Of a stretch of DNA of 64,000 nt, positions 1 to 64,000 are shown one piece after another. Both the position numbers and the translations under genes were made by a program. This DNA comes from Ralstonia sp. SET104 (GTDB lineage: Bacteria > Pseudomonadota > Gammaproteobacteria > Burkholderiales > Burkholderiaceae). The notes beneath the pieces are model-generated. The model was not told the DNA's origin. It made no database searches and saw only the letters and a program-made list of their open reading frames with translations. The stretch spans positions 1 through 64,000 of the forward strand of contig NZ_BHVX01000018.1 in the NCBI RefSeq assembly GCF_003851545.1, read 5' to 3'. The stretch's first letter is position 1, and every line of letters begins with the position of its first letter.

Positions 1-83
1 GGTGTTTGCTTTACTGCTCCTCACCCCACAGCACTGTACCAACCAGTCACGGATCGCCGGCGCCTCCGTACTCGCTTACAAAC

Positions 84-110
84 AAAAGCCTCCGAATGGA
101 GGCTTTTTGC
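84..110. terminator. Bidirectional hairpin terminator
   Basis: Stem GCCTCC / GGAGGC with a GAAT loop, flanked by an A-run on the left and a T-run on the right. It can end a plus-strand gene lying left of the window and also the minus-strand amidohydrolase that stops at 132. I see nothing recognisable in bases 1-83. Confidence 0.75.
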
Positions 111-131
111 TTTTATACACGAGTGAGCTGA

Positions 132-1322
132 CTAGCTACGTGCCAGGAATTTTTCCACCAAGCGAACCCAGTATGTCGCGCCCAATGGCAGTAACTCGTC
201 ATTGAAGTCGTAGCTTGGATTGTGCAGCATGCACGGCCCGAGGCCATGACCTTGTTCGCGGTGGTCGCCGTCGCCGTTGCCAATGAAGGCAAAGCATCCA
301 GGCTTCTCTATCAGCATGAACGAGAAATCCTCGGCGCCCATCGTCGGGTCGATATTGGCGTCAACGTTATCCGCGCCGACGAGTTCGCGCATGATGGCCG
401 CAGCGAACTGCGTTTCATTTTCCGTGTTGACCGTCGGCGGGTAGTTGCGATGGAAGGCGAAGTCGACCGTGCAATCGTATGCGGTGGCAATCCCTTTGGA
501 GACCTCCTCCATGCGACGCTCGATCAGGTCGAGGACTTCGGTGGAGAACGTGCGCACCGTGCCGCCGATCCACGCTTCGTTCGGGATGATGTTGGTTGCG
601 TCGCCGGCGTGGAACTGCGTGACGGACAGGACGGCAGTGTCGATCGGGCGCTTGTTGCGCGTGATGATGCCTTGCAGCGCCGATACTACCAGCGCGCCGA
701 CGAACACCGGATCGTTGCCGTTGTGCGGCAATGCAGCGTGCGCGCCCTTGCCCTTGATCGTGATGCGGAACTCGTTGCTTGACGCCATCAAAGCGCCAGC
801 GCGCGTACCGAATGCGCCGACCGGCACGCCCGGCCAGTTGTGCAGACCGAAGACGGCGTCGCTTGGGAAGCGCTCGAACAGGCCATCCTTGATCATCTCG
901 CGCGCGCCGCCGCCGCCTTCTTCGGCCGGTTGGAAGATCAAGTTCACCGTGCCGCTGAAGTTACGGTGCTTGGCCAAGTAGTGTGCCGCGCCGAGCAGCA
1001 TTGCCGTATGGCCGTCGTGGCCACACGCGTGCATCTTGCCCTCGTGTTTGGAGCGATGGTCGAACTGGTTTGCCTCGGCCAGCGGCAGGGCATCCATGTC
1101 CGCGCGCAGGCCGATGCTCTTGCCTTCTCCGTTGCGGATGACGCCGACAAGACCGGTCTTGCCCAAGCCGCGATGCACTTCGATGCCCCACTCGGCGAGC
1201 TTGGCGGCGACCAGATCGGAGGTGCGCTGTTCTTCGAAGCAAAGTTCGGGATGCGCGTGGATGTCGCGTCGCAGCGCCTGGATTTCGGGCTGTGCGGCTT
1301 GGATTTCTGGAATCAGCTTCAT
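132..1322 (-). CDS. M20D-family amidohydrolase (hippurate-hydrolase type)
   Basis: 396 aa starting MKLIPEIQAAQ. It belongs to the M20D metallo-amidohydrolases (hippurate hydrolase, N-acyl-amino-acid and IAA-amino-acid hydrolases), cytosolic enzymes that cleave N-acyl amino acids. Visible motifs are MDALPL, the metal site HACGHDGH, the EEGGGG segment with the general-base Glu, and MGAEDFSFM near the C-terminus. Length is normal for the family. An in-frame start 12 codons upstream (1358) exists, but the inner ATG matches family N-termini better. It is divergent from argE and ends at a hairpin. The exact substrate cannot be read from the sequence. Confidence 0.9.
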   Translation of the reverse strand: MKLIPEIQAAQPEIQALRRDIHAHPELCFEEQRTSDLVAAKLAEWGIEVHRGLGKTGLVGVIRNGEGKSIGLRADMDALPLAEANQFDHRSKHEGKMHACGHDGHTAMLLGAAHYLAKHRNFSGTVNLIFQPAEEGGGGAREMIKDGLFERFPSDAVFGLHNWPGVPVGAFGTRAGALMASSNEFRITIKGKGAHAALPHNGNDPVFVGALVVSALQGIITRNKRPIDTAVLSVTQFHAGDATNIIPNEAWIGGTVRTFSTEVLDLIERRMEEVSKGIATAYDCTVDFAFHRNYPPTVNTENETQFAAAIMRELVGADNVDANIDPTMGAEDFSFMLIEKPGCFAFIGNGDGDHREQGHGLGPCMLHNPSYDFNDELLPLGATYWVRLVEKFLARS

Positions 1323-1586
1323 GGAATACTCGTGTTCTGGCTGAAAGTTCGGAATCACATTCGATCATACGCCGAAGGGCGATTTCCGACCCGCCATCAA
1401 CCAATTGCTTGATTCGGCCATGCAGTTTCGTATGGATTCTTCACGCTGCGGCTTGTGTGCCCGTGTACGCAGACCAAGACGAGTGGCCGAAACGCCTACA
1501 CTGGACGTTCGCCAATTGACCGTGTGCCGAAATCAGGTCTCCCGCTGTGGTTTTTTGAGCGCTACGTGAACGACCCGAGCCCAACC

Positions 1587-2777
1587 ATGTCTGCCGACGC
1601 CATCGCTGCTGCATCGAAACCTTCCGACGAAGTTCTGCAACTGATCCGCACGCTGGTGGCGTTTGATACCGTCAGCCGGAATTCCAATCTCGGCCTGATC
1701 GAGTGGGTGCGGGATCGCTTGCGTGCGCAGGGCGCGGACTGCCGCCTGACGTACGACGCAACGGGTGGCAAGGCAAATCTGTTTGCGACGCTGTCGCCGG
1801 GGCGTAAGCCGGGGCTGGTGCTGTCGGGGCATACCGATGTGGTGCCGGTGGATGGTCAGCCGTGGGACACGAACCCGTTTGATGCACATATTCGCGATGG
1901 CCGACTGTATGGGCGCGGCACCGCCGACATGAAGGGCTTCATTGCCGTGGCGCTTGCCAATGTGCCCGCGTTTATGGCGGCGCAGGGTGATGCCAGTTTC
2001 CATCTCTCGCTGTCGTACGACGAAGAGATCGGCTGCGTGGGCGTGCGCAGTCTGCTGCGTGATCTGGAGGCAAGCGGCATTCAGCCTGCGGGTTGCATCG
2101 TCGGTGAGCCCACGTCGATGCGTGCCATCATCGCGCACAAGGGCAAGCGCGAATATCGTTGCTGCGTGCGGGGCAAGGAAGCGCATTCCGCGCTGACGCC
2201 GCAGGGTGTGAATGCGATCGAATTCGCGGCGCTGCTGATCGCGCATATTCGATCGCTGGCCGCGCGTCTGGCGGCGCAAGAGGCGCGCGACGCCGCTTTT
2301 GTCGTACCGCACACGACGCTGAACACGGGCACCATTAAGGGCGGCATTGCCACCAACGTAGTGCCGCGCGATTGTGAGTTCACCTTCGATTTCCGCTATT
2401 TGCCGGGCACCGACCCGGATTGGTTGTTCGGTGAGGTCGAGCGTTATGCGCAGCATGTGCTGCTGCCGCAGATGCGCGAGATTTCTGCCGACGCCGACAT
2501 CAGCTTCGCCATCAAGGCCAACACGCCGGGTCTGTCGATTGCGCCGTCGCACGAATTGGTGACGCTGGCCGATAGTCGAGGCGCCGTCGGTAAGGTCGAC
2601 TACGGCACGGAGGCGGGGCTGTTCTCGCGCGCGGGCATTCCGACAGTGGTGTGTGGGCCCGGCAATATCGAGCAGGCGCACAAGCCCAATGAGTACATCG
2701 AACTCGCGCAGATTGCGCAGTGCGAAGCTTTCATGCGGCGACTCGCACAACGGCAGCCGCAGTCGCAGCCGGCTTGA
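1587..2777 (+). CDS. argE: Acetylornithine deacetylase ArgE
   Basis: 396 aa. ArgE hydrolyses N2-acetyl-L-ornithine to ornithine in arginine biosynthesis. M20A features are visible: SGHTDVVPVDGQPW (metal His and Asp), GRGTADMKG (bridging Asp), YDEEIG (catalytic Glu pair) and GEPTSM. The start is the ATG giving MSADAIAAAS; the open frame runs 44 codons further upstream but with no family-like sequence. Of interest, argJ also lies in the window (39.6 kb). ArgJ transacetylase normally recycles the acetyl group, so carrying both suggests that ArgE has a backup role or a different preferred acyl substrate. The gene ends at a strong bidirectional terminator. Confidence 0.88.
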   Translation: MSADAIAAASKPSDEVLQLIRTLVAFDTVSRNSNLGLIEWVRDRLRAQGADCRLTYDATGGKANLFATLSPGRKPGLVLSGHTDVVPVDGQPWDTNPFDAHIRDGRLYGRGTADMKGFIAVALANVPAFMAAQGDASFHLSLSYDEEIGCVGVRSLLRDLEASGIQPAGCIVGEPTSMRAIIAHKGKREYRCCVRGKEAHSALTPQGVNAIEFAALLIAHIRSLAARLAAQEARDAAFVVPHTTLNTGTIKGGIATNVVPRDCEFTFDFRYLPGTDPDWLFGEVERYAQHVLLPQMREISADADISFAIKANTPGLSIAPSHELVTLADSRGAVGKVDYGTEAGLFSRAGIPTVVCGPGNIEQAHKPNEYIELAQIAQCEAFMRRLAQRQPQSQPA

Positions 2778-2780
2778 GCG

Positions 2781-2811
2781 AAAAAAAACCGGGCACGCGC
2801 CCGGTTTCTTG
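2781..2811. terminator. Bidirectional terminator between argE and the binding-protein gene
   Basis: ACCGGGC / GCCCGGT stem with an ACGC loop, an A-run to the left and a T-rich run to the right. It sits between two convergent genes and can serve both. Confidence 0.85.
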
Positions 2812-2827
2812 CGACGGCGATGCGCGT

Positions 2828-3985
2828 TCAGCGAATTACCTGGCCGCTCGAGCTGATGATCGTCATCTCAACGAACTTTGAGCCCACATGGTTGGACGGC
2901 GAGAAGTTCACGTTGAAGCCGCCAAGATCGTAGTTGCCTATCGATTCCAGCGCGGTGATCAGCTTCTCGCGCGTGAGGTCGCGGCCGGCGCGCTTGAGCC
3001 CCTCGACGAACACGCGTGCGGCGATGTAGCCCTCGATGCTGCCGTAGTCGAAATCGGTGATGCCATCGGACTTGAGCAGCTTTTGGTAGTCGCGCACCAG
3101 CGGCGATGCGCCGCTATACGGATACGGCATCACCTGCGAGATGATCACGCCGCCGCCGGCCTTGCCCAGCGTATTGGCCAGCGCCTTGGTGCCGACGAAT
3201 GACACGTTGTAGAACTGGCCAGCGTAGCCCTGTTCCTGCGCGCCCTTCACCAGCGCCGCCACGGTTTGGTACGCGCTGATGATGACGATGGCGTCCGGCT
3301 TCTGCGCGAGCACGGTGCCGATCGCGTCCTTCACGTCGGTGGTGTTGCGCACCACGCTGGCTTGCGCCGCTAGCGACACGCCCTGGTTTGCATGCAGCTT
3401 CAGCGCGCGTTGCACGCCATCCAGGCCGGCCTTGCCATAGGCGTCGTCGTTGTAGAGCACAGCAATGCGCTTGAGGCCAGTCGTATGAATCTGCTGGACG
3501 ATGGCGGCGGTTTCGTCGTTGTAGCTCGCGCGCACGTGGAAGACGTTGCGCGCGAAAGGCTCGCGCAGCGCCATCGCGCCCGAGTAGGGTGCAAAGAACG
3601 GTACGCCTGCCGGGTTGGCGATCTTCAGCGCGGCCAGACTGGTCGGCGTGCCGACGTAGCCGAACAGGGCGAAGACCTTCGTGTCGTCGATCAGTGTCTT
3701 GGTGTTGCGCCCCGCAGCGTCGGGCTCGTAGAAATCGTCGAGCACCTTCAGCTCGATCTTGCGGCCGTTGATGCCGCCCGCTGCGTTAATGGCATTGAAG
3801 TACAGCTTGGCGCCACGGTTCATCTGCTGGCCGAGCTGTGCGGCGGGGCCGCTCATCGGCGCGGATTGGCCGATCACGATGGTGTCGGCCGTAACACCAG
3901 TTTCCGCCCGCGCGCTGCCTGCGGTCGCCCCGATGACGGCCGCTGCGAACATCGTCAGTAGCCTCGAGATATTGCGTGATTGCAT
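2828..3985 (-). CDS. ABC-transporter periplasmic binding protein (LivK-like, PBP type 1)
   Basis: 385 aa starting MQSRNISRLLTMFAAAVIGATAGSARA, a clear Sec signal peptide. The mature part follows the branched-chain amino acid / amide binding-protein fold (type 1 periplasmic binding protein): IVIGQSAPMSGPAAQLGQQ, AGGINGRKIEL, and LFGYVGTPTSLAALKI in the hinge and ligand region. The start is supported by a strong GGGGGGAG Shine-Dalgarno just upstream. No permease or ATPase genes lie beside it, so it is an orphan binding protein that probably feeds a Liv-type or aromatic-compound transporter encoded elsewhere. The ligand is unknown. Confidence 0.9.
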   Translation of the reverse strand: MQSRNISRLLTMFAAAVIGATAGSARAETGVTADTIVIGQSAPMSGPAAQLGQQMNRGAKLYFNAINAAGGINGRKIELKVLDDFYEPDAAGRNTKTLIDDTKVFALFGYVGTPTSLAALKIANPAGVPFFAPYSGAMALREPFARNVFHVRASYNDETAAIVQQIHTTGLKRIAVLYNDDAYGKAGLDGVQRALKLHANQGVSLAAQASVVRNTTDVKDAIGTVLAQKPDAIVIISAYQTVAALVKGAQEQGYAGQFYNVSFVGTKALANTLGKAGGGVIISQVMPYPYSGASPLVRDYQKLLKSDGITDFDYGSIEGYIAARVFVEGLKRAGRDLTREKLITALESIGNYDLGGFNVNFSPSNHVGSKFVEMTIISSSGQVIR

Positions 3986-4261
3986 TGCTCTCCCCCCGAA
4001 GAGTTCATCTGAATTGCCCGGCATCATAGCTAAACAGGCTTACCAGGCAAACACAATCGAGGCGATTGCCGCCATTCTGCGCGTTTTTGAGACATGGAAG
4101 CGGGCCGATACAGGGTAAATACCCGCATGTGACCGTGATGGCGGGCGCACATCGGCACACGCTGTCGCGCGCGCCCTGATAAACCGGGGCGGCGCGATAC
4201 AATTTCCGGATCATCGCGGCGGTGTTGATGCACCGGCTGCGACCCCATTCCGGAGTCCCTG
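3986..4261. other. Divergent intergenic region
   Basis: About 276 bp between the divergently transcribed binding-protein and molybdopterin-oxidoreductase genes. It must hold both promoters. A short inverted repeat GGGTA/TACCC is present near 4115-4126. No convincing -35/-10 pair stood out. Confidence 0.4.
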
Positions 4262-6370
4262 ATGTCCACCCAAGTCATCCGTGCCGCCTGCCCGCACGAT
4301 TGCCCCGACACCTGCGCCTTGCTTGTCACCGTGGAAGACGGCCGTGCCACACGCGTACAGGGCGACCCGGACCACCCGACGACGGCCGGCGTGCTGTGCA
4401 CCAAGGTCAACCGCTACGCGGAGCGCACGTATCACCCGAACCGCCTGCTGACGCCGATGAAGCGCGTGGGCGCCAAGGGCGAGGGCAAGTTCGCGCCGAT
4501 CTCGTGGGACGAAGCCATCGACCTCATCGCCACGCGCTTGGGCAACATTGCGCAGCGCAACCCCGAAGGCATCCTCCCGTATAGCTATGCCGGCACCATG
4601 GGCTTGGTGCAGGGCGAAAGCATGGCTGCGCGTTTCTTCCACAAGCTGGGTGCGTCGTTGCTGGATCGCACCATCTGCGCGTCGGCCGGCGCAACGGCGC
4701 TGCGCTATACGTATGGTGCGAGCCTGGGCATGGACATCGAGCATGTGCAGGACGCCAAGCTGATCCTGATCTGGGGCGGCAACCCGATCGCCTCGAACCT
4801 GCATTTCTGGACGCGCGCGCAGGAAGCCAAGCGGCGCGGCGCTACGCTGATCGCCATCGATCCGTACCGTTCTCTTACCGCTGAGAAGTGCCATCACCAT
4901 CTGGCCGTGCGCCCCGGTACCGATGCGGCGCTCGCGCTGGCGATGATCCACGTGCTGATCCGTGATGGCCTGCTCGACCACGATTACATCGCCAATCACA
5001 CACTCGGTTTCGATGCGTTGCGTGAACGGGCGCAGCAATACACGCCGGAGTATGCGTCCACGCTGTGTGGTGTGGCGGCGGCGGACATCGAGTGGCTTGC
5101 CAAGCTGTATGGCACGACAGTCGTGCGCGACAAGCAGCCGGTGGCCATTCGCCTGAACTACGGCATGCAGCGCGCGCACGGCGGCGGGCAGGGCGTGCGC
5201 GCCGTGGCGTGCTTGCCGTCGCTGGTGGGCGCGTGGCGTGATGCGGCCGGCGGCCTGCAACTGTCGACTTCCGGCTTTTTCCCGATCGACAGCGCCAAGT
5301 TGCAGCGGCCGGACCTGCTGCCGCGCGGGCCCAACGGCGAGCCAGCACTGCCGCGCGCCATCAACATGAGCACCATCGGCGATGCGCTTTTACATCCGGG
5401 CGACGCGGCGTTTGGCCCCAAAATCGAGGCGGTGATCGTCTACAACAGCAACCCCGTGGCCGTGGCGCCCGACTCGCGCAAGGTTGCCGCCGGCTTTGCG
5501 CGCGAAGACCTCTTCACCGTGGTGCTGGAACACTTCCAGACCGACACCGCCGACTATGCCGATATCGTGCTGCCAGCCACCACGCAGCTCGAACATGTCG
5601 ACGTGCACAAGGCCTACGGCCACACGTACGTGCTGGCCAATAACGCGGCCATCGCGCCGATGGGCCAGTCGTTGCCGAACACCGAGATCTTCCGCCGCCT
5701 TGCACACCGTATGGGCTTTGCCGATGCGTGCTTCGCCGATTCCGACGACGACATCGCCGCTCAGGCCGTGCGCCGCGATGACCCGGCCGCTGCGCACATC
5801 GACTGGGCCACGCTCAAGCGCCAGGGCTGGCAAAAGCTGGCGCACCCGGCTGCGCCGCTGGCCCGCGGCGGCTATCGCACGCCGTCCGGCCGCTGCGAGT
5901 TCTATTCCGAACAGATGGCGAAAGACGGGCTCGATCCGCTGCCAGGCTACGTGCCGCCGCACGAGTCGGCCCTCAGCACGCCGGAGCTGGCCAAGCGCTA
6001 TCCGCTGTCGATGATTTCGCCGCCAGCGCGCAACTTTCTCAACTCCACCTTCGTCAATGTCGACAGTTTGCGCAACACCGAAGGCGAACCGCACCTCGAT
6101 ATCCATCCCGACGATGCTTTGCCGCGCGGCGTGACCGACGGCGAGCTGGTCCGCGTCTTCAATGACCGCGGCACCATGCAGGCGCGCGCCCGCGTGACGG
6201 ATCGCGCGCGGCGCGGCGTGGTCGTCGGCCTGTCGATCTGGTGGAAGAAGCTTGCGCCCGACGGCACCAACGCCAACGAGCTGACCAGCCAGCGCCTGAC
6301 CGACATGGGCCGCGCGCCCACCTTCTACGATTGCCTGGTCGAGGTCGCGCCGTTGGCGCAGGCAGCCTGA
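4262..6370 (+). CDS. Molybdopterin (bis-MGD) oxidoreductase with N-terminal 4Fe-4S site
   Basis: 702 aa, DMSO-reductase / formate-dehydrogenase superfamily. The N-terminus has CPHDCPDTC (Cys10, 14, 18) plus Cys46 in VLCTKV, a complete 4Fe-4S ligand set. Next come the Mo-bisMGD regions, including DRTICASAG, whose Cys may be the Mo ligand, and LIWGGNPIASN. The C-terminal molydopterin-dinucleotide-binding domain lies at about 580-700. There is no Tat signal, so it is probably cytoplasmic. No electron-transfer subunit is adjacent. An SD-like GGAG precedes the ATG. Ten bases after its stop begins a lipoprotein peptidase, so the two may be co-transcribed. The substrate is unknown; many relatives are annotated only as molybdopterin oxidoreductase family. 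Confidence 0.88.
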   Translation: MSTQVIRAACPHDCPDTCALLVTVEDGRATRVQGDPDHPTTAGVLCTKVNRYAERTYHPNRLLTPMKRVGAKGEGKFAPISWDEAIDLIATRLGNIAQRNPEGILPYSYAGTMGLVQGESMAARFFHKLGASLLDRTICASAGATALRYTYGASLGMDIEHVQDAKLILIWGGNPIASNLHFWTRAQEAKRRGATLIAIDPYRSLTAEKCHHHLAVRPGTDAALALAMIHVLIRDGLLDHDYIANHTLGFDALRERAQQYTPEYASTLCGVAAADIEWLAKLYGTTVVRDKQPVAIRLNYGMQRAHGGGQGVRAVACLPSLVGAWRDAAGGLQLSTSGFFPIDSAKLQRPDLLPRGPNGEPALPRAINMSTIGDALLHPGDAAFGPKIEAVIVYNSNPVAVAPDSRKVAAGFAREDLFTVVLEHFQTDTADYADIVLPATTQLEHVDVHKAYGHTYVLANNAAIAPMGQSLPNTEIFRRLAHRMGFADACFADSDDDIAAQAVRRDDPAAAHIDWATLKRQGWQKLAHPAAPLARGGYRTPSGRCEFYSEQMAKDGLDPLPGYVPPHESALSTPELAKRYPLSMISPPARNFLNSTFVNVDSLRNTEGEPHLDIHPDDALPRGVTDGELVRVFNDRGTMQARARVTDRARRGVVVGLSIWWKKLAPDGTNANELTSQRLTDMGRAPTFYDCLVEVAPLAQAA

Positions 6371-6380
6371 CGAGGCCGCG

Positions 6381-7481
6381 ATGCGTGGCGTTCGCGCGTG
6401 GGGCGCAGGGCTGTTGCTGGCCGGTTCGGTGTTGCTGGCCGGCTGCGATACGGTCGGCTATTACTACCAGTCGGTCACCGGGCACCTCTCACTGATGTCG
6501 CAGCGCGAGTCGATCGATCAAGCGATTGACAATGCGCGCCAGACCCACAACGACAAGCTTGCCAAGCGCCTGGAGGATGCGCGCAGCATCCGTATTTATG
6601 CCTCGCGCGATCTGGGCTTGCCCGATAACGGCAGCTATCGTGTCTACGCCAACCTTAAGCGTCCGTTTGCGGTGTGGAACGTATTTGCCGCGCCGGAGTT
6701 GTCGGTCAAGCTCAAGGAATGGTGCTTCCTGGTGGTCGGCTGCGTAACCTATCGGGGCTACTACAACCGCAACGCCGCCATGGCCTACGCCGATGCCTTG
6801 CGCGCGCAAGGCTTGGACGTGGATGTGGCCGGCATTCCTGCGTATTCCACACTGGGCTATTTCGACGATCCGCTGCTCAACACCTTCGTCGGCCTGCCCG
6901 AAGGCGAGCTGGCGCGCCTGATTTTTCATGAGTTGGCGCACCAGGTGGTCTACGCCAAGGGCGATACGGCCTTCAACGAATCCTTTGCCACCACGGTCGA
7001 GACGATTGGCGTTGAGCGCTGGCTGGCAGATGCAGCCACCCCGGAAATCCGCGCGGAATACGCCACCTACGACGCCCGCCGCGTACAATTCCGCGCCCTG
7101 CTGCTGGCGTACCGCAACCGGCTCGAAGCGCTGTACGCGAGCCCGGTGTCGGACGATGAGAAGCGCGCCGGAAAACGCGCCATCTTTGCGAGCCTGCAGA
7201 CGGATTACGCCAAGCTCAAGGCAAGCTGGGGCGGCTACACCGGCTACGATCGCTGGTTCGCGCAGCCGCTGTCGAACGCGCATCTGGGGGCGGTGGCGAG
7301 CTATCTGGAATGGGTGCCTGCGTTCACGGCGCTCTATTACCGCGATGGTGGCGATTGGACGCGCTTCTATGCCGACGTCAAAGCCATGGCGCGCGAATCC
7401 AAATCGCAACGTGAGGCAGCGCTGCGATTGCTGGCGTCTGCGGCGGTGGCCAAGATGGATGGCCAAGCCGTGCAAAAGTGA
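6381..7481 (+). CDS. Lipoprotein zinc aminopeptidase (PF10023-type)
   Basis: 366 aa. The N-terminus has a lipoprotein signal ending LLAGC (Cys22), so the protein should be lipidated and membrane anchored. A gluzincin-type zinc site HELAH begins at residue 183, followed by FNESFATTVE supplying the third ligand Glu. This matches the predicted-aminopeptidase family. The start is 10 bp after the stop of the molybdopterin oxidoreductase, consistent with co-transcription, although no functional link is evident. Length is as expected for the family. Substrate preference is unknown. Confidence 0.85.
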   Translation: MRGVRAWGAGLLLAGSVLLAGCDTVGYYYQSVTGHLSLMSQRESIDQAIDNARQTHNDKLAKRLEDARSIRIYASRDLGLPDNGSYRVYANLKRPFAVWNVFAAPELSVKLKEWCFLVVGCVTYRGYYNRNAAMAYADALRAQGLDVDVAGIPAYSTLGYFDDPLLNTFVGLPEGELARLIFHELAHQVVYAKGDTAFNESFATTVETIGVERWLADAATPEIRAEYATYDARRVQFRALLLAYRNRLEALYASPVSDDEKRAGKRAIFASLQTDYAKLKASWGGYTGYDRWFAQPLSNAHLGAVASYLEWVPAFTALYYRDGGDWTRFYADVKAMARESKSQREAALRLLASAAVAKMDGQAVQK

Positions 7482-7552
7482 TGCCAGCAGCGGTTTTTTG
7501 CCGCGGCTTCAAGCATGGTCGACCGGCTGAGGGAACTGTCTAAGTTATTGTT

Positions 7553-7602
7553 TTGACACAAGCATCCGCGTACGATGCGGAAAAAATCGAACGACCATTC
7601 GA
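7553..7602 (+). promoter_or_regulatory. fadD promoter with candidate fatty-acid-regulator operator
   Basis: A consensus -35 TTGACA (7553-7558) lies upstream; the -10 is weak at the expected 17-bp spacing. Just downstream is CGAACGACCATTCGA, an inverted repeat (TCGAA / TTCGA, 7587-7602). It resembles AACG-N-CGTT-type operators bound by TetR-family fatty-acid regulators in betaproteobacteria. The assignment is inferred from motif resemblance only. Confidence 0.4.
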
Positions 7603-7632
7603 AAAAATCGACAATTGCCAGGAGACACACCC

Positions 7633-9342
7633 ATGGACAAGCCGTGGCTGAAGCAGTACCCCGCCGGGGTGCCGGCCGAGATCGATGCGTCGCAGTATCG
7701 ATCGCTCGCCCATCTGCTTGAGGATTCTTTCCAGAAGAACCGCAACCGTCGTGCGTTTGAATGCATGGGCAAGGTGCTGACCTACGGCGAGCTCGATACG
7801 CTCTCGCGTCAACTGGCAGCGTGGCTTCAGTCGCGCGGCCTGGCGCCCGGCGCCCGCGTTGCGCTGATGATGCCGAACGTGCTGCAGTACCCGGTGGCGC
7901 TGGCGGCGGTGCTGCGCGCCGGCTATGTGGTTGTCAACGTCAACCCGCTCTACACACCGCGCGAACTGGAACACCAGCTCAAGGACAGCGGCGCTGAAGC
8001 CATCATCATCCTGGAGAACTTCGCCACGACGTTGCAGCAGGTGTTGCCCAGCACGCCGGTCAAGCACATCGTGGTGGCCAGCATGGGCGACATGCTCGGC
8101 GGCCTCAAGGGCATGCTGGTCAACTTCGTCGTGCGCAGCGTCAAGAAGATGGTGCCGGCGTGGGAGCTGCCCAGCTGCATCCGCTTCAATACCGCGCTGG
8201 AAGAAGGCGCCAAGCAAACGCTCAAGCCGACCTCTGTCGGCCCGGACGACGTGGCCTTCCTGCAATACACGGGCGGCACGACCGGCGTGTCCAAGGGCGC
8301 GACGCTGCTGCATCGGAATATCGTCGCCAATGTGCTGCAATCGGAAGCGTGGATGAATCCGGCGCTCGTCAAGCCCGGCCGCGACGGCCGCATGCTGGCT
8401 GCCGATGAAGAGATCATCACCATCACCGCGCTGCCGCTGTATCACATCTTCGCGCTGACGGTGTGCTGCCTGCTGTCGATGCGCAAGGGCGGGCTGGCGG
8501 TGCTGATCCCGAACCCGCGCGATATTCCGGGCTTTATCAAGGTGCTCAAGCAGTACCGCTTCCACATGTTCCCGGCCGTGAACACGCTGTACAACGCGCT
8601 GCTGAACAACCCCGAGTTCAAGAGTGTCGATTGCTCCAACCTGCGCGTGGCCAACGGTGGTGGCATGGCGGTGCAGGAAGCGGTGGCCAAGAAGTGGCTG
8701 GAAGTCACGGGCTGCCCGATCATCGAAGGCTATGGCCTGTCGGAAACTTCGCCGTCGGCCATCTGCAACCCGACCAATACAGATAAGTTTTCGGGCACGG
8801 TTGGCCTGCCGATTCCGGGTACGGAAATCGCCATCCGCGACGACGAAGGCCGCGATCAGCCAATCGGCCAGCCGGGCGAGATCTGCATCCGCGGCCCGCA
8901 GGTCATGGCCGGCTACTGGAAGCGCCCGGATGAGACCGCTAAGGTCATGTACGCCGACGGCTTCTTCAAGACCGGCGACGTGGGTGTGATGGATGAGCGC
9001 GGCTACACCAAGATCGTCGACCGCAAGAAGGACATGATCCTGGTGTCGGGTTTTAACGTGTACCCCAACGAGATCGAAGGCGTGGTTGCGATGTGTCCTG
9101 GCGTGCTGGAAGTGGCCGCTGTGGGCGTGCCCGACGTGCACTCCGGCGAGGTGGTGAAGCTCTTTGTGGTGCGCCGCGACCCGACACTTACCGAGCAGAA
9201 GCTGCAGGCGTTCTGTAAAGAGCAGCTCACCGGCTACAAGCGCCCGAAGTTCATCGAGTTCCGCAATGAACTGCCGAAGACGAACGTCGGCAAGATCCTG
9301 CGCCGTGAGCTGCGGGATGAGGCGATGAAGAAGCGGGCGTGA
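7633..9342 (+). CDS. fadD: Long-chain fatty acid-CoA ligase FadD
   Basis: 569 aa AMP-forming acyl-CoA synthetase that activates fatty acids to acyl-CoA for beta-oxidation, probably at the inner face of the cytoplasmic membrane. Visible are the P-loop-like YTGGTTGVSKGA, the adenylation motif EGYGLSETSP, GEICIRGPQVMAGYW, FKTGDVG and the hinge and C-terminal lysine motif PKTNVGKILRREL. The chosen ATG (MDKPWLKQYPAG) follows a CAGGAGA Shine-Dalgarno; an ATG six codons upstream is less likely. The gene stands alone between its own promoter and a strong terminator. Confidence 0.93.
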   Translation: MDKPWLKQYPAGVPAEIDASQYRSLAHLLEDSFQKNRNRRAFECMGKVLTYGELDTLSRQLAAWLQSRGLAPGARVALMMPNVLQYPVALAAVLRAGYVVVNVNPLYTPRELEHQLKDSGAEAIIILENFATTLQQVLPSTPVKHIVVASMGDMLGGLKGMLVNFVVRSVKKMVPAWELPSCIRFNTALEEGAKQTLKPTSVGPDDVAFLQYTGGTTGVSKGATLLHRNIVANVLQSEAWMNPALVKPGRDGRMLAADEEIITITALPLYHIFALTVCCLLSMRKGGLAVLIPNPRDIPGFIKVLKQYRFHMFPAVNTLYNALLNNPEFKSVDCSNLRVANGGGMAVQEAVAKKWLEVTGCPIIEGYGLSETSPSAICNPTNTDKFSGTVGLPIPGTEIAIRDDEGRDQPIGQPGEICIRGPQVMAGYWKRPDETAKVMYADGFFKTGDVGVMDERGYTKIVDRKKDMILVSGFNVYPNEIEGVVAMCPGVLEVAAVGVPDVHSGEVVKLFVVRRDPTLTEQKLQAFCKEQLTGYKRPKFIEFRNELPKTNVGKILRRELRDEAMKKRA

Positions 9343-9358
9343 GTCTGCGCAGCCGCAA

Positions 9359-9393
9359 AGAAAAAACCGCGATTTGTCGCGGTTTTTTCTTTG
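9359..9393 (+). terminator. fadD terminator
   Basis: AAAAAACCGCGA / TCGCGGTTTTTT stem-loop directly after fadD with a clean T-run. It is symmetrical enough to act on both strands. Confidence 0.9.
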
Positions 9394-9472
9394 GAGGGTT
9401 ATCGCGCTGGCATGTGCTCAGCAGTCTGGTTGAGTTGTTGAGCGCGCCGGCCGTTGAGTTCAGTCACGCAAG

Positions 9473-9670
9473 CTAGCCGGATTCCACCCAGATCATCGCT
9501 TTGATGATTTTCCAATCCAGCGTGAGAAATCCACCTTGCCCGGAAAGGTGTCGGTTGAACTCGTTGACTGCCAAGATGATTTCGCAGTCGTACTGATTCC
9601 AGGCTGGGTTGTTCAGCGTTTTGTCGATGCCATCCTTCCAACGGTCATAACCGTTTCTTGTGTCGGCCAT
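9473..9670 (-). pseudogene. Truncated remnant of a lysozyme/transglycosylase-like protein
   Basis: 65-aa open frame, MADTRNGYDRWKDGIDKTL to AMIWVESG followed by a stop. It has a good Shine-Dalgarno (AAGGGG) and looks like the N-terminus of a longer protein. The closing WKIIKAMIWVESG resembles the start of an SLT / lysozyme-like fold, where the Glu is catalytic. The frame closes (TAG) just where the rest of the domain should begin. I read it as a decayed 5' fragment; a genuine small protein remains possible. Confidence 0.45.
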
Positions 9671-9688
9671 ACGTTCCCCTTCGCGGTA

Positions 9689-9828
9689 TCAAAAGGGGGT
9701 ATTACGGCAGCGTATTTGCGCGAACCCAATCGGCACATTCTGAAGTTCCCGCAATAGCAGACCGACGCTGTCGTCGATGTGCTCGCGTAGCAGGGGTGGG
9801 CAGATTTCGATGTTCCCGTATGTCGATC
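9689..9828 (-). pseudogene. C-terminal gene remnant upstream of the lysozyme-like fragment
   Basis: The minus-strand frame ending ...EHIDDSVGLLLRELQNVPIGFAQIRCRNTPF-stop has protein-like composition for about 43 codons, then runs into the 3' end of the haemolysin-III gene without a start codon. Its stop is 18 bp ahead of the ATG of the next fragment, as in a two-gene operon. I take it as the tail of a lost gene. Family not recognised. Confidence 0.3.
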
Positions 9829-9836
9829 GGCCAACG

Positions 9837-10454
9837 TCAACCAACGTACAGCAGGATGCTGATGAACTGACACGCACTCCCTGCCAGCACAAACAAGTGC
9901 CAGATGCCGTGGAAGTGCCGAACACGCTCGTCAAAGAGAAAGAAGCTGATGCCCACGGTATAGAGCGCACCGCCTGCCACCAGCCACCACAGGCCCGGCG
10001 CGGCCAACGCGGCCGCCAGCGGCCCCATGGCAATCAGCACCAGCCAACCCATCACCACGTAGATCAACAGCGAGAACACGCGTGTGCGGCGGCCGATCCA
10101 GAGTTCTTGCGCAATGCCGATGGCGGCCAGCGCCCAGTTCACGCCGAACAGCGTCCAGCCCCACGGGCCGCGCAGCGTCACCAACGCAAACGGCGTATAG
10201 CTGCCGGCGATCAGCAGGTAGATGGCGCAATAGTCCAGCCGCTGAAAGATGGCTTTGGCCCGGCCGCGCAGGCTGTGATACAGCGTCGAGATGGTGTAGA
10301 GCAGAACCAGCGTGGTGCCGTAGACCACCGAACTGATCACCTTCCAGCCATCGTGATGCAGCGCCGAGGATGTCACCAGCACCGCCATGCCGGCGGCGGC
10401 GAGAATGGCACCCGCCAGGTGGCTGAAGCCATTGAAACGTTCTCCGTGATACAT
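9837..10454 (-). CDS. Haemolysin III / PAQR-family membrane protein
   Basis: 205 aa, seven predicted hydrophobic helices. Family landmarks are MYHGERFNGFSHLAGA at the N-terminus, STLYHS (metal-site Ser and His), LDYCAIYLLIAGSYTPF, and the C-terminal HFHGIWHLFVLAGS with the paired His of the zinc site. Bacterial members are inner-membrane proteins of uncertain function despite the haemolysin name. It is monocistronic on the minus strand, downstream of the divergent arfB. Confidence 0.88.
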   Translation of the reverse strand: MYHGERFNGFSHLAGAILAAAGMAVLVTSSALHHDGWKVISSVVYGTTLVLLYTISTLYHSLRGRAKAIFQRLDYCAIYLLIAGSYTPFALVTLRGPWGWTLFGVNWALAAIGIAQELWIGRRTRVFSLLIYVVMGWLVLIAMGPLAAALAAPGLWWLVAGGALYTVGISFFLFDERVRHFHGIWHLFVLAGSACQFISILLYVG

Positions 10455-10599
10455 GCGCGGAACTCCAGGGAAACACGGGTGTAGGCTTGGACGAATGCAA
10501 GGGCTTCATTCTTACATGTGATCGAACGGCTTGGTCGCGGTGCGCCGTGATGTCTCAACCCGCCCGGCCCGAAACAGCACCGTCTTCTACAATCCCGCC

Positions 10600-11034
10600 A
10601 TGCCCGATCCCGCCCTCAAAATCACGCCGCATTTGTCCATCCCGGAATCGGAGCTGGTCGAGCGTTTCGTGCGTGCGAGTGGGGCGGGCGGGCAGAACAT
10701 CAACAAGGTCTCGACGGCGGTGGAGCTGCGTTTTGACATCGCCCGCTCGCCGTCTTTGCCGGAGGCGGTGCGCGCCCGCCTGCTGGCAAAGCGCGACCGC
10801 CGTTTGACCGATGGCGGCGTGTTCGTGATCGACGCGCAGCGGTTCCGCACCCAAGACCGCAACCGCGAGGACGCACGCGAACGTCTGGCCGCATTTATCG
10901 CGTCTGGGCTGTCGGTGCCCAAGTCGCGGATTGCCACCAAGCCCACGCGCGCTTCCAAGATCCGCCGGCTGGACGGCAAGCGCGCGCGTAGCGACATCAA
11001 ACGTGGGCGCTCAGGCTCCCATTCCTGGGATTAA
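10600..11034 (+). CDS. arfB: Alternative ribosome-rescue factor ArfB (peptidyl-tRNA hydrolase YaeJ)
   Basis: 144 aa. ArfB enters the A site of stalled ribosomes lacking a stop codon and hydrolyses peptidyl-tRNA. The catalytic motif GAGGQNINKVSTAVELRF (GGQ) lies near residue 30. The C-terminal tail is very basic (KPTRASKIRRLDGKRARSDIKRGR) and in this family occupies the mRNA entry channel. I chose the ATG giving MPDPALKITPHLSIP; the longer frame from 10531 lacks family similarity upstream. Confidence 0.92.
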   Translation: MPDPALKITPHLSIPESELVERFVRASGAGGQNINKVSTAVELRFDIARSPSLPEAVRARLLAKRDRRLTDGGVFVIDAQRFRTQDRNREDARERLAAFIASGLSVPKSRIATKPTRASKIRRLDGKRARSDIKRGRSGSHSWD

Positions 11035-11084
11035 GCGCCCCGCAGGCCAATACCCGCATGCGGCGGCCCTCAACGTGGTGGGGA

Positions 11085-12401
11085 TTACATCAAACTCGCG
11101 TCGCGCGTCTCGCGCATGCAGAGCACGCCGATCAGGCTGACCACCGCAGCGGCTGACACGTACATGCCCACCCAACTCAGGCCACCTTGCTCGGCCAGTT
11201 TCTGCGCGATATACGGCGCAATCGATGCACCGAGAATGCCGCCCAGGTTGTACGACACACCCGCGCCGGTGTAGCGCACGTTGGTCGGGAACAGCTCTGG
11301 CAGCAGCGCGCCCATCGGCGCGAAGGTCACACCCATCAGGAACAGTTCGATGATGAGGAACAGCGCCACCAGCGGCGTCTGTCCGCTGCCCAGCAGCGGT
11401 GCCATCGTGAAGCCCGACAGAATGGCCGCGATGATGCCGGCGATCAGCACCGGCTTGCGCCCGAAGCGGTCGGACGCCCATGCCGAGAGCGGTGTCGCCA
11501 GCCCCATGAACACCACGGCCAGGCACAGCAGCCCCAGGAAGCTGGGGCGGGAGAAGTGCAGTGTGCTCACGCCATACGACAGCGAAAACACCGTCGAGAT
11601 GTAGAACAGCGTGTAGCAGACCACCATCGCCAGGGCGCCCAGCAGCGTCGGCCACCAGTGGCGGGCCAGCAGTTCCGCCACGGGCACCTTCACGCGCTCC
11701 TGCCGATCGATGGCAGCCTGGAAGGCCGGCGTCTCGGCGATCTTCAATCGCACGTACAAGCCCAGCGCCACCAGCACCGCGCTCACCAGGAACGGCACGC
11801 GCCAGCCCCAACTGCGGAATTGTTCATCCGACAGCGCAATCGCCAATCCAAAGAACAGCCCGTTCGAAGCCAGGAAACCCACTGACGGGCCCAGCTGCGG
11901 AAACATACCGAACCCCCCGCGCTTGCCCGCCGGGGCATTCTCGGTGGCCAACAGCGCCGCCCCGCCCCACTCGCCGCCCAGGCCGATACCCTGGCCAAAG
12001 CGCAGCACACACAAGAGGATCGGCGCGAGGGTGCCGATGCTGTCATACCCCGGCACCAGCCCGATCAGCGTGGTTGAGATGCCCATTACCAGCAGCGACG
12101 CCACCAGCGTTGACTTGCGCCCGATGCGATCACCAAAGTGACCGAACAGGAACGAGCCGATCGGCCGCGCAATGAAGGCAATGCCGAACGTAACGAACGC
12201 CGACAACGCCTGTGCGGTGGCTGAGCCGTGCGGGAAGAACACCGGCCCGATCACCAGCGCCGCAGCCGTGGCGTAGACGTAGAAATCGTAGAACTCGATG
12301 GCCGTGCCGATAAAGCTCGCAAAGATGATGCGCGAGCGGCTGGTTTCGGCGGCCGCATCGGGGGCGGAGGGCGCCATGGTTGGCAAAGTCGAAGCGGACA
12401 T
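11085..12401 (-). CDS. MFS transporter, metabolite:H+ symporter type
   Basis: 438 aa, about 12 transmembrane helices. It has the metabolite:proton symporter signatures FIGTAIEFYDFYVYATAAALV, HFGDRIGRKSTL (loop 2-3 motif) and GQGIGLGGEWGGAALLATENAP. Relatives carry dicarboxylates, shikimate, betaine or aromatic acids; the substrate here is open. The ATG at 12401 follows a GGGAG Shine-Dalgarno. The open frame extends upstream through the porin terminator, so the longer start is rejected. It is downstream of the porin on the same strand but separated by a terminator. Confidence 0.88.
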   Translation of the reverse strand: MSASTLPTMAPSAPDAAAETSRSRIIFASFIGTAIEFYDFYVYATAAALVIGPVFFPHGSATAQALSAFVTFGIAFIARPIGSFLFGHFGDRIGRKSTLVASLLVMGISTTLIGLVPGYDSIGTLAPILLCVLRFGQGIGLGGEWGGAALLATENAPAGKRGGFGMFPQLGPSVGFLASNGLFFGLAIALSDEQFRSWGWRVPFLVSAVLVALGLYVRLKIAETPAFQAAIDRQERVKVPVAELLARHWWPTLLGALAMVVCYTLFYISTVFSLSYGVSTLHFSRPSFLGLLCLAVVFMGLATPLSAWASDRFGRKPVLIAGIIAAILSGFTMAPLLGSGQTPLVALFLIIELFLMGVTFAPMGALLPELFPTNVRYTGAGVSYNLGGILGASIAPYIAQKLAEQGGLSWVGMYVSAAAVVSLIGVLCMRETRDASLM

Positions 12402-12495
12402 GCAGGGCTCCCGTGGAGGTTTCGTTGTTGTCGTTATAGAGGCAAGGCCGCCCGCGACGCGCCAGGCGGATCGCCGGAGCATAACGCGCGACCAT

Positions 12496-12522
12496 GCAAA
12501 AAGGCACCCGAAGGTGCCTTCC
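12496..12522 (-). terminator. Porin terminator
   Basis: AAGGCACC TTCG GGTGCCTT hairpin with a UUCG tetraloop followed on the minus strand by a T-run. It lies 46 bp past the porin stop. Confidence 0.88.
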
Positions 12523-12567
12523 TGCGCCCGCCAAGGAGAGGGGCGGCGGGCAAAAACCAAGTGCGCG

Positions 12568-13749
12568 TCAGAACTTGTGGCGCACACCCACTGCCACGCC
12601 CACTTGGTTATCCGAGTTCGGCGTGATGAAGTACGTCTGCGATGCGGCCGGCAGGTAGCCCACCGACGTCTGCGCGCCCGTTGCCGGGTTGGTCACGTAG
12701 CCGATCGAGTCCCAGTTCAGCGAAGCGTTGCGAGCGTATGCGGCCGTCAGATACACGTCGGTGCGCTTCGAGAAGTTGTAGTCGGCAATGAAGTTCCACT
12801 GCTGCGGCTTGCGGGGGTTGACCGTAGCGCCGCCGATGGTCGCTTCCTTGATGTTGTCGTAGTAGTACGACAGCGTCAGGCCCAGTGCCGGGGTGGCCTG
12901 GTAGTTCACGCCCAGCCAGTAGAGGTCGTCGCGGTGCGGCGTCAGGGCCGCAGCGGCGCCGCTCGACGGCGCTTCGGTGTTGCCGTAGCGGTAGCCGCCC
13001 ATCACCTTGACCGGCCCCATGGTGTAGCTGGCCGCAATGGCGGCACGCTTGTCGCGGGCATAGTCGTTGCCGCCGGACAAGCCCAGCGCTTCCGCAGCCG
13101 TCAGCACCTTCACTTCGTCATACGCCACGCCCAAACCGAACGGACCGGCAAAGTAGTTGGCACCAGCGCCGTAGCCGGAGTTGGCCGTGTTGCTGCCTGC
13201 GCGCTCGCCAAACATCCAGTGAGCCTCGACCGTTACCGGACCGAAGGCGGCGCCGTACTTGATCATATTGTCTTCGCGGAAGTTCGCGCCCAGCAGGCCG
13301 ACCACCGGCTCCCACTGCGTGGCGTAACCGCTCGGCGAGAAGTTCGCCATCATGTCGAAGATCGTCGTGTACTGGCGACCCAGCGTGATCTTGCCCCAGT
13401 TGCCCTGCAAGCCCACAAACGCTTGCCGGCCGAACAGGCGGCCACCTTGCTGCAGCGTGCCGGTGTCCATGGCGAAGCCCGATTCCAGCACGAACAGGCT
13501 CTTGAGCCCGCCGCCGATGTCCTCGATACCGCGCAGGCCCCAACGGTTGGAAGACAGGCCGCCTGCCTGCATCGCAAGGCGCGAACCGCTGCTGCCTGGA
13601 ATAGCGACGCCTGCCGCCGTTACGCTCTGCTCATGGTTGACGTATTCGACGTTCGCGTCGACCACGCCATACAGCGTCACACTCGACTGAGCCTGCGCAA
13701 CACCTGCGAACGTGCCCAGCACTGCCAATGCCAGCAGCGATTTTTTCAT
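12568..13749 (-). CDS. Gram-negative outer-membrane porin (trimeric, OmpC/Omp32 type)
   Basis: 393 aa. Signal peptide MKKSLLALAVLGTFAGVAQA then QSSVTLYGVVDANVEYV, the classical first strand of betaproteobacterial general porins. There are repeated beta-strand segments, the NRWGLRGIEDIGGGLKSLFVLESGF region, GRQAFVGLQGNWGKITLGRQ, and the terminal GVAVGVRHKF ending in Phe needed for BAM-dependent assembly. It likely forms a trimeric 16-stranded channel for small solutes. Upstream lie short palindromes (13883-13910) that could bind a regulator. Confidence 0.93.
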   Translation of the reverse strand: MKKSLLALAVLGTFAGVAQAQSSVTLYGVVDANVEYVNHEQSVTAAGVAIPGSSGSRLAMQAGGLSSNRWGLRGIEDIGGGLKSLFVLESGFAMDTGTLQQGGRLFGRQAFVGLQGNWGKITLGRQYTTIFDMMANFSPSGYATQWEPVVGLLGANFREDNMIKYGAAFGPVTVEAHWMFGERAGSNTANSGYGAGANYFAGPFGLGVAYDEVKVLTAAEALGLSGGNDYARDKRAAIAASYTMGPVKVMGGYRYGNTEAPSSGAAAALTPHRDDLYWLGVNYQATPALGLTLSYYYDNIKEATIGGATVNPRKPQQWNFIADYNFSKRTDVYLTAAYARNASLNWDSIGYVTNPATGAQTSVGYLPAASQTYFITPNSDNQVGVAVGVRHKF

Positions 13750-14129
13750 CGGTCGGTCTCCAGATCTTTATTTATTGAGTTCAGTGGCAGGCAGACCCTC
13801 CGTTCTTGTCTTCCTGCCCCACGACTTTCAAACGAAGTCGCTGACTAATGTAGCAATGCACTCCTGGGCTCGGTCGAAATTTGCGAACGAATGTTCGTAA
13901 ACGCGCGTTTGCTGTCTGATCCCGGCAACATGCTGTTTCAGAATTTGGAATAGATCGGGCATAGGTGCGGTCGATTCTTTGCGGTTTTAGATGCGATTCG
14001 CGCCCCAACAGGGTTATCCCGTACAGTAGTGTTTGGTCGGCCCGGTTCTGATCGGACGCAAGGCGCCATCCGGCCTCGGCCTTACAATGACGATTGCGCC
14101 GCACGCCATTGCCGGCGGCGCCCCTACTC
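13750..14129. other. Divergent intergenic region, porin / coq7
   Basis: About 380 bp between divergent genes. It holds promoters for both and the palindromes annotated separately. No open frame here looks protein-like. Confidence 0.4.
13883..13910. promoter_or_regulatory. Pair of palindromes upstream of the porin gene
   Basis: An inverted repeat CGAAC-GAAT-GTTCG is followed at once by the perfect 12-bp palindrome AAACGCGCGTTT. The position, about 135-165 bp upstream of the porin start, suggests operator sites. The bound protein is unknown. Confidence 0.35.
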
Positions 14130-14783
14130 ATGCTCGACCGTTTCCTCCCCGAATTCGATCGCGCTCTGCGCGCGGTGGCTGGCGTCACGCGCGCCAGCCG
14201 ACCGAACCCCGCTGATGCCGTGATTGCCTCCGCTGCCTCCGCGGGCGCGGCAGACAACGCGACCAAACTTTCCGAGGCCGACCGTCGCCACGCAGCCGGC
14301 CTGATGCGCGTGAACCATGTCGGTGAGGTCTGTGCCCAAGCCCTGTATCAGGGGCAAGCACTGTTTGCGCGGGACCCCGCCATCCGCGCCCAGCTCGACG
14401 AAGCCGCGCGCGAAGAAGAGGACCACCTCGCCTGGTGCGCCCAGCGCCTGCAGGAATTGAGCGACCGCCCGAGCCTGCTCAACCCGCTCTGGTATGCCGG
14501 CGCCTTCGCCATCGGTGCGGTTGCTGGCCGCCTGGGCGATAAGATCAGCCTCGGCTTCGTTGCCGAGACCGAGCGTCAGGTTGAGCACCATCTCGACGGC
14601 CATCTCGACAAACTGCCCGAACAGGACACCCGCTCGCGCGCCATCGTTGCCCAAATGCGCGACGACGAAATCCGCCATGGCGACAACGCGCGCCAGGCCG
14701 GCGGCATTGATCTCCCGGAGCCCATTCGCCAAGCCATGCGCGCCGCGTCGCGCGTCATGACTACGGCCGCCTACCGCATCTGA
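14130..14783 (+). CDS. coq7: 2-polyprenyl-3-methyl-6-methoxy-1,4-benzoquinone monooxygenase Coq7
   Basis: 217 aa. Coq7 is the carboxylate-bridged di-iron hydroxylase of ubiquinone biosynthesis that replaces UbiF in many proteobacteria. Iron-ligand motifs are visible: [19 protein letters not shown] (first Glu), [12 protein letters not shown] (ExxH), VEHHLDGHL and [12 protein letters not shown] (second ExxH). The start is the ATG giving [14 protein letters not shown]. It is the only gene of the pathway here besides ispB (62.3 kb), which makes the polyprenyl tail. Confidence 0.92.
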
Positions 14784-15168
14784 CGACCCAGTGCCGTCGC
14801 CCGACGGCCCGACGACGTACCGCCCGCTCCTCCATTCGCCTGAGCTTTGCCGCCAGCGGTCTGTGCCCTCGCGCCGCGAGTGCTGTCGTGCGCCGTTCTC
14901 TCACGTGGTTTCTACATAAACCACGCTATCTCCTTCATTTGATTGGGAAAAGTGACTTGGCTCCTCAGGGGGTGTGCGCTAAGTCATTGTTCTGATTGCA
15001 AATTTTCCGTCTCGCAGGCCTCCGCAAGCCTTGACCACCTAAAGTCGTTCCTCTAAAGTGGGAAACAGTGTCAGAAAGTGTAGTTTTGTGGTTCAAAGAG
15101 GCCGTTTGCAGGCCAGTTGACGGCAAGGTGAGTGGCGATCGAATCGCCACACGGAGAGAGAAACCAAC
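14784..15168. other. coq7-mraZ intergenic region
   Basis: About 385 bp. It contains a small hairpin CGTGGTTT / AAACCACG near 14906-14927 that could end coq7 transcription, the mraZ promoter, and GTGGGAAAC / TTGGGAAAAG elements (about 14943 and 15058) resembling TGGGN-type MraZ boxes. No gene was found. Confidence 0.45.
15031..15059 (+). promoter_or_regulatory. Candidate dcw-cluster promoter upstream of mraZ
   Basis: -35 TTGACC (15031-15036), 17-bp spacer, -10 TAAAGT (15054-15059), placing initiation about 100 bp ahead of mraZ. A GTGGGAAACAGTG stretch overlaps the predicted start site and is a candidate for MraZ autorepression, by analogy with the TGGGN repeats of E. coli. Confidence 0.5.
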
Positions 15169-15597
15169 GTGTTCCAGGGTGCGTCGGCGCTGACGCTGGA
15201 TGCCAAAGGGCGGATGTCCATTCCGTCGCGGCACCGTGAAGCGCTCCAGCTGCAGGCCGAGGGCCGGGTGACTGTGACCAAGCACCCGGACGGTTGCCTC
15301 ATGCTGTTTCCGCGCCCCGAGTGGGAACGCTTTCGCGAGCGCATTGCCGCGCTGCCGATGGAAGCACACTGGTGGAAACGTATTTTCCTGGGCAGCGCCG
15401 CCGATGTTGAACTCGATACCGCAGGCCGCGTCCTCATCACCCCTGAACTGCGCACCGCGGCCGCCCTTGAGCGCGACGTGATGCTGCTCGGCATGGGTAG
15501 TCACTTTGAAGTCTGGGACGCCGCCACGTACACCGCGAAGGAGCAGGCCGCCATGGCGCAAGGCATGCCCGACGCCCTCAAGAATTTCTCCTTTTGA
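15169..15597 (+). CDS. mraZ: Transcriptional regulator MraZ
   Basis: 142 aa with a GTG start after GGAGAGAG. MraZ is a DNA-binding repressor of the dcw cluster built from two SpoVT-AbrB repeats: [15 protein letters not shown] at residues 10-24 and [15 protein letters not shown] at about 80-95. It is first gene of the dcw cluster, 9 bp ahead of rsmH. Length is normal. It probably binds its own leader. Confidence 0.95.
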
Positions 15598-15606
15598 TGA
15601 CGCGAG

Positions 15607-16566
15607 ATGACAACCCAAGCCAGTACGGGACTGCGCCATCAAACGGTGCTCTTAGACGAAGCGGTCGACGCGCTCATTTGGCGAGACGACGGCATCTATA
15701 TCGATGGAACCTTCGGGAGAGGCGGGCACAGCCGGCGCATCCTGGAACGGCTGGGGCCCGGCGGCAGACTCGTCGCCTTCGACAAGGACCCGGCAGCAAT
15801 CACCGAAGCGGGCACCGTAGAGGATGCCCGCTTCGCTATTGAGCATGACAGCTTCGCGCAGATGGCTCAGTGCCTGAGCGCGCGCGGCATTGAACGGGTG
15901 GCTGGCGTGCTGCTCGATCTGGGCATCAGCTCGCCGCAGATCGACGAAGGCGCACGTGGCTTCTCGTTCCGGATGGATGGCCCGCTCGACATGCGGATGG
16001 ACACCACGCGCGGCATCACCGCAGCCCAATGGCTGGCCGAGGCTGATGAGCGCGACATTGCGAGGGTGATACGGGACTATGGGGAAGAACGGTTTGCTGT
16101 ACAGATTGCAAAGGCGATTGTTGCTCGCCGGGGCCAATCCGGGGATCGAGGTCCTCTCGATCGCACATCCGAGCTTGCCGCGCTCGTGGCGCAAGCCGTC
16201 AAAACACGCGAGAAGGGTCAAGACCCTGCGACCCGCACCTTTCAAGCTTTACGGATTCACGTCAATCAAGAGCTTGCGGACCTCGAAACCGGTCTGAAGG
16301 CCGCCTTTGAACGTCTGGAACAAGGGGGACGCCTCGTCGTGATCAGCTTCCATTCGCTGGAAGATCGCATCGTCAAGCGCTTCATGCAGGCCCTGGCGCG
16401 CCCGGAGCAATCCGCCGCGCCGGAGCTGCGTCGGGCGCCGCTGCGTGCGCATGAACTGCCGGTGCCGCAACTGCGCCTGCTGGGCCGTGTGAAGCCGTCG
16501 GAGGCCGAGGTGTCGGCCAACCCACGTGCGCGCTCGGCCATCATGCGCGTCGCCGAGCGTTGCTGA
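15607..16566 (+). CDS. rsmH: 16S rRNA (cytosine-1402-N4)-methyltransferase RsmH
   Basis: 319 aa. RsmH uses SAM to methylate N4 of C1402 in 16S rRNA at the P site. It shows [33 protein letters not shown] (SAM motif I), [31 protein letters not shown] and [14 protein letters not shown]. It is second in the dcw order, as is typical, and is followed after 21 bp by ftsL. Confidence 0.96.
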
Positions 16567-16587
16567 GTTGACGGAGCCCCAGACGCC

Positions 16588-16932
16588 ATGAACCGCCTGA
16601 ACATGTTCCTGCTGACTGCGCTGGTGCTGTGTGCACTGTCGCTGGTCAACGCACAGCATCAGGCGCGTCAGCTGTTTGTCTCGCTCGATCGGGCGCAGGC
16701 GGAAGAAAAACAACTCAATACCGACTGGTCGCGTCTGCAATATGAGCAGAGCGCGCTCGGCAAGAGTGCTCGCATTGCCGATATCGCGAGCAAGCAATTG
16801 AAGATGTCGCCCGCGCAGGCGGGGCGGACGCAGTATCTGCAGGGGTTTGCCGATGTGCCGGCAGTTGGGGCGTCCTCCGGGGCTTCCTCCGCTGCGGCCA
16901 GCGCGCCCACGGCTTCCGGAGTACGGCCATGA
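16588..16932 (+). CDS. ftsL: Cell division protein FtsL
   Basis: 114 aa bitopic protein. The N-terminus MNRLNMFLLTALVLCALSLVNAQHQARQLF gives one membrane helix, followed by a periplasmic coiled coil (LDRAQAEEKQLNTDWSRLQYEQSALGKSARIADIASKQLKM) that pairs with FtsB in the FtsQLB complex. The tail is Ala/Ser-rich. The stop overlaps the ftsI start by 4 nt (ATGA), implying translational coupling. Confidence 0.92.
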   Translation: MNRLNMFLLTALVLCALSLVNAQHQARQLFVSLDRAQAEEKQLNTDWSRLQYEQSALGKSARIADIASKQLKMSPAQAGRTQYLQGFADVPAVGASSGASSAAASAPTASGVRP

Positions 16933-18716
16933 GCGGCGCACGCAAATCCAACGGCACCACGGCGCGCGCGCGCCTGGGCCAGTTCTCCGCCAGCCCGGTG
17001 CTGGGCCTGCGCCTGCCGATGTGGCGCTCGAAACTGGTCGTCTTCCTGATGTTTGCCGCATTCCTGGCGTTGATCGGCCGGGCGCTGTGGATTCAAGGTC
17101 CGGGCAACCGCTTCTACGAGGCTGAAGGCAAGAAGCGTTTCCAGCGCACGCTGGAGTTGCCGGCCACGCGCGGCAAGATTCTGGATCGCAATGGATTGGT
17201 GCTGGCGACCAGCCTGCCGGTCAAGGCAATCTGGGCGGTGCCCGAAGACGTGCCCAACAACGTGCCCGGCGAGGAGATGAAGAAGCTCGCCAAGCTGCTC
17301 GGCATGAATAACAAGGAGCTGGCGACCAAGCTGGGCGAAGACAAGGGCTTCGTCTACCTCAAGCGCCAGGTGCTGCCTGAGGTGGCGGACCAGATCGCGG
17401 CGCTGAAGATCGAGGGCATCTATCAGACGCGTGAGTACAAGCGCTTCTACCCGGAAGGGGAGGCGATGGCGCACATCGTCGGCTTTACCAATGTCGAGGA
17501 CAAGGGCCAGGAAGGCATGGAGCTGGCGCGCGAGTCCGATCTCGCGGGGGCGGCCGGTCAGCGTCAGGTGATCAAAGACCGCCTGGGCCGCGTGGTGGAA
17601 GACGTGGGCGTTCTCAAGGCGCCGCGTGATGGACATGACCAGACGCTGTCGATTGACGCCAAGATCCAATACCTGACCTTCAATGAACTCAAGGCTGCCA
17701 TTGACCGCACCCGCGCCAAGGCTGCCAGTGCCATCGTGCTGGATGCTCAGACCGGTGAGGTGCTGGCACTGGCCAACTACCCGACCTACAACCCCAACGA
17801 CCGCAGCCGCCTGTCGGGCGAGCAACTGCGCAACCGCGTGCTGACCGACACCTTCGAGCCCGGCTCGATGATGAAGCCGATCACCATCAGTCTGGCGCTG
17901 CAGCTCAAGCGTGTGACGCCTACCACGCTGGTGCAGACCAACGGCAGGTACAGCTTTGAAGGCGCGACCATTTCCGATACAGGCAACTACGGCACGCTGA
18001 CAGTTGCGCAGGTGATCCAGCACTCCAGCAACATCGGCACGACCAAGATCGCGATGATGCTCAAGCCACAGGAAATGTGGGACATGTTCACCAGCGTTGG
18101 CTTGGGGCAGGCGCCGAAGATTGGTTTTCCAGGCGCGGTGGCGGGGCGGCTGCGGCCGGCCAACAAGTGGCGCCGCATCGAACAGGCAACCATGTCATAC
18201 GGCTACGGTCTGTCGGTGTCACTGTTCCAGATTGCACATGCGTACACGATCTTCGCGCACGATGGCGAGCTGATCCCGATCACGATGTACCGCACCAATG
18301 GCCAGCCGCCACAGGGCGAGCGCGTGATCTCGCCCGAGGTGTCACGGCAGGTGCGTCAGATGCTGGAGACGGTGACCGCACCTGGTGGCACCGCGCCCCA
18401 GGCTCAAGTGATGGGCTATCGCGTGGGCGGCAAGACCGGCACGGCCTGGAAGCACACCGGACGCGGCTATGACCGCTCGAAGTATCGCGCCTCGTTTATT
18501 GGTCTGGCACCGATGTCGAACCCACGCATTATTGTGGCGGTGAGCGTGGACGAGCCCACGGTAGGTAACCGCTACGGCGGCGGGGCGGCCGGCCCCGTGT
18601 TTTCTCAGATCGTGGGCGGCACGCTGCGCGCGTTGAACGTCCCGCCGGATTCGCCGGTGCGCCAGCTTGTGATGACCCCGGACGTGCCGGAAGAGCCGGT
18701 AGGGGGCCTGCAATGA
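16929..18716 (+). CDS. ftsI: Peptidoglycan D,D-transpeptidase FtsI (PBP3)
   Basis: 595 aa class B PBP, septal transpeptidase. A membrane helix lies at about residues 35-55 (LVVFLMFAAFLALIGRALW). The dimerisation domain has RGKILDRNG. Catalytic motifs are FEPGSMMKP (SxxK), HSSNIGT (SxN) and GGKTGTAWK (KTG). The N-terminal cytoplasmic part is basic. It forms the FtsWI synthase with the downstream ftsW product. The gene overlaps ftsL and murE by 4 nt each. Confidence 0.96.
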   Translation: MSGARKSNGTTARARLGQFSASPVLGLRLPMWRSKLVVFLMFAAFLALIGRALWIQGPGNRFYEAEGKKRFQRTLELPATRGKILDRNGLVLATSLPVKAIWAVPEDVPNNVPGEEMKKLAKLLGMNNKELATKLGEDKGFVYLKRQVLPEVADQIAALKIEGIYQTREYKRFYPEGEAMAHIVGFTNVEDKGQEGMELARESDLAGAAGQRQVIKDRLGRVVEDVGVLKAPRDGHDQTLSIDAKIQYLTFNELKAAIDRTRAKAASAIVLDAQTGEVLALANYPTYNPNDRSRLSGEQLRNRVLTDTFEPGSMMKPITISLALQLKRVTPTTLVQTNGRYSFEGATISDTGNYGTLTVAQVIQHSSNIGTTKIAMMLKPQEMWDMFTSVGLGQAPKIGFPGAVAGRLRPANKWRRIEQATMSYGYGLSVSLFQIAHAYTIFAHDGELIPITMYRTNGQPPQGERVISPEVSRQVRQMLETVTAPGGTAPQAQVMGYRVGGKTGTAWKHTGRGYDRSKYRASFIGLAPMSNPRIIVAVSVDEPTVGNRYGGGAAGPVFSQIVGGTLRALNVPPDSPVRQLVMTPDVPEEPVGGLQ

Positions 18717-20257
18717 CAGCCAGGCCCACCTCTGATCGCCCGACCATCGCGGCGCGCCTTGCGCCGGTGCTCGATTGGCTGCGCGCCCAGGTGCCCGCCA
18801 GCGCCGATCTGACGAGCGATACCCGCAAGCTCAAGACTGGCGATGTGTTCGCCGCCTACGTGCTCGGCAATGTGCGTCAGCATGGCGATGGTCGTCCGCA
18901 TATTCCGCAGGCCATCGAGGCGGGCGCTTCCGCCGTGCTGGCCGAAGCGCATGGCTACGCGATGCCGTCTGACGCGCCGGTGCGCATCCTGGCGGTGGAC
19001 GGGCTGGCCGAGTTGGCCGGCCCTCTGGCCGCGCAATGGTATGGCGTGCCGGGCCCGGAAGCGCTGCGTGTGATTGGCGTGACGGGCACCAACGGCAAGA
19101 CATCGTGTTCGCAGTGGATTGCTCAGGCGTTGTCCATGCAGGGGGAGCGCTGCGCAGTGGTGGGTACACTCGGCACCGGGTTTGTCGATGCGCTGGCGCC
19201 TACCGGTTTCACTACGCCAGACGCCATCCAGCTCCAGCACAGCCTCGCCGACCTGCACCGCGCAGGGGCCCGCGCCATCGCCATGGAAGTGTCGTCGCAC
19301 GGCCTGGAGCAAGGCCGTGTGGACGGCACACGTTTCGACATTGCCGTCTTCACGAACCTCACGCAGGATCACCTCGACTATCACGGCACGATGGCCGAGT
19401 ACGAACTCGCCAAGGCGCGCCTGTTCGGTTGGCCGGGCCTTCGTGCTGCCGTCATCAACCGCGACGACGTAGCGGGTGTGCGCCTGTTGCAGAATGCCCG
19501 CGCCGATGTCGAAGCCATCGAATACGGCATCGACGGCGAAGCGGCTGCGCAACACGGCGCCAAGCAATGGCTGCGTGCCACCAACGTGCGCGCACATCGC
19601 ACCGGCACGACGTTCGACGTGGATGGCAGCTTCGGCCATGCGACCGTGCATGCGCCCACCGTTGGCCGGTTCAACGTATCGAATCTTCTGAGTGTGCTGG
19701 GCGCGCTGCTGGCGGCCGGCGTGCCGTGGCAGGACGCCACTGCCCGCCTGGAAAAGCTACAACCCGTGAGTGGCCGCATGGAGCGCTTTGGCGGCGAGGA
19801 TGGCCCGCTGGTCGTGGTCGACTACGCCCACACGCCCGACGCGCTGGAGCAGACCCTGCGCGCACTCGCACCGACGACCGAAGCGCGCGGCGGCAAGCTG
19901 TGGGCCGTGTTTGGCTGCGGCGGCGATCGCGACCCCGGCAAGCGTCCGCAGATGGGTGCCATCGCCGAACGCCTGGCGCCGCACGTGGTGCTGACTTCTG
20001 ACAACCCGCGCAGCGAAGATCCGCAGCACATCCTCGATGAGATTGCCGACGGCATGGACAACCCGCGTGCCGCTGCGCAGATCGAAGACCGTGCCGCTGC
20101 CATCCTGCACGCGGTGCGCCACGCCGATGCGCGTGACGTGATCGTCGTGGCCGGCAAGGGGCATGAATCGACGCAGGAGATTGCTGGCCGCAAGCGCCCG
20201 TTCTCCGATCAGGAGCATGTGCGCCTGGCGCTAGCGGCCCGCGGGGTGAACGCATGA
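18713..20257 (+). CDS. murE: UDP-N-acetylmuramoyl-tripeptide synthetase MurE (meso-DAP adding)
   Basis: 514 aa. MurE ligates meso-diaminopimelate to UDP-MurNAc-L-Ala-D-Glu. The ATP loop VTGTNGKTSC lies near residue 122, the carbamylated-Lys region DYHGTMAEYELAKARLF follows, and DNPRSEDP carries the DNPR motif diagnostic for meso-DAP rather than lysine specificity. There is a 4-nt overlap with both neighbours. Confidence 0.96.
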   Translation: MTARPTSDRPTIAARLAPVLDWLRAQVPASADLTSDTRKLKTGDVFAAYVLGNVRQHGDGRPHIPQAIEAGASAVLAEAHGYAMPSDAPVRILAVDGLAELAGPLAAQWYGVPGPEALRVIGVTGTNGKTSCSQWIAQALSMQGERCAVVGTLGTGFVDALAPTGFTTPDAIQLQHSLADLHRAGARAIAMEVSSHGLEQGRVDGTRFDIAVFTNLTQDHLDYHGTMAEYELAKARLFGWPGLRAAVINRDDVAGVRLLQNARADVEAIEYGIDGEAAAQHGAKQWLRATNVRAHRTGTTFDVDGSFGHATVHAPTVGRFNVSNLLSVLGALLAAGVPWQDATARLEKLQPVSGRMERFGGEDGPLVVVDYAHTPDALEQTLRALAPTTEARGGKLWAVFGCGGDRDPGKRPQMGAIAERLAPHVVLTSDNPRSEDPQHILDEIADGMDNPRAAAQIEDRAAAILHAVRHADARDVIVVAGKGHESTQEIAGRKRPFSDQEHVRLALAARGVNA

Positions 20258-21702
20258 GCGCCCCGACCGTGATGATGCATGCCAGCGATGCCGCTGCCTG
20301 GATGGCCGGCACCTGTCTGGCTGGCCCCGACGCGGCTATTCTGCGCGTCACCACCGACAGCCGCGCCGTGCAGCCGGGCGACCTGTTCGTCGCGTTGATT
20401 GGCGAGCGCTTTGACGCGCATGATTTTCTGCCTGAAGTGGTGGCACGCGGCGCTGCCGCCGTGCTGGTGTCGCGCGCGCCGGCCGCCACACTGGATGTGT
20501 CCAGCGTGGCCGTGCTGACTGTTGCCGATACGCGCATTGGGCTCGGCCAACTCGCCGCCGGCTGGCGCCGCCAGTTCCCGATTCCGGTGGTGGCGGTGAC
20601 GGGCAGCAACGGCAAGACCACGGTCAAAGAGATGATCTCGGCGATCTTCGCGCAGGCCGTGGGTGAAGACGCCCGCCTGGCGACCGCGGGCAACTTCAAC
20701 AACGACATCGGCTTGCCGCTCACGCTGTTCCGCCTGAACGCGCAGCACAAGCTGGCCGTGCTCGAACTCGGCATGAACCACCCCGGCGAGACGGCCGTGC
20801 TGGCCACCATCGCCCAGCCGACCGTGGCGATGATCAACAACGCGCAGCGCGAGCACCAGGAATTCATGGTCAGCGTGCAAGCCGTGGCGCAAGAGCATGC
20901 CGCCGTGTTGGCCGCGCTCCCGGCCGATGGCGTGGCGGTGTTCCCGCGCGATGCGGCCAACGGTGGCGAATATGCGCCGGTGTGGCAAGCGGCAGCGGGT
21001 TCGCGCCGCGTGCTCGATTTCGGTATCGAGGCTGGTGCCGTGACGGGCACCGTGGCGGACACCGCCGACGGCCAACGTATCGACGTGCAGGCACCGGGTC
21101 AGCGCTTCGTCATCACGCTGCCGCTGCTGGGTGTGCACAACGCCCGCAATGCATTGGCCGCGACGGCATGCGCGCTGGCTGCCGGTGTCACGCCGGAGGT
21201 GATTGCGCAAGCGCTGGGCAACTTCGCGCCGGTCAAGGGCCGGTTGCAACGCAAGCCGGGTGCACATGGCGGCCTTGTCATTGACGACACGTACAACGCG
21301 AATCCGGATTCGATGCGCGCGGCCATCGATGCGCTCGCCACGCTGCCGGCGCCGCGCTGGCTGGTGTTGGGTGACATGGGCGAAGTGGGCTCGCAGGGTC
21401 CGGCATTCCATGAAGAGATCGGCGCCTATGCGCGCGAGCACGGCATCGATGCGGTATTGGCAACCGGCGAGCTTGCACGTCACACAGTGGACGCTTTCGG
21501 CACGGGCGCGCAGCATTTCGCGTCTGCCGAAGACCTGATTGAACACGGCGTGCCAGCCATTGCGCCGGCCGCGACGGTATTGGTGAAGGGCTCGCGCTTC
21601 ATGCGGATGGAACGCATTGTTGAAGCGCTGGTCTTGAAAGACCCGGCTGCACACGTTGCAACACAGGCGCCGGCCGGATCTTCCACACAACAGAAGCATT
21701 AA
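20254..21702 (+). CDS. murF: UDP-N-acetylmuramoyl-tripeptide-D-Ala-D-Ala ligase MurF
   Basis: 482 aa. MurF adds D-Ala-D-Ala, made by the Ddl encoded downstream, to complete the UDP-MurNAc-pentapeptide. Motifs: TDSRAVQPGDLFVAL, ATP loop VTGSNGKTTVKEMI, ELGMNHPGE, and IDDTYNANPDSMRAAID in the C-terminal domain. A 15-bp gap to mraY is the first break after the coupled ftsL-murF run. Confidence 0.96.
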   Translation: MSAPTVMMHASDAAAWMAGTCLAGPDAAILRVTTDSRAVQPGDLFVALIGERFDAHDFLPEVVARGAAAVLVSRAPAATLDVSSVAVLTVADTRIGLGQLAAGWRRQFPIPVVAVTGSNGKTTVKEMISAIFAQAVGEDARLATAGNFNNDIGLPLTLFRLNAQHKLAVLELGMNHPGETAVLATIAQPTVAMINNAQREHQEFMVSVQAVAQEHAAVLAALPADGVAVFPRDAANGGEYAPVWQAAAGSRRVLDFGIEAGAVTGTVADTADGQRIDVQAPGQRFVITLPLLGVHNARNALAATACALAAGVTPEVIAQALGNFAPVKGRLQRKPGAHGGLVIDDTYNANPDSMRAAIDALATLPAPRWLVLGDMGEVGSQGPAFHEEIGAYAREHGIDAVLATGELARHTVDAFGTGAQHFASAEDLIEHGVPAIAPAATVLVKGSRFMRMERIVEALVLKDPAAHVATQAPAGSSTQQKH

Positions 21703-21717
21703 GGGAAGCAAGAACCC

Positions 21718-22887
21718 ATGTTATTGGCATTGGCGCAATGGCTGCAGAACGACTACGGCTTCCTGCGCGTTTTCAACTATCTGACGTTCCGGGCCGTGAT
21801 GGCATCCCTCACGGCGCTGGTGATCGGCCTCGGGTTCGGGCCGTTTGTGATCCGTCGTCTGACGGAGCTGAAAGTCGGCCAGGCTGTGCGCAGCTATGGT
21901 CCGCAAACGCACTTGGTCAAAGCCGGCACGCCCACCATGGGCGGCGTGCTGGTGCTCATCGGTATTGCGGTGTCCACACTGCTGTGGGCGGATTGGGGCA
22001 ACCGCTTCATCTGGATCGTGCTGCTGGTCACGCTGGGCTACGGCGCAATCGGCTGGGTGGATGACTACCGCAAGGTTGTGCACCGTGATCCGAAGGGCAT
22101 GTCTTCGCGCGAGAAGTTTTTCTGGCAGACCGTGATCGGTCTGTTTGCCGCGGCATATCTGGCGTTTTCGGTGTCCGAGACGAGCAACATGCGCGTGCTC
22201 GAGCTGTTCATGGACTGGGTGCGCAGTGGCTTCTCACTGAGCCTGCCGGCCAAGTCGCACCTGATCGTGCCGTTCTTCAAAGAGATCAGCTACCCGCTGG
22301 GCGTGTTCGGTTTCATCATCCTCACGTACCTCGTGATCGTCGGCTCCAGCAACGCGGTGAATCTGACGGATGGCCTCGATGGCCTCGTCATCATGCCGGT
22401 GGTGCTGGTGGGCAGCGCGCTGGGCATCTTTGCTTACGTGATGGGCAGCGCTGTCTACAGCAAGTACCTGCTGTTCCCGCACATTCCGGGCGCGGGTGAG
22501 CTGCTGATCTTCTGCTCGGCGATGGCCGGGGCGGGCCTCGCTTTCCTGTGGTTCAACGCGCATCCGGCGCAGGTGTTCATGGGGGACGTCGGCGCGCTGG
22601 CGCTGGGCGGCGCGCTCGGCACCATCGCCGTTATCGTCCGCCAGGAAATCGTGCTGTTCATCATGGGCGGCATCTTCGTGGCCGAGACCGTCTCGGTGAT
22701 GCTGCAGGTGACGTGGTTCAAGTTCACCAAGAAGCGTTATGGCGAGGGTAGGCGTTTGTTCCGTATGGCGCCGCTGCATCACCATTTCGAACTGTCCGGC
22801 TGGAAAGAGACGCAGGTGGTGGTGCGCTTCTGGGTCATCACCATGATGCTGGTGCTGATCGGCCTGTCGACCCTGAAGCTGCGGTGA
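21718..22887 (+). CDS. mraY: Phospho-N-acetylmuramoyl-pentapeptide-transferase MraY
   Basis: 389 aa polytopic inner-membrane enzyme making lipid I from UDP-MurNAc-pentapeptide and undecaprenyl phosphate. Conserved pieces: [37 protein letters not shown] (catalytic Asp pair), [12 protein letters not shown] (Mg site), [15 protein letters not shown] and [17 protein letters not shown]. About ten membrane segments. Its TGA overlaps the GTG start of murD. Confidence 0.96.
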
Positions 22888-24542
22888 GCACCGACATGAC
22901 CGACATGACCGAACCCATCGCACCCGAGGACGACGATATGGCAACGCTGCCGGAGTCGGTGGGCGAGGCCGTTGCCGCAACGTTCGACTCCGCCGAGCCG
23001 ATGCCCGCCGCCGAAACCGTGCAGGACCCGCGCATGTTCGGCGAGTTCGATGCGCCGTTCGTGCTTGTGCTCGGTCTGGGTGAATCCGGTCTGGCGATGG
23101 CGCGCTGGTGTGCGCGTCACGGCGCGCGCGTGCGCGTGGCCGATACGCGCGAGACACCGGCCAACCTGCCGGCGCTGCGTGCGCACGTGCCGGATGCCGA
23201 ATTCGTGAGCGGCCCGTTTGCCGTATCGCTGCTGGACGGTGTGACGCTGGTGGCGATCAGCCCCGGCCTGTCGCCGCTGGATGCCAATGTCGCTGCGCTG
23301 CTGAACGCCGCTAACGAGCGTGGCGTACCGGTGTGGGGCGAGATCGAATTGTTTGCCCGCGCGTTGGCTGGTCTCAAGGCTGCACAGGGCTACGTGCCGC
23401 GAGTGCTGGCCATCACTGGCACCAACGGCAAGACGACCACCACGGCACTCACGGGTGCCCTGGCGGAGCGTGCCGGCAAGACCGTCGGTGTGGCGGGCAA
23501 TATCAGTCCGTCGGCGCTGGACAAACTGACTGAATGCATTGACGCGGGCACGCTGCCGGACGTCTGGGTGCTGGAGCTTTCCAGCTTCCAGCTCGAAACC
23601 ACGCACACGCTGGACGCCGACGCCGCGACCATCCTGAACATCACGCAGGATCACCTCGACTGGCACGGCACGATGGATGCCTATGCCGCCGCCAAGGGGC
23701 GCATCTTCGGTGCAAACACCGTGCGCGTGCTGAATCGCCAGGACACCGGCGTAATGGCCTTCGCCAGCAAGGGCGGTGACGTCACCTTCGGCATCGACGA
23801 GCCGGGCACGCCCGACGCACTCGGCCTGCTGCATGACGGTGGCATGCATGGTGGCATGCCGTGGATCGCGCTGGCCGAAGCCGACGAAGACGAAAGCCCC
23901 AAGCCCACACGCCGCAAGAAAGGTGACACCACGCCTGCCGCGCCTGTGCCGGTGCGCCTCAAGCGTCTGATGCCTGCAGACGCGCTGCGCATCCGCGGCT
24001 TGCACAACGCCACCAACGCCATGGCCGCGCTGGCACTGTGCCGTGCGATCGGCTTGCCGGTGAGCGCCCTGCTGCACGGCCTGCGCGACTACGCCGGCGA
24101 GCCTCACCGCGTCGAGCTGATCGCCGCGTTTGACGATCTCGAATTCTTTGACGACAGCAAGGGCACCAACGTCGGCGCGACGGTGGCGGCACTCTCCGGG
24201 CTGTCCAAGCACGTGGTGCTGATCGCCGGTGGCGAAGGCAAGGGGCAGGATTTCTCGCCGCTGGCCGGGCCGGTTGCGCAGTATGCGCGCGCCGTGGTGT
24301 TGATCGGCCGCGATGCGCCCCTGATTCGCGAGGCGCTGATCAACACGGGCGTCACGCTGGTGGATGCCCCGACGTTGGAAGCGGCTGTGCAGGAAGCTGC
24401 CGATCGCGCCCAACCGGGCGATGCCGTGCTGCTGTCGCCGGCGTGCGCGAGCTTCGACATGTTCCGCAATTACGAGCACCGTGCACAGGTATTCCACGAA
24501 GCCGTATCGGCACTCGCGGCAGACCGGGGAGTGATGCTATGA
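22884..24542 (+). CDS. murD: UDP-N-acetylmuramoylalanine-D-glutamate ligase MurD
   Basis: 552 aa from the GTG overlapping the mraY stop. MurD adds D-Glu to UDP-MurNAc-L-Ala. Landmarks: [21 protein letters not shown] loop [78 protein letters not shown]. The first 50 residues are acidic, Met-rich and outside the conserved fold; the ATG at 23034 ([14 protein letters not shown]) would give a more standard protein of about 502 aa. The GTG is favoured by its overlap. A charged insert [17 protein letters not shown] precedes the C-terminal domain. Confidence 0.92.
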
Positions 24543-25780
24543 GCGACGCCCAGATCAAACGCAGCGGCTTCATTGGCGCGACCATCGGCAACGCATGGGA
24601 TGGTCTGCGCGATGCCGTTTCGGGCGTCAAGCCCACGCGCTCCAAGATGATGGAGTACGACCAGCCGCTGATGTGGGTGACGATCGTGCTGCTCGGCCTC
24701 GGGCTGGTGATGGTGTATTCGGCGTCGATCGCGCTGCCGGATTCGCCCAAGTACGCGAACTACAGCAACGGCCACTTTCTGGTGCGGCACATTTTCTCGC
24801 TGATGATCGGGTTGATCGGCGCCATCGTCGCATTCCAGATTCCGGTCAAGTTCTGGGACAAGTACGCGCCCAAGCTTTTTATCATCGCGCTGGTGTTGCT
24901 GATCATCGTGTTGGTCCCACACGTAGGCAAGGGCGTGAACGGTGCGCGGCGCTGGCTGCCGCTGGGCGTCATGAACTTCCAGCCTTCCGAACTGATGAAG
25001 CTGGCGGTGGTGCTCTACGCGGCCAACTACACCGTACGCAAGCAGGATTGGATGCAGAGCGTGCGCAAGGGCTTTCTGCCGATGGGCGTGGCGGTGGCAT
25101 TTGTCGGCTCGCTTCTGCTGCTGGAGCCGGACATGGGCGCGTTCCTGGTGATCGCGGCCGTGGCCATGGGCATCCTGTTCCTGGGTGGCGTGAACGGCAA
25201 GCTGTTTGGCGGGCTGGTGCTGACGGCGGTGTCGACGTTCTCGCTGCTGATCGTGGCGTCGCCCTGGCGGCGCGAGCGGATCTTCGCGTACCTGAATCCG
25301 TGGCAAGAGGAATACGCGCAAGGCAAGGCGTATCAGCTCACGCACTCGCTCATTGCCTTTGGCCGCGGTGAGTGGACCGGCGTTGGCCTGGGCGGCAGCA
25401 TCGAAAAACTGCACTACCTGCCCGAAGCCCATACCGATTTCATCCTGGCCGTGATCGGCGAGGAGCTCGGCTTTGTCGGCGTGCTGATCGTCATCCTGCT
25501 GTTCTATTGGATGGTGCGCCGCTCGTTTGAGATCGGCCGCACTGCGCTGCAACTCGATCGCACGTTCGCCGGCCTGGTCGCAAAGGGGCTGGGCATCTGG
25601 ATTGGCTGGCAGGCCTTCATCAACATGGGTGTGAACCTCGGCTTGCTGCCGACCAAGGGCCTGACGCTGCCGATGGTCAGCTACGGTGGCTCGGGCATCC
25701 TGATGAACTGCGTGGCACTGGCATTGCTGCTGCGTATTGACTATGAAAACCGCGTGTTGATGCGTGGGGGCAAGGTATGA
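24539..25780 (+). CDS. ftsW: Septal peptidoglycan glycosyltransferase FtsW
   Basis: 413 aa SEDS protein with about ten membrane helices that polymerises lipid II together with FtsI. The ATG overlaps the murD stop by 4 nt. Features: a hydrophilic N-terminus of about 40 residues, [55 protein letters not shown]-type Asp region, [28 protein letters not shown] and [14 protein letters not shown]. The longer frame to 24443 is rejected. Confidence 0.95.
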
Positions 25781-26865
25781 CGGCCGGTACGCCGCCGCGC
25801 ACCCTTCTCGTCATGGCCGGTGGTACGGGCGGCCACATCTTCCCTGCGCTGTCGGTGGCCAAGCTGCTGGCCGCGCGCGGCTGGAAGGTGGTGTGGCTCG
25901 GCAACGCGAGCGGCATGGAAGGCCAGCTCGTGCCAAAGCACGGCTTCCCGATGGAATCTGTGCAGTTTGGCGGCCTGCGTGGCAAGGGCCTTGCCACCAA
26001 GTTCCTGCTGCCGCTCAACCTGCTGCGCGCGTTTTGGCAGAGCCTCGGCGTGGTGCGCCGCGTGCGTCCGAATGTGGTGCTGGGCATGGGCGGCTATATC
26101 ACTTTCCCCGGCGGCATGATGAGCGTCTTGCTGGGCCGCCCGCTGGTGCTGCACGAACAGAATTCGATTGCCGGTCTCGCCAACCGCGTGCTCGCGCGCG
26201 TGGCGGATCGCGTGCTGTGCGCGTTTCCGAATGCGCTGTCGGGCGCTGAGTGGGTCGGTAACCCGATCCGCGCTGATCTGGCGACGCTGGCTTCTCCGCA
26301 AGCGCGCTACGCCGAGCGCACGGGGCCGCTGCGCGTGCTGGTCGTGGGCGGCAGTCTGGGTGCAGCGGCGCTCAACGATGTGGTGCCCAAGGCGCTGGCA
26401 TTGCTGCCGGCTGATACGCGCCCGATCGTCATCCATCAGGCAGGCGCCAAGCAGATCGACACGCTGCGCGCCAACTACGCCGCCGCCGGCATTGATGACG
26501 CCCACGCGCAACCCGTGCCCTTCATCGATGACATGGCGGCCGCGTACGCGCACGCCGATCTGGTGATCTGCCGCTCGGGCGCAATGACCGTTTCAGAAGT
26601 GGCCGCGGCGGGTGTCGCGGCGCTGTTCGTGCCGTTCCCCCATGCCGTGGACGATCACCAGACCACCAACGCGCGCTTTTTGTCCGAGCGTGGCGCGGCG
26701 CTGTTGGTGTCGCAGCGGGAACTGGGTCCGGCATCGTTGGCAGATACACTCGCGTCCCTGACGCGTGCGCAACTGGCCGATATGGCGGCTAAAGCACGCG
26801 AGCAGGCAAGGCCAGAAGCGGCCGAGCGTGTCGCCGACGTGTGTGTAGCGGTGGCACGGGCATAG
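25777..26865 (+). CDS. murG: Lipid II synthase MurG (GlcNAc transferase)
   Basis: 362 aa GT-B glycosyltransferase on the inner face of the membrane. It transfers GlcNAc to lipid I. Seen: [82 protein letters not shown] and [15 protein letters not shown]. It is coupled to ftsW by a 4-nt overlap and followed 14 bp later by murC. Confidence 0.96.
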
Positions 26866-26879
26866 GGAATCGAATCGAT

Positions 26880-28331
26880 ATGAAGCACATCGTCAAGAAC
26901 ATCCATTTTGTAGGCATCGGCGGCGCTGGCATGAGCGGCATCGCAGAAGTGCTGTTGAATCTGGGCTACCGCGTGACGGGCTCGGATTTGGGGCAGAGCG
27001 CGGCAACGCAGCGCCTGATCTCGCTGGGCGCCACGGTCATGCAGGGTCACGCGCCGGAACATGTGATCGGCGCCAATGCCGTGGTGGTTTCCACCGCCGT
27101 GCGCGGCGACAACCCGGAAGTGCTGGCTGCGCGTGCCAAGCGCATCCCTGTCGTGCCGCGTGCGGTGATGCTGGCCGAGCTGATGCGCCTGAAGCAAGGC
27201 ATCGCTATTGCCGGCACGCATGGCAAAACGACGACGACCAGCCTGGTCGCCTCCGTGCTGGCTGAAGGCGGCCTGGATCCGACCTTCGTGATCGGCGGCC
27301 GCCTCAACTCCGCCGGCGCCAACGCGCGGCTGGGCACGGGCGATTTCATCGTCGCCGAGGCGGACGAATCCGACGCGTCGTTCCTTAATCTGTTCCCCGT
27401 GATCGAAGTCATCACCAATATCGACGCCGATCACATGGACACCTACGGGCACGACTTCGCGCGCCTGAAGCAAGCCTTTATTGAATTCACGCAGCGCCTG
27501 CCGTTCTACGGTATCGCCGTGTTGTGCGTGGATGACCCGAACGTGCGCGAGATCCTGCCGTTCGTGTCCAAGCCGGTGGTGCGTTACGGCTTTGCCGAGG
27601 ATGCGCAGGTGCGCGCCGTCAACCCGCGTGCCGTGGACGGCCGCATGGAATTCACCGTCATCCGCCAGCTCAACGGCCATGCCGAGCCGCCGCTGTCGAT
27701 CACGCTGAACCTGCCGGGCCTGCACAACGTGCAGAACGCGCTGGCCGCCATCGCCATCGCCACCGAACTGGAAGTGCCGGATGAGGCCATCGTCAAGGCG
27801 CTGGCCGAGTTCAATGGCGTGGGTCGCCGCTTCCAGCGCTACGGTGAAGTACCGACCGTTGACGGCCATGGCCGCTTCACGCTCATCGACGACTACGGCC
27901 ATCACCCGGTCGAGATGGCCGCCACGCTGGCCGCTGCGCGCGGGGCATTTCCGGATCGCCGCCTTGTGCTGTCGTTCCAGCCGCACCGCTTTACGCGCAC
28001 GCGCGATTGCTTTGAAGATTTCGTTAAGGTGCTTGGCACCGTAGATGCGCTGCTGCTGGCCGAGGTGTATGCCGCCGGCGAACCGCCCATCGTGGCGGCC
28101 GACGGCCGTGCACTCACGCGCGCGCTGCGCGTGGCCAACAAGATCGAGCCGGTATTCGTTGAGCAGATTGAAGACATGCCGCAAGCGATTCTGGATGTGG
28201 CGCAGGACGGCGACGTGGTCATCACCATGGGTGCAGGGTCGATCGGGCAAGTGCCGGGTCAGGTGGTTGCGTTGCAGGCTGAGGCGCGCACTGCAAACGT
28301 GGTGGATCTGAACGGAGGCGCCGCAGCATGA
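26880..28331 (+). CDS. murC: UDP-N-acetylmuramate-L-alanine ligase MurC
   Basis: 483 aa. First amino-acid ligase of the pathway, adding L-Ala to UDP-MurNAc. Seen: [26 protein letters not shown] loop [60 protein letters not shown] and [11 protein letters not shown]. The ATG giving [12 protein letters not shown] is preferred to the in-frame start 13 codons upstream inside murG. The stop overlaps ddl. Confidence 0.96.
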
Positions 28332-29323
28332 CGACCGGTCCGTTTGTTCCGAATCCGACGATTGATCCGAAGTCTCTCGGCAAGGTGGGCGTGCTCATGG
28401 GCGGCCGCTCTGCCGAGCGCGAAATCTCGCTGATGTCTGGCAACGGCGTCTTGGCCGCGCTGCGCGCACGCGGTGTCGATGCACATCCGTTCGACCCGGG
28501 CCTGCAAGCCGTCGCCGATCTGGCCAGGCAAGGGTTTGACCGCGTAGTGATCTCGCTGCACGGCCGCTTTGGTGAAGACGGCACGATCCAGGGCCTGCTC
28601 GAGCAATTCGGCATTCCGTACACTGGCAGTGGCGTACTCGCGTCTGCGCTGGCAATGGACAAAGAGGCCACCAAGCGCCAATGGCAGACCCACGGTCTGC
28701 CGACGCCCGACTTCGTGATGCTGCACGCCGATGCCGACTGGCAAGCCGTGGCCGACCGCCTGGGACTGCCATTGATCGTCAAGCCGGCGCGCGAAGGATC
28801 GTCGATCGGTCTGACCAAAGTGACAAGCGCCGCCGAGTTGCCTGCCGCTTATGAAAAGGCTGCGCGCCTGGACCGCGATGTGATGGCCGAACAGTTCATC
28901 GAAGGCGACGAGCTGACCTGCCCGATCATCGGCGAAGGCGAAAGTGCTACCGCGCTGCCGCTCATCCGCATCGTCGCGCCGCAGGCCAACTACGACTACC
29001 AGAACAAATACTTCACCGACGACACGCGCTACGAGTGCCCGGCGCCGATTGCCGCCGATGTGGCCGCGCGCGTGCAGGCGCTGGTGGTGCAGGCGTATCG
29101 CGGCTTGGGTTGCCGCGGCTGGGGGCGCGCCGACATCATGCTGCGCAAGTCCGACAACGCACCATTCCTGCTGGAGATGAACACGTCGCCGGGCATGACC
29201 GGCCATTCGCTGGTGCCGATGGGCGCGCGCGCCGCCGGCATCAGCTATGAGGATTTCGTGTTGCAACTGGCGGCATCCGCATCGCTGGAGCTGCACGCCA
29301 GCACCGATTGGAAACCCGAGTAA
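28328..29323 (+). CDS. ddlB: D-alanine-D-alanine ligase Ddl
   Basis: 331 aa ATP-grasp enzyme that supplies D-Ala-D-Ala to MurF. Seen: [76 protein letters not shown] and [15 protein letters not shown]. It is in the usual dcw place between murC and ftsQ. Overlaps murC by 4 nt; ftsQ starts 23 bp after its stop. Confidence 0.95.
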
Positions 29324-29346
29324 GCCAAACCGGACAGCACAACGTT

Positions 29347-30234
29347 ATGTGGCACAACACCCGTCTCCTCAACGCCGTCGCGAGTGCGCTGTATGCGCTG
29401 CTCGCGCTTGGTGGCTTGGGCGTGGGGGCGGTCTGGCTGATGCAGCGTCCGATGTTTCAGTTGCAGCAGGTGCGTGTGATGCCGATGGCCGGCAATGAAT
29501 TGCGCCACGTGAATGCGCCAAGCCTGCGCGCCAACGCGCTGGCCAAGCTGCGCGGCAATTTTTTCTCACTGAATCTGGACGATGCGCGTCAGGCGTTCGA
29601 GTCGGTTCCGTGGGTGCGGCGTGCAAGTGTGCGCCGTGTGTGGCCCAACGGGCTGCTTGTGGAAGTGCAGGAACACGAAGCGCTGGGCACCTGGGGCGGC
29701 AATGAGTCCGGCAAGCTGGTCAACACGTATGGCGAAGTCTTCGTGGCCAACCTGGCCGAAGCCGAAGACGACACCGACCTAGTTGCGCTGGCCGGTCCCG
29801 AAGGCACCGAGCAGGACGTGGTCGACAAGCTGGAGACCATGACCGAATGGTTCAAGCCGATGAACGTGGAGCCGCTGAGCGTGACGTTGACCGACCGCTA
29901 CGCCTGGCGCGCGCGGTTGTCCAACGGCACGGTCATCGAGCTGGGCCGCGACCTGAATGACGATGACCGCACCGCGCTGGCCGCGCGTGCCCGCCGCTTT
30001 GTGCGCGCGTGGCCCGAGGTGACGAAGCGCTGGGGCGGTCAGATTGAATACGCCGATCTGCGTTACCCCAACGGGTTCGCGGTTCGCGCGGCGGGTGTGC
30101 GCTTCCTGACCGATGCGCAGGCTGCGGTGCTGGCCAAGGGGGGCAAGTTGCCCAGCACCGGCAATACTGCAAAGCCGAAAGCAAATGCAGCGGCCAACAA
30201 CAAAGCAACGCGAAGCACAGAGAAAACGCGATGA
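29347..30234 (+). CDS. ftsQ: Cell division protein FtsQ
   Basis: 295 aa bitopic divisome protein of the FtsQLB complex. A short cytoplasmic start MWHNTRLLNAVAS, membrane helix ALYALLALGGLGVGAVWLM, then the POTRA domain (FQLQQVRVMPMAGN through SVPWVRRASVRRVWPNGLLVEVQEHEALGTWG) and the FtsQ domain. The C-terminus is a low-complexity basic tail (GNTAKPKANAAANNKATRSTEKTR) after about residue 265. Overlaps ftsA by 4 nt. The frame is open for 13 codons upstream, but this ATG fits family N-termini. Confidence 0.92.
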   Translation: MWHNTRLLNAVASALYALLALGGLGVGAVWLMQRPMFQLQQVRVMPMAGNELRHVNAPSLRANALAKLRGNFFSLNLDDARQAFESVPWVRRASVRRVWPNGLLVEVQEHEALGTWGGNESGKLVNTYGEVFVANLAEAEDDTDLVALAGPEGTEQDVVDKLETMTEWFKPMNVEPLSVTLTDRYAWRARLSNGTVIELGRDLNDDDRTALAARARRFVRAWPEVTKRWGGQIEYADLRYPNGFAVRAAGVRFLTDAQAAVLAKGGKLPSTGNTAKPKANAAANNKATRSTEKTR

Positions 30235-31463
30235 GCAAGGAATACAAGGATCTTCTGGTCGGGCTGGATATCGGCACCTCCAAGGTGGTGGCGGTAGTGG
30301 CCGAGCTGCGCCCTGACGGGGCCTACGAGGTCATCGGCATGGGCCAGACCGAATCGAAGGGGCTTAAGAAAGGCGTGGTCGTCAACATCGAGGCGACCGT
30401 CCAGTCGATCCAGAAAGCGCTCGAAGAAGCGGAGCTGATGGCCGACTGCAAGATCAGCGAGGTCTTCACGGGTATCGCTGGCAGCCATATCCGCAGCTTC
30501 AATTCGAGCGGCATGGTGGCGATCAAGGACAAGGAAGTCACTTCCACCGATGTCGCACGCGTGATCGAGACGGCCAAGGCCGTCAACATCCCGACCGATC
30601 AACAGATCCTGCACATCCTCACGCAGGAATTCATCATCGACGGCCAGGAAGACGTGCGCGAGCCGATCGGCATGAGCGGCATCCGCCTGGAAGTGAAGGT
30701 GCACATCGTGACCGGCGCGGTGAGCGCGGCGCAGAACATCGTCAAGTGCGTGCGCCGCTGCGGCCTGGAAGTGCATGACCTGATCCTGCAGCCGCTGGCG
30801 TCAAGCCTGGCCGTGCTGACCGAAGACGAAAAGGAGCTCGGCGTGGTGCTGGTCGATATCGGCAGCGGCACGACCGACATCGCCATCTTCAGCGAAGGTG
30901 CGATCCGCCATACGGCCGTGATCCCGATCGCTGGCGACCAGATCACCAACGACGTTGCCATGGCCCTGCGCACGCCGACGCCGGACGCTGAAGACATCAA
31001 GATCCAGTACGGCATCGCCAAGCAGGTGCTGGCCGATCCGGACGAGATGATCGACGTGCCGGGCGTGGGCGACCGTGGCCCGCGCACATTGAGCCGTCAG
31101 GCGCTGGCTGCTGTGATCGAGCCGCGCGTGGAAGAGCTGTTCTCGCTCGTGCACCAGGTGGTGCGCGAATCCGGTTATGAGGAACTGCTCTCCAGCGGCG
31201 TGGTCCTCACTGGCGGTACCGCAATGATGCCGGGGATGGTCGAGCTGGGTGAAGACATGTTCCTCAAGCCCGTGCGAGTGGGCGTGCCCGAGTACCGCGG
31301 CAACCTGCACGAGGTGGTAAAGAGCCCGCGTTACGCCACAGTGATGGGCTTGCTGCAGGAAGGTCGCGTGCAGCGCGTGCGTGGCCGCAAGGTGGTGGTG
31401 CAGTCCGGCTCGGCCAAGCAGATCTGGACGCGCATGAAGGAATGGTTCATCGGCAATTTCTAG
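30231..31463 (+). CDS. ftsA: Cell division protein FtsA
   Basis: 410 aa actin-like ATPase that tethers FtsZ to the membrane and recruits later divisome proteins. Seen: LLVGLDIGTSKVVAVVAEL (phosphate-1 loop), the SHS2 / 1C insertion, GVVLVDIGSGTTDIAIF (phosphate-2), VVLTGGTAMMPGM (adenosine loop) and the C-terminal amphipathic helix QIWTRMKEWFIGNF, the membrane-targeting sequence. The start is fused to the ftsQ stop (ATGA). Confidence 0.96.
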   Translation: MSKEYKDLLVGLDIGTSKVVAVVAELRPDGAYEVIGMGQTESKGLKKGVVVNIEATVQSIQKALEEAELMADCKISEVFTGIAGSHIRSFNSSGMVAIKDKEVTSTDVARVIETAKAVNIPTDQQILHILTQEFIIDGQEDVREPIGMSGIRLEVKVHIVTGAVSAAQNIVKCVRRCGLEVHDLILQPLASSLAVLTEDEKELGVVLVDIGSGTTDIAIFSEGAIRHTAVIPIAGDQITNDVAMALRTPTPDAEDIKIQYGIAKQVLADPDEMIDVPGVGDRGPRTLSRQALAAVIEPRVEELFSLVHQVVRESGYEELLSSGVVLTGGTAMMPGMVELGEDMFLKPVRVGVPEYRGNLHEVVKSPRYATVMGLLQEGRVQRVRGRKVVVQSGSAKQIWTRMKEWFIGNF

Positions 31464-31615
31464 GCACGTGTGTGCCGGGCGTTGGCGATGTGCTCCCCGA
31501 TGTGTCCACAAACGGGAGCAAGTTGAGTTTTTTGTTTTGATGTTTTTTGTTCAGGAACCAGGAGTTGCGGCGGGGAGGCTGCATCGTCTGGGACTGATCA
31601 CTTCTGGAGGCAATG
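31464..31615 (+). promoter_or_regulatory. ftsA-ftsZ gap, probable ftsZ promoter region
   Basis: About 150 bp, the largest gap within the dcw cluster, with T-rich runs around 31525-31552. In many proteobacteria ftsZ has extra promoters here. A strong Shine-Dalgarno TGGAGG (31605-31610) precedes two adjacent ATG codons (31613 and 31616). I could not fix one -35/-10 pair. Confidence 0.35.
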
Positions 31616-32815
31616 ATGGACTTCGACATGATTGAAACGGAAATGCAGGACGGCACCATCATCAAGGTGGTCGGCGTCGGTGGTGCGGGCGGCAACGCCG
31701 TGCAGCACATGATCAACCGCGGCGTACAAGGCGTGGAATTCATCTGCATGAACACCGATGCGCAAGCGCTCAAGCGCTCGACCGCATCGCGCGTGCTGCA
31801 GCTCGGCAGCACCGGCCTGGGCGCTGGCGCCAAGCCGGAAGTGGGCAAGCACTGCGCAGAAGAGGCCCGTGAGCAGATCGCCGACGCATTGCGCGGCGCG
31901 CACATGGTCTTCATTACCGCCGGCATGGGTGGCGGCACGGGTACGGGCGCAGCGCCTGTGGTCGCGCAGGTTGCCAAGGAAATGGGCATCCTGACCGTGG
32001 GCGTGGTCTCCAAGCCGTTCGACTTCGAAGGCGCACGCCGCTCGAAGGTTGGCGAGCATGGCGCCAACGACCTCGAAGGCAATGTCGATTCGCTGATCGT
32101 CGTGCTGAACGAAAAGCTCTTTGAAGTCATGGGCGACGACGCCGAGATGGACAAGTGCTTCCAGTGCGCCGACGACGTGCTGCACAACGCCGTGGCCGGC
32201 ATCGCGGAAATCATCAACGTTGATGGCCTGGTGAACGTCGATTTTGAAGACGTGAAGACCGTGATGGGCGAGCAGGGCAAGGCGATGATGGGCACGGCTA
32301 CCGTGTCTGGCGTCGACCGTGCGCGTCTGGCCGCCGAACAGGCTGTTGCCAGCCCGCTGCTGGAAGGCGTGGACCTGTCGGGCGCACGCGGCGTGCTGGT
32401 CAACATCACGGCCAGCCGTTCGCTCAAGCTGTCCGAGACCAAGGAAGTGATGAACACCATCCGCAGCTATGCCGCGGAAGATGCCACCGTCATCTTCGGT
32501 ACGGTCTATGACGATGCCATGGGCGACGCTCTGCGCGTGACCGTGGTTGCCACGGGCCTGGGCCGTGCTGCCCGCAACAAGCAACAACAGCAGCAGACGA
32601 TGACGCTGCTGAAGACCGGTACCGACAATCAGCCGGTGGCCTTTGGCGGTGGCGCCAGCCACTCGATGGCGGCCGCACCGGACTACAGCAACTTCGATAC
32701 CCCGGCCGTGTGGCGCAGCTCGCGTGAATCGGCATCGGCTCACGTGGCAGCACTGCAAGAGAAGGGCGTCGACACGTATGACATTCCGGCTTTCCTGCGC
32801 AAGCAGGCGGACTGA
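31616..32815 (+). CDS. ftsZ: Cell division protein FtsZ
   Basis: 399 aa tubulin-like GTPase that forms the Z-ring. Seen: KVVGVGGAGGNAVQHMI, the tubulin signature GGGTGTGAAPVVA, and the conserved C-terminal peptide YDIPAFLRKQAD that binds FtsA and other partners, after a Gln-rich linker (NKQQQQQTMTL). Of the two tandem ATGs, the second has better spacing (5 nt) from GGAGG. Last gene of the dcw cluster; ZapD, encoded at 42.4-43.2 kb, acts on it. Confidence 0.97.
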   Translation: MDFDMIETEMQDGTIIKVVGVGGAGGNAVQHMINRGVQGVEFICMNTDAQALKRSTASRVLQLGSTGLGAGAKPEVGKHCAEEAREQIADALRGAHMVFITAGMGGGTGTGAAPVVAQVAKEMGILTVGVVSKPFDFEGARRSKVGEHGANDLEGNVDSLIVVLNEKLFEVMGDDAEMDKCFQCADDVLHNAVAGIAEIINVDGLVNVDFEDVKTVMGEQGKAMMGTATVSGVDRARLAAEQAVASPLLEGVDLSGARGVLVNITASRSLKLSETKEVMNTIRSYAAEDATVIFGTVYDDAMGDALRVTVVATGLGRAARNKQQQQQTMTLLKTGTDNQPVAFGGGASHSMAAAPDYSNFDTPAVWRSSRESASAHVAALQEKGVDTYDIPAFLRKQAD

Positions 32816-33216
32816 TCGGGCTCGCGTTGGGTCGATAAGCACTCGCACGTCCGACTGCCTGCGGTTCCGCACGCCGCGCGCGGTTCACGGCTCCCCTCCC
32901 GTGACCGTCGTTGTGTGATGGCCTACCGCTCGCCAGTCGACAGCGCGACAGTTCGCGACGGAATAGGACACAGTCGTTGCCGCCGGGCAGGCTGGCCTCT
33001 GGCCGCCTCCCCGGAAGGGTTCATCCCGCCCGGCGGGTGTGTCCATTCGTCGTGCCGCGTGCGATGCCTTGCAACCCAAGCAGCCTGATGACGTTGTCTC
33101 CCAAGACCGCCCGCGTGATGACTTCATGCGGGCGGTCTCGTTTTTTGAGAACCTGCTGCGCGGTCGCTTGCAAGGTTCTATGATCGCGATATCCGCGCAC
33201 CGTCTCCCTCACGATC
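32816..33216. other. ftsZ-peroxiredoxin intergenic region
   Basis: About 400 bp without a credible open frame. It contains the strong terminator at 33104-33146. The remainder shows no clear structure. Confidence 0.5.
33104..33146 (+). terminator. Rho-independent terminator of the dcw cluster
   Basis: An 11-bp perfect stem AGACCGCCCGC / GCGGGCGGTCT with a 13-nt loop, followed by CG and six T. It is placed about 290 bp after ftsZ and likely closes the whole cluster. Confidence 0.9.
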
Positions 33217-33717
33217 ATGATCCAGCCTGGTCAACCGCTTCCCGACGCAACGCTCTACGAGTTCTTTGAGGTGCAAAAGGACGGCTGCGCGCTCGGCCCC
33301 AACGCTTTCTCGGTTTCGCATCTGGCCGAAGGCAAGACAATCGTCATTTTCGGTCTGCCCGGTGCGTTCACGCCGACCTGCTCGGCGCGCCACGTGCCCG
33401 GCTACGTGGCGAACTACGATGCGCTGCGCGCCAAGGGCGTTGACGAAATCTGGTGCGTGTCCGTCAATGACGCCTTCGTTATGGGCGCCTGGGCCCGCAC
33501 TCAGGGCACCGGCGACAAAATCCGTATGCTGGGCGATGGCAGCGCGGAGTTCACCAGCAAGCTCGGTCTCGACCAAGATCTCTCGAAGCGCGGCATGGGC
33601 GTGCGCTCGCAGCGTTACGCGATGGTCGTGAAGCGTGGTGTGGTAACAGTGCTACAAGTGGAAGCGCCCGGACAGTTCGCTGTCAGCAGTGCTGAATCGA
33701 TCCTGGCGATACTCTGA
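33217..33717 (+). CDS. Peroxiredoxin (Prx5-like, AhpC/TSA superfamily)
   Basis: 166 aa. A thiol peroxidase of the Prx5 type: FGLPGAFTPTCSARHVPGYV carries the peroxidatic Cys in the PxxxTxxC context, and IWCVSVNDAFVMGAW a second Cys. Members reduce H2O2 and alkyl peroxides using glutaredoxin or thioredoxin. Length fits a stand-alone Prx5 without a fused glutaredoxin domain. It lies between ftsZ and lpxC with its own terminator upstream. Confidence 0.9.
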   Translation: MIQPGQPLPDATLYEFFEVQKDGCALGPNAFSVSHLAEGKTIVIFGLPGAFTPTCSARHVPGYVANYDALRAKGVDEIWCVSVNDAFVMGAWARTQGTGDKIRMLGDGSAEFTSKLGLDQDLSKRGMGVRSQRYAMVVKRGVVTVLQVEAPGQFAVSSAESILAIL

Positions 33718-33862
33718 CGCCACGCCAAAACTCCCCCAAATGGCGGAGTACCGCCTGCTGTCCCGCCTCACCTCAAGGCTGACGAGACGGTGGCGCCGAA
33801 TCTGCGTGCACTAAGGTTGAGCAGGGCGCGGGCACCCCTAACATCCCGATACAAAAGTCGTT

Positions 33863-33892
33863 TTGAAGGCAGGGGCGTGAAAATGGTATGCT
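33863..33892 (+). promoter_or_regulatory. Candidate lpxC promoter
   Basis: -35 TTGAAG (33863-33868), 18-bp spacer, -10 TATGCT (33887-33892), leaving a leader of about 60 nt before the lpxC ATG. It is consistent with separate expression of lpxC from the dcw cluster. Confidence 0.5.
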
Positions 33893-33961
33893 TAGGGTTA
33901 TCACCTATGCGAGCCGCATAGATAAAAACAATCATAGAAATTTCGTGAGTTGAGGGCGGCC

Positions 33962-34879
33962 ATGTTGAAACAACGCACCATCAAGTCCCTCGTCAAGACC
34001 GTCGGCATCGGGTTGCACTCGGGCCGTAAGGTGACGTTGACGTTGCGCCCGGCAGCCGCAGGCACCGGCATTGTTTTCACGCGCGTCGACCTCAACCCGG
34101 CCGTCGAGATTCCCGCCACCGCCAGCGCCATTGGCGACACGCGTCTGGCTTCTGTGCTGCAGAAGGACGGCGCTCGCGTATCGACCGTCGAACATCTGAT
34201 GTCCGCCTGCGCCGGCCTTGGGATCGACAACCTCTATGTGGATGTCGATGCGGAAGAAATCCCCATCATGGACGGCAGCGCGGCCTCGTTCGTGTTCCTC
34301 CTGCAATCGGCCGGTATCGAAGAGCAGGGTGCAGCCAAGCGCTTCATCCGCGTAACCAAACCGGTGGAGATCCGCGAAGGCGACAAGCTCGCCCGGCTGG
34401 ACCCGTACTTCGGCTTCAAGCTGTCGTTCACGATCGAGTTCCGTCATCCGGCCGTCGACAAGACCGGCCAGACGTTCGAGATCGACTTTGCCGACACCAG
34501 CTACACGCGCGAAATTGCCCGCGCACGCACCTTCGGTTTTGCGCATGAAGTTGAGATGCTGCGCGAAGTCGGGCTGGCGCGCGGCGGCAGCCTCGACAAT
34601 GCCATCGTGCTGGACGAGCATCGCATCCTGAACAACGACGAACTGCGCTACGGCGATGAGTTCGTCCGCCACAAGATCCTTGACGCGATTGGCGATCTGT
34701 ATGTGGTTGGCCATCCGCTGATTGCCGCGTACACGGCGCACAAGTCGGGGCACGGCCTGAACAACGCGCTGTTGCGCGCATTGCTGGCGGACGAAACGGC
34801 TTATGAAATCGTGACGTTCGACAAGGTGGAAGATGCGCCACGCGCGTTCTTGCCGCAGTTGCAACCGGCGTTTTCGTGA
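33962..34879 (+). CDS. lpxC: UDP-3-O-acyl-N-acetylglucosamine deacetylase LpxC
   Basis: 305 aa Zn-dependent deacetylase, the committed step of lipid A synthesis. Seen: [34 protein letters not shown] (Zn His), [23 protein letters not shown] (Zn His and Asp) and [10 protein letters not shown] (catalytic His). The ATG follows a GAGGG Shine-Dalgarno; the TTG four codons earlier is rejected. Ends at a strong terminator shared with the convergent dciA-like gene. Confidence 0.96.
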
Positions 34880-34906
34880 TCGGCTGACGCGGTTGTCCGC
34901 ATGAAG

Positions 34907-34930
34907 AAAGCGCCCTGCGGGGCGCTTTTC
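34907..34930. terminator. Bidirectional terminator, lpxC / dciA-like gene
   Basis: AAAGCGCCC TGC GGGGCGCTTTT stem-loop between the two convergent genes, overlapping the last codons of the minus-strand gene. Confidence 0.85.
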
Positions 34931-35438
34931 ATTTGGGTGCGATATGTCGCCCGACCATTTCGGCCAAGGCCTGGCGAAGTGGCGAATCGGGCAGTTCGTT
35001 GGCGAGCGCGGCTAAGCTGTTGAGCCCAACTGCCGTCATTCTGGCGCGTTTAGGCGGCTTTTCGGTCTCTTGTGGCCACAAACTGTCGTTACCGCCCTGC
35101 GGTTGTACCCGTACGCGAATTGCGGTAATCTGCGATCCCCGGCGCTGCAGACGCTCCAGCAAGGTGGGTACCACCTGCCGTAAGCGCGCCGCAGCCGCAC
35201 TATGTGCGGCGAGCAACACCAGAGTCGCTTCCCGGCTGTCGCGTGCATCGTTCTTGATGCCACCGATCGCCACACCGCCGCCCAAGCCGGGCGGCAACAG
35301 CGACAACACCTCCGCTTCCAACGACGCCAATTGCCTGGCCGCCTGCATCAGCGGGCCGACCGAACCGGCACCCGACAGCCAGTCCTGGACGGGTTTTGCC
35401 ACAGGTGTTTTGAGAGCGGGATGAACAAAGATTCGCAT
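34929..35438 (-). CDS. DciA-like (DUF721) protein, putative helicase-loader family
   Basis: 169 aa. The N-terminal part (PVQDWLSGAGSVGPLMQAARQLASLEAEVLSLLPPGL) and the following basic beta-rich segment fit the DUF721 / DciA family, which loads the replicative helicase DnaB in bacteria lacking DnaC or DnaI. The start is chosen at MRIFVHPALKTP, as the frame upstream to 35552 is not family-like. It is divergent from the M23 peptidase with only 69 bp between, so the two promoters overlap or abut. The family call is moderate because DUF721 is poorly conserved. Confidence 0.75.
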   Translation of the reverse strand: MRIFVHPALKTPVAKPVQDWLSGAGSVGPLMQAARQLASLEAEVLSLLPPGLGGGVAIGGIKNDARDSREATLVLLAAHSAAAARLRQVVPTLLERLQRRGSQITAIRVRVQPQGGNDSLWPQETEKPPKRARMTAVGLNSLAALANELPDSPLRQALAEMVGRHIAPK

Positions 35439-35507
35439 GCCGGCATTGTAGGGTGCTTCATCGCGCTTTCGTGCCGGTGGGCAGCTTTTTTGTCCGGAAA
35501 ACGAGCG

Positions 35508-36473
35508 ATGCAGATCATCCTGATTCATCCGCGCAAGGCCGGCGCAACGCACCTGTCACGACGCGGCGTCTTCGTGTCCATCGGCGCGGCGCTGCTGACC
35601 GTGGCGGCCCTGTCCGTGGGCGGAACGTGGTTGGCGGCCAAGCAAGGGCTGCTGCCGGGCGCGGCTGCTTCAGCGGTTGCTGGCGCGGACCAGCGTGTCA
35701 CCCGAGAAAACCTCAGCCTGATGGCCGCGCGCATCGGCGAAATGCAGGCGCAGATCGCCCGCCTGGATGCGCTGGGCGCTCGCGTGTCGGGCTTGGCCGG
35801 CGTGCCGCCGCGTGAGTTCGACTTCAAGTCACAGCCGGGCCGGGGCGGCCCGGAGGGTGCGTTCTCGCGGCCGATGTCGATGCCGGAGATCGAGTCCGAG
35901 CTGAGTCGCCTGACGCGCTCGGCCGATCAGCGCAACGATTACCTCAGCGTGCTGGAAAGTACGCTGATGGACCGTCAAATCCACGCCAAGATGATGCCGA
36001 CCGTGCGCCCCGTCGCCACGGGCTACGACTCATCGGGGTTTGGCGCCCGGATCGATCCATTCACCGGCCGGCGTACGCAGCATGACGGCGTGGACTTCGT
36101 CGGGCCGGTCGGCACCCCCATCGTGGCGGCCGCCGGCGGCGTGGTGGTGGCCAGCGAATACCGCAGCGATTACGGCAACATGGTCGATATCGACCACGGT
36201 AACGGCCTGAAGACGCGCTACGCACACGCATCCAAGGTCTTCGTCAAGATCGGTGACATCGTCAAGGCGGGTCAGCGCATTGCACTGATCGGCCGCACCG
36301 GCCGTGCTACGGGGTCGCATCTGCACTTCGAGGTGCATGTCAACGACGTCCCGCAGAATCCGGTGGCCTTCCTGGAGAATGCTGGTCAGCCCAAGATGGC
36401 GGCCGACAAGGCGCTGCTCCCCAAGGTTGCGGCGGCCGATATCGGCAAGAGCATGGCGGCTGCCGGCCATTGA
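35508..36473 (+). CDS. M23-family peptidoglycan endopeptidase (membrane-anchored)
   Basis: 321 aa. Short cytoplasmic N-terminus, a membrane helix at about 23-50 (GVFVSIGAALLTVAALSVGGTWLAA), a coiled-coil-like linker (LMAARIGEMQAQIARLDALG), and a C-terminal LytM domain: GFGARIDPFTGRRTQHDGVDF (zinc His and Asp) and GSHLHFEVHVN (HxH). Length matches the peptidases commonly found next to secA in this group. It probably cuts cross-links in the cell wall. The ATG at 35508 is favoured over the very long upstream frame, which overlaps the divergent gene. Confidence 0.92.
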   Translation: MQIILIHPRKAGATHLSRRGVFVSIGAALLTVAALSVGGTWLAAKQGLLPGAAASAVAGADQRVTRENLSLMAARIGEMQAQIARLDALGARVSGLAGVPPREFDFKSQPGRGGPEGAFSRPMSMPEIESELSRLTRSADQRNDYLSVLESTLMDRQIHAKMMPTVRPVATGYDSSGFGARIDPFTGRRTQHDGVDFVGPVGTPIVAAAGGVVVASEYRSDYGNMVDIDHGNGLKTRYAHASKVFVKIGDIVKAGQRIALIGRTGRATGSHLHFEVHVNDVPQNPVAFLENAGQPKMAADKALLPKVAAADIGKSMAAAGH

Positions 36474-36724
36474 GCTGGCCTGGGTTGCAATCGGGGGCGC
36501 CCGTCCCCAATTCAGCGTGAGTACGCGGCCGCCCGGATGGGTCTCGGTGTCGTGTCAAAGTGCGGCGTTCCTGCCACATCCGGCTGGGCTGCTGCCATCA
36601 AGCGCGTGTTTTGCACATGCTAAACTCCCGCCTTTGCGCCAACCCTATTCGGGCCATTGCGCCGCCTGTGTTTCGCCATGTTGTGCGAAGCGTCTTCCGG
36701 GTGGCTCGCCGGCCCTAGCCATCG
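36474..36724 (+). other. Intergenic region upstream of secA
   Basis: About 250 bp with a likely secA promoter near 36610-36628 (CATGCTAAACT gives a possible -10). No leader peptide resembling SecM was recognised. Confidence 0.3.
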
Positions 36725-39529
<2,805 letters not shown>

Positions 39530-39560
39530 CGCTGCTTAGCCTCGTTTTCTGTTGATTCAC

Positions 39561-39581
39561 GATGCCCGCAATGCGGGCATC
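39561..39581 (+). terminator. Hairpin between secA and argJ
   Basis: GATGCCCGCA / TGCGGGCATC stem without a proper T-run. A weak terminator or attenuating hairpin. Confidence 0.4.
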
Positions 39582-39602
39582 CTCATTTGAAAGGTGTGCT
39601 TC

Positions 39603-40832
39603 ATGGCTGTGAATCTCGTCGCGCCCGCCGCTGACTCCCTGTTGCCGATCGACGGCGTGGACCTCGGTTGGGCTGAGGCTAGTGTCCGCAAGGCCAATCG
39701 CAAGGACGTGTTGCTGGTCCGTATCGCCGAGGGTTCGAGCGTGGCCGGCGTGTTCACGCAGAACCGCTTCTGTGCCGCACCGGTGCAGGTGTGCCGTGAG
39801 CATCTGGCGAGCGGCCAGGGCGCGCGCGCCATCGTCGTGAACACGGGCAACGCAAACGCCGGTACGGGCGCGCCGGGTCTCGCACATGCGCGCCAGACGT
39901 GCGATGCGGTCGCCAAGCTGCTGGGCGTGTCGGCGCAGCAGGTGCTGCCGTTTTCGACGGGCGTGATTCTGGAGCCGCTGCCGGTCGATCGCATCATCGC
40001 CGGACTGCCGGCTGCCCAAGCCAATGCCAAGCCCGACAACTGGCTGGCCGCCGCCGAGGCGATCATGACCACCGACACCGTGCCCAAGGCTGCGTCCGCC
40101 ACGTGCGCGCTGTCGGGCAAGACGGTGCGCATGTCGGGCATCAGCAAGGGCGCGGGCATGATCCGCCCGAACATGGCGACGATGCTTGGCTTTATCGCCA
40201 CCGACGCCAATGTGGACGAAGCCGTGCTGCAAGGCCTCGTGCGCTATGCAGCGGATCATTCATTCAACAGCGTAACGGTGGACGGTGATACGTCGACCAA
40301 CGACTCGTTCGTCATCATCGCTACGGGCCGTGCGGGCACGCCGCGCATCGATTCCGAATCGCACCCCGACTACGCCGCGCTGCGCGACGCGCTGACGGGC
40401 CTCGCACAAGACCTCGCGCAGAAGATCGTGCGCGACGGCGAGGGCGCCACCAAGTTCATGGCCATCCAGGTGGAAGGTGGTCGCAATGTGGATGAGTGCC
40501 GCCAGATCGCTTATGCGGTTGCGCAGTCGCCGCTGGTCAAGACCGCGTTCTACGCGTCGGACCCCAACCTGGGCCGCATCCTGGCCGCCGTCGGTTATGC
40601 CGGCGTAACAGACCTCGACGTGAACGGCGTCAACCTGTGGCTCGACGACGTCTGGGTCGCCCGTGACGGCGGCCGTAACCCCGAATACCGCGAAGAAGAC
40701 GGCCAGCGCGTGATGAAGCAGGCTGAGATCACCGTGCGCATTGCGCTCGGCCGCGGCGACGCCACCGCCATGGTGTGGACGTGCGACTTCTCGCACGACT
40801 ACGTGTCGATCAACGCGGATTACCGCTCGTAA
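39603..40832 (+). CDS. argJ: Bifunctional ornithine acetyltransferase / N-acetylglutamate synthase ArgJ
   Basis: 409 aa. ArgJ moves the acetyl group from N-acetylornithine to glutamate (arginine cycle). It is made as a precursor that self-cleaves before the nucleophilic Thr in [19 protein letters not shown] (Ala-Thr bond), visible here. Also [11 protein letters not shown] and [15 protein letters not shown]. The start [11 protein letters not shown] is preferred over 39594. The presence of argE at 1.6 kb makes one acetylornithine-removing route apparently redundant. Confidence 0.95.
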
Positions 40833-40849
40833 GCGGAGCGTCGCCGCCC

Positions 40850-41752
40850 ATGTCGTCCAATTCGTCCAATTCGTCCGATCTCTCCGCACGGCTCGATCGC
40901 TTTCTGGGGCGGCTCGAGCAGTGGCTGCCCCCTGAACTGACCGAATCCGATTGGAAAGAGGCCGTTGCCTTCCGCTGGCGCAAGCGCCAGAGCCTGTTCG
41001 GCAACATCGGCTATCTGGCGCCGATCCGGCAACTGCCGCCGATCCATCTGAGCGATCTGCACAATATTGAGCGGCAGAAAGACGCCATCGTCGCCAATAC
41101 GCGCCAGTTCGTGCGCCAGTTGCCGGCCAATAACGTGCTGCTGACGGGCGCGCGTGGCACGGGCAAGTCATCGCTCATCAAGGCGTGCCTGAACGAATTC
41201 GTGAAGGACGGCCTGCGCTTGGTCGAAGTCGATAAAGACGATCTGGCTGATCTGGGTGACATCGTTGAACGGCTTTCCGCACGCCCGGAGCGCTTCGCGA
41301 TTTTCTGCGATGACCTCTCATTCGAAGAGGGCGAATCGGGCTACAAGGCGCTGAAATCTGCGCTGGACGGCTCGGTGGCGACGCAGTCGGACAACGTGCT
41401 GATCTACGCCACGTCCAACCGGCGCCATCTGCTGCCGGAGTACATGAAGGACAACGAGACCTACCAGCACATGCCTGATGGCGAAATCCATCCGGGCGAG
41501 GTGGTGGAAGAGAAGATCTCGTTGTCGGAGCGCTTCGGGCTGTGGCTGTCGTTCTACCCGCCCAAGCAGGATGAATACCTGACCATCGTCGGCCACTGGC
41601 TGAGGCATTTCGGTTGCAGCGACGAGGACATCGCTGCCGCACGTGGCGACGCGCTGGTGTGGGCGCTGGAGCGCGGCTCTCGCTCGGGACGGGTGGCATG
41701 GCAGTTCGCCCGCGATTGGGGCGGCAAGCATGGGCGGCAGCATGTCGACTGA
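40850..41752 (+). CDS. DUF815-family AAA-like ATPase
   Basis: 300 aa cytoplasmic P-loop protein. Walker A GARGTGKSSLIKACL, Walker B FAIFCDDLSFE, and YATSNRRHLLPEYMKDNE typical of DUF815 (PF05673). The N-terminus has a short SSNSSNSSD repeat encoded by a direct repeat of TCGTCCAAT. The function is not established; members resemble AAA+ loaders. Its stop overlaps the NUDIX gene start by 11 nt, so the two are co-translated. Confidence 0.88.
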   Translation: MSSNSSNSSDLSARLDRFLGRLEQWLPPELTESDWKEAVAFRWRKRQSLFGNIGYLAPIRQLPPIHLSDLHNIERQKDAIVANTRQFVRQLPANNVLLTGARGTGKSSLIKACLNEFVKDGLRLVEVDKDDLADLGDIVERLSARPERFAIFCDDLSFEEGESGYKALKSALDGSVATQSDNVLIYATSNRRHLLPEYMKDNETYQHMPDGEIHPGEVVEEKISLSERFGLWLSFYPPKQDEYLTIVGHWLRHFGCSDEDIAAARGDALVWALERGSRSGRVAWQFARDWGGKHGRQHVD

Positions 41753-42191
41753 CAACCTGACGCAAGTGCCGCCAACGCACACGCCCGACGGCCGCAAGAT
41801 CACCGAGGTGGCCGTGGGTGTCCTGGTGCAGCCGGACGGCCGGTTTCTATTAGCGCAGCGCCCCGAAGGCAAGCCGTACGCGGGCTACTGGGAATTCCCC
41901 GGCGGCAAGCTGGAAGCTGGCGAATCGGTGGAGGCGGCGCTCATGCGCGAGCTGAAGGAAGAGCTGGATGTGACGCTGCGCACGTGCGTGCCTTGGCGCA
42001 CCATCGAGCACGATTATCCGCACGCCTATGTGCGGCTGCATTTTTGCAAAGTTACGGCGTGGGAAGGCACGCTGCGCGCGCTGGAGGGCCAGGATTTCGC
42101 CTGGCAGACGCTGCCGATCAACGTCGATCCGGTGCTGCCCGCGACACTGCCGGTCTTCGAATGGATGCGCGAAGAAGCGACGGCTAGTTGA
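41742..42191 (+). CDS. mutT: NUDIX hydrolase, MutT-like (8-oxo-dGTP diphosphatase type)
   Basis: 149 aa. The Nudix box [24 protein letters not shown] has the REL..EE core, with Asp in place of the usual Gly near its end. [33 protein letters not shown] is MutT-like, so removal of oxidised dGTP is the likely role. It starts inside the end of the DUF815 gene and ends overlapping the convergent yacG by 8 bp. Confidence 0.85.
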
Positions 42192-42387
42192 GCTTGCCGC
42201 TCGTATCGCTGCCGGGTGCGTCGGGCAGGTCGTCTTCCTCGACCACGGGGATGGTGTACTGCTCGGCGGCCCAGGCGCCGAGGTCGATCTGCTTGCAGCG
42301 CTCGGAGCAGAAGGGGCGATAGCGGCTCTCGGGCACCCAAGGCACCGGTTTGCCGCAGCTTGGGCATTTGACGGTCTTCACATTCAT
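42184..42387 (-). CDS. yacG: DNA gyrase inhibitor YacG
   Basis: 67 aa zinc protein. [10 protein letters not shown] and [23 protein letters not shown] give the four Cys ligands and the conserved tail of the YacG family, which binds GyrB and inhibits gyrase. ATG at 42387 chosen (MNVKTVKCP); a TTG four codons upstream lies against the zapD stop. Last gene of the pilB-C-D-coaE-zapD-yacG operon. Confidence 0.93.
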
Positions 42388-42395
42388 GGCGCGGC

Positions 42396-43154
42396 TCAAA
42401 AGTTACAGAGCTTCAGCTGGAACGGGATATCCGCGTCGACTGGCTTGGGTCGCAGGTCGCCATCCTGCTGGGTGAAGCGCACCCAGAGCATGTACTTGTT
42501 GGCGCTGATCTCGGGAATGAACCCCAGCGCCGATTCATCGAGGCGCACCTGCATCAGCTGGTACACGCGGCCCGACAGCATTTGCTGATAGCCACCAGCA
42601 TTAGCAATCACCTTGCCACTCTGGCCTGATTCGCGCAACAGACGCAGCACGATCATCGTGGCGTCGCGCAGCGGCACCAGGGGCTGAGCCCATTTAATGA
42701 TGTCGGCGCGGCGGCGCTCGGCCGGGTGATGCTGCCACGCAAAATATGCCGGCAGATCAAACTCACACGTACCACCGGGGATGATGGCGCGGCTGCGGAT
42801 GCTCGTCAGCCACTCGTTATCGGCGATGAGCTGACCAGCCTTGCCGTGCGTAGCGGTGAGGTTGCCCGAAGCCGTTTCCAGCTCGCTGATGACGGCGTCG
42901 AGCGCGTCCTGGTCGATCTGCGGATTGGCGCGCAGCGCGTTGAGCGTTTGGCGCTGGCGATCGAGTTCTTTGAGCAGGTCGGATTTGAGGTCGGCGCGGC
43001 CGGCTACGTCGACCACCTCAAACAGCGTGGTCAGCGCCACATGGTGCTGCAGAGGGTGCTCCTGCACGAGAAAAAAATCCAGCCGCTCGAACAGGTCTTC
43101 GAGGCGCAGCAGCGTCCGAATGCGTTCGTTGAAGGGATATTCGTACAGGATCAA
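42396..43154 (-). CDS. zapD: Cell division protein ZapD
   Basis: 252 aa from TTG, starting (M)[28 protein letters not shown], which bundles FtsZ filaments. Further landmarks: [44 protein letters not shown] and [12 protein letters not shown]. The frame stays open for 24 more codons ([24 protein letters not shown]) up to a stop at 43229-43227 and has no ATG there. The 3' end of the group II intron falls inside this extension (about 43216), so the natural start may lie across the intron in the 5' exon. See findings. Confidence 0.9.
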
Positions 43155-43305
43155 AACTTGGGTGCCCGTTTGGATGGCATTCGACTGGCGCGAAGCCCTT
43201 TTGGGCTGCGGGAGGGTAGGGACAGGTCATCACTGACCCATCCCCCCCTAAGAACCGTACGTGCGAGTTTCCCCGCATACGGCTCAAGCCGTTACAAAGC
43301 CCCGA

Positions 43306-45000
43306 TTATAGGGCCGGTTTCACAACATTGATACCGCTGGCATGCACTTGGGCATGGCAGTTCGGGTGCAGCAGCACGCGATTTCCTAGGGCGTCCGAGC
43401 CACCGTGTACACGGTACTCGATATGGTGGTCATGCCATCCCGTTTCCTTGGTCATCTTGCACTGACACAGCGCACACAAGCCCCGCTGGTCGACATACAG
43501 CCTGATCCACTGCTTCCGGTGCGACATGCTTTGCAGCAGTCGCCCCTGACGCAAGGACTCGCCATACATTTCCTGCGCTGGATCGAAGGGGTTGTAATCT
43601 CCCTTGATCTTCTTGTGGCGTTCGATGGGTGTCCTCGCGAGCGAGTACAACTCCATCCACCGCTTGCTGTCGCTGTCCGCGACCGTGGTTCCGAAAACCC
43701 AACCTCGTCCGTCCGCCGGGGGGAAATACTTCTTCCGTACCCATTCAGCGGATTTGTTTGGGTGGCGGCGCTTGGCCCATTGCCGCAGAGCCCAGAAAAT
43801 ATCGTGCTCTAGACGGTTGAACGTCGCCTTGGCTACCACGGGGCTGTGATATCGCGCCCAACCCCGTAGCATCGGGTTCAGCAATCGGATTAGATCCTCC
43901 TGCTTCACCGTTTTGTTGGCACTGATGACCTCCTTGACCTTGCGGTAGAACGTTTGCACATTCTTCCTGCTCGGCTTGATGAGCAGTTTTCCCGAGTACT
44001 TCCGGAAATTCCACCCGAGGAAGTCGAAGCCTTCCGCGATGTTGACGATCCGCGTTTTCTCCATGGAAAGGGACAGCCCTCGTACAGCGAGGAACTGCTC
44101 CACCCACGGTTTGATCTCGCTTTCCAGGACTTCCGGCGTACTACCGGTGATCACGAAATCATCCGCATATCGCACCACATTCACTTTCAGCTTCTTGGCC
44201 TTGACCACCCCCAGCTTCGCCTGTAGATGCGCGAGCAGTTGGCTTTCCAGACCATTCAACGCCACGTTCGCCAATGTCGGGGAAATGATGCCTCCCTGCG
44301 GCGTTCCAGCCTCGGTCGCCTGAAACTGGCCCTGAAATACCACGCCAGCCTTCAGCCACTTCCGCAAGATTGCTTTGTCCATCGGGACATTGCGCTCCAG
44401 CCAGTCGTGGCTGATATGGTCAAAACAGCCTTTGATATCCGCCTCCAGTACCCATTGGGACGAAGCCTTTTTGGACAAGGAGACGAATAGCTGTGACATG
44501 GCATCCGCAGTGGAGCGATTGATCCGGAACCCATACGAGTTCGGATCGCTAGTCCCTTCGGACACCGGTTCCAGCGCCAGCAGGTATAGGGCCTGCATGG
44601 CTCGATCCAACATGGTCGGAATGCCTAGTGGGCGCTCCTTCCCATTGGCCTTGGGGATATAGACCCGCCGCAACGGCAGGGGCCGATACCCTCGGCGTTT
44701 CAACCGCCCGATGGCTTTCCACCGGACTTCAGGCGAGTCCCACAGTTCGCGATCGACGCCTGCCGTTCGCTTGCCTTGGTTCTCCGTCACTCGTCTTACT
44801 GCCAGCGCTTTCGCGCTGAACGAGCGGGTCAAGGACCGTTGCAGGGCTTTCACCCGGCGCCAATCCCCTTCCTGTGTTGCCTTCGCAATTCGAATCTGCA
44901 TTGCCCGGACGTTTCGCTCGACTCGACGCCATTGAATGGTCGTCCAGCTTTGCGGTGCGCCGGAAAGCGCAGATTGATCTTCACAGATCAATTCTTCCAT
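43306..45000 (-). CDS. ltrA: Group II intron reverse transcriptase / maturase (LtrA-type) with HNH domain
   Basis: 564 aa, intact. RT domain: RRVYIPKANGKERPLGIPTMLDRAMQALYLLALEP, YGFRINRSTADA, LEADIKGCFDHI, AGTPQGGIISPTLANVALNGLE and the catalytic VRYADDFVITG (YADD at 278-281). Maturase X domain at about 340-460. C-terminal HNH nuclease: CALCQCKMTKETGWHDHHIEYRVHGGSDALGNRVLLHPNCHAQVH. AGGAGAG precedes the ATG. It promotes splicing and retrohoming of its host intron. Confidence 0.95.
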   Translation of the reverse strand: MEELICEDQSALSGAPQSWTTIQWRRVERNVRAMQIRIAKATQEGDWRRVKALQRSLTRSFSAKALAVRRVTENQGKRTAGVDRELWDSPEVRWKAIGRLKRRGYRPLPLRRVYIPKANGKERPLGIPTMLDRAMQALYLLALEPVSEGTSDPNSYGFRINRSTADAMSQLFVSLSKKASSQWVLEADIKGCFDHISHDWLERNVPMDKAILRKWLKAGVVFQGQFQATEAGTPQGGIISPTLANVALNGLESQLLAHLQAKLGVVKAKKLKVNVVRYADDFVITGSTPEVLESEIKPWVEQFLAVRGLSLSMEKTRIVNIAEGFDFLGWNFRKYSGKLLIKPSRKNVQTFYRKVKEVISANKTVKQEDLIRLLNPMLRGWARYHSPVVAKATFNRLEHDIFWALRQWAKRRHPNKSAEWVRKKYFPPADGRGWVFGTTVADSDSKRWMELYSLARTPIERHKKIKGDYNPFDPAQEMYGESLRQGRLLQSMSHRKQWIRLYVDQRGLCALCQCKMTKETGWHDHHIEYRVHGGSDALGNRVLLHPNCHAQVHASGINVVKPAL

Positions 45001-46010
45001 GCTGCTCTCCTATGTTGAGGACCTTCCCCGACAGCAAGAGACAACATGCCCTCTGAGGGACGAGTTGCCCCTCAAGGGAAGAAATTTCAATTCACGAGTT
45101 TCTGTCAGCCGTCTTGCGACGAAAGACCAGTTGGAAGTCTGCCCGCTTTCGCGTGGGGTGATGTTCCAACCCCTATCCGGACCATTACAGCCCAGCATTC
45201 GCTTTCTCCAACCTCCCATACCCGCACAGCCAACAGCGTTCCTTGCGGTTCGCCTGCCCGAGCCAACAGCACTCGGGCAGCCATACGGGCTTACCACGTT
45301 CCCTGCGCGTTACACGACTGGGTTAGGGCCTACCTCTTCACCGGCGGTTCGTTGACGACGTACCCCGAGCAGATACCGGGATAGCCAACCGCACACCATT
45401 TTGGTTAATGCCTAACAGCAGCTTTGGCACCTTAATGCTGACGGTGTTTATCAGTAGTTCACTTACATTGCCCAGATACCAGCCAGCCTAGCTCCTTGAC
45501 CCCGTTGCTGCTCAGAGTCTCTGTCGTTCCGCCTCGCGGCGGGATGACACCCTTGCGGGGGCTACATTGTCAGGAGAGCTTCAGACCCCACCGTTACCAG
45601 TGGCGCATGTCTCCCTAGGCTACTGTCAGTCGTATGACAGGTTCACTATCGGTGGTCCCGTGTGGGATTGAACCGATTGAACAATAACGCACAGAGCTGG
45701 CGCTCGTGCTTCCATGGCGACTCCTGGCCCGCGGGCCAGGAATTGCAAACATTCATCCCGCTTGGTTAGCGGAGATGAAGCCGCTAACGTGGCGGAACCC
45801 AATGGTGATTGGGTTATTGCAATGCGGATGCCTGGACAAAAGTCCGGCCTCCGTCTTCATTTGTATGGCTTGGGTCCATACGGCCAATTGGCAGCGTTGC
45901 ATCCGCTGCGAGATGGGTCCGAGAAACGCCGACAAGGAGACCAACCTCCCATGACGTTTACACGGTCCAACCCGTAACGTGGGTCATTCGGACACGAGCA
46001 TCGTGTCGCA
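45001..46010 (-). ncRNA. Structured 5' region of the group II intron (domains I to IV)
   Basis: About 1 kb ahead of the ORF. On the minus strand it is rich in perfect hairpins, for example CACGA/TCGTG close to the 5' end, AACCCAAT/ATTGGGTT, GTTAGCGG/CCGCTAAC and CCTGGCCC/GGGCCAGG, then the segment with EBS1. The open frames within are not protein-like. It is longer than the 5' part of compact bacterial introns. Confidence 0.75.
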
Positions 46011-46084
46011 CATCTGCCCGCATTCTATGCGAGACCCTCGTTCATCACAATGCAAAGGGCTGTGGCGATCGCTTTCAGGCCGTT

Positions 46085-46699
46085 TCAGTTCGACCGGTAG
46101 GTTGGGTCCAGACGGTCGATCTGCGGCAGGAGGTCGGCTAGCGTGCCACTGTTGTCGATGACGTCGTCAGCGGCGGCCAGCCGGGCTTCGCGTGAAGCTT
46201 GGCGCGCGATGATGGCTTCCACTTGTGCGCGTGGCAGGCCGTTGCGAGCCATCACGCGGGCGATCTGCGTCTGAACCGGGCAGTCGATTACCAGGATGCG
46301 GTCAACCAGCTTGCGCCAGCTCTGATGCCCGGCGAGGGATTCCACCAACAGGGGGACGACGTAGACGAGATACGGATGCGCGCCCGACGCCTGCGCGGCG
46401 GCGCCGCGCGACAGCGCGATCTCGCGAATGAGCGGATGCGTGATTTGCTCCAGCCGCGTTTTGGCAGTGGCATCGGAGAAAGCAAGGGCGCGCATGGCAT
46501 CGCGATCCATGGCGCCATCGGCACGCAGGATGCCGGCGCCGAAGGTTTCGACCAGCCTGGGGATGGCGGCGCCGCCCGGCGCGGTGATTTCGTGGGCGAT
46601 GGCATCGGTGTCGACAATTGCGGCACCGCGCTCGGCGAGTCGGTCCGCCACGTAGCTTTTGCCGCTGCCGATGCCGCCGGTCAGACCGATTACGCGCAT
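46085..46699 (-). CDS. coaE: Dephospho-CoA kinase CoaE
   Basis: 204 aa. Last step of CoA synthesis, phosphorylating the ribose 3'-OH of dephospho-CoA. P-loop [50 protein letters not shown] and [21 protein letters not shown] at 46699 chosen (MRVIGLTGG). The gene is complete; the group II intron begins 74 bp after its stop. Upstream neighbour pilD. Confidence 0.95.
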
Positions 46700-46712
46700 G
46701 CTGGCAACGCCT

Positions 46713-47594
46713 TTACGGCGCAAGCAGGGGGCCAAGCCCCGTCATCATGATCAACTGTGGACCAGCCAGCAGCGCGATGACGCCGGCGCCGGCAATAAAC
46801 GGCCCGAACGAAAACGGCGATTCACTCTTCGCGCCGCGTGCAATGCGCACGAGCCCGAACACCAGCCCGACCACCGACGACAGCAGCACCAGCAACGGCA
46901 GTGCTTGCCAGCCGAACCATGCGCCGAGCGCGGCCATCAGCTTGAAGTCGCCGTAGCCCATACCTTCGCGGCCGCGCAGCAGCTTGTAGGCCCAGTAGAT
47001 CGACCACAGGAAGAGGTAGCCCGCCATCGCGCCGATCACCGCGTCGTGCAAGTGCGTGAACATGCCGAACAAGTTTACGCCCAGCCCGAGCCACAGTAGC
47101 GGCTGGGTGATGGCGTCGGGCAGCAGTTGCGTATCGGCGTCGATCATCGTGCCTGCGATCAGGAACCACAGCAGCACTGCCGAGGCCACGGCTACCCACG
47201 TCGGGCCGAAGTGCCACAGGCAAGCCGCAGTCAACAGGCCCGTCACCAGTTCCACCGCCGGGTAGCGCCACGAGATCGACGTTTTGCAGGCACTGCACCG
47301 GCCGCGCAGCGCAAGCCAGCTCAACACGGGGATATTTTCGATCGCTTTGATCTGATGGCCGCACGACGGGCACGCCGAGCGCGGCACGACCAGGTTGTAT
47401 GCGTCGGGGTGGGGCAGCGGTTCTTCGCGCAGCTCGGCGATGTAGTTGGCTTCCTCGCGCTCGATCATGCGCGGCAGGCGGTGAATCACCACGTTGAGGA
47501 AGCTGCCGACGAGCAGGCCAACCAGTCCGCCTATCGCAATGACAAACCACGCTGGCAGCTGCGCCAGCGTGGGAATGACGAACAACTCGGGCAT
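46713..47594 (-). CDS. pilD: Type IV prepilin peptidase / N-methyltransferase PilD
   Basis: 293 aa inner-membrane aspartic protease that cleaves and N-methylates prepilins. N-terminal [19 protein letters not shown]; cytoplasmic zinc loop with CPSCGHQ and CSACKTS; catalytic Asp in ADTQLLPD and in [14 protein letters not shown] (GxGD). About eight membrane segments. It overlaps pilC by 1 nt and precedes coaE by 13 bp. Confidence 0.95.
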
Positions 47595-48859
47595 CAGACC
47601 ACCTGACCCAGCTTGAAGATTGGCAGATACATCGCCACCACCATGCCACCAATCAGCACGCCAAGAATCACGATGATGAGGGGCTCGATCAGCGTCGAGA
47701 TGTTGGCCACGGCGTCATCGACCTCCTGCTCATAGAACTCGGCCACCTTCAGCAGCATGTTGTCCAAGGCACCGGATTCTTCACCGATCTGCGTCATCTG
47801 CAGGACCATGTTGTCGAACACGTGAGTGGCCTGCATGGCATTGGTCAGGCTGGTACCGATGCGCACGGATTGCTGGATATCCAGAGTGGCATCGTGATAG
47901 ACCCAGTTGCCGGCCGCACCCGCCACCGATTCCATCGATTCCACCAGCGGCGTGCCGGCCGCAAACATGGTGGCCAGCGTGCGCGTCCAGCGGGCGATGG
48001 TTGCCTTGCGGATGATGCTGCCGAAGATCGGCATCCGCAGGATCCATCGGTGCGTAGAGCGTTGCACGTTCTCCGAACGCTTGAACGCCCGGATGAAGAG
48101 CGTGATGCCAATGATGGGGGCGAAGACGATGATGTACCACCACTGTACAAAAAAATCGGAGATGCTCATCACGACCAGCGTCGGGGCCGGGAGCGTGGCG
48201 CCAAAGCTGGAGAACACGCTCTTGAACGACGGCACCACGAAAATCATCAGCACCACCGTCACTAGAAAGGCCACCGTCAGCACCGAGATCGGGTAGATCA
48301 TGGCCGACTTGATCTGCGCCTTCAGCGCGATCGACTTCTCCATGTAAAGCGACAGGCGCTCGAGCAGCGCATCGAGAATACCGCCCTGTTCGCCGGCGTC
48401 GATCAGGTTGCAGTACAGCGTGTCGAAGTATTTCGGCTGGCGACGGAACGCGGCCGCCATGCTGCTGCCCGACTCGATGTCGACTCGGATTTCTGTCAGC
48501 AGTTGCGTGAAGTTCGGGTTGGCGTGGCCTTTCGCGATGATGTCGATCGACTGCAGCAGCGGCACGCCGGCCTTCAACATGGTCGAGAGCTGGCGCGTGA
48601 AGTACGCCACGTCCTTTTGCGTGATCTTCTTGCCGCGGGCGGCACGGCGGCGCTTGGACTTGGTGATCGACAGGCCTTGCTTGCGCAGAATGGCATTCAC
48701 CTCGGTGATGCTCTCGGCGCGCATCTCGCCCTTGAAGATCTTGCCTTTGCGGTCCTTGCCTTCCCACTCGAAGATGTACTGCGTGGGTGCCTTCTGGCTG
48801 GCGGTCTTACGCGCCGGCGCGGCGGCCGCGCGGTTTGCGGCAGGTGCTCGTGTGGCCAT
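47594..48859 (-). CDS. pilC: Type IV pilus inner-membrane platform protein PilC
   Basis: 421 aa. The N-terminus is Ala-rich (RAPAANRAAAAPARKTASQK), then two GspF / T2SSF repeats: VAYFTRQLSTMLKAGVPLLQSIDIIAKG and IARWTRTLATMFAAGTPLVESMESVAGAAGN, with three long membrane segments. It connects the motor ATPase PilB to pilus assembly. Located 44 bp after pilB. Confidence 0.94.
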   Translation of the reverse strand: MATRAPAANRAAAAPARKTASQKAPTQYIFEWEGKDRKGKIFKGEMRAESITEVNAILRKQGLSITKSKRRRAARGKKITQKDVAYFTRQLSTMLKAGVPLLQSIDIIAKGHANPNFTQLLTEIRVDIESGSSMAAAFRRQPKYFDTLYCNLIDAGEQGGILDALLERLSLYMEKSIALKAQIKSAMIYPISVLTVAFLVTVVLMIFVVPSFKSVFSSFGATLPAPTLVVMSISDFFVQWWYIIVFAPIIGITLFIRAFKRSENVQRSTHRWILRMPIFGSIIRKATIARWTRTLATMFAAGTPLVESMESVAGAAGNWVYHDATLDIQQSVRIGTSLTNAMQATHVFDNMVLQMTQIGEESGALDNMLLKVAEFYEQEVDDAVANISTLIEPLIIVILGVLIGGMVVAMYLPIFKLGQVV

Positions 48860-48903
48860 GGTTGGTTCCTACCCCCCGGTATGGGAACGATTGATCGAGA
48901 AGG

Positions 48904-50631
48904 TTATTGGTTCGTTGTGGCCAGAACTTCCTCAAGGGAAGTCAGCCCCTGCTTCACTTTCCGCAAGCCCGACTCGCGCAGTGACAACACGCCGTCTTTG
49001 CGCGCTTGCTCGGCAATCTGCAGCGCCGTGCCGTGCGTGAGGATGATTTCCTGGATCGCCTCAGTGATTGGCATGACCTGGTAAATACCAGCCCGGCCCT
49101 TGTAGCCGCTGCCGTTGCAGGTCTCGCAGCCGACCGGGTGATACGGCTGCCACGAGCCGTCGAGATCGGCCTCGGTGAAGCCTGCGTCAAGCAGGGTTTC
49201 CTTGGGCAGCGGGCCCGGCTTCTTGCATTCCTTGCACAACCGGCGCGCCAGACGCTGCGCCGTAATCATCAGCACCGACGACGCGATGTTGAACGGCGCC
49301 ACGCCCATGTTCATCAGGCGTGTCAACGTGGTCGGCGCATCGTTGGTGTGCAGCGTGGAGAACACCAGGTGGCCGGTCTGCGCGGCCTTGATGGAAATGT
49401 CCGCCGTTTCCAGATCCCGGATTTCACCCACCATGATGATGTCCGGATCCTGCCGCAGGAATGACTTGAGCGCCGCGGCGAAAGTCAGCCCTGCCTTGTC
49501 GTTCACGTTGACCTGGTTGATGCCGGGCAACTGGATTTCCGCCGGGTCTTCGGCCGTGGAAATATTGATATCGCCCTGGTTCAGCTTGTTCAGGAAGGTG
49601 TACAGCGACACCGTTTTGCCCGAACCGGTCGGGCCGGTCACCAGCACCATGCCGTATGGCCGTTTGATCACGTCGAGCAGCAACTGCTTTTGCTCGGGCT
49701 CGTAGCCGAGCTGATCGATGTCGAGCCGCTCGGTGGACGACTCCAGAATCCGGATCACGATCTTCTCGCCGAACAGCGTCGGCAGCGTCGACACCCGGAA
49801 GTCGATGGCGCGCTCGATCGTCTCTTTGTTGTCTTTGTCTTTCCGGTCTTTCGGGACGGTGATGAGCAGCTTCATGCGGCCGTCCTGCGGCACGCGCTTT
49901 TCCGAGATGTCCAGGCGCGAGAGCACCTTGATGCGGGTGGCGATCTTGTCGCGGATATCCAGCGGTGGTTGCGCGACCTGCGCCAGGATGCCGTCGATGC
50001 GAAAGCGCACGCGGTAAAACGTTTCAAATGGCTCGAAATGCAAGTCCGACGCGCCGCGCAGCAGGGCTTCGGTAAAGAGCTTCTGCAGGAAGCGCACCAC
50101 GGGGGCATCGTCGATGCCGTCGGCGGTGGTACGGCGCGCGGCGGCGGCGGCGCCTGCGTCGTACTCGATTTGCGCCGCCTCCTGCTTGGGGAAGAGCGAC
50201 TTGATCTCGGCCGGCGCCTCGTTGGCGAGGCTCAGTTGGCGTACCAGCTTGTCGTGCTCGACGATGACCGTTTCGATCGCCACGTTCATTTTCTGACGCA
50301 GCTCGTCGATCGGCTTCGGGTCGCTCGGGTCGGACGTGGCGAGGATCAAGCGGTTGTCGCGGCGGCCCAGTGGCAGCAGGCGTAACTGGGCGAAATGCTT
50401 GTTGGCCGACAGCACGGCCGGCACGGTGTCGAGCTTGTACTGGGCCAGGTCCAGCAGCGGCATCTGGTATTTGCCGGCCACGAACACGGCCAGATCGTGC
50501 GCACTCATGATCCCGCTGCCCACCAATTCGTCGATCAGCTGCGTGCGTTTTTCACGCGCGCTCTGTTCGAGCTGGGTGAGTAACGTCGGCGCGATCCGCC
50601 GGCTCTGCGCTAGAGCGAGTCCGAGTGTCAT
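48904..50631 (-). CDS. pilB: Type IV pilus extension ATPase PilB
   Basis: 575 aa. GspE-like N-terminal domain (about 1-150), then the secretion ATPase: Walker A TGPTGSGKTVSLYTFLNKL, Asp box STAEDPAEIQLPGINQVNVN, Walker B RQDPDIIMVGEIRDLETADI, His box TGHLVFSTLHTNDAPTTL, and the zinc tetracysteine CKECKKPG / CETCNGSGYKGR. It powers pilin polymerisation. First gene of the pilBCD-coaE-zapD-yacG operon. Confidence 0.95.
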   Translation of the reverse strand: MTLGLALAQSRRIAPTLLTQLEQSAREKRTQLIDELVGSGIMSAHDLAVFVAGKYQMPLLDLAQYKLDTVPAVLSANKHFAQLRLLPLGRRDNRLILATSDPSDPKPIDELRQKMNVAIETVIVEHDKLVRQLSLANEAPAEIKSLFPKQEAAQIEYDAGAAAAARRTTADGIDDAPVVRFLQKLFTEALLRGASDLHFEPFETFYRVRFRIDGILAQVAQPPLDIRDKIATRIKVLSRLDISEKRVPQDGRMKLLITVPKDRKDKDNKETIERAIDFRVSTLPTLFGEKIVIRILESSTERLDIDQLGYEPEQKQLLLDVIKRPYGMVLVTGPTGSGKTVSLYTFLNKLNQGDINISTAEDPAEIQLPGINQVNVNDKAGLTFAAALKSFLRQDPDIIMVGEIRDLETADISIKAAQTGHLVFSTLHTNDAPTTLTRLMNMGVAPFNIASSVLMITAQRLARRLCKECKKPGPLPKETLLDAGFTEADLDGSWQPYHPVGCETCNGSGYKGRAGIYQVMPITEAIQEIILTHGTALQIAEQARKDGVLSLRESGLRKVKQGLTSLEEVLATTNQ

Positions 50632-50890
50632 GTGTCCGTCTGACTGACCATTTCAGCGCGCGCCTGGCCCCACCGCCTCCAGCGTGCGCCCGCCCCCCGA
50701 GGCGAGTTGTTTTATGTTTTGCAGCCGGTACCCCACCCATTCGTGGGGGGTGGTGCCCGGAACCGGGGCAGTTTGCCGACCGTCCCTGCATTTGTAAAGC
50801 GCACATCGGAATCCAGCAACGCGCAGCTTGCATTTGTGCCACATCGGCAGAAAACCGCCTCAACTGAAGCCCTCGACCTTGAGTGTGGCC
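50632..50890. other. Intergenic region upstream of pilB
   Basis: About 260 bp with a GC-rich imperfect hairpin near 50727-50760 (ACCCCACCC facing GGGGGGTGGT). It could act as the terminator of the CNNM gene that ends at 50891 or as part of the pilB leader. No gene. Confidence 0.3.
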
Positions 50891-52165
50891 TCAACTGCGC
50901 TTGGCCTGTCTCGGCTGATGCAGCCGCACCGTACGGATCGATTGGCTGTCCATCTGCACAATATCGAGCACGCATCCTGCAATCTTCACGCTGACCGTCG
51001 CTTCGGGAATCTCTTCCAACACTTCCAGTACGAGCCCGTTGAGCGTTTTCGGGCCGTCGGTTGGCAGACTCAGGCCCAGGCGCCGGTTCAGATCGCGCAG
51101 CGACATCCCCGCATCCGCAAGATAAGTGCCTTCCTTGTTCCAGGCCTGCTTGCCGGCATGGGGCAGCGTGGTGGTGAATTCGCCGATCATCTCTTCGATG
51201 ATGTCTTCGAGCGTCACCAGCCCCAGCATGTCGCCGTATTCATTGACGATCAGGCCGATGCGGCGGCGGTTCTCCTGGAAATACTGTAGTTGGCGGAAGA
51301 CGGGGGTGCCGCTCGGCACGAAATACGGTTCGGCCAGCAGGTTGCGGAAATCGTCGTGCGTGAGTTCGGTGTGCCCCAGCAGCGACAACGCTTTGCGCAC
51401 GTGCAAAATGCCGATCACCTGGTCGCTGTCCAGCTCGAATACAGGCAGCTTGTTGTGATAGCAGGTCTCCAACTGCTGGATGACCTCTTCGATCGGACGC
51501 GACAGATCGAGCGATTCCACCCGCGCGCGCGGCGTCATCACATCGTCCACGGTGATGGCGTCGAGGTCGAACAGATTGAGCAGGATGCTGCGGTGTTTAT
51601 GCGGGATGAAGTTGCCGGACTCCAGCACCAGCGTGCGCAGCTCCTCGGTGGACATCCGTTGCTCAGGCGCCTTGCGCGTGTTGATGCGCACCAGCCGCAG
51701 CACGCCCATGGCAAAGGCGTTGACCACCGCCACCAGCGGCGTCGAGATCTTCAACAACGGCCCGATGATGAAGCTGGCCGGAAACGCCACGCGTTCAGGG
51801 TAAGTCGCACCCACGATCTTCGGGGCGATCTCGGCAAACACGATGATGAGAAACGCGACAATGGCCGTGGCAATGGACAGCGTGGTGCCGTTGTTGCCGA
51901 AGTAGTGGATCGCCAGGGTAGTGATCAGCACCGGCACGGCGGTGTTGATCAGGTTGTTGCCGATCAGGATAAGCGAGAGCAGTTTGTCGGTCTGGCCGAG
52001 CAGTTGCTGCGTATTGCGCGCGCCCGAGACGTTGGACTTGGCAAGATGGCGCAGGCGATGGCGGTTGAGCGCCATCATCGCGGTTTCAGAAATCGAGAAG
52101 AAGGCGGAGCAGCACAGCAGCAGCGCAACGGCGCCGATTTGTGCCCAGAGCGGCCAAGAGTCCAA
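50891..52165 (-). CDS. CorC/CNNM-type membrane protein with CBS domains
   Basis: 424 aa. DUF21 / CNNM membrane domain at about 1-180 (LLLCCSAFFSISETAMMALNRHRLRHLA), two CBS domains at about 200-330 (VMTPRARVESLDLSRPIEEVIQQ; VLHVRKALSLLG region), and a C-terminal CorC_HlyC domain with IVNEYGDMLGLVTLEDIIEEMIGE. The family takes part in Mg2+/Co2+ efflux or homeostasis. Start MDSWPLWAQIGA. It stands upstream of, and in the same direction as, pilB. Confidence 0.9.
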   Translation of the reverse strand: MDSWPLWAQIGAVALLLCCSAFFSISETAMMALNRHRLRHLAKSNVSGARNTQQLLGQTDKLLSLILIGNNLINTAVPVLITTLAIHYFGNNGTTLSIATAIVAFLIIVFAEIAPKIVGATYPERVAFPASFIIGPLLKISTPLVAVVNAFAMGVLRLVRINTRKAPEQRMSTEELRTLVLESGNFIPHKHRSILLNLFDLDAITVDDVMTPRARVESLDLSRPIEEVIQQLETCYHNKLPVFELDSDQVIGILHVRKALSLLGHTELTHDDFRNLLAEPYFVPSGTPVFRQLQYFQENRRRIGLIVNEYGDMLGLVTLEDIIEEMIGEFTTTLPHAGKQAWNKEGTYLADAGMSLRDLNRRLGLSLPTDGPKTLNGLVLEVLEEIPEATVSVKIAGCVLDIVQMDSQSIRTVRLHQPRQAKRS

Positions 52166-52313
52166 GGCGGGAGAGGAAGGGCGGCGAAGTGCCCACTATA
52201 ACAGAGGGGTTTGTTGCTTCTGCGCCGGCGCGGGCGCCGATGGTGCCCGAGGTGGTGTCGCTTTTCGCGCCTCAGTGAGCCTCCGGATTTACCCTAGACC
52301 CCTTGTCACCCAT

Positions 52314-52331
52314 TTATCGGCATGCCGATAA
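52314..52331. promoter_or_regulatory. Perfect 18-bp palindrome at the IclR-regulator promoter
   Basis: TTATCGGCATGCCGATAA, fully self-complementary, ending 7 bp before the ATG of the IclR-family gene. The size and symmetry suit an IclR dimer site, so autoregulation of the regulator is likely. Inferred from position and symmetry. Confidence 0.6.
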
Positions 52332-52338
52332 TGTTCTC

Positions 52339-53088
52339 ATGGATGTGAAAACTGCTACCCGCGTGTTCGACGTGATCAACCTGTTTGCGGAAGTCCGCCA
52401 ACCGATGATCTACAGCGAGATCGCGCGCCGAACCGAGATCCCCCTCTCAAGCTGCCATGCGTTGCTGCGCACGATGGTCGCCAAGGGTTATCTGTACGCA
52501 CCGGGCGTCAAGGCGGGGTACTACCCCACGCAGCGGCTGCTCCACGTGGCGCGCGACATCTGCAGCGCAGATCCGCTGACGCTGGCTTTCCAGCCGCTGC
52601 TCGGCGCGCTGCGCGACGCCACCGGTGAGACCGCCGCGCTGGCATCCCTGGCCGGTAATCGCGTCGTCTATCTGGACGTCGTGGAGTCGCGCCAGAAGAT
52701 CCGCTACAGCGACGAGCCGGGCGGCTTCATGTATGTGCATGCCAGCGCGGCCGGCAAGGCGCTGCTGGGCACGCTCGGGGCCGATGCCCGCCGCAAGCTG
52801 CTCGACAGTTGCGAACCCCTGCCACCCGCCACCGATGGCTCCACCATCGAGCGGGCCATGCTGGAGAAGGAGGTGGAGCAGGGGCTGGAGCGCGGCTGGC
52901 ACCGCTCCACGGGTGAGAACGTGGAGGACGTAGCCGGCCTCGCGCGTGGCTTCCTGATCCACGGAGAGCCGTTCGCGCTCGTCATCGGTGGGCCGAAGGC
53001 GCGCCTGCTCCGTCATGAAGAGAGCGCCGTCAAGGCACTGCTCGACGCCTACGGACAGATTCCACCGTCGCTGCTCGCGGGCGGCTGA
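52339..53088 (+). CDS. IclR-family transcriptional regulator
   Basis: 249 aa. Winged-helix N-terminus (TATRVFDVINLFAEVRQPMIYSEIARRTEIPLSSCHALLRTMVAKGYLY) and IclR effector domain from about residue 80 (GETAALASLAGNRVVYLDVVESRQKIRYS, VHASAAGKALLG). The ATG at 52339 gives the family N-terminus; an upstream in-frame start at 52303 would run through the operator palindrome. It heads a plus-strand cluster of catabolic genes and probably controls it in response to a small aromatic or organic acid. Confidence 0.9.
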   Translation: MDVKTATRVFDVINLFAEVRQPMIYSEIARRTEIPLSSCHALLRTMVAKGYLYAPGVKAGYYPTQRLLHVARDICSADPLTLAFQPLLGALRDATGETAALASLAGNRVVYLDVVESRQKIRYSDEPGGFMYVHASAAGKALLGTLGADARRKLLDSCEPLPPATDGSTIERAMLEKEVEQGLERGWHRSTGENVEDVAGLARGFLIHGEPFALVIGGPKARLLRHEESAVKALLDAYGQIPPSLLAGG

Positions 53089-53137
53089 ACAGACGGCTGC
53101 CACAGGGGCATTGCGCCTCTCGACTTGGAGAAAGTGG

Positions 53138-54190
53138 ATGCGTTGGAAGCAACGGCCGGAAGGCTCCAACTGGGGTGATTTTGGCGAAGATGATCAGCTT
53201 GGCCGGCTCAACCTGATCGGCCCGCAGCAGGTGTTGGCTGGCGCGCGTGAGATCCGTGAGGGACTGAGCTTCGCGCTGTCGCTGCCGCTCGATTACCCCG
53301 GCGAGAACAAGCTCAATGTGCGTCGCCATCCTCCAGTCCTGCGCCCGACCGTGCGCGACGGCTTGCCTTACGTGAACTTTCCATTCGGCCGACTCGCGCA
53401 GGGCGCAACGGACGTGGTCAGTGACGATCAGGTGCTGCTGTCACTGCAATACTCAACGCAGTGGGATGCGCTCGCACACGTGGGCGCGCGCTTCGATGCC
53501 AACGCAGACGGCATACCAGAAAGCGTCTATTACAACGGCTACCGTGCGCATGCTGACATTCTCGGCCCGATGGAATATGCCGAGGACGCCCAGTTCACGC
53601 CCCATCCGTGCGGCTGCGAGAACAGCCGCGCGCAAGCACTGGGCATCGAGAATCTGGCAGTCAAGGGAGTGCAGGGGCGCGGCGTGCTGATCGATCTGGT
53701 GGCACACCATGGGCGCGAGTACCGCACTATCGGTTACGACGATCTGATGCGCGTGATTGAGGCCGACTGTGTCGAGATTGAGAACGGAGACATCCTGCTT
53801 TTGCGCACGGGGTTTGCTGAATTGGTGCTGGAGATGAACCGCCAGCCCGACGAAGCAGTGCTCAACAGCCAATGCAGCGCGCTCGACGGCCGCGACGAAC
53901 GCCTGCTGCAATGGTTGACCGATTCGGGCATCGCTGCGCTTGCGGCCGACAACTACGCGGTGGAGCGCTACCCGGCGCGCAAACCGGATACGCCGGGCCC
54001 GCACCCGTTGCTGCCGCTGCACCACCACTGCCTGTTCAAGCTGGGCCTGCCGTTGGGCGAGCTGTGGTACTTGCGCGAACTGGCCGAATGGCTGCGCGCA
54101 CACGGCCGCTCGCGCTTCATGCTCACCGCTCCACCGCTGCGCTTGCCCGGCGCGATGGGTTCTCCGGTCACGCCCGTGGCCACCGTTTGA
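53138..54190 (+). CDS. Cyclase-family metal hydrolase (kynurenine formamidase / isatin hydrolase fold)
   Basis: 350 aa, PF04199 type. Seen: GDFGEDDQLGRLNLI near the N-terminus, QYSTQWDALAHVGARFD corresponding to the metal-binding His/Asp region, GRGVLIDLV, GDILLLRTGF and the C-terminal PLLPLHHHCLFKLGLPLGELWYL. Relatives hydrolyse amides or cyclic amides. The GGAG upstream of 53138 supports this start; the longer frame overlaps the IclR gene. First catabolic gene of the cluster. Substrate unknown. Confidence 0.85.
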   Translation: MRWKQRPEGSNWGDFGEDDQLGRLNLIGPQQVLAGAREIREGLSFALSLPLDYPGENKLNVRRHPPVLRPTVRDGLPYVNFPFGRLAQGATDVVSDDQVLLSLQYSTQWDALAHVGARFDANADGIPESVYYNGYRAHADILGPMEYAEDAQFTPHPCGCENSRAQALGIENLAVKGVQGRGVLIDLVAHHGREYRTIGYDDLMRVIEADCVEIENGDILLLRTGFAELVLEMNRQPDEAVLNSQCSALDGRDERLLQWLTDSGIAALAADNYAVERYPARKPDTPGPHPLLPLHHHCLFKLGLPLGELWYLRELAEWLRAHGRSRFMLTAPPLRLPGAMGSPVTPVATV

Positions 54191-54225
54191 TACCCGCTGA
54201 TGTCTTTCCATTTGCTCCCGTAGTG

Positions 54226-54927
54226 ATGCCCAAAGAACGTGTTTTGATTACCGGCGGCGCCGCCGGCATTGGGGCCGCTTGCGCGCGCCGCTGTCTCGAC
54301 GAAGGCTACGAGGTGGTCGTGATCGACCGGACAGGCGACGGTCTGATCGCTGATCTGAGCGACGTGCGGCAGACCGCGCTCGCCCTGTCGCAGGCGCTGG
54401 AAGGCGGGCCTATCACACGGCTGGTGAATAACGTTGGCGTGGTGATGCCAGCCGACGCCGAGCACCAGACGCTGGAAGAGCTCGAGCGTGCCTGGGCGCT
54501 GAACGTGCGCTGTGCGCAGCAGTGCATGCAGGCGCTGCTGCCCGGCATGCGCGCAGCGGGTTTCGGACGCATCGTGAACATGTCATCGCGCGCGGCACTG
54601 GGCAAGGAACTGCGCACCGCTTATGCGGCTACCAAGGCCGCGCTGCTGGGCATGACGCGGGTGTGGGCACTCGAGCTGGGGCGTCTGGGTATTACCGCCA
54701 ACGCTATCGGCCCGGGACCGATTCGTACCGAACTGTTCGACCGAGCCAACCCGCCGGATGCTCCGCGCACTCAGGCCATCGTCGACGCTATACCGGTCAA
54801 GCGCATCGGGATGCCAGACGATGTGGCACACGCTGCGGCCTACTTGCTTGATGCGCGCAGTGGCTTCGTGACAGGCCAGGTCTTGTACGTCTGCGGCGGC
54901 ATGACCGTGGGTGTTGCAGGCGTCTGA
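54226..54927 (+). CDS. Short-chain dehydrogenase/reductase (SDR)
   Basis: 233 aa classical SDR. Cofactor motif VLITGGAAGIGAACARRC, NNVGVV, Ser of MSSRAAL, catalytic YAATKAALLG (YxxxK), GPGPIRTELF, and the C-terminal GQVLYVCGGMTVG. VIDRTGDGL at the end of beta-2 leaves NAD+ preference likely, because an Asp is present. It probably oxidises or reduces an alcohol/ketone intermediate of the pathway. 36 bp after the cyclase gene. Confidence 0.88.
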   Translation: MPKERVLITGGAAGIGAACARRCLDEGYEVVVIDRTGDGLIADLSDVRQTALALSQALEGGPITRLVNNVGVVMPADAEHQTLEELERAWALNVRCAQQCMQALLPGMRAAGFGRIVNMSSRAALGKELRTAYAATKAALLGMTRVWALELGRLGITANAIGPGPIRTELFDRANPPDAPRTQAIVDAIPVKRIGMPDDVAHAAAYLLDARSGFVTGQVLYVCGGMTVGVAGV

Positions 54928-54967
54928 CATTGCGCACCCCATAACAACAACGACTGGAGGAAACGTT

Positions 54968-56293
54968 ATGCAGAAACTCACTGCATTCTTCACTGAACTG
55001 ATGCGCAAGTATTTGCCGGATCCGTTCGTTTTTGCACTCGGCCTGACGCTGCTGACCATGGTGCTGGCGGTGCTGGTTCAGGGCCAGGCCGTCACTGCGC
55101 TGGTATTGGGCTGGGGTAAGGGATTTTGGTCGCTGTTGGCATTCACCACGCAGATGGCCGTGATCCTGGCCATGGGTTACGTGCTGGCCACCGCCCCGCT
55201 CACCGAACGCCTGCTCGACCGCGTCGTGGCGCGTGTCGACAACCCGCGCGCCGCGGTGATTGTCGCCACCCTCGTCGGCGGTATCGGCAGTTACCTGAAC
55301 TGGGGGTTCGGCTTGGTGATCGGCGGCATCGTCGCGCGCAAGCTCGCACTGCGCGTGCGGGGCGTGCACTATCCGCTGATCATCGCGTCGGCCTATAGCG
55401 GGTTCACGCTGTATGGGCTCGGGTTGTCGGCCAGTATCCCGGTGCTGATCTCCACCAAGGGCCACCCGCTGGAAGCGCAGATGGGCGTAGTTCCGCTGTC
55501 GCAGACCATCTTCTCTCCGGTGATGTTGGTGACCAGCCTGGTGGTGCTGATCACCCTGCCGTTGCTCAATGCATGGCTGCACCCGAAACCCGGCCAGCCC
55601 GTCAAGGAAATTGCGCGCGATGCCGAGGGGCAGGCCGCCGCCGCCGTCGCGCTCGACATCGACGAGGGCAACACGCTCGCAAACCGCCTCAACCACAGCC
55701 GCGTGCTTAGCGGGCTGATCGGCATCATCGGCATTGCCTATGTCGTGCTGCACTTCCGGGCCGGCGGATCGATGGATCTGAACCTGATCAACTTCATCAT
55801 CCTGTTCCTTGGGATCCTGTTGCTTGGTACGCCGATCCGCTACGTGGAAAAACTGAACGAGGGCATTCGCACGATTGGCGGCATCATCCTGCAGTACCCC
55901 TTCTACGCGGGCATCATGGCCGTAATGGCTTCGTCAGGCCTGGTGGAAACCTTTTCGCACGGATTCGTGAAGATCGCCAGCGCCGAATCGCTGCCTTTCT
56001 GGGGGCTCGTCAGTTCGTTTGTCATCAACTTCTTCGCGCCCTCGGCCGGCGGGCACTGGGTTATCCAGGGCCCCTTCATGGTCGATGCAGCAAAGGCTAT
56101 CGGAGCATCAGTCCCGCACACCGCCATGGCAGTGATGCTCGGCAATGCCTGGAATGACCTCGTGCAACCCTTCTGGCTGCTGCCCGCCTTGGCGCTATCC
56201 AAGCTCAAGCTCAAGGACATCATGGGCTACACGGTCATCATGATGTTCTGGATCGGCATCGTGTACACGGTCGCCGTGCTGGTATGGAACTGA
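54968..56293 (+). CDS. AtoE-type short-chain fatty acid / organic acid transporter
   Basis: 441 aa, about 10-12 membrane segments, TIGR00366 / AtoE family. Seen: YLPDPFVFALGLTLLTMVLA, TQMAVILAMGYVLA, GGIGSYLNWGFGLVIGGIVAR, FFAPSAGGHWVIQGPFM and GNAWNDLVQPFWLLPALALS. The Shine-Dalgarno TGGAGGAAA decides the start. In E. coli AtoE is tied to acetoacetate/butyrate use; here it presumably imports the cluster substrate, a small carboxylate. Confidence 0.88.
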   Translation: MQKLTAFFTELMRKYLPDPFVFALGLTLLTMVLAVLVQGQAVTALVLGWGKGFWSLLAFTTQMAVILAMGYVLATAPLTERLLDRVVARVDNPRAAVIVATLVGGIGSYLNWGFGLVIGGIVARKLALRVRGVHYPLIIASAYSGFTLYGLGLSASIPVLISTKGHPLEAQMGVVPLSQTIFSPVMLVTSLVVLITLPLLNAWLHPKPGQPVKEIARDAEGQAAAAVALDIDEGNTLANRLNHSRVLSGLIGIIGIAYVVLHFRAGGSMDLNLINFIILFLGILLLGTPIRYVEKLNEGIRTIGGIILQYPFYAGIMAVMASSGLVETFSHGFVKIASAESLPFWGLVSSFVINFFAPSAGGHWVIQGPFMVDAAKAIGASVPHTAMAVMLGNAWNDLVQPFWLLPALALSKLKLKDIMGYTVIMMFWIGIVYTVAVLVWN

Positions 56294-56314
56294 TCTGAAG
56301 ATGGAGACCCGCTG

Positions 56315-56599
56315 ATGCTTTATCTCGTCCACATGCAGGTGAATATTCCGACTGACGTGGCCCCCGAACGAGCAGAGGCCCTCAAAGCCCAGGAGAAAGC
56401 GTTCTCGCAGCAACTGCAGCGAGAGGGCCAGTGGCGGCATCTCTGGCGCGTTGCTGGGGAGTACGCCAACTACAGTGTGTTCGATGTGGAGTCGAACGAC
56501 GCATTGCATGCGCTACTGAGTGCCTTGCCGCTGTTTCCGTTTATGGCGATCCGCGTAACTCCGCTGGCCCAGCATCCTTCCGCGCTGGTAGCCAACTAG
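56315..56599 (+). CDS. Muconolactone delta-isomerase-like protein
   Basis: 94 aa, the length of CatC. MLYLVHMQVNIPTDVAPERAEALKAQEKAFSQQLQREGQWRHLWRVAGEYANYSVFDVES matches the ferredoxin-like muconolactone isomerase fold. CatC normally acts in the beta-ketoadipate pathway, but no catA, catB or catD is nearby, so it may isomerise another lactone. 21 bp after the transporter. Confidence 0.82.
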   Translation: MLYLVHMQVNIPTDVAPERAEALKAQEKAFSQQLQREGQWRHLWRVAGEYANYSVFDVESNDALHALLSALPLFPFMAIRVTPLAQHPSALVAN

Positions 56600-56609
56600 G
56601 CGAGGCAAC

Positions 56610-56906
56610 ATGGCGTTCTTCATCGAGACATTTGATAAGCCCGGTACTGCAGAGCTCCGGCTGGCCGTGCGCGACAGGCATCTGGCTTTCTTGGAGCAGC
56701 ACCGAAAGGTGTTACTTGCCTGTGGTGCCAAGCTCAACGACGACGGCAGCAACGCTGGCGGCGGCGTCTACATTGTGGACGTCGCCACGCGCGCCGAGGC
56801 GGAGCAGTTCATTGCCCAGGATCCATACACCCTGGCTGAGCTGTTTGAGCGCGTGAATATCACGCGCTGGCGCAAGGCCTATATCGACGGGGTGTGCCAC
56901 TTGTAG
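56610..56906 (+). CDS. YciI-family small protein
   Basis: 98 aa. MAFFIETFDKPGTAELRLAVRDRHLAFLEQHRKVLLACGAK with the conserved HLAFL His, followed by GGVYIVDVATRAEAEQFIAQDPYTLAELFERVNITRWRKAY, which carries the QDPY-type motif of YciI. Members are small dimeric alpha/beta proteins, some acting as dehydrochlorinases or lyases in aromatic pathways. Last gene of the cluster, 10 bp after the isomerase-like gene. Confidence 0.85.
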   Translation: MAFFIETFDKPGTAELRLAVRDRHLAFLEQHRKVLLACGAKLNDDGSNAGGGVYIVDVATRAEAEQFIAQDPYTLAELFERVNITRWRKAYIDGVCHL

Positions 56907-56950
56907 GGCGGGCGGGTACGGCGGATACCGACTGGTGCTGTGGCGCGAAG

Positions 56951-56981
56951 GTGCGGCAAACGGATCGGTTTGCCGCACTTT
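56951..56981 (+). terminator. Terminator of the catabolic cluster
   Basis: Perfect 11-bp stem GTGCGGCAAAC / GTTTGCCGCAC with a 6-nt loop, then TTT. The T-run is short but the stem is strong, 45 bp past the YciI gene. Confidence 0.7.
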
Positions 56982-57020
56982 GAGACCGCACGTTGGTTGA
57001 GTGTGCTGCTGGCAATAAGA

Positions 57021-57227
57021 CTATCGCGCGGGCTGGCAGTGCTTACGGTGTGGCAGACATCGTTTTGGGGGCGGCGGCGTTTGCTGTCCCGGCTCCTGGG
57101 CAACGGTTCCCCTCGGCGCGATAGCAGCGACCTGCTCGTTGCGGGTGAGATGGTTCGCCATCATCACAACTCCCAGAAATAGGGCCATGCCTACTACCCA
57201 CGCTGATACTTTGCACGTCGCACCCAC
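57021..57227 (-). CDS. Hypothetical small membrane protein
   Basis: 68 aa from GTG: MGATCKVSAWVVGMALFLGVVMMANHL is a plausible membrane helix, followed by a Pro-rich tail QEPGQQTPPPPKR. An inner ATG (MALFLG) also exists. No family recognised. It is the only protein-like frame in the 397-bp gap between the YciI gene and the TraT gene; coding status is uncertain. Confidence 0.3.
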   Translation of the reverse strand: MGATCKVSAWVVGMALFLGVVMMANHLTRNEQVAAIAPRGTVAQEPGQQTPPPPKRCLPHRKHCQPAR

Positions 57228-57303
57228 GAGTTACACCCCTTGCCGACACGATGGTCTACAAGGGGTGAGGGGTGCACATCGCAGATAGTGAATAAGGCGT
57301 CAG

Positions 57304-58059
57304 TCAGAACACACCGGAGATAACGCGAACCAGCCCGCTACGCAGCGGCGGTGCGGCCTCGGTAAACTCGAGATTGACCTTGTTGGCCACGCTCATGACG
57401 CGGGTCTGATAAGTACGAAAATTCGTCTCTTCCTTGTAGGTTACGGTTGTACCGCCGCTTCTCCCCTGACGGATTTGGTGTTGGCTGCTCTCGTGGCTGC
57501 TGACGCCAGCGTGTTGCCGTTCCTTGATTTGAACGTCGGTCACTGCGGTGAAGTACACGTCTTTAACGGCCGCACTTGCGATTGTGTCAGCGAGACCCGC
57601 AAGAATACCGGCGCCAAGCACGCCTCGGCCGTTGCCGCCGACGGCAGCGACCGCCCCTGCGCTCATCAAGCCGGTGGAGAGGGCCGAGCCATAGCTGCCG
57701 AACGCGCCCTGGGCTGCCGAGGGTGCGACGCGCCCAACCTGCAGGACGTTGGCTTGCAGGATGAACTGGGCAGTGTCTGGATCGTTTACGACCCGGTAGC
57801 CTTTCGCTGTGATCGCGCTGGTGACGTCGCCCGCGATATCAAAATCGGGTCGATCGGACGTATTGCGGACTTGGACAAAAACCGTGCGTTTGGCCTCAGC
57901 AGTCGGATCCAGGAAGATTGTGTCCGACATCTTCGTCTGAACGTCTAAATCGTGCTTGGCAATCGCCACTTGTGTGGCAGCACATCCAGCAAGCAGAGAT
58001 GTCGCGCCGACGCTTGCCAAAAGCGCGACGGTAACGGCGATACGAGCAGGGTTCTTCAT
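57304..58059 (-). CDS. traT: TraT-family outer-membrane lipoprotein (complement resistance / surface exclusion)
   Basis: 251 aa. Lipoprotein signal ending SLLAGC (Cys26). The mature part follows TraT closely: AIAKHDLDVQTKMSDTIFLDP, VFVQVRNTSDRPDFDI, GYRVVNDPDTAQFILQANVLQVG, the Gly/Ala-rich membrane stretch, VKDVYFTAVTDVQIKER, GTTVTYKEETNFRTYQTRVMSVANKVNLEFTEA. In F plasmids TraT blocks conjugation into F+ cells and raises serum resistance. Here it stands alone, without tra genes, near an IS, so its role may be different. Confidence 0.9.
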   Translation of the reverse strand: MKNPARIAVTVALLASVGATSLLAGCAATQVAIAKHDLDVQTKMSDTIFLDPTAEAKRTVFVQVRNTSDRPDFDIAGDVTSAITAKGYRVVNDPDTAQFILQANVLQVGRVAPSAAQGAFGSYGSALSTGLMSAGAVAAVGGNGRGVLGAGILAGLADTIASAAVKDVYFTAVTDVQIKERQHAGVSSHESSQHQIRQGRSGGTTVTYKEETNFRTYQTRVMSVANKVNLEFTEAAPPLRSGLVRVISGVF

Positions 58060-58770
58060 CTTATTGTGTCGTTTTGGTGGGTTAAGAGTTTCTTGCTGGC
58101 AATGCTTTGCTTGGATGGCATCTGTACCGCTGTCGATCTGCTGGCCGATGGTTTCAATGGCGAGCGGTCTTCGCGCTCATCGCCAGAGGGTGTAGCGGTG
58201 CTCGGCGCTGCGCGATCTTCAATTCCGTCTTGATGCCTGTGTGCTGCATGGTATTGCGATCGATCGCCATTAAAAATCAGCGTTCGATAAAAGCGAATGG
58301 CGAGATATTGAATCTAATCCCGAACGAGGCGTTATATGGGCCCCGTCAGATTATTTCGTCGTGCGTCCGCAATCAGATTCTATTGACTGAGGAGGCAAGC
58401 GTAGACCCAACGTGAGTGGGGTCTAGAGCCGCGATCGTCTGCCGTTAATCGCGGCTCCAATGTCCGGGTAGCCTGTTTTGTAGAACTGTTAGAACCACTT
58501 CGGTCGACTCTGGCGCAGTTCCGTGTTGCAAGGGCTTCCTTTTGATCGATTTTATGAATCGATAATGAATTTGTTGGCGTGTGACCTATCGAGTGCGATC
58601 GATGATGGAAACCCCGCTTCAGCAGGGATTAGGTAACTGCATAAATTTCCGTAACCTATCGGGGATGGGCTTCGCTTAAGGTGGTGTCTACGAATATCCC
58701 GCTTGCCAGAATTGTCTATTAAAAGAATCGCGAGAATTTATCTGCGACAAGTTACTCGATAGAGGAAAGG
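58060..58770. other. AT-richer intergenic region with inverted repeats
   Basis: 711 bp without a convincing gene. One 102-codon plus-strand frame (58107-58415) has no protein-like character. Inverted repeats occur at 58402-58457 (two tandem hairpins, separate entry) and near 58545 (ATCGATT / AATCGAT, 5-nt loop). It likely contains promoters for traT (minus) and the interrupted lipoprotein gene (plus). Confidence 0.5.
58402..58457. other. Two tandem perfect hairpins
   Basis: TAGACCC / GGGTCTA (7 bp) followed without a gap by GAGCCGCGAT / ATCGCGGCTC (10 bp, 12-nt loop). There is no T-run on either side. Could be a terminator-like element, a structured RNA, or a remnant of a mobile element end. 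Confidence 0.4.
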
Positions 58771-58824
58771 ATGAACAAGATTGCCATTGTGGTGCTGGCG
58801 GTATCGAGCGCATTTGCTGGTTGT
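58771..58824 (+). pseudogene. 5' fragment of a lipoprotein gene interrupted by IS21-family element
   Basis: ATG after GAGGAAAGG encodes MNKIAIVVLAVSSAFAGC, a complete lipoprotein signal with lipobox AFAGC. The IS starts right after the Gly-Cys codons, and the frame then ends at TAG inside the IS. Removing the IS and one copy of GGTTGT rejoins it in frame to the fragment starting at 60781. Confidence 0.85.
58819..58824. repeat. Left copy of the 6-bp target-site duplication
   Basis: GGTTGT directly left of the IS; an identical copy lies at 60781-60786. Confidence 0.85.
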
Positions 58825-58904
58825 TGTTAGCGCCGATGTAAAACTGACCCACCCGCCGAAGTAAACCTGACCCACCTGGGAGAGGATGGCGGCTTTTGCC
58901 GCCG

Positions 58905-60706
<1,802 letters not shown>

Positions 60707-60780
60707 CACAGGACCCGGGTGGGTCAGATTTACTTCGGCGATTCGCCGGAAGGCGGGTCAGAATTCAGTCGGCGTTGACA

Positions 60781-60786
60781 GGTTGT
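60781..60786. repeat. Right copy of the 6-bp target-site duplication
   Basis: GGTTGT, identical to 58819-58824. Confidence 0.85.
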
Positions 60787-61440
60787 GCCGTGACTCGCGA
60801 TGGTGTGCGTGTTGGAACGGGAGGGGCGCCCAGCCAGGAGCGGGCTGACCAAGTTCGTACACAACTGGAAAGCAGCGCGAAAACGCATGCGGCTAAAGCG
60901 GCTGCGGAGGGCGCGCTTGACGGTGATATCAAGCCTGGGGTCATCATGGTCGGGACCCTCGGGCCGCTGAGAGAGGCAGACGAGGAAACGCTGCGCAAGG
61001 GTTACAAAAAGGGCTATCTCAAGGGTGCTGAGATGTGGCATCCAGGAAAGCCACCGGCACTTTCCGAGGATGACTTCGTGGCGCAAGTGCGCGGCTGGAC
61101 AACTGTAGAGACGTTCTCAATTCCGGGTGTGATGAACTCTCGCCACCCCGCGCTGGTTCCCCGCAGGTTTGATGGCGACTTTGCATCCACCTTTGGGTCA
61201 TTCATGTTGGGGACGACCGGTGATCTCGTGGTCGCCAAAACGAACGACGACGCTGCTTATCTACTCACGCAGGTTCTGTGCAAGGGCGATGCCCCTGCTT
61301 ATCGAGACTGCGCCGCCAAATATGAGCGCGGCCGCTTTGATGCCAATACAGGTGACGAGCTCGGTTCGGATATGAAGCCGAAGAATAATGGTGTGGCAAT
61401 CAATACCGGTGACTACACGCTGCGAGCGAAGGCCCATTGA
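60781..61440 (+). pseudogene. 3' fragment of the IS-interrupted lipoprotein gene
   Basis: About 219 codons, GCAVTRDGVRVGTGGAPSQERADQV to GDYTLRAKAH-stop. Restored with the 5' fragment it would be a lipoprotein of about 236 aa beginning MNKIAIVVLAVSSAFAGCAVTRDG. Family not recognised. Other visible features are GVIMVGTLGPLREADEETLRKGYKKGYLKGAEMWHPGK and FGSFMLGTTGDLVVAKTNDDAAYLL. It has lost its signal and lipid anchor, so export is not expected. It is followed one base later by the ATG of a secreted protein, suggesting they were an operon. Confidence 0.8.
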
Positions 61441-61441
61441 T

Positions 61442-62044
61442 ATGACAAAGTTGATCCACTTGGCTGTGTGTTCAATCGTTCTAGCGTTTCTTTCAGGAGA
61501 AAGCTTCGCTTACTCGGCCATTGCAATGGTTGACGGACAAGCGAAAGAGACTTTTCACAGCGCCTACGATTTTGATACACAAAAGGCGGCGGATCATCGC
61601 GCGCTGGAGGGGTGCCAAGAATCCGCCCGGCGGAGTGGTTATCCGAACTTGGCGAAGAAATGCGTGGTGGTGACGAGAGGCAAAGGGCCAGGATACGGCG
61701 CTGCGACGTGCGGAGATGGTGGTTGTGCCTGGACGACAGGGTATGCAGACCTGCAAGAGGCCGTCGATGCTGCGTACGATCGATGCGCGAGCACCTATAA
61801 AAGCTGTCAATCTGAAGGCATTACAAATTGGGAGGATTTTGCGGGATTCCGTAAGAAGAGCCCCGAAAAGGTCGTGGTCAATGAGAGTTGTCGCCCGCAC
61901 TCTACGCGCGTGGTCTGCCAATCGCGTTGCGCCAATGGCGATTGCATCCTTACCTATCAGAACGGCTGCAAGATACACGTTACCGTGCAGCCGAATTTCA
62001 ATTCGTTCACTAACCAGTGGGAGTATCCGGCCCCGTCGTGCTGA
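61442..62044 (+). CDS. Secreted Cys-rich protein with DUF4189-like domain
   Basis: 200 aa. Signal peptide MTKLIHLAVCSIVLAFLSGESFAYS. Then AIAMVDGQAKETFHSAYDFDTQKAADHRALEGC...CVVV...CAWTTGYADLQEAVDAAYDRC, like the DUF4189 repeat. A C-terminal part has CRPHSTRVVCQSRCANGDCILTYQNGC. About 13 Cys in the mature chain suggest disulfides in the periplasm or outside. The ATG lies one base after the stop of the split lipoprotein gene, so the IS may exert a polar effect on it. Role unknown. Confidence 0.75.
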   Translation: MTKLIHLAVCSIVLAFLSGESFAYSAIAMVDGQAKETFHSAYDFDTQKAADHRALEGCQESARRSGYPNLAKKCVVVTRGKGPGYGAATCGDGGCAWTTGYADLQEAVDAAYDRCASTYKSCQSEGITNWEDFAGFRKKSPEKVVVNESCRPHSTRVVCQSRCANGDCILTYQNGCKIHVTVQPNFNSFTNQWEYPAPSC

Positions 62045-62142
62045 CGATGCTGCACACCGAACTTACACGCGGATAGGCAGTGAGATTGGCATGTGTGAAT
62101 CGTGCTCGATTAACACAGCGGATTGCCTCGACCTTAAAATGA

Positions 62143-62206
62143 AATCGCCCGGAACGCCTTGACTGTCTTCCTTTTGGAGGACTGTCGCGGCATTCCGGGC
62201 GATGGT
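62143..62206 (-). terminator. Long-armed terminator after tRNA-Pro
   Basis: Arms ATCGCCCGGAA.GCC / GGC.TTCCGGGCGAT with one mismatch, plus an inner hairpin GTCTTCC / GGAGGAC-type. On the minus strand it is followed by TTTCATTTT, directly downstream of the tRNA. Confidence 0.75.
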
Positions 62207-62209
62207 ATC

Positions 62210-62286
62210 TGGTCGGGGTGAGAGGATTCGAACCTCCGGCCTCTACGTCCCGAACGTAGCGCTCTACCAGGCTAAGCTACACCCCG
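62210..62286 (-). tRNA. tRNA-Pro (anticodon CGG)
   Basis: 77 nt including encoded CCA. Minus strand begins CGGGGTGTAGCTTAGCC and ends CACCCCGACCA. Acceptor stem CGGGGTG/CACCCCG, anticodon stem CTACG/CGTAG with loop TTCGGGA (CGG at 62250-62252), T-loop GGTTCGAATCC. Lies 16 bp downstream of ispB on the same strand. Confidence 0.95.
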
Positions 62287-62302
62287 AAATCTCATTGTTG
62301 CG

Positions 62303-63319
62303 TCAAGACTGACGTTGCAGCGAGAAAGCACACAAGTCTATCAGCGTCTGGCGGAAAAGGGAAGGGGGTAATGCGTTTGCCGCGGTTTCGGCGGCAGCGG
62401 CTTCGCGCTCTGCGGCCTGGCGCGTGTATTCCAGCGCCCCTGATGCCTGAATGGCCGCGAAGATCGCGTCGAAATGTTCGGTGCCGCCTTGCTCGATCGC
62501 CTGGCGCACCAGCGCGCGCTGTTCTTCCGTGCCGTTCGACAGCAGATAAATGAGCGGCAGCGTCGGCTTGCCTTCGCGCAGGTCGTCGCCGGCGTTCTTG
62601 CCCATCTGGTCGGCCGTGGCGGTGTAGTCAAGCAGGTCGTCGACGATCTGGAATGCGGTGCCGATGCGGCGGCCGTATTCGGCGGCGGCCTCTTCGGTGG
62701 CTGCGTCCGCGCCCGAGAGTACGGCGCCGATCTGCGCAGCAGCCTCGAACAGTTTGGCGGTCTTGTAGCGGATCACCTGCAGGTAGCGCTCTTCCGTTAC
62801 CTCGGGGTCGTGCATGTTCAGCAGTTGCAGAACCTCGCCCTCCGAGATGACGTTCGTGGCGTCGGCCAGGATCTGCATGATGCGCATGCTATCGGCCTGC
62901 ACCATCATCTGGAAAGCGCGTGAATACAGGAAATCGCCTACCAGCACGCTCGCAGCGTTGCCGAACACGGCATTGGCGGTTTTGCGGCCACGGCGCAGGT
63001 CGGATTCATCCACCACGTCGTCGTGCAGCAGCGTGGCGGTGTGGATGAACTCGACCACGGCAGCCAGCTCGTGGTGGTACTCGCCCTTGTAGCCCAGCGC
63101 GTTCGCCACAAGCAGCAGGATCACCGGACGCAGGCGCTTACCGCCGGCGCTGATGATGTATTCGCCGATCTGGTTGATCAGTACCACCTCCGAGCCGAGA
63201 CGGCGTCGGATCACGGCATCGACGGCGCGCATGTCTTCAGCGACGGGGGCGAGCAGGACGGAGGCGGAGGTCTGGGTCAAGGCAGGTTCCAGCGGAATGC
63301 GGTGGCGAATGGTTGGCAT
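62303..63319 (-). CDS. ispB: Octaprenyl diphosphate synthase IspB
   Basis: 338 aa trans-polyprenyl synthase making the ubiquinone side chain. FARM HDDVVDESDLRRGRKTAN (DDxxD-type), second Asp motif QIVDDLLDYTATADQMGKNAGDDLREGKPTLPLIYLL (SARM), GGKRLRPVILLL and RYKTAKLFEAAAQIGAVL. It is divergent from rplU-rpmA, the usual arrangement in proteobacteria. Functionally linked to coq7 in the same window. Confidence 0.95.
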   Translation of the reverse strand: MPTIRHRIPLEPALTQTSASVLLAPVAEDMRAVDAVIRRRLGSEVVLINQIGEYIISAGGKRLRPVILLLVANALGYKGEYHHELAAVVEFIHTATLLHDDVVDESDLRRGRKTANAVFGNAASVLVGDFLYSRAFQMMVQADSMRIMQILADATNVISEGEVLQLLNMHDPEVTEERYLQVIRYKTAKLFEAAAQIGAVLSGADAATEEAAAEYGRRIGTAFQIVDDLLDYTATADQMGKNAGDDLREGKPTLPLIYLLSNGTEEQRALVRQAIEQGGTEHFDAIFAAIQASGALEYTRQAAEREAAAAETAANALPPSLFRQTLIDLCAFSLQRQS

Positions 63320-63450
63320 GCGCGCGATCGATGCGGCGCAAAAACCGCGAGATTATAGAGCAAGCACGGGGTTTGCCCGGGGCGTCGGCCGCAGCGAAGT
63401 GGCGTCGCAGGCTGTTGTGCGGGCCCGACGCGCGCATGGGGCATTAGTCT

Positions 63451-63479
63451 TTGATTTGCTTGGGTTTTTCTTGTATTAT
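63451..63479 (+). promoter_or_regulatory. rplU-rpmA promoter
   Basis: -35 TTGATT (63451-63456), 17-bp spacer, -10 TATTAT (63474-63479). It leaves an untranslated leader of about 80 nt before rplU, room for ribosomal-protein feedback control. Confidence 0.7.
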
Positions 63480-63564
63480 TGCGAGTTCTCTGTGTCCGCT
63501 GCCTGCGCAGGTAGGTGGCGAGTGGCGCGAGAGTCACGTTTTAGTTCTTTAAAGAGGTCCGACA

Positions 63565-63876
63565 ATGTACGCGGTCGTAAAAACCGGCGGTAAGCAATAC
63601 AAGGTTGCTGCTGGCGAAAAACTGAAAGTAGAACAGATACCGGCGGACGTTGGCGCAGAAATCACGCTTGACCAGGTGCTCGCAGTGGGCGCCGGCGACC
63701 AACTCAAGGTTGGCGCGCCACTGGTGAGCGGGGCTGCCGTCAAAGCCACCGTCATCTCCCACGGTCGTCACGACAAGGTGAAAATCTTCAAGATGCGCCG
63801 TCGTAAGCACTACCAAAAGCACCAGGGGCATCGTCAAAATTACACCGAGTTGCGTATCGACTCGATCGTGGCCTAA
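63565..63876 (+). CDS. rplU: 50S ribosomal protein L21
   Basis: 103 aa. [39 protein letters not shown] and [31 protein letters not shown], the conserved basic rRNA-binding tail of L21. Full length. First of the rplU-rpmA pair. Confidence 0.98.
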
Positions 63877-63913
63877 GGCTGCGTCGTCTACGTAACCGGA
63901 TAGGAGTTTAGTC

Positions 63914-64000
63914 ATGGCACAGAAAAAAGGCGGCGGTTCCACACGGAACGGCCGCGATTCCGAGTCGAAGCGCCTGGGCGTGAAGGTGTACGGCGGCCAA
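63914..64000 (+). CDS. rpmA: 50S ribosomal protein L27 (partial, runs off the window)
   Basis: First 29 codons, [29 protein letters not shown], typical L27 N-terminus whose flexible tail reaches the peptidyl-transferase centre. AGGAG ahead of the ATG. The 3' part lies outside the window. Confidence 0.97.

Follow-up and report, generated by a model that had tools for sequence, protein, structure and literature searches.

The window analysed here, a stretch of 64,000 nucleotides from Ralstonia sp. SET104, contains a full-length group II intron (46011-43211, minus strand, 2801 nt) between coaE, the upstream gene (46085..46735, minus strand), and zapD (42396..43154, minus strand), whose start lies 56 nt past the intron. 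An earlier reading of the sequence alone, hereafter the sequence-only reading, had described the surroundings as a pilBCD-coaE-zapD-yacG operon. The names pilB, coaE, zapD and yacG stand, each passing its curated cut-off, while the pilC ORF matches PilC/GspF models under their cut-offs and the pilD ORF has no NCBIfam match at 1e-3; the names pilC and pilD are thus tentative and are taken partly from that reading.

The intron extends from 5' GTGCGAC to CTACCCTCC 3', limits which are drawn from the sequence, Rfam, empty sites in congeners and the 3' ends of relatives. The 5' end at 46011, read straight from the sequence, has the GTGYG of group II introns, and Rfam recognises, above threshold, parts of domain I at 45641-45492 (RF02012, 118 bits) as well as domains V/VI (43287-43211; RF00029, 69 bits). 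Domain V (34 nt, 43252..43285, minus strand) is placed by sequence and Rfam, and domain VI forms a hairpin (43211..43250, minus strand; Rfam and computed fold) with a bulged A at 43217, base 7 counted from the intron 3' end, which is the likely branch point. Both domains fold well beyond shuffled sequences, the computed fold of domain V being one base out of register. Among 15 congeners searched, 13 present the empty site as exactly CATAGAATGCGGGCAGAT^CG, i.e. GCAGAT^CG; one more (L023) is intron-free with the junction GCAGGT^CG, and the remaining one, R. soli, has an intron at the same place. Since the window resumes with CG at 43210, these junctions set the intron 3' end at 43211. The full-length group II intron proposed in the sequence-only reading at 43216..46011 is therefore upheld by the Rfam matches to domain I and domains V/VI and by the GTGCGAC end at 46011, and the comparison with intron-free Ralstonia which it suggested provided the empty sites that move its other end 5 nt beyond, to 43211. 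The last two nucleotides of the window intron are CC (43211-43212), as in 28 of 65 introns with listed ends; AC is found in 35 of the 65.

The intron-encoded protein P0001 (43306..45000, minus strand, 564 aa) comprises RVT_N, RVT_1, GIIM and HNH domains with zero internal stops, so that the intact RT-maturase-HNH ORF described previously is confirmed. It matches TIGR04416 at 377 bits against a cut-off of 300, and its nearest solved structure is PDB 6me0 (E 4e-174), a group IIB maturase of Thermosynechococcus elongatus. The HNH domain and the 6me0 match make a place in the CL/IIB class plausible; features of the terminator-targeting class C were not found, the HNH being present and the interval 45950-46200 containing no terminator-like site. 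We read the window intron as a group IIB (CL-like) element, presumably mobile and able to splice.

The same genome contains another copy (C9), which is 86% identical in DNA over query positions 206-2820. In a comparison of four copies, the 3' end of one (G013) is visible, and the motifs applied did not locate the ends of C9. Between R. soli and the window, identity reaches 93.9% for the intron ORF, 92.4% for zapD and 88.0% for coaE, and because the ORF value is near that of zapD and above that of coaE, common descent and exchange of the intron are both possible. Three congeners compared, with a similar zapD identity (91.3-93.0%), are intron-free. By sequence comparison the window intron is a mosaic ribozyme. 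Its first 185 nt (window 45827-46011) do not align with the corresponding nucleotides of the intron that occupies this site in R. soli. Over its first 240 nt it shares 76% identity with a different intron, L172.

Upstream of the insertion site lies the -10-like hexamer TAGAAT (46022..46027, minus strand), 10 nt ahead of the intron, as part of the element TTGTGA-17-TAGAAT (46022..46050, minus strand), which was identified through a promoter scan and conservation in congeners and is the sole promoter-like site detected in 45950-46200. The hexamer stretch is exact in 13 of the 15 congeners and present in L023. The intron thus sits in the zapD leader, 10 nt past a conserved promoter-like -10 element; the location between co-oriented genes given in the sequence-only reading holds, but the site is more than the middle of a transcript. 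Immediately 3' of the insertion site, at 43190-43210, a hairpin CGAAGCC-GGCTTCG is also observed, with variants of the form CGAnGCC-loop-GGCTTCG in congeners.

To place this site among others, a contig scan covering 84,980 species by database description was used, which found 273 stretches encoding a relative; the best 80 of the 273, together with the window copy and C9, gave 82 introns. The 5' end was located by motif in 75 of the 82, with none for seven (L040, L051, L058, L094 and L097-L099), and L091 was dropped for a wrong start pick, its likelier start being GCGCGACACG, behind TATAAT. The 74 usable 5' ends were joined into 46 site clusters at no more than 11 differences in 30 flanking positions, a criterion under which distinct sites may be merged and relatedness among the introns persists.

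A TANNNT box is found in 45 of the 46 site clusters, starting 15-18 nt and ending 9-12 nt ahead of the intron, with the start at -16 in 37 clusters; the exception, L081, has CATAAT. At offsets from -60 to -289, the same pattern occurs on average in 0.157 of the 46 clusters per offset, with a maximum of 3. A match of at least five of six bases to TATAAT is present in 34 of the 46 clusters against a background of 0.6%, and TATAAT itself accounts for 14 of the 45 boxes. Since only TA...T was counted as a box, bases 1, 2 and 6 are constant by construction in hexamer-aligned counts; at fixed positions, T is found at -16 in 40 clusters, A at -15 in 39 and T at -11 in 37. Hexamers of the -35 type are weakly enriched (at least 4/6 match in 15% vs 8%; TTG in 11% vs 4%). 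Moreover, the box is seen in alleles which lack the intron: for ispB of Cupriavidus, 60 of 60 genomes matched, and among the 30 loci listed 6 are occupied and 24 empty. TATAAT is retained at an unchanged distance in all 24 empty sites, with far more variation in the sequence ahead of it. On these sequence patterns, a clade of group IIB (CL-like) introns probably targets sigma-70 -10 elements.

The bases read by the intron RNA were sought through Watson-Crick covariation between exon and intron columns across the 46 site clusters. EBS1 was found to covary with exon positions -1 to -6 and EBS2 with -9, -10 and -12 to -14. In the window, IBS1 is GCAGAT (46012..46017, minus strand; sequence and covariation) and EBS1 is ATCTGC within a CCCG...CGGG hairpin (45369..45374, minus strand; covariation, own-versus-mismatched pairing). 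This complementarity had been noticed in the sequence-only reading as an exact EBS1/IBS1 match, and the covariation search recovered the same positions, 45374-45369. IBS2 takes in hexamer bases 3-6 and the two bases after them (46020..46025, minus strand; covariation). EBS2 comprises GCATT at intron nt 574-578 together with nt 572 and lies in a loop of 11 nt, which CACC/GGUG closes (45434..45440, minus strand; covariation and fold). Both short hairpins have weak z-scores (-1.8 for EBS1 and -1.3 for EBS2), their drawn folds being recovered in isolation, with two loop bases of EBS1 additionally paired with each other.

With G-U pairs allowed, EBS1 and IBS1 pair at a mean of 5.72 of 6 positions with their own partners and 2.90 when mismatched. 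For EBS2, over 45 hexamer-aligned sites, bases 3-6 and the next base pair in 98-100% and the last in 84%, whereas mismatched partners pair in 28-70% at the varying bases. Both EBS1-IBS1 and EBS2-IBS2 pairing, as expected of group II introns, are therefore present, and the window intron is, with good support, full-length and probably competent at an EBS/IBS-matched site. EBS1 and EBS2 change together with the site, but T1, A2 and T6 of the box hardly vary: the partner of T6 is always A in hexamer-aligned sites despite varying neighbours, and the EBS2 base opposite exon -11 is A in 45 of 46. Hexamer bases 1 and 2 (exon -16 and -15) showed no convincing covariation with any intron column, and hence no RNA partner. 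Hexamer base 3 (exon -14) covaries with intron nt 572 (window 45440), two nucleotides 5' of EBS2. This sixth pair falls outside the simple antiparallel order.

For gene starts around the introns, a simple codon model was used whose training set was the genes of the window. It gave a call for 45 representatives (none for L062), and in all 45 the nearest gene downstream is co-oriented, with its called start 14-440 nt past the intron (median 56). Besides zapD, the downstream genes of 39 representatives were compared with NCBIfam, L054, L076, L087, L089 and L106 being left out. At 1e-30, 34 of the 39 matched, several of these being gene pieces or under the curated cut-off, and no match was obtained for C9, L030, L037, L079 and L092. 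The matched genes include argF, ribF, secB, rpiA, erpA, gltX, secA, lepA and ubiH, and furthermore coaBC, rnt, pmbA, ubiE, dapA, lipB, ftsY and efp, with a transporter and an aminotransferase matching below cut-off; most of the named genes are presumably housekeeping genes. Judging from these gene calls, insertion ahead of host genes, in many cases housekeeping genes, is a rule of the clade rather than an oddity of one copy. The sequence-only reading had regarded such a setting as unusual; owing to the promoter-like element, the window site is more remarkable still than it supposed.

The extent of the clade was examined with a control set of 40 loci, 18 of which are close relatives, several of them identical to loci among the best 80. 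In 17 of these 18 the box was flagged, and in L161 TATAAT lies one step farther. Among the other 22 loci, L139 belongs to the clade and its start shows the box, while the remaining 21, introns from the same bacterial family but of different RT lineages, have no box at -16/-17 of the listed candidate starts, several true starts being uncertain. Some control introns are preceded by T-rich stretches, which is typical of class C. The RT tree unites the 46 box rows with L091 and L139 in a single branch (89/99), which is unstarred in the larger tree and adjoins introns of Alcanivorax, Orbaceae and Pasteurellaceae whose starts are not confidently placed; the order inside the branch is unresolved in both trees.

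More distant introns were obtained from a class-wide search of 369 genomes, and 16 were examined. Ahead of the start GTGCGAC, L210 has TATTAT and L223 has TATAAT, both at 9 nt, and in L219 and L221 TANNNT is found at a second, less likely candidate start. A second tree was built with 25 of the 46 box rows, 12 of the 16 distant introns (without the short L215 and without L214, L220 and L222), six controls and three others. L210 falls within the box branch (98/99) and, lying outside the defining set yet inside the branch with a box of its own, represents a rule-fitting case independent of the rule's definition. L223 is placed far outside, on a long branch, and its box may be due to either chance or a second origin; with L219 and L221 also showing it, the clade does not have the box entirely to itself.

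In the mechanism we propose, the intron RNP would insert some 10 nt past -10 elements of the sigma-70 type, in the sense of the promoter, and the intron would therefore begin near the transcription start of the host gene. The intron-encoded protein may read T1 and A2, by extension from work on T. elongatus, and the RNA the remaining bases, with EBS1 pairing to exon -6 to -1 and EBS2 plus one nucleotide 5' of it pairing to hexamer bases 3-6 and the next two; the RNA would reverse-splice into the non-template strand, the HNH would nick the opposite strand and the RT would copy the intron. Host promoter use, splicing and retrohoming are what group II introns in general lead one to expect. The intron would ride on the host promoter, at low cost to the host because the start of the host gene is retained past the insertion. 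Promoter function of the boxes is something we infer from their sequence.

A more speculative extension, which we consider doubtful, is that the RNP attacks the open promoter complex, so that transcription itself opens the target. Transcription typically starts 7 nt behind the -10 hexamer, and the idea is offered because such a start leaves a 5' exon of only about 4 nt. IBS2 and IBS1 would then match the stretch of non-template strand that is melted (about -10 to +4), and insertion would occur at the downstream edge of the melted region. In such a case IBS2 would be untranscribed from that promoter, and the near-perfect EBS2 match would therefore be kept for DNA targeting alone.

The observations could also be produced by ordinary homing-site introns whose RNP needs T-16, A-15 and T-11 plus EBS matches anywhere, selection then sparing gene-leader insertions only. 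The fixed bases could reflect protein and EBS2 constraints, and TeI4h of T. elongatus likewise combines EBS/IBS pairing with selected bases at -15 and -16 (PMC2882425, in the part considered). This explanation is nevertheless unlikely, as neutral intergenic sites should persist in both orientations, which is what the control loci show (of 22, 15 have a gene call, eight in + and seven in - orientation, and seven have none; the calls include identical copies), yet the next gene is co-oriented at every called site of the clade. Furthermore, the variable middle bases still favour TATAAT in spite of site-to-site differences in EBS2. That the intron simply retrohomed into a read-through operon, the -10-like box of zapD being coincidental, agrees with the closeness and shared orientation of coaE and zapD and with the pil genes upstream, but is very improbable given that 45 of 46 site clusters, and intron-free alleles too, show the same box at the same spacing. 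Scarcely credible is a class C-like insertion guided by the hairpin directly behind the zapD site, which is seen in congeners, when no terminator-like site occurs at 45950-46200 and the protein has an HNH and a group IIB maturase as top solved match.

A 2015 review recognises, in the part considered, three specificities of bacterial introns, namely homing sites, terminators and attC (PMC4424553). The TeI4 introns share with the present clade EBS/IBS targeting and copy-to-copy EBS families, and TeI4h selects A-15 and C-16 just upstream of IBS2; they differ in being inserted in intergenic regions, an IS, genes and other introns, with a promoter rule absent from the portion of the description considered (PMC2882425). 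EcI5 of E. coli, likened here by description alone, is described there as a close relative of the T. elongatus introns, with a protein that reads one base of the 3' exon and four that lie upstream of the stretch paired with EBS2 (PMC2882425, same portion). Class C introns resemble the clade in a motif-guided target that spares coding sequence, but they are directed to a terminator motif or attC, and their protein lacks En (PMC4424553, in part), in contrast to the HNH and -10 box found here. No description of promoter-targeting group II introns was recognised in titles and abstract beginnings of the open-access, as distinct from the subscription, literature; the word 'promoter' appears once in PMC4424553, within a reference title on class C-attC introns, and is absent from PMC3522654 and PMC8919778. 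Targeting of the -10 box by group II introns thus looks like an undescribed rule. If true, -10 elements, many of them of housekeeping genes, would constitute a fourth target specificity and would tie a retroelement to transcription initiation. This would explain the persistence of such introns beside important genes and suggest tools with natural promoter-directed targeting.

A different arrangement was observed in three of the distant introns, L211, L221 and L212, whose proteins are 54-56% identical to that of the window and form one branch (100/100). These introns split tRNA-Gly genes in the anticodon stem (L211, 1367-1440; L221, 1380-1453; L212, 1404-1477), and the joined halves fold as tRNA-Gly with anticodons CCC, UCC and CCC, respectively. 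Each also contains an intact tRNA-Gly gene with the same anticodon just ahead of the protein start, and it looks as if the introns bring a replacement for the gene which they break.
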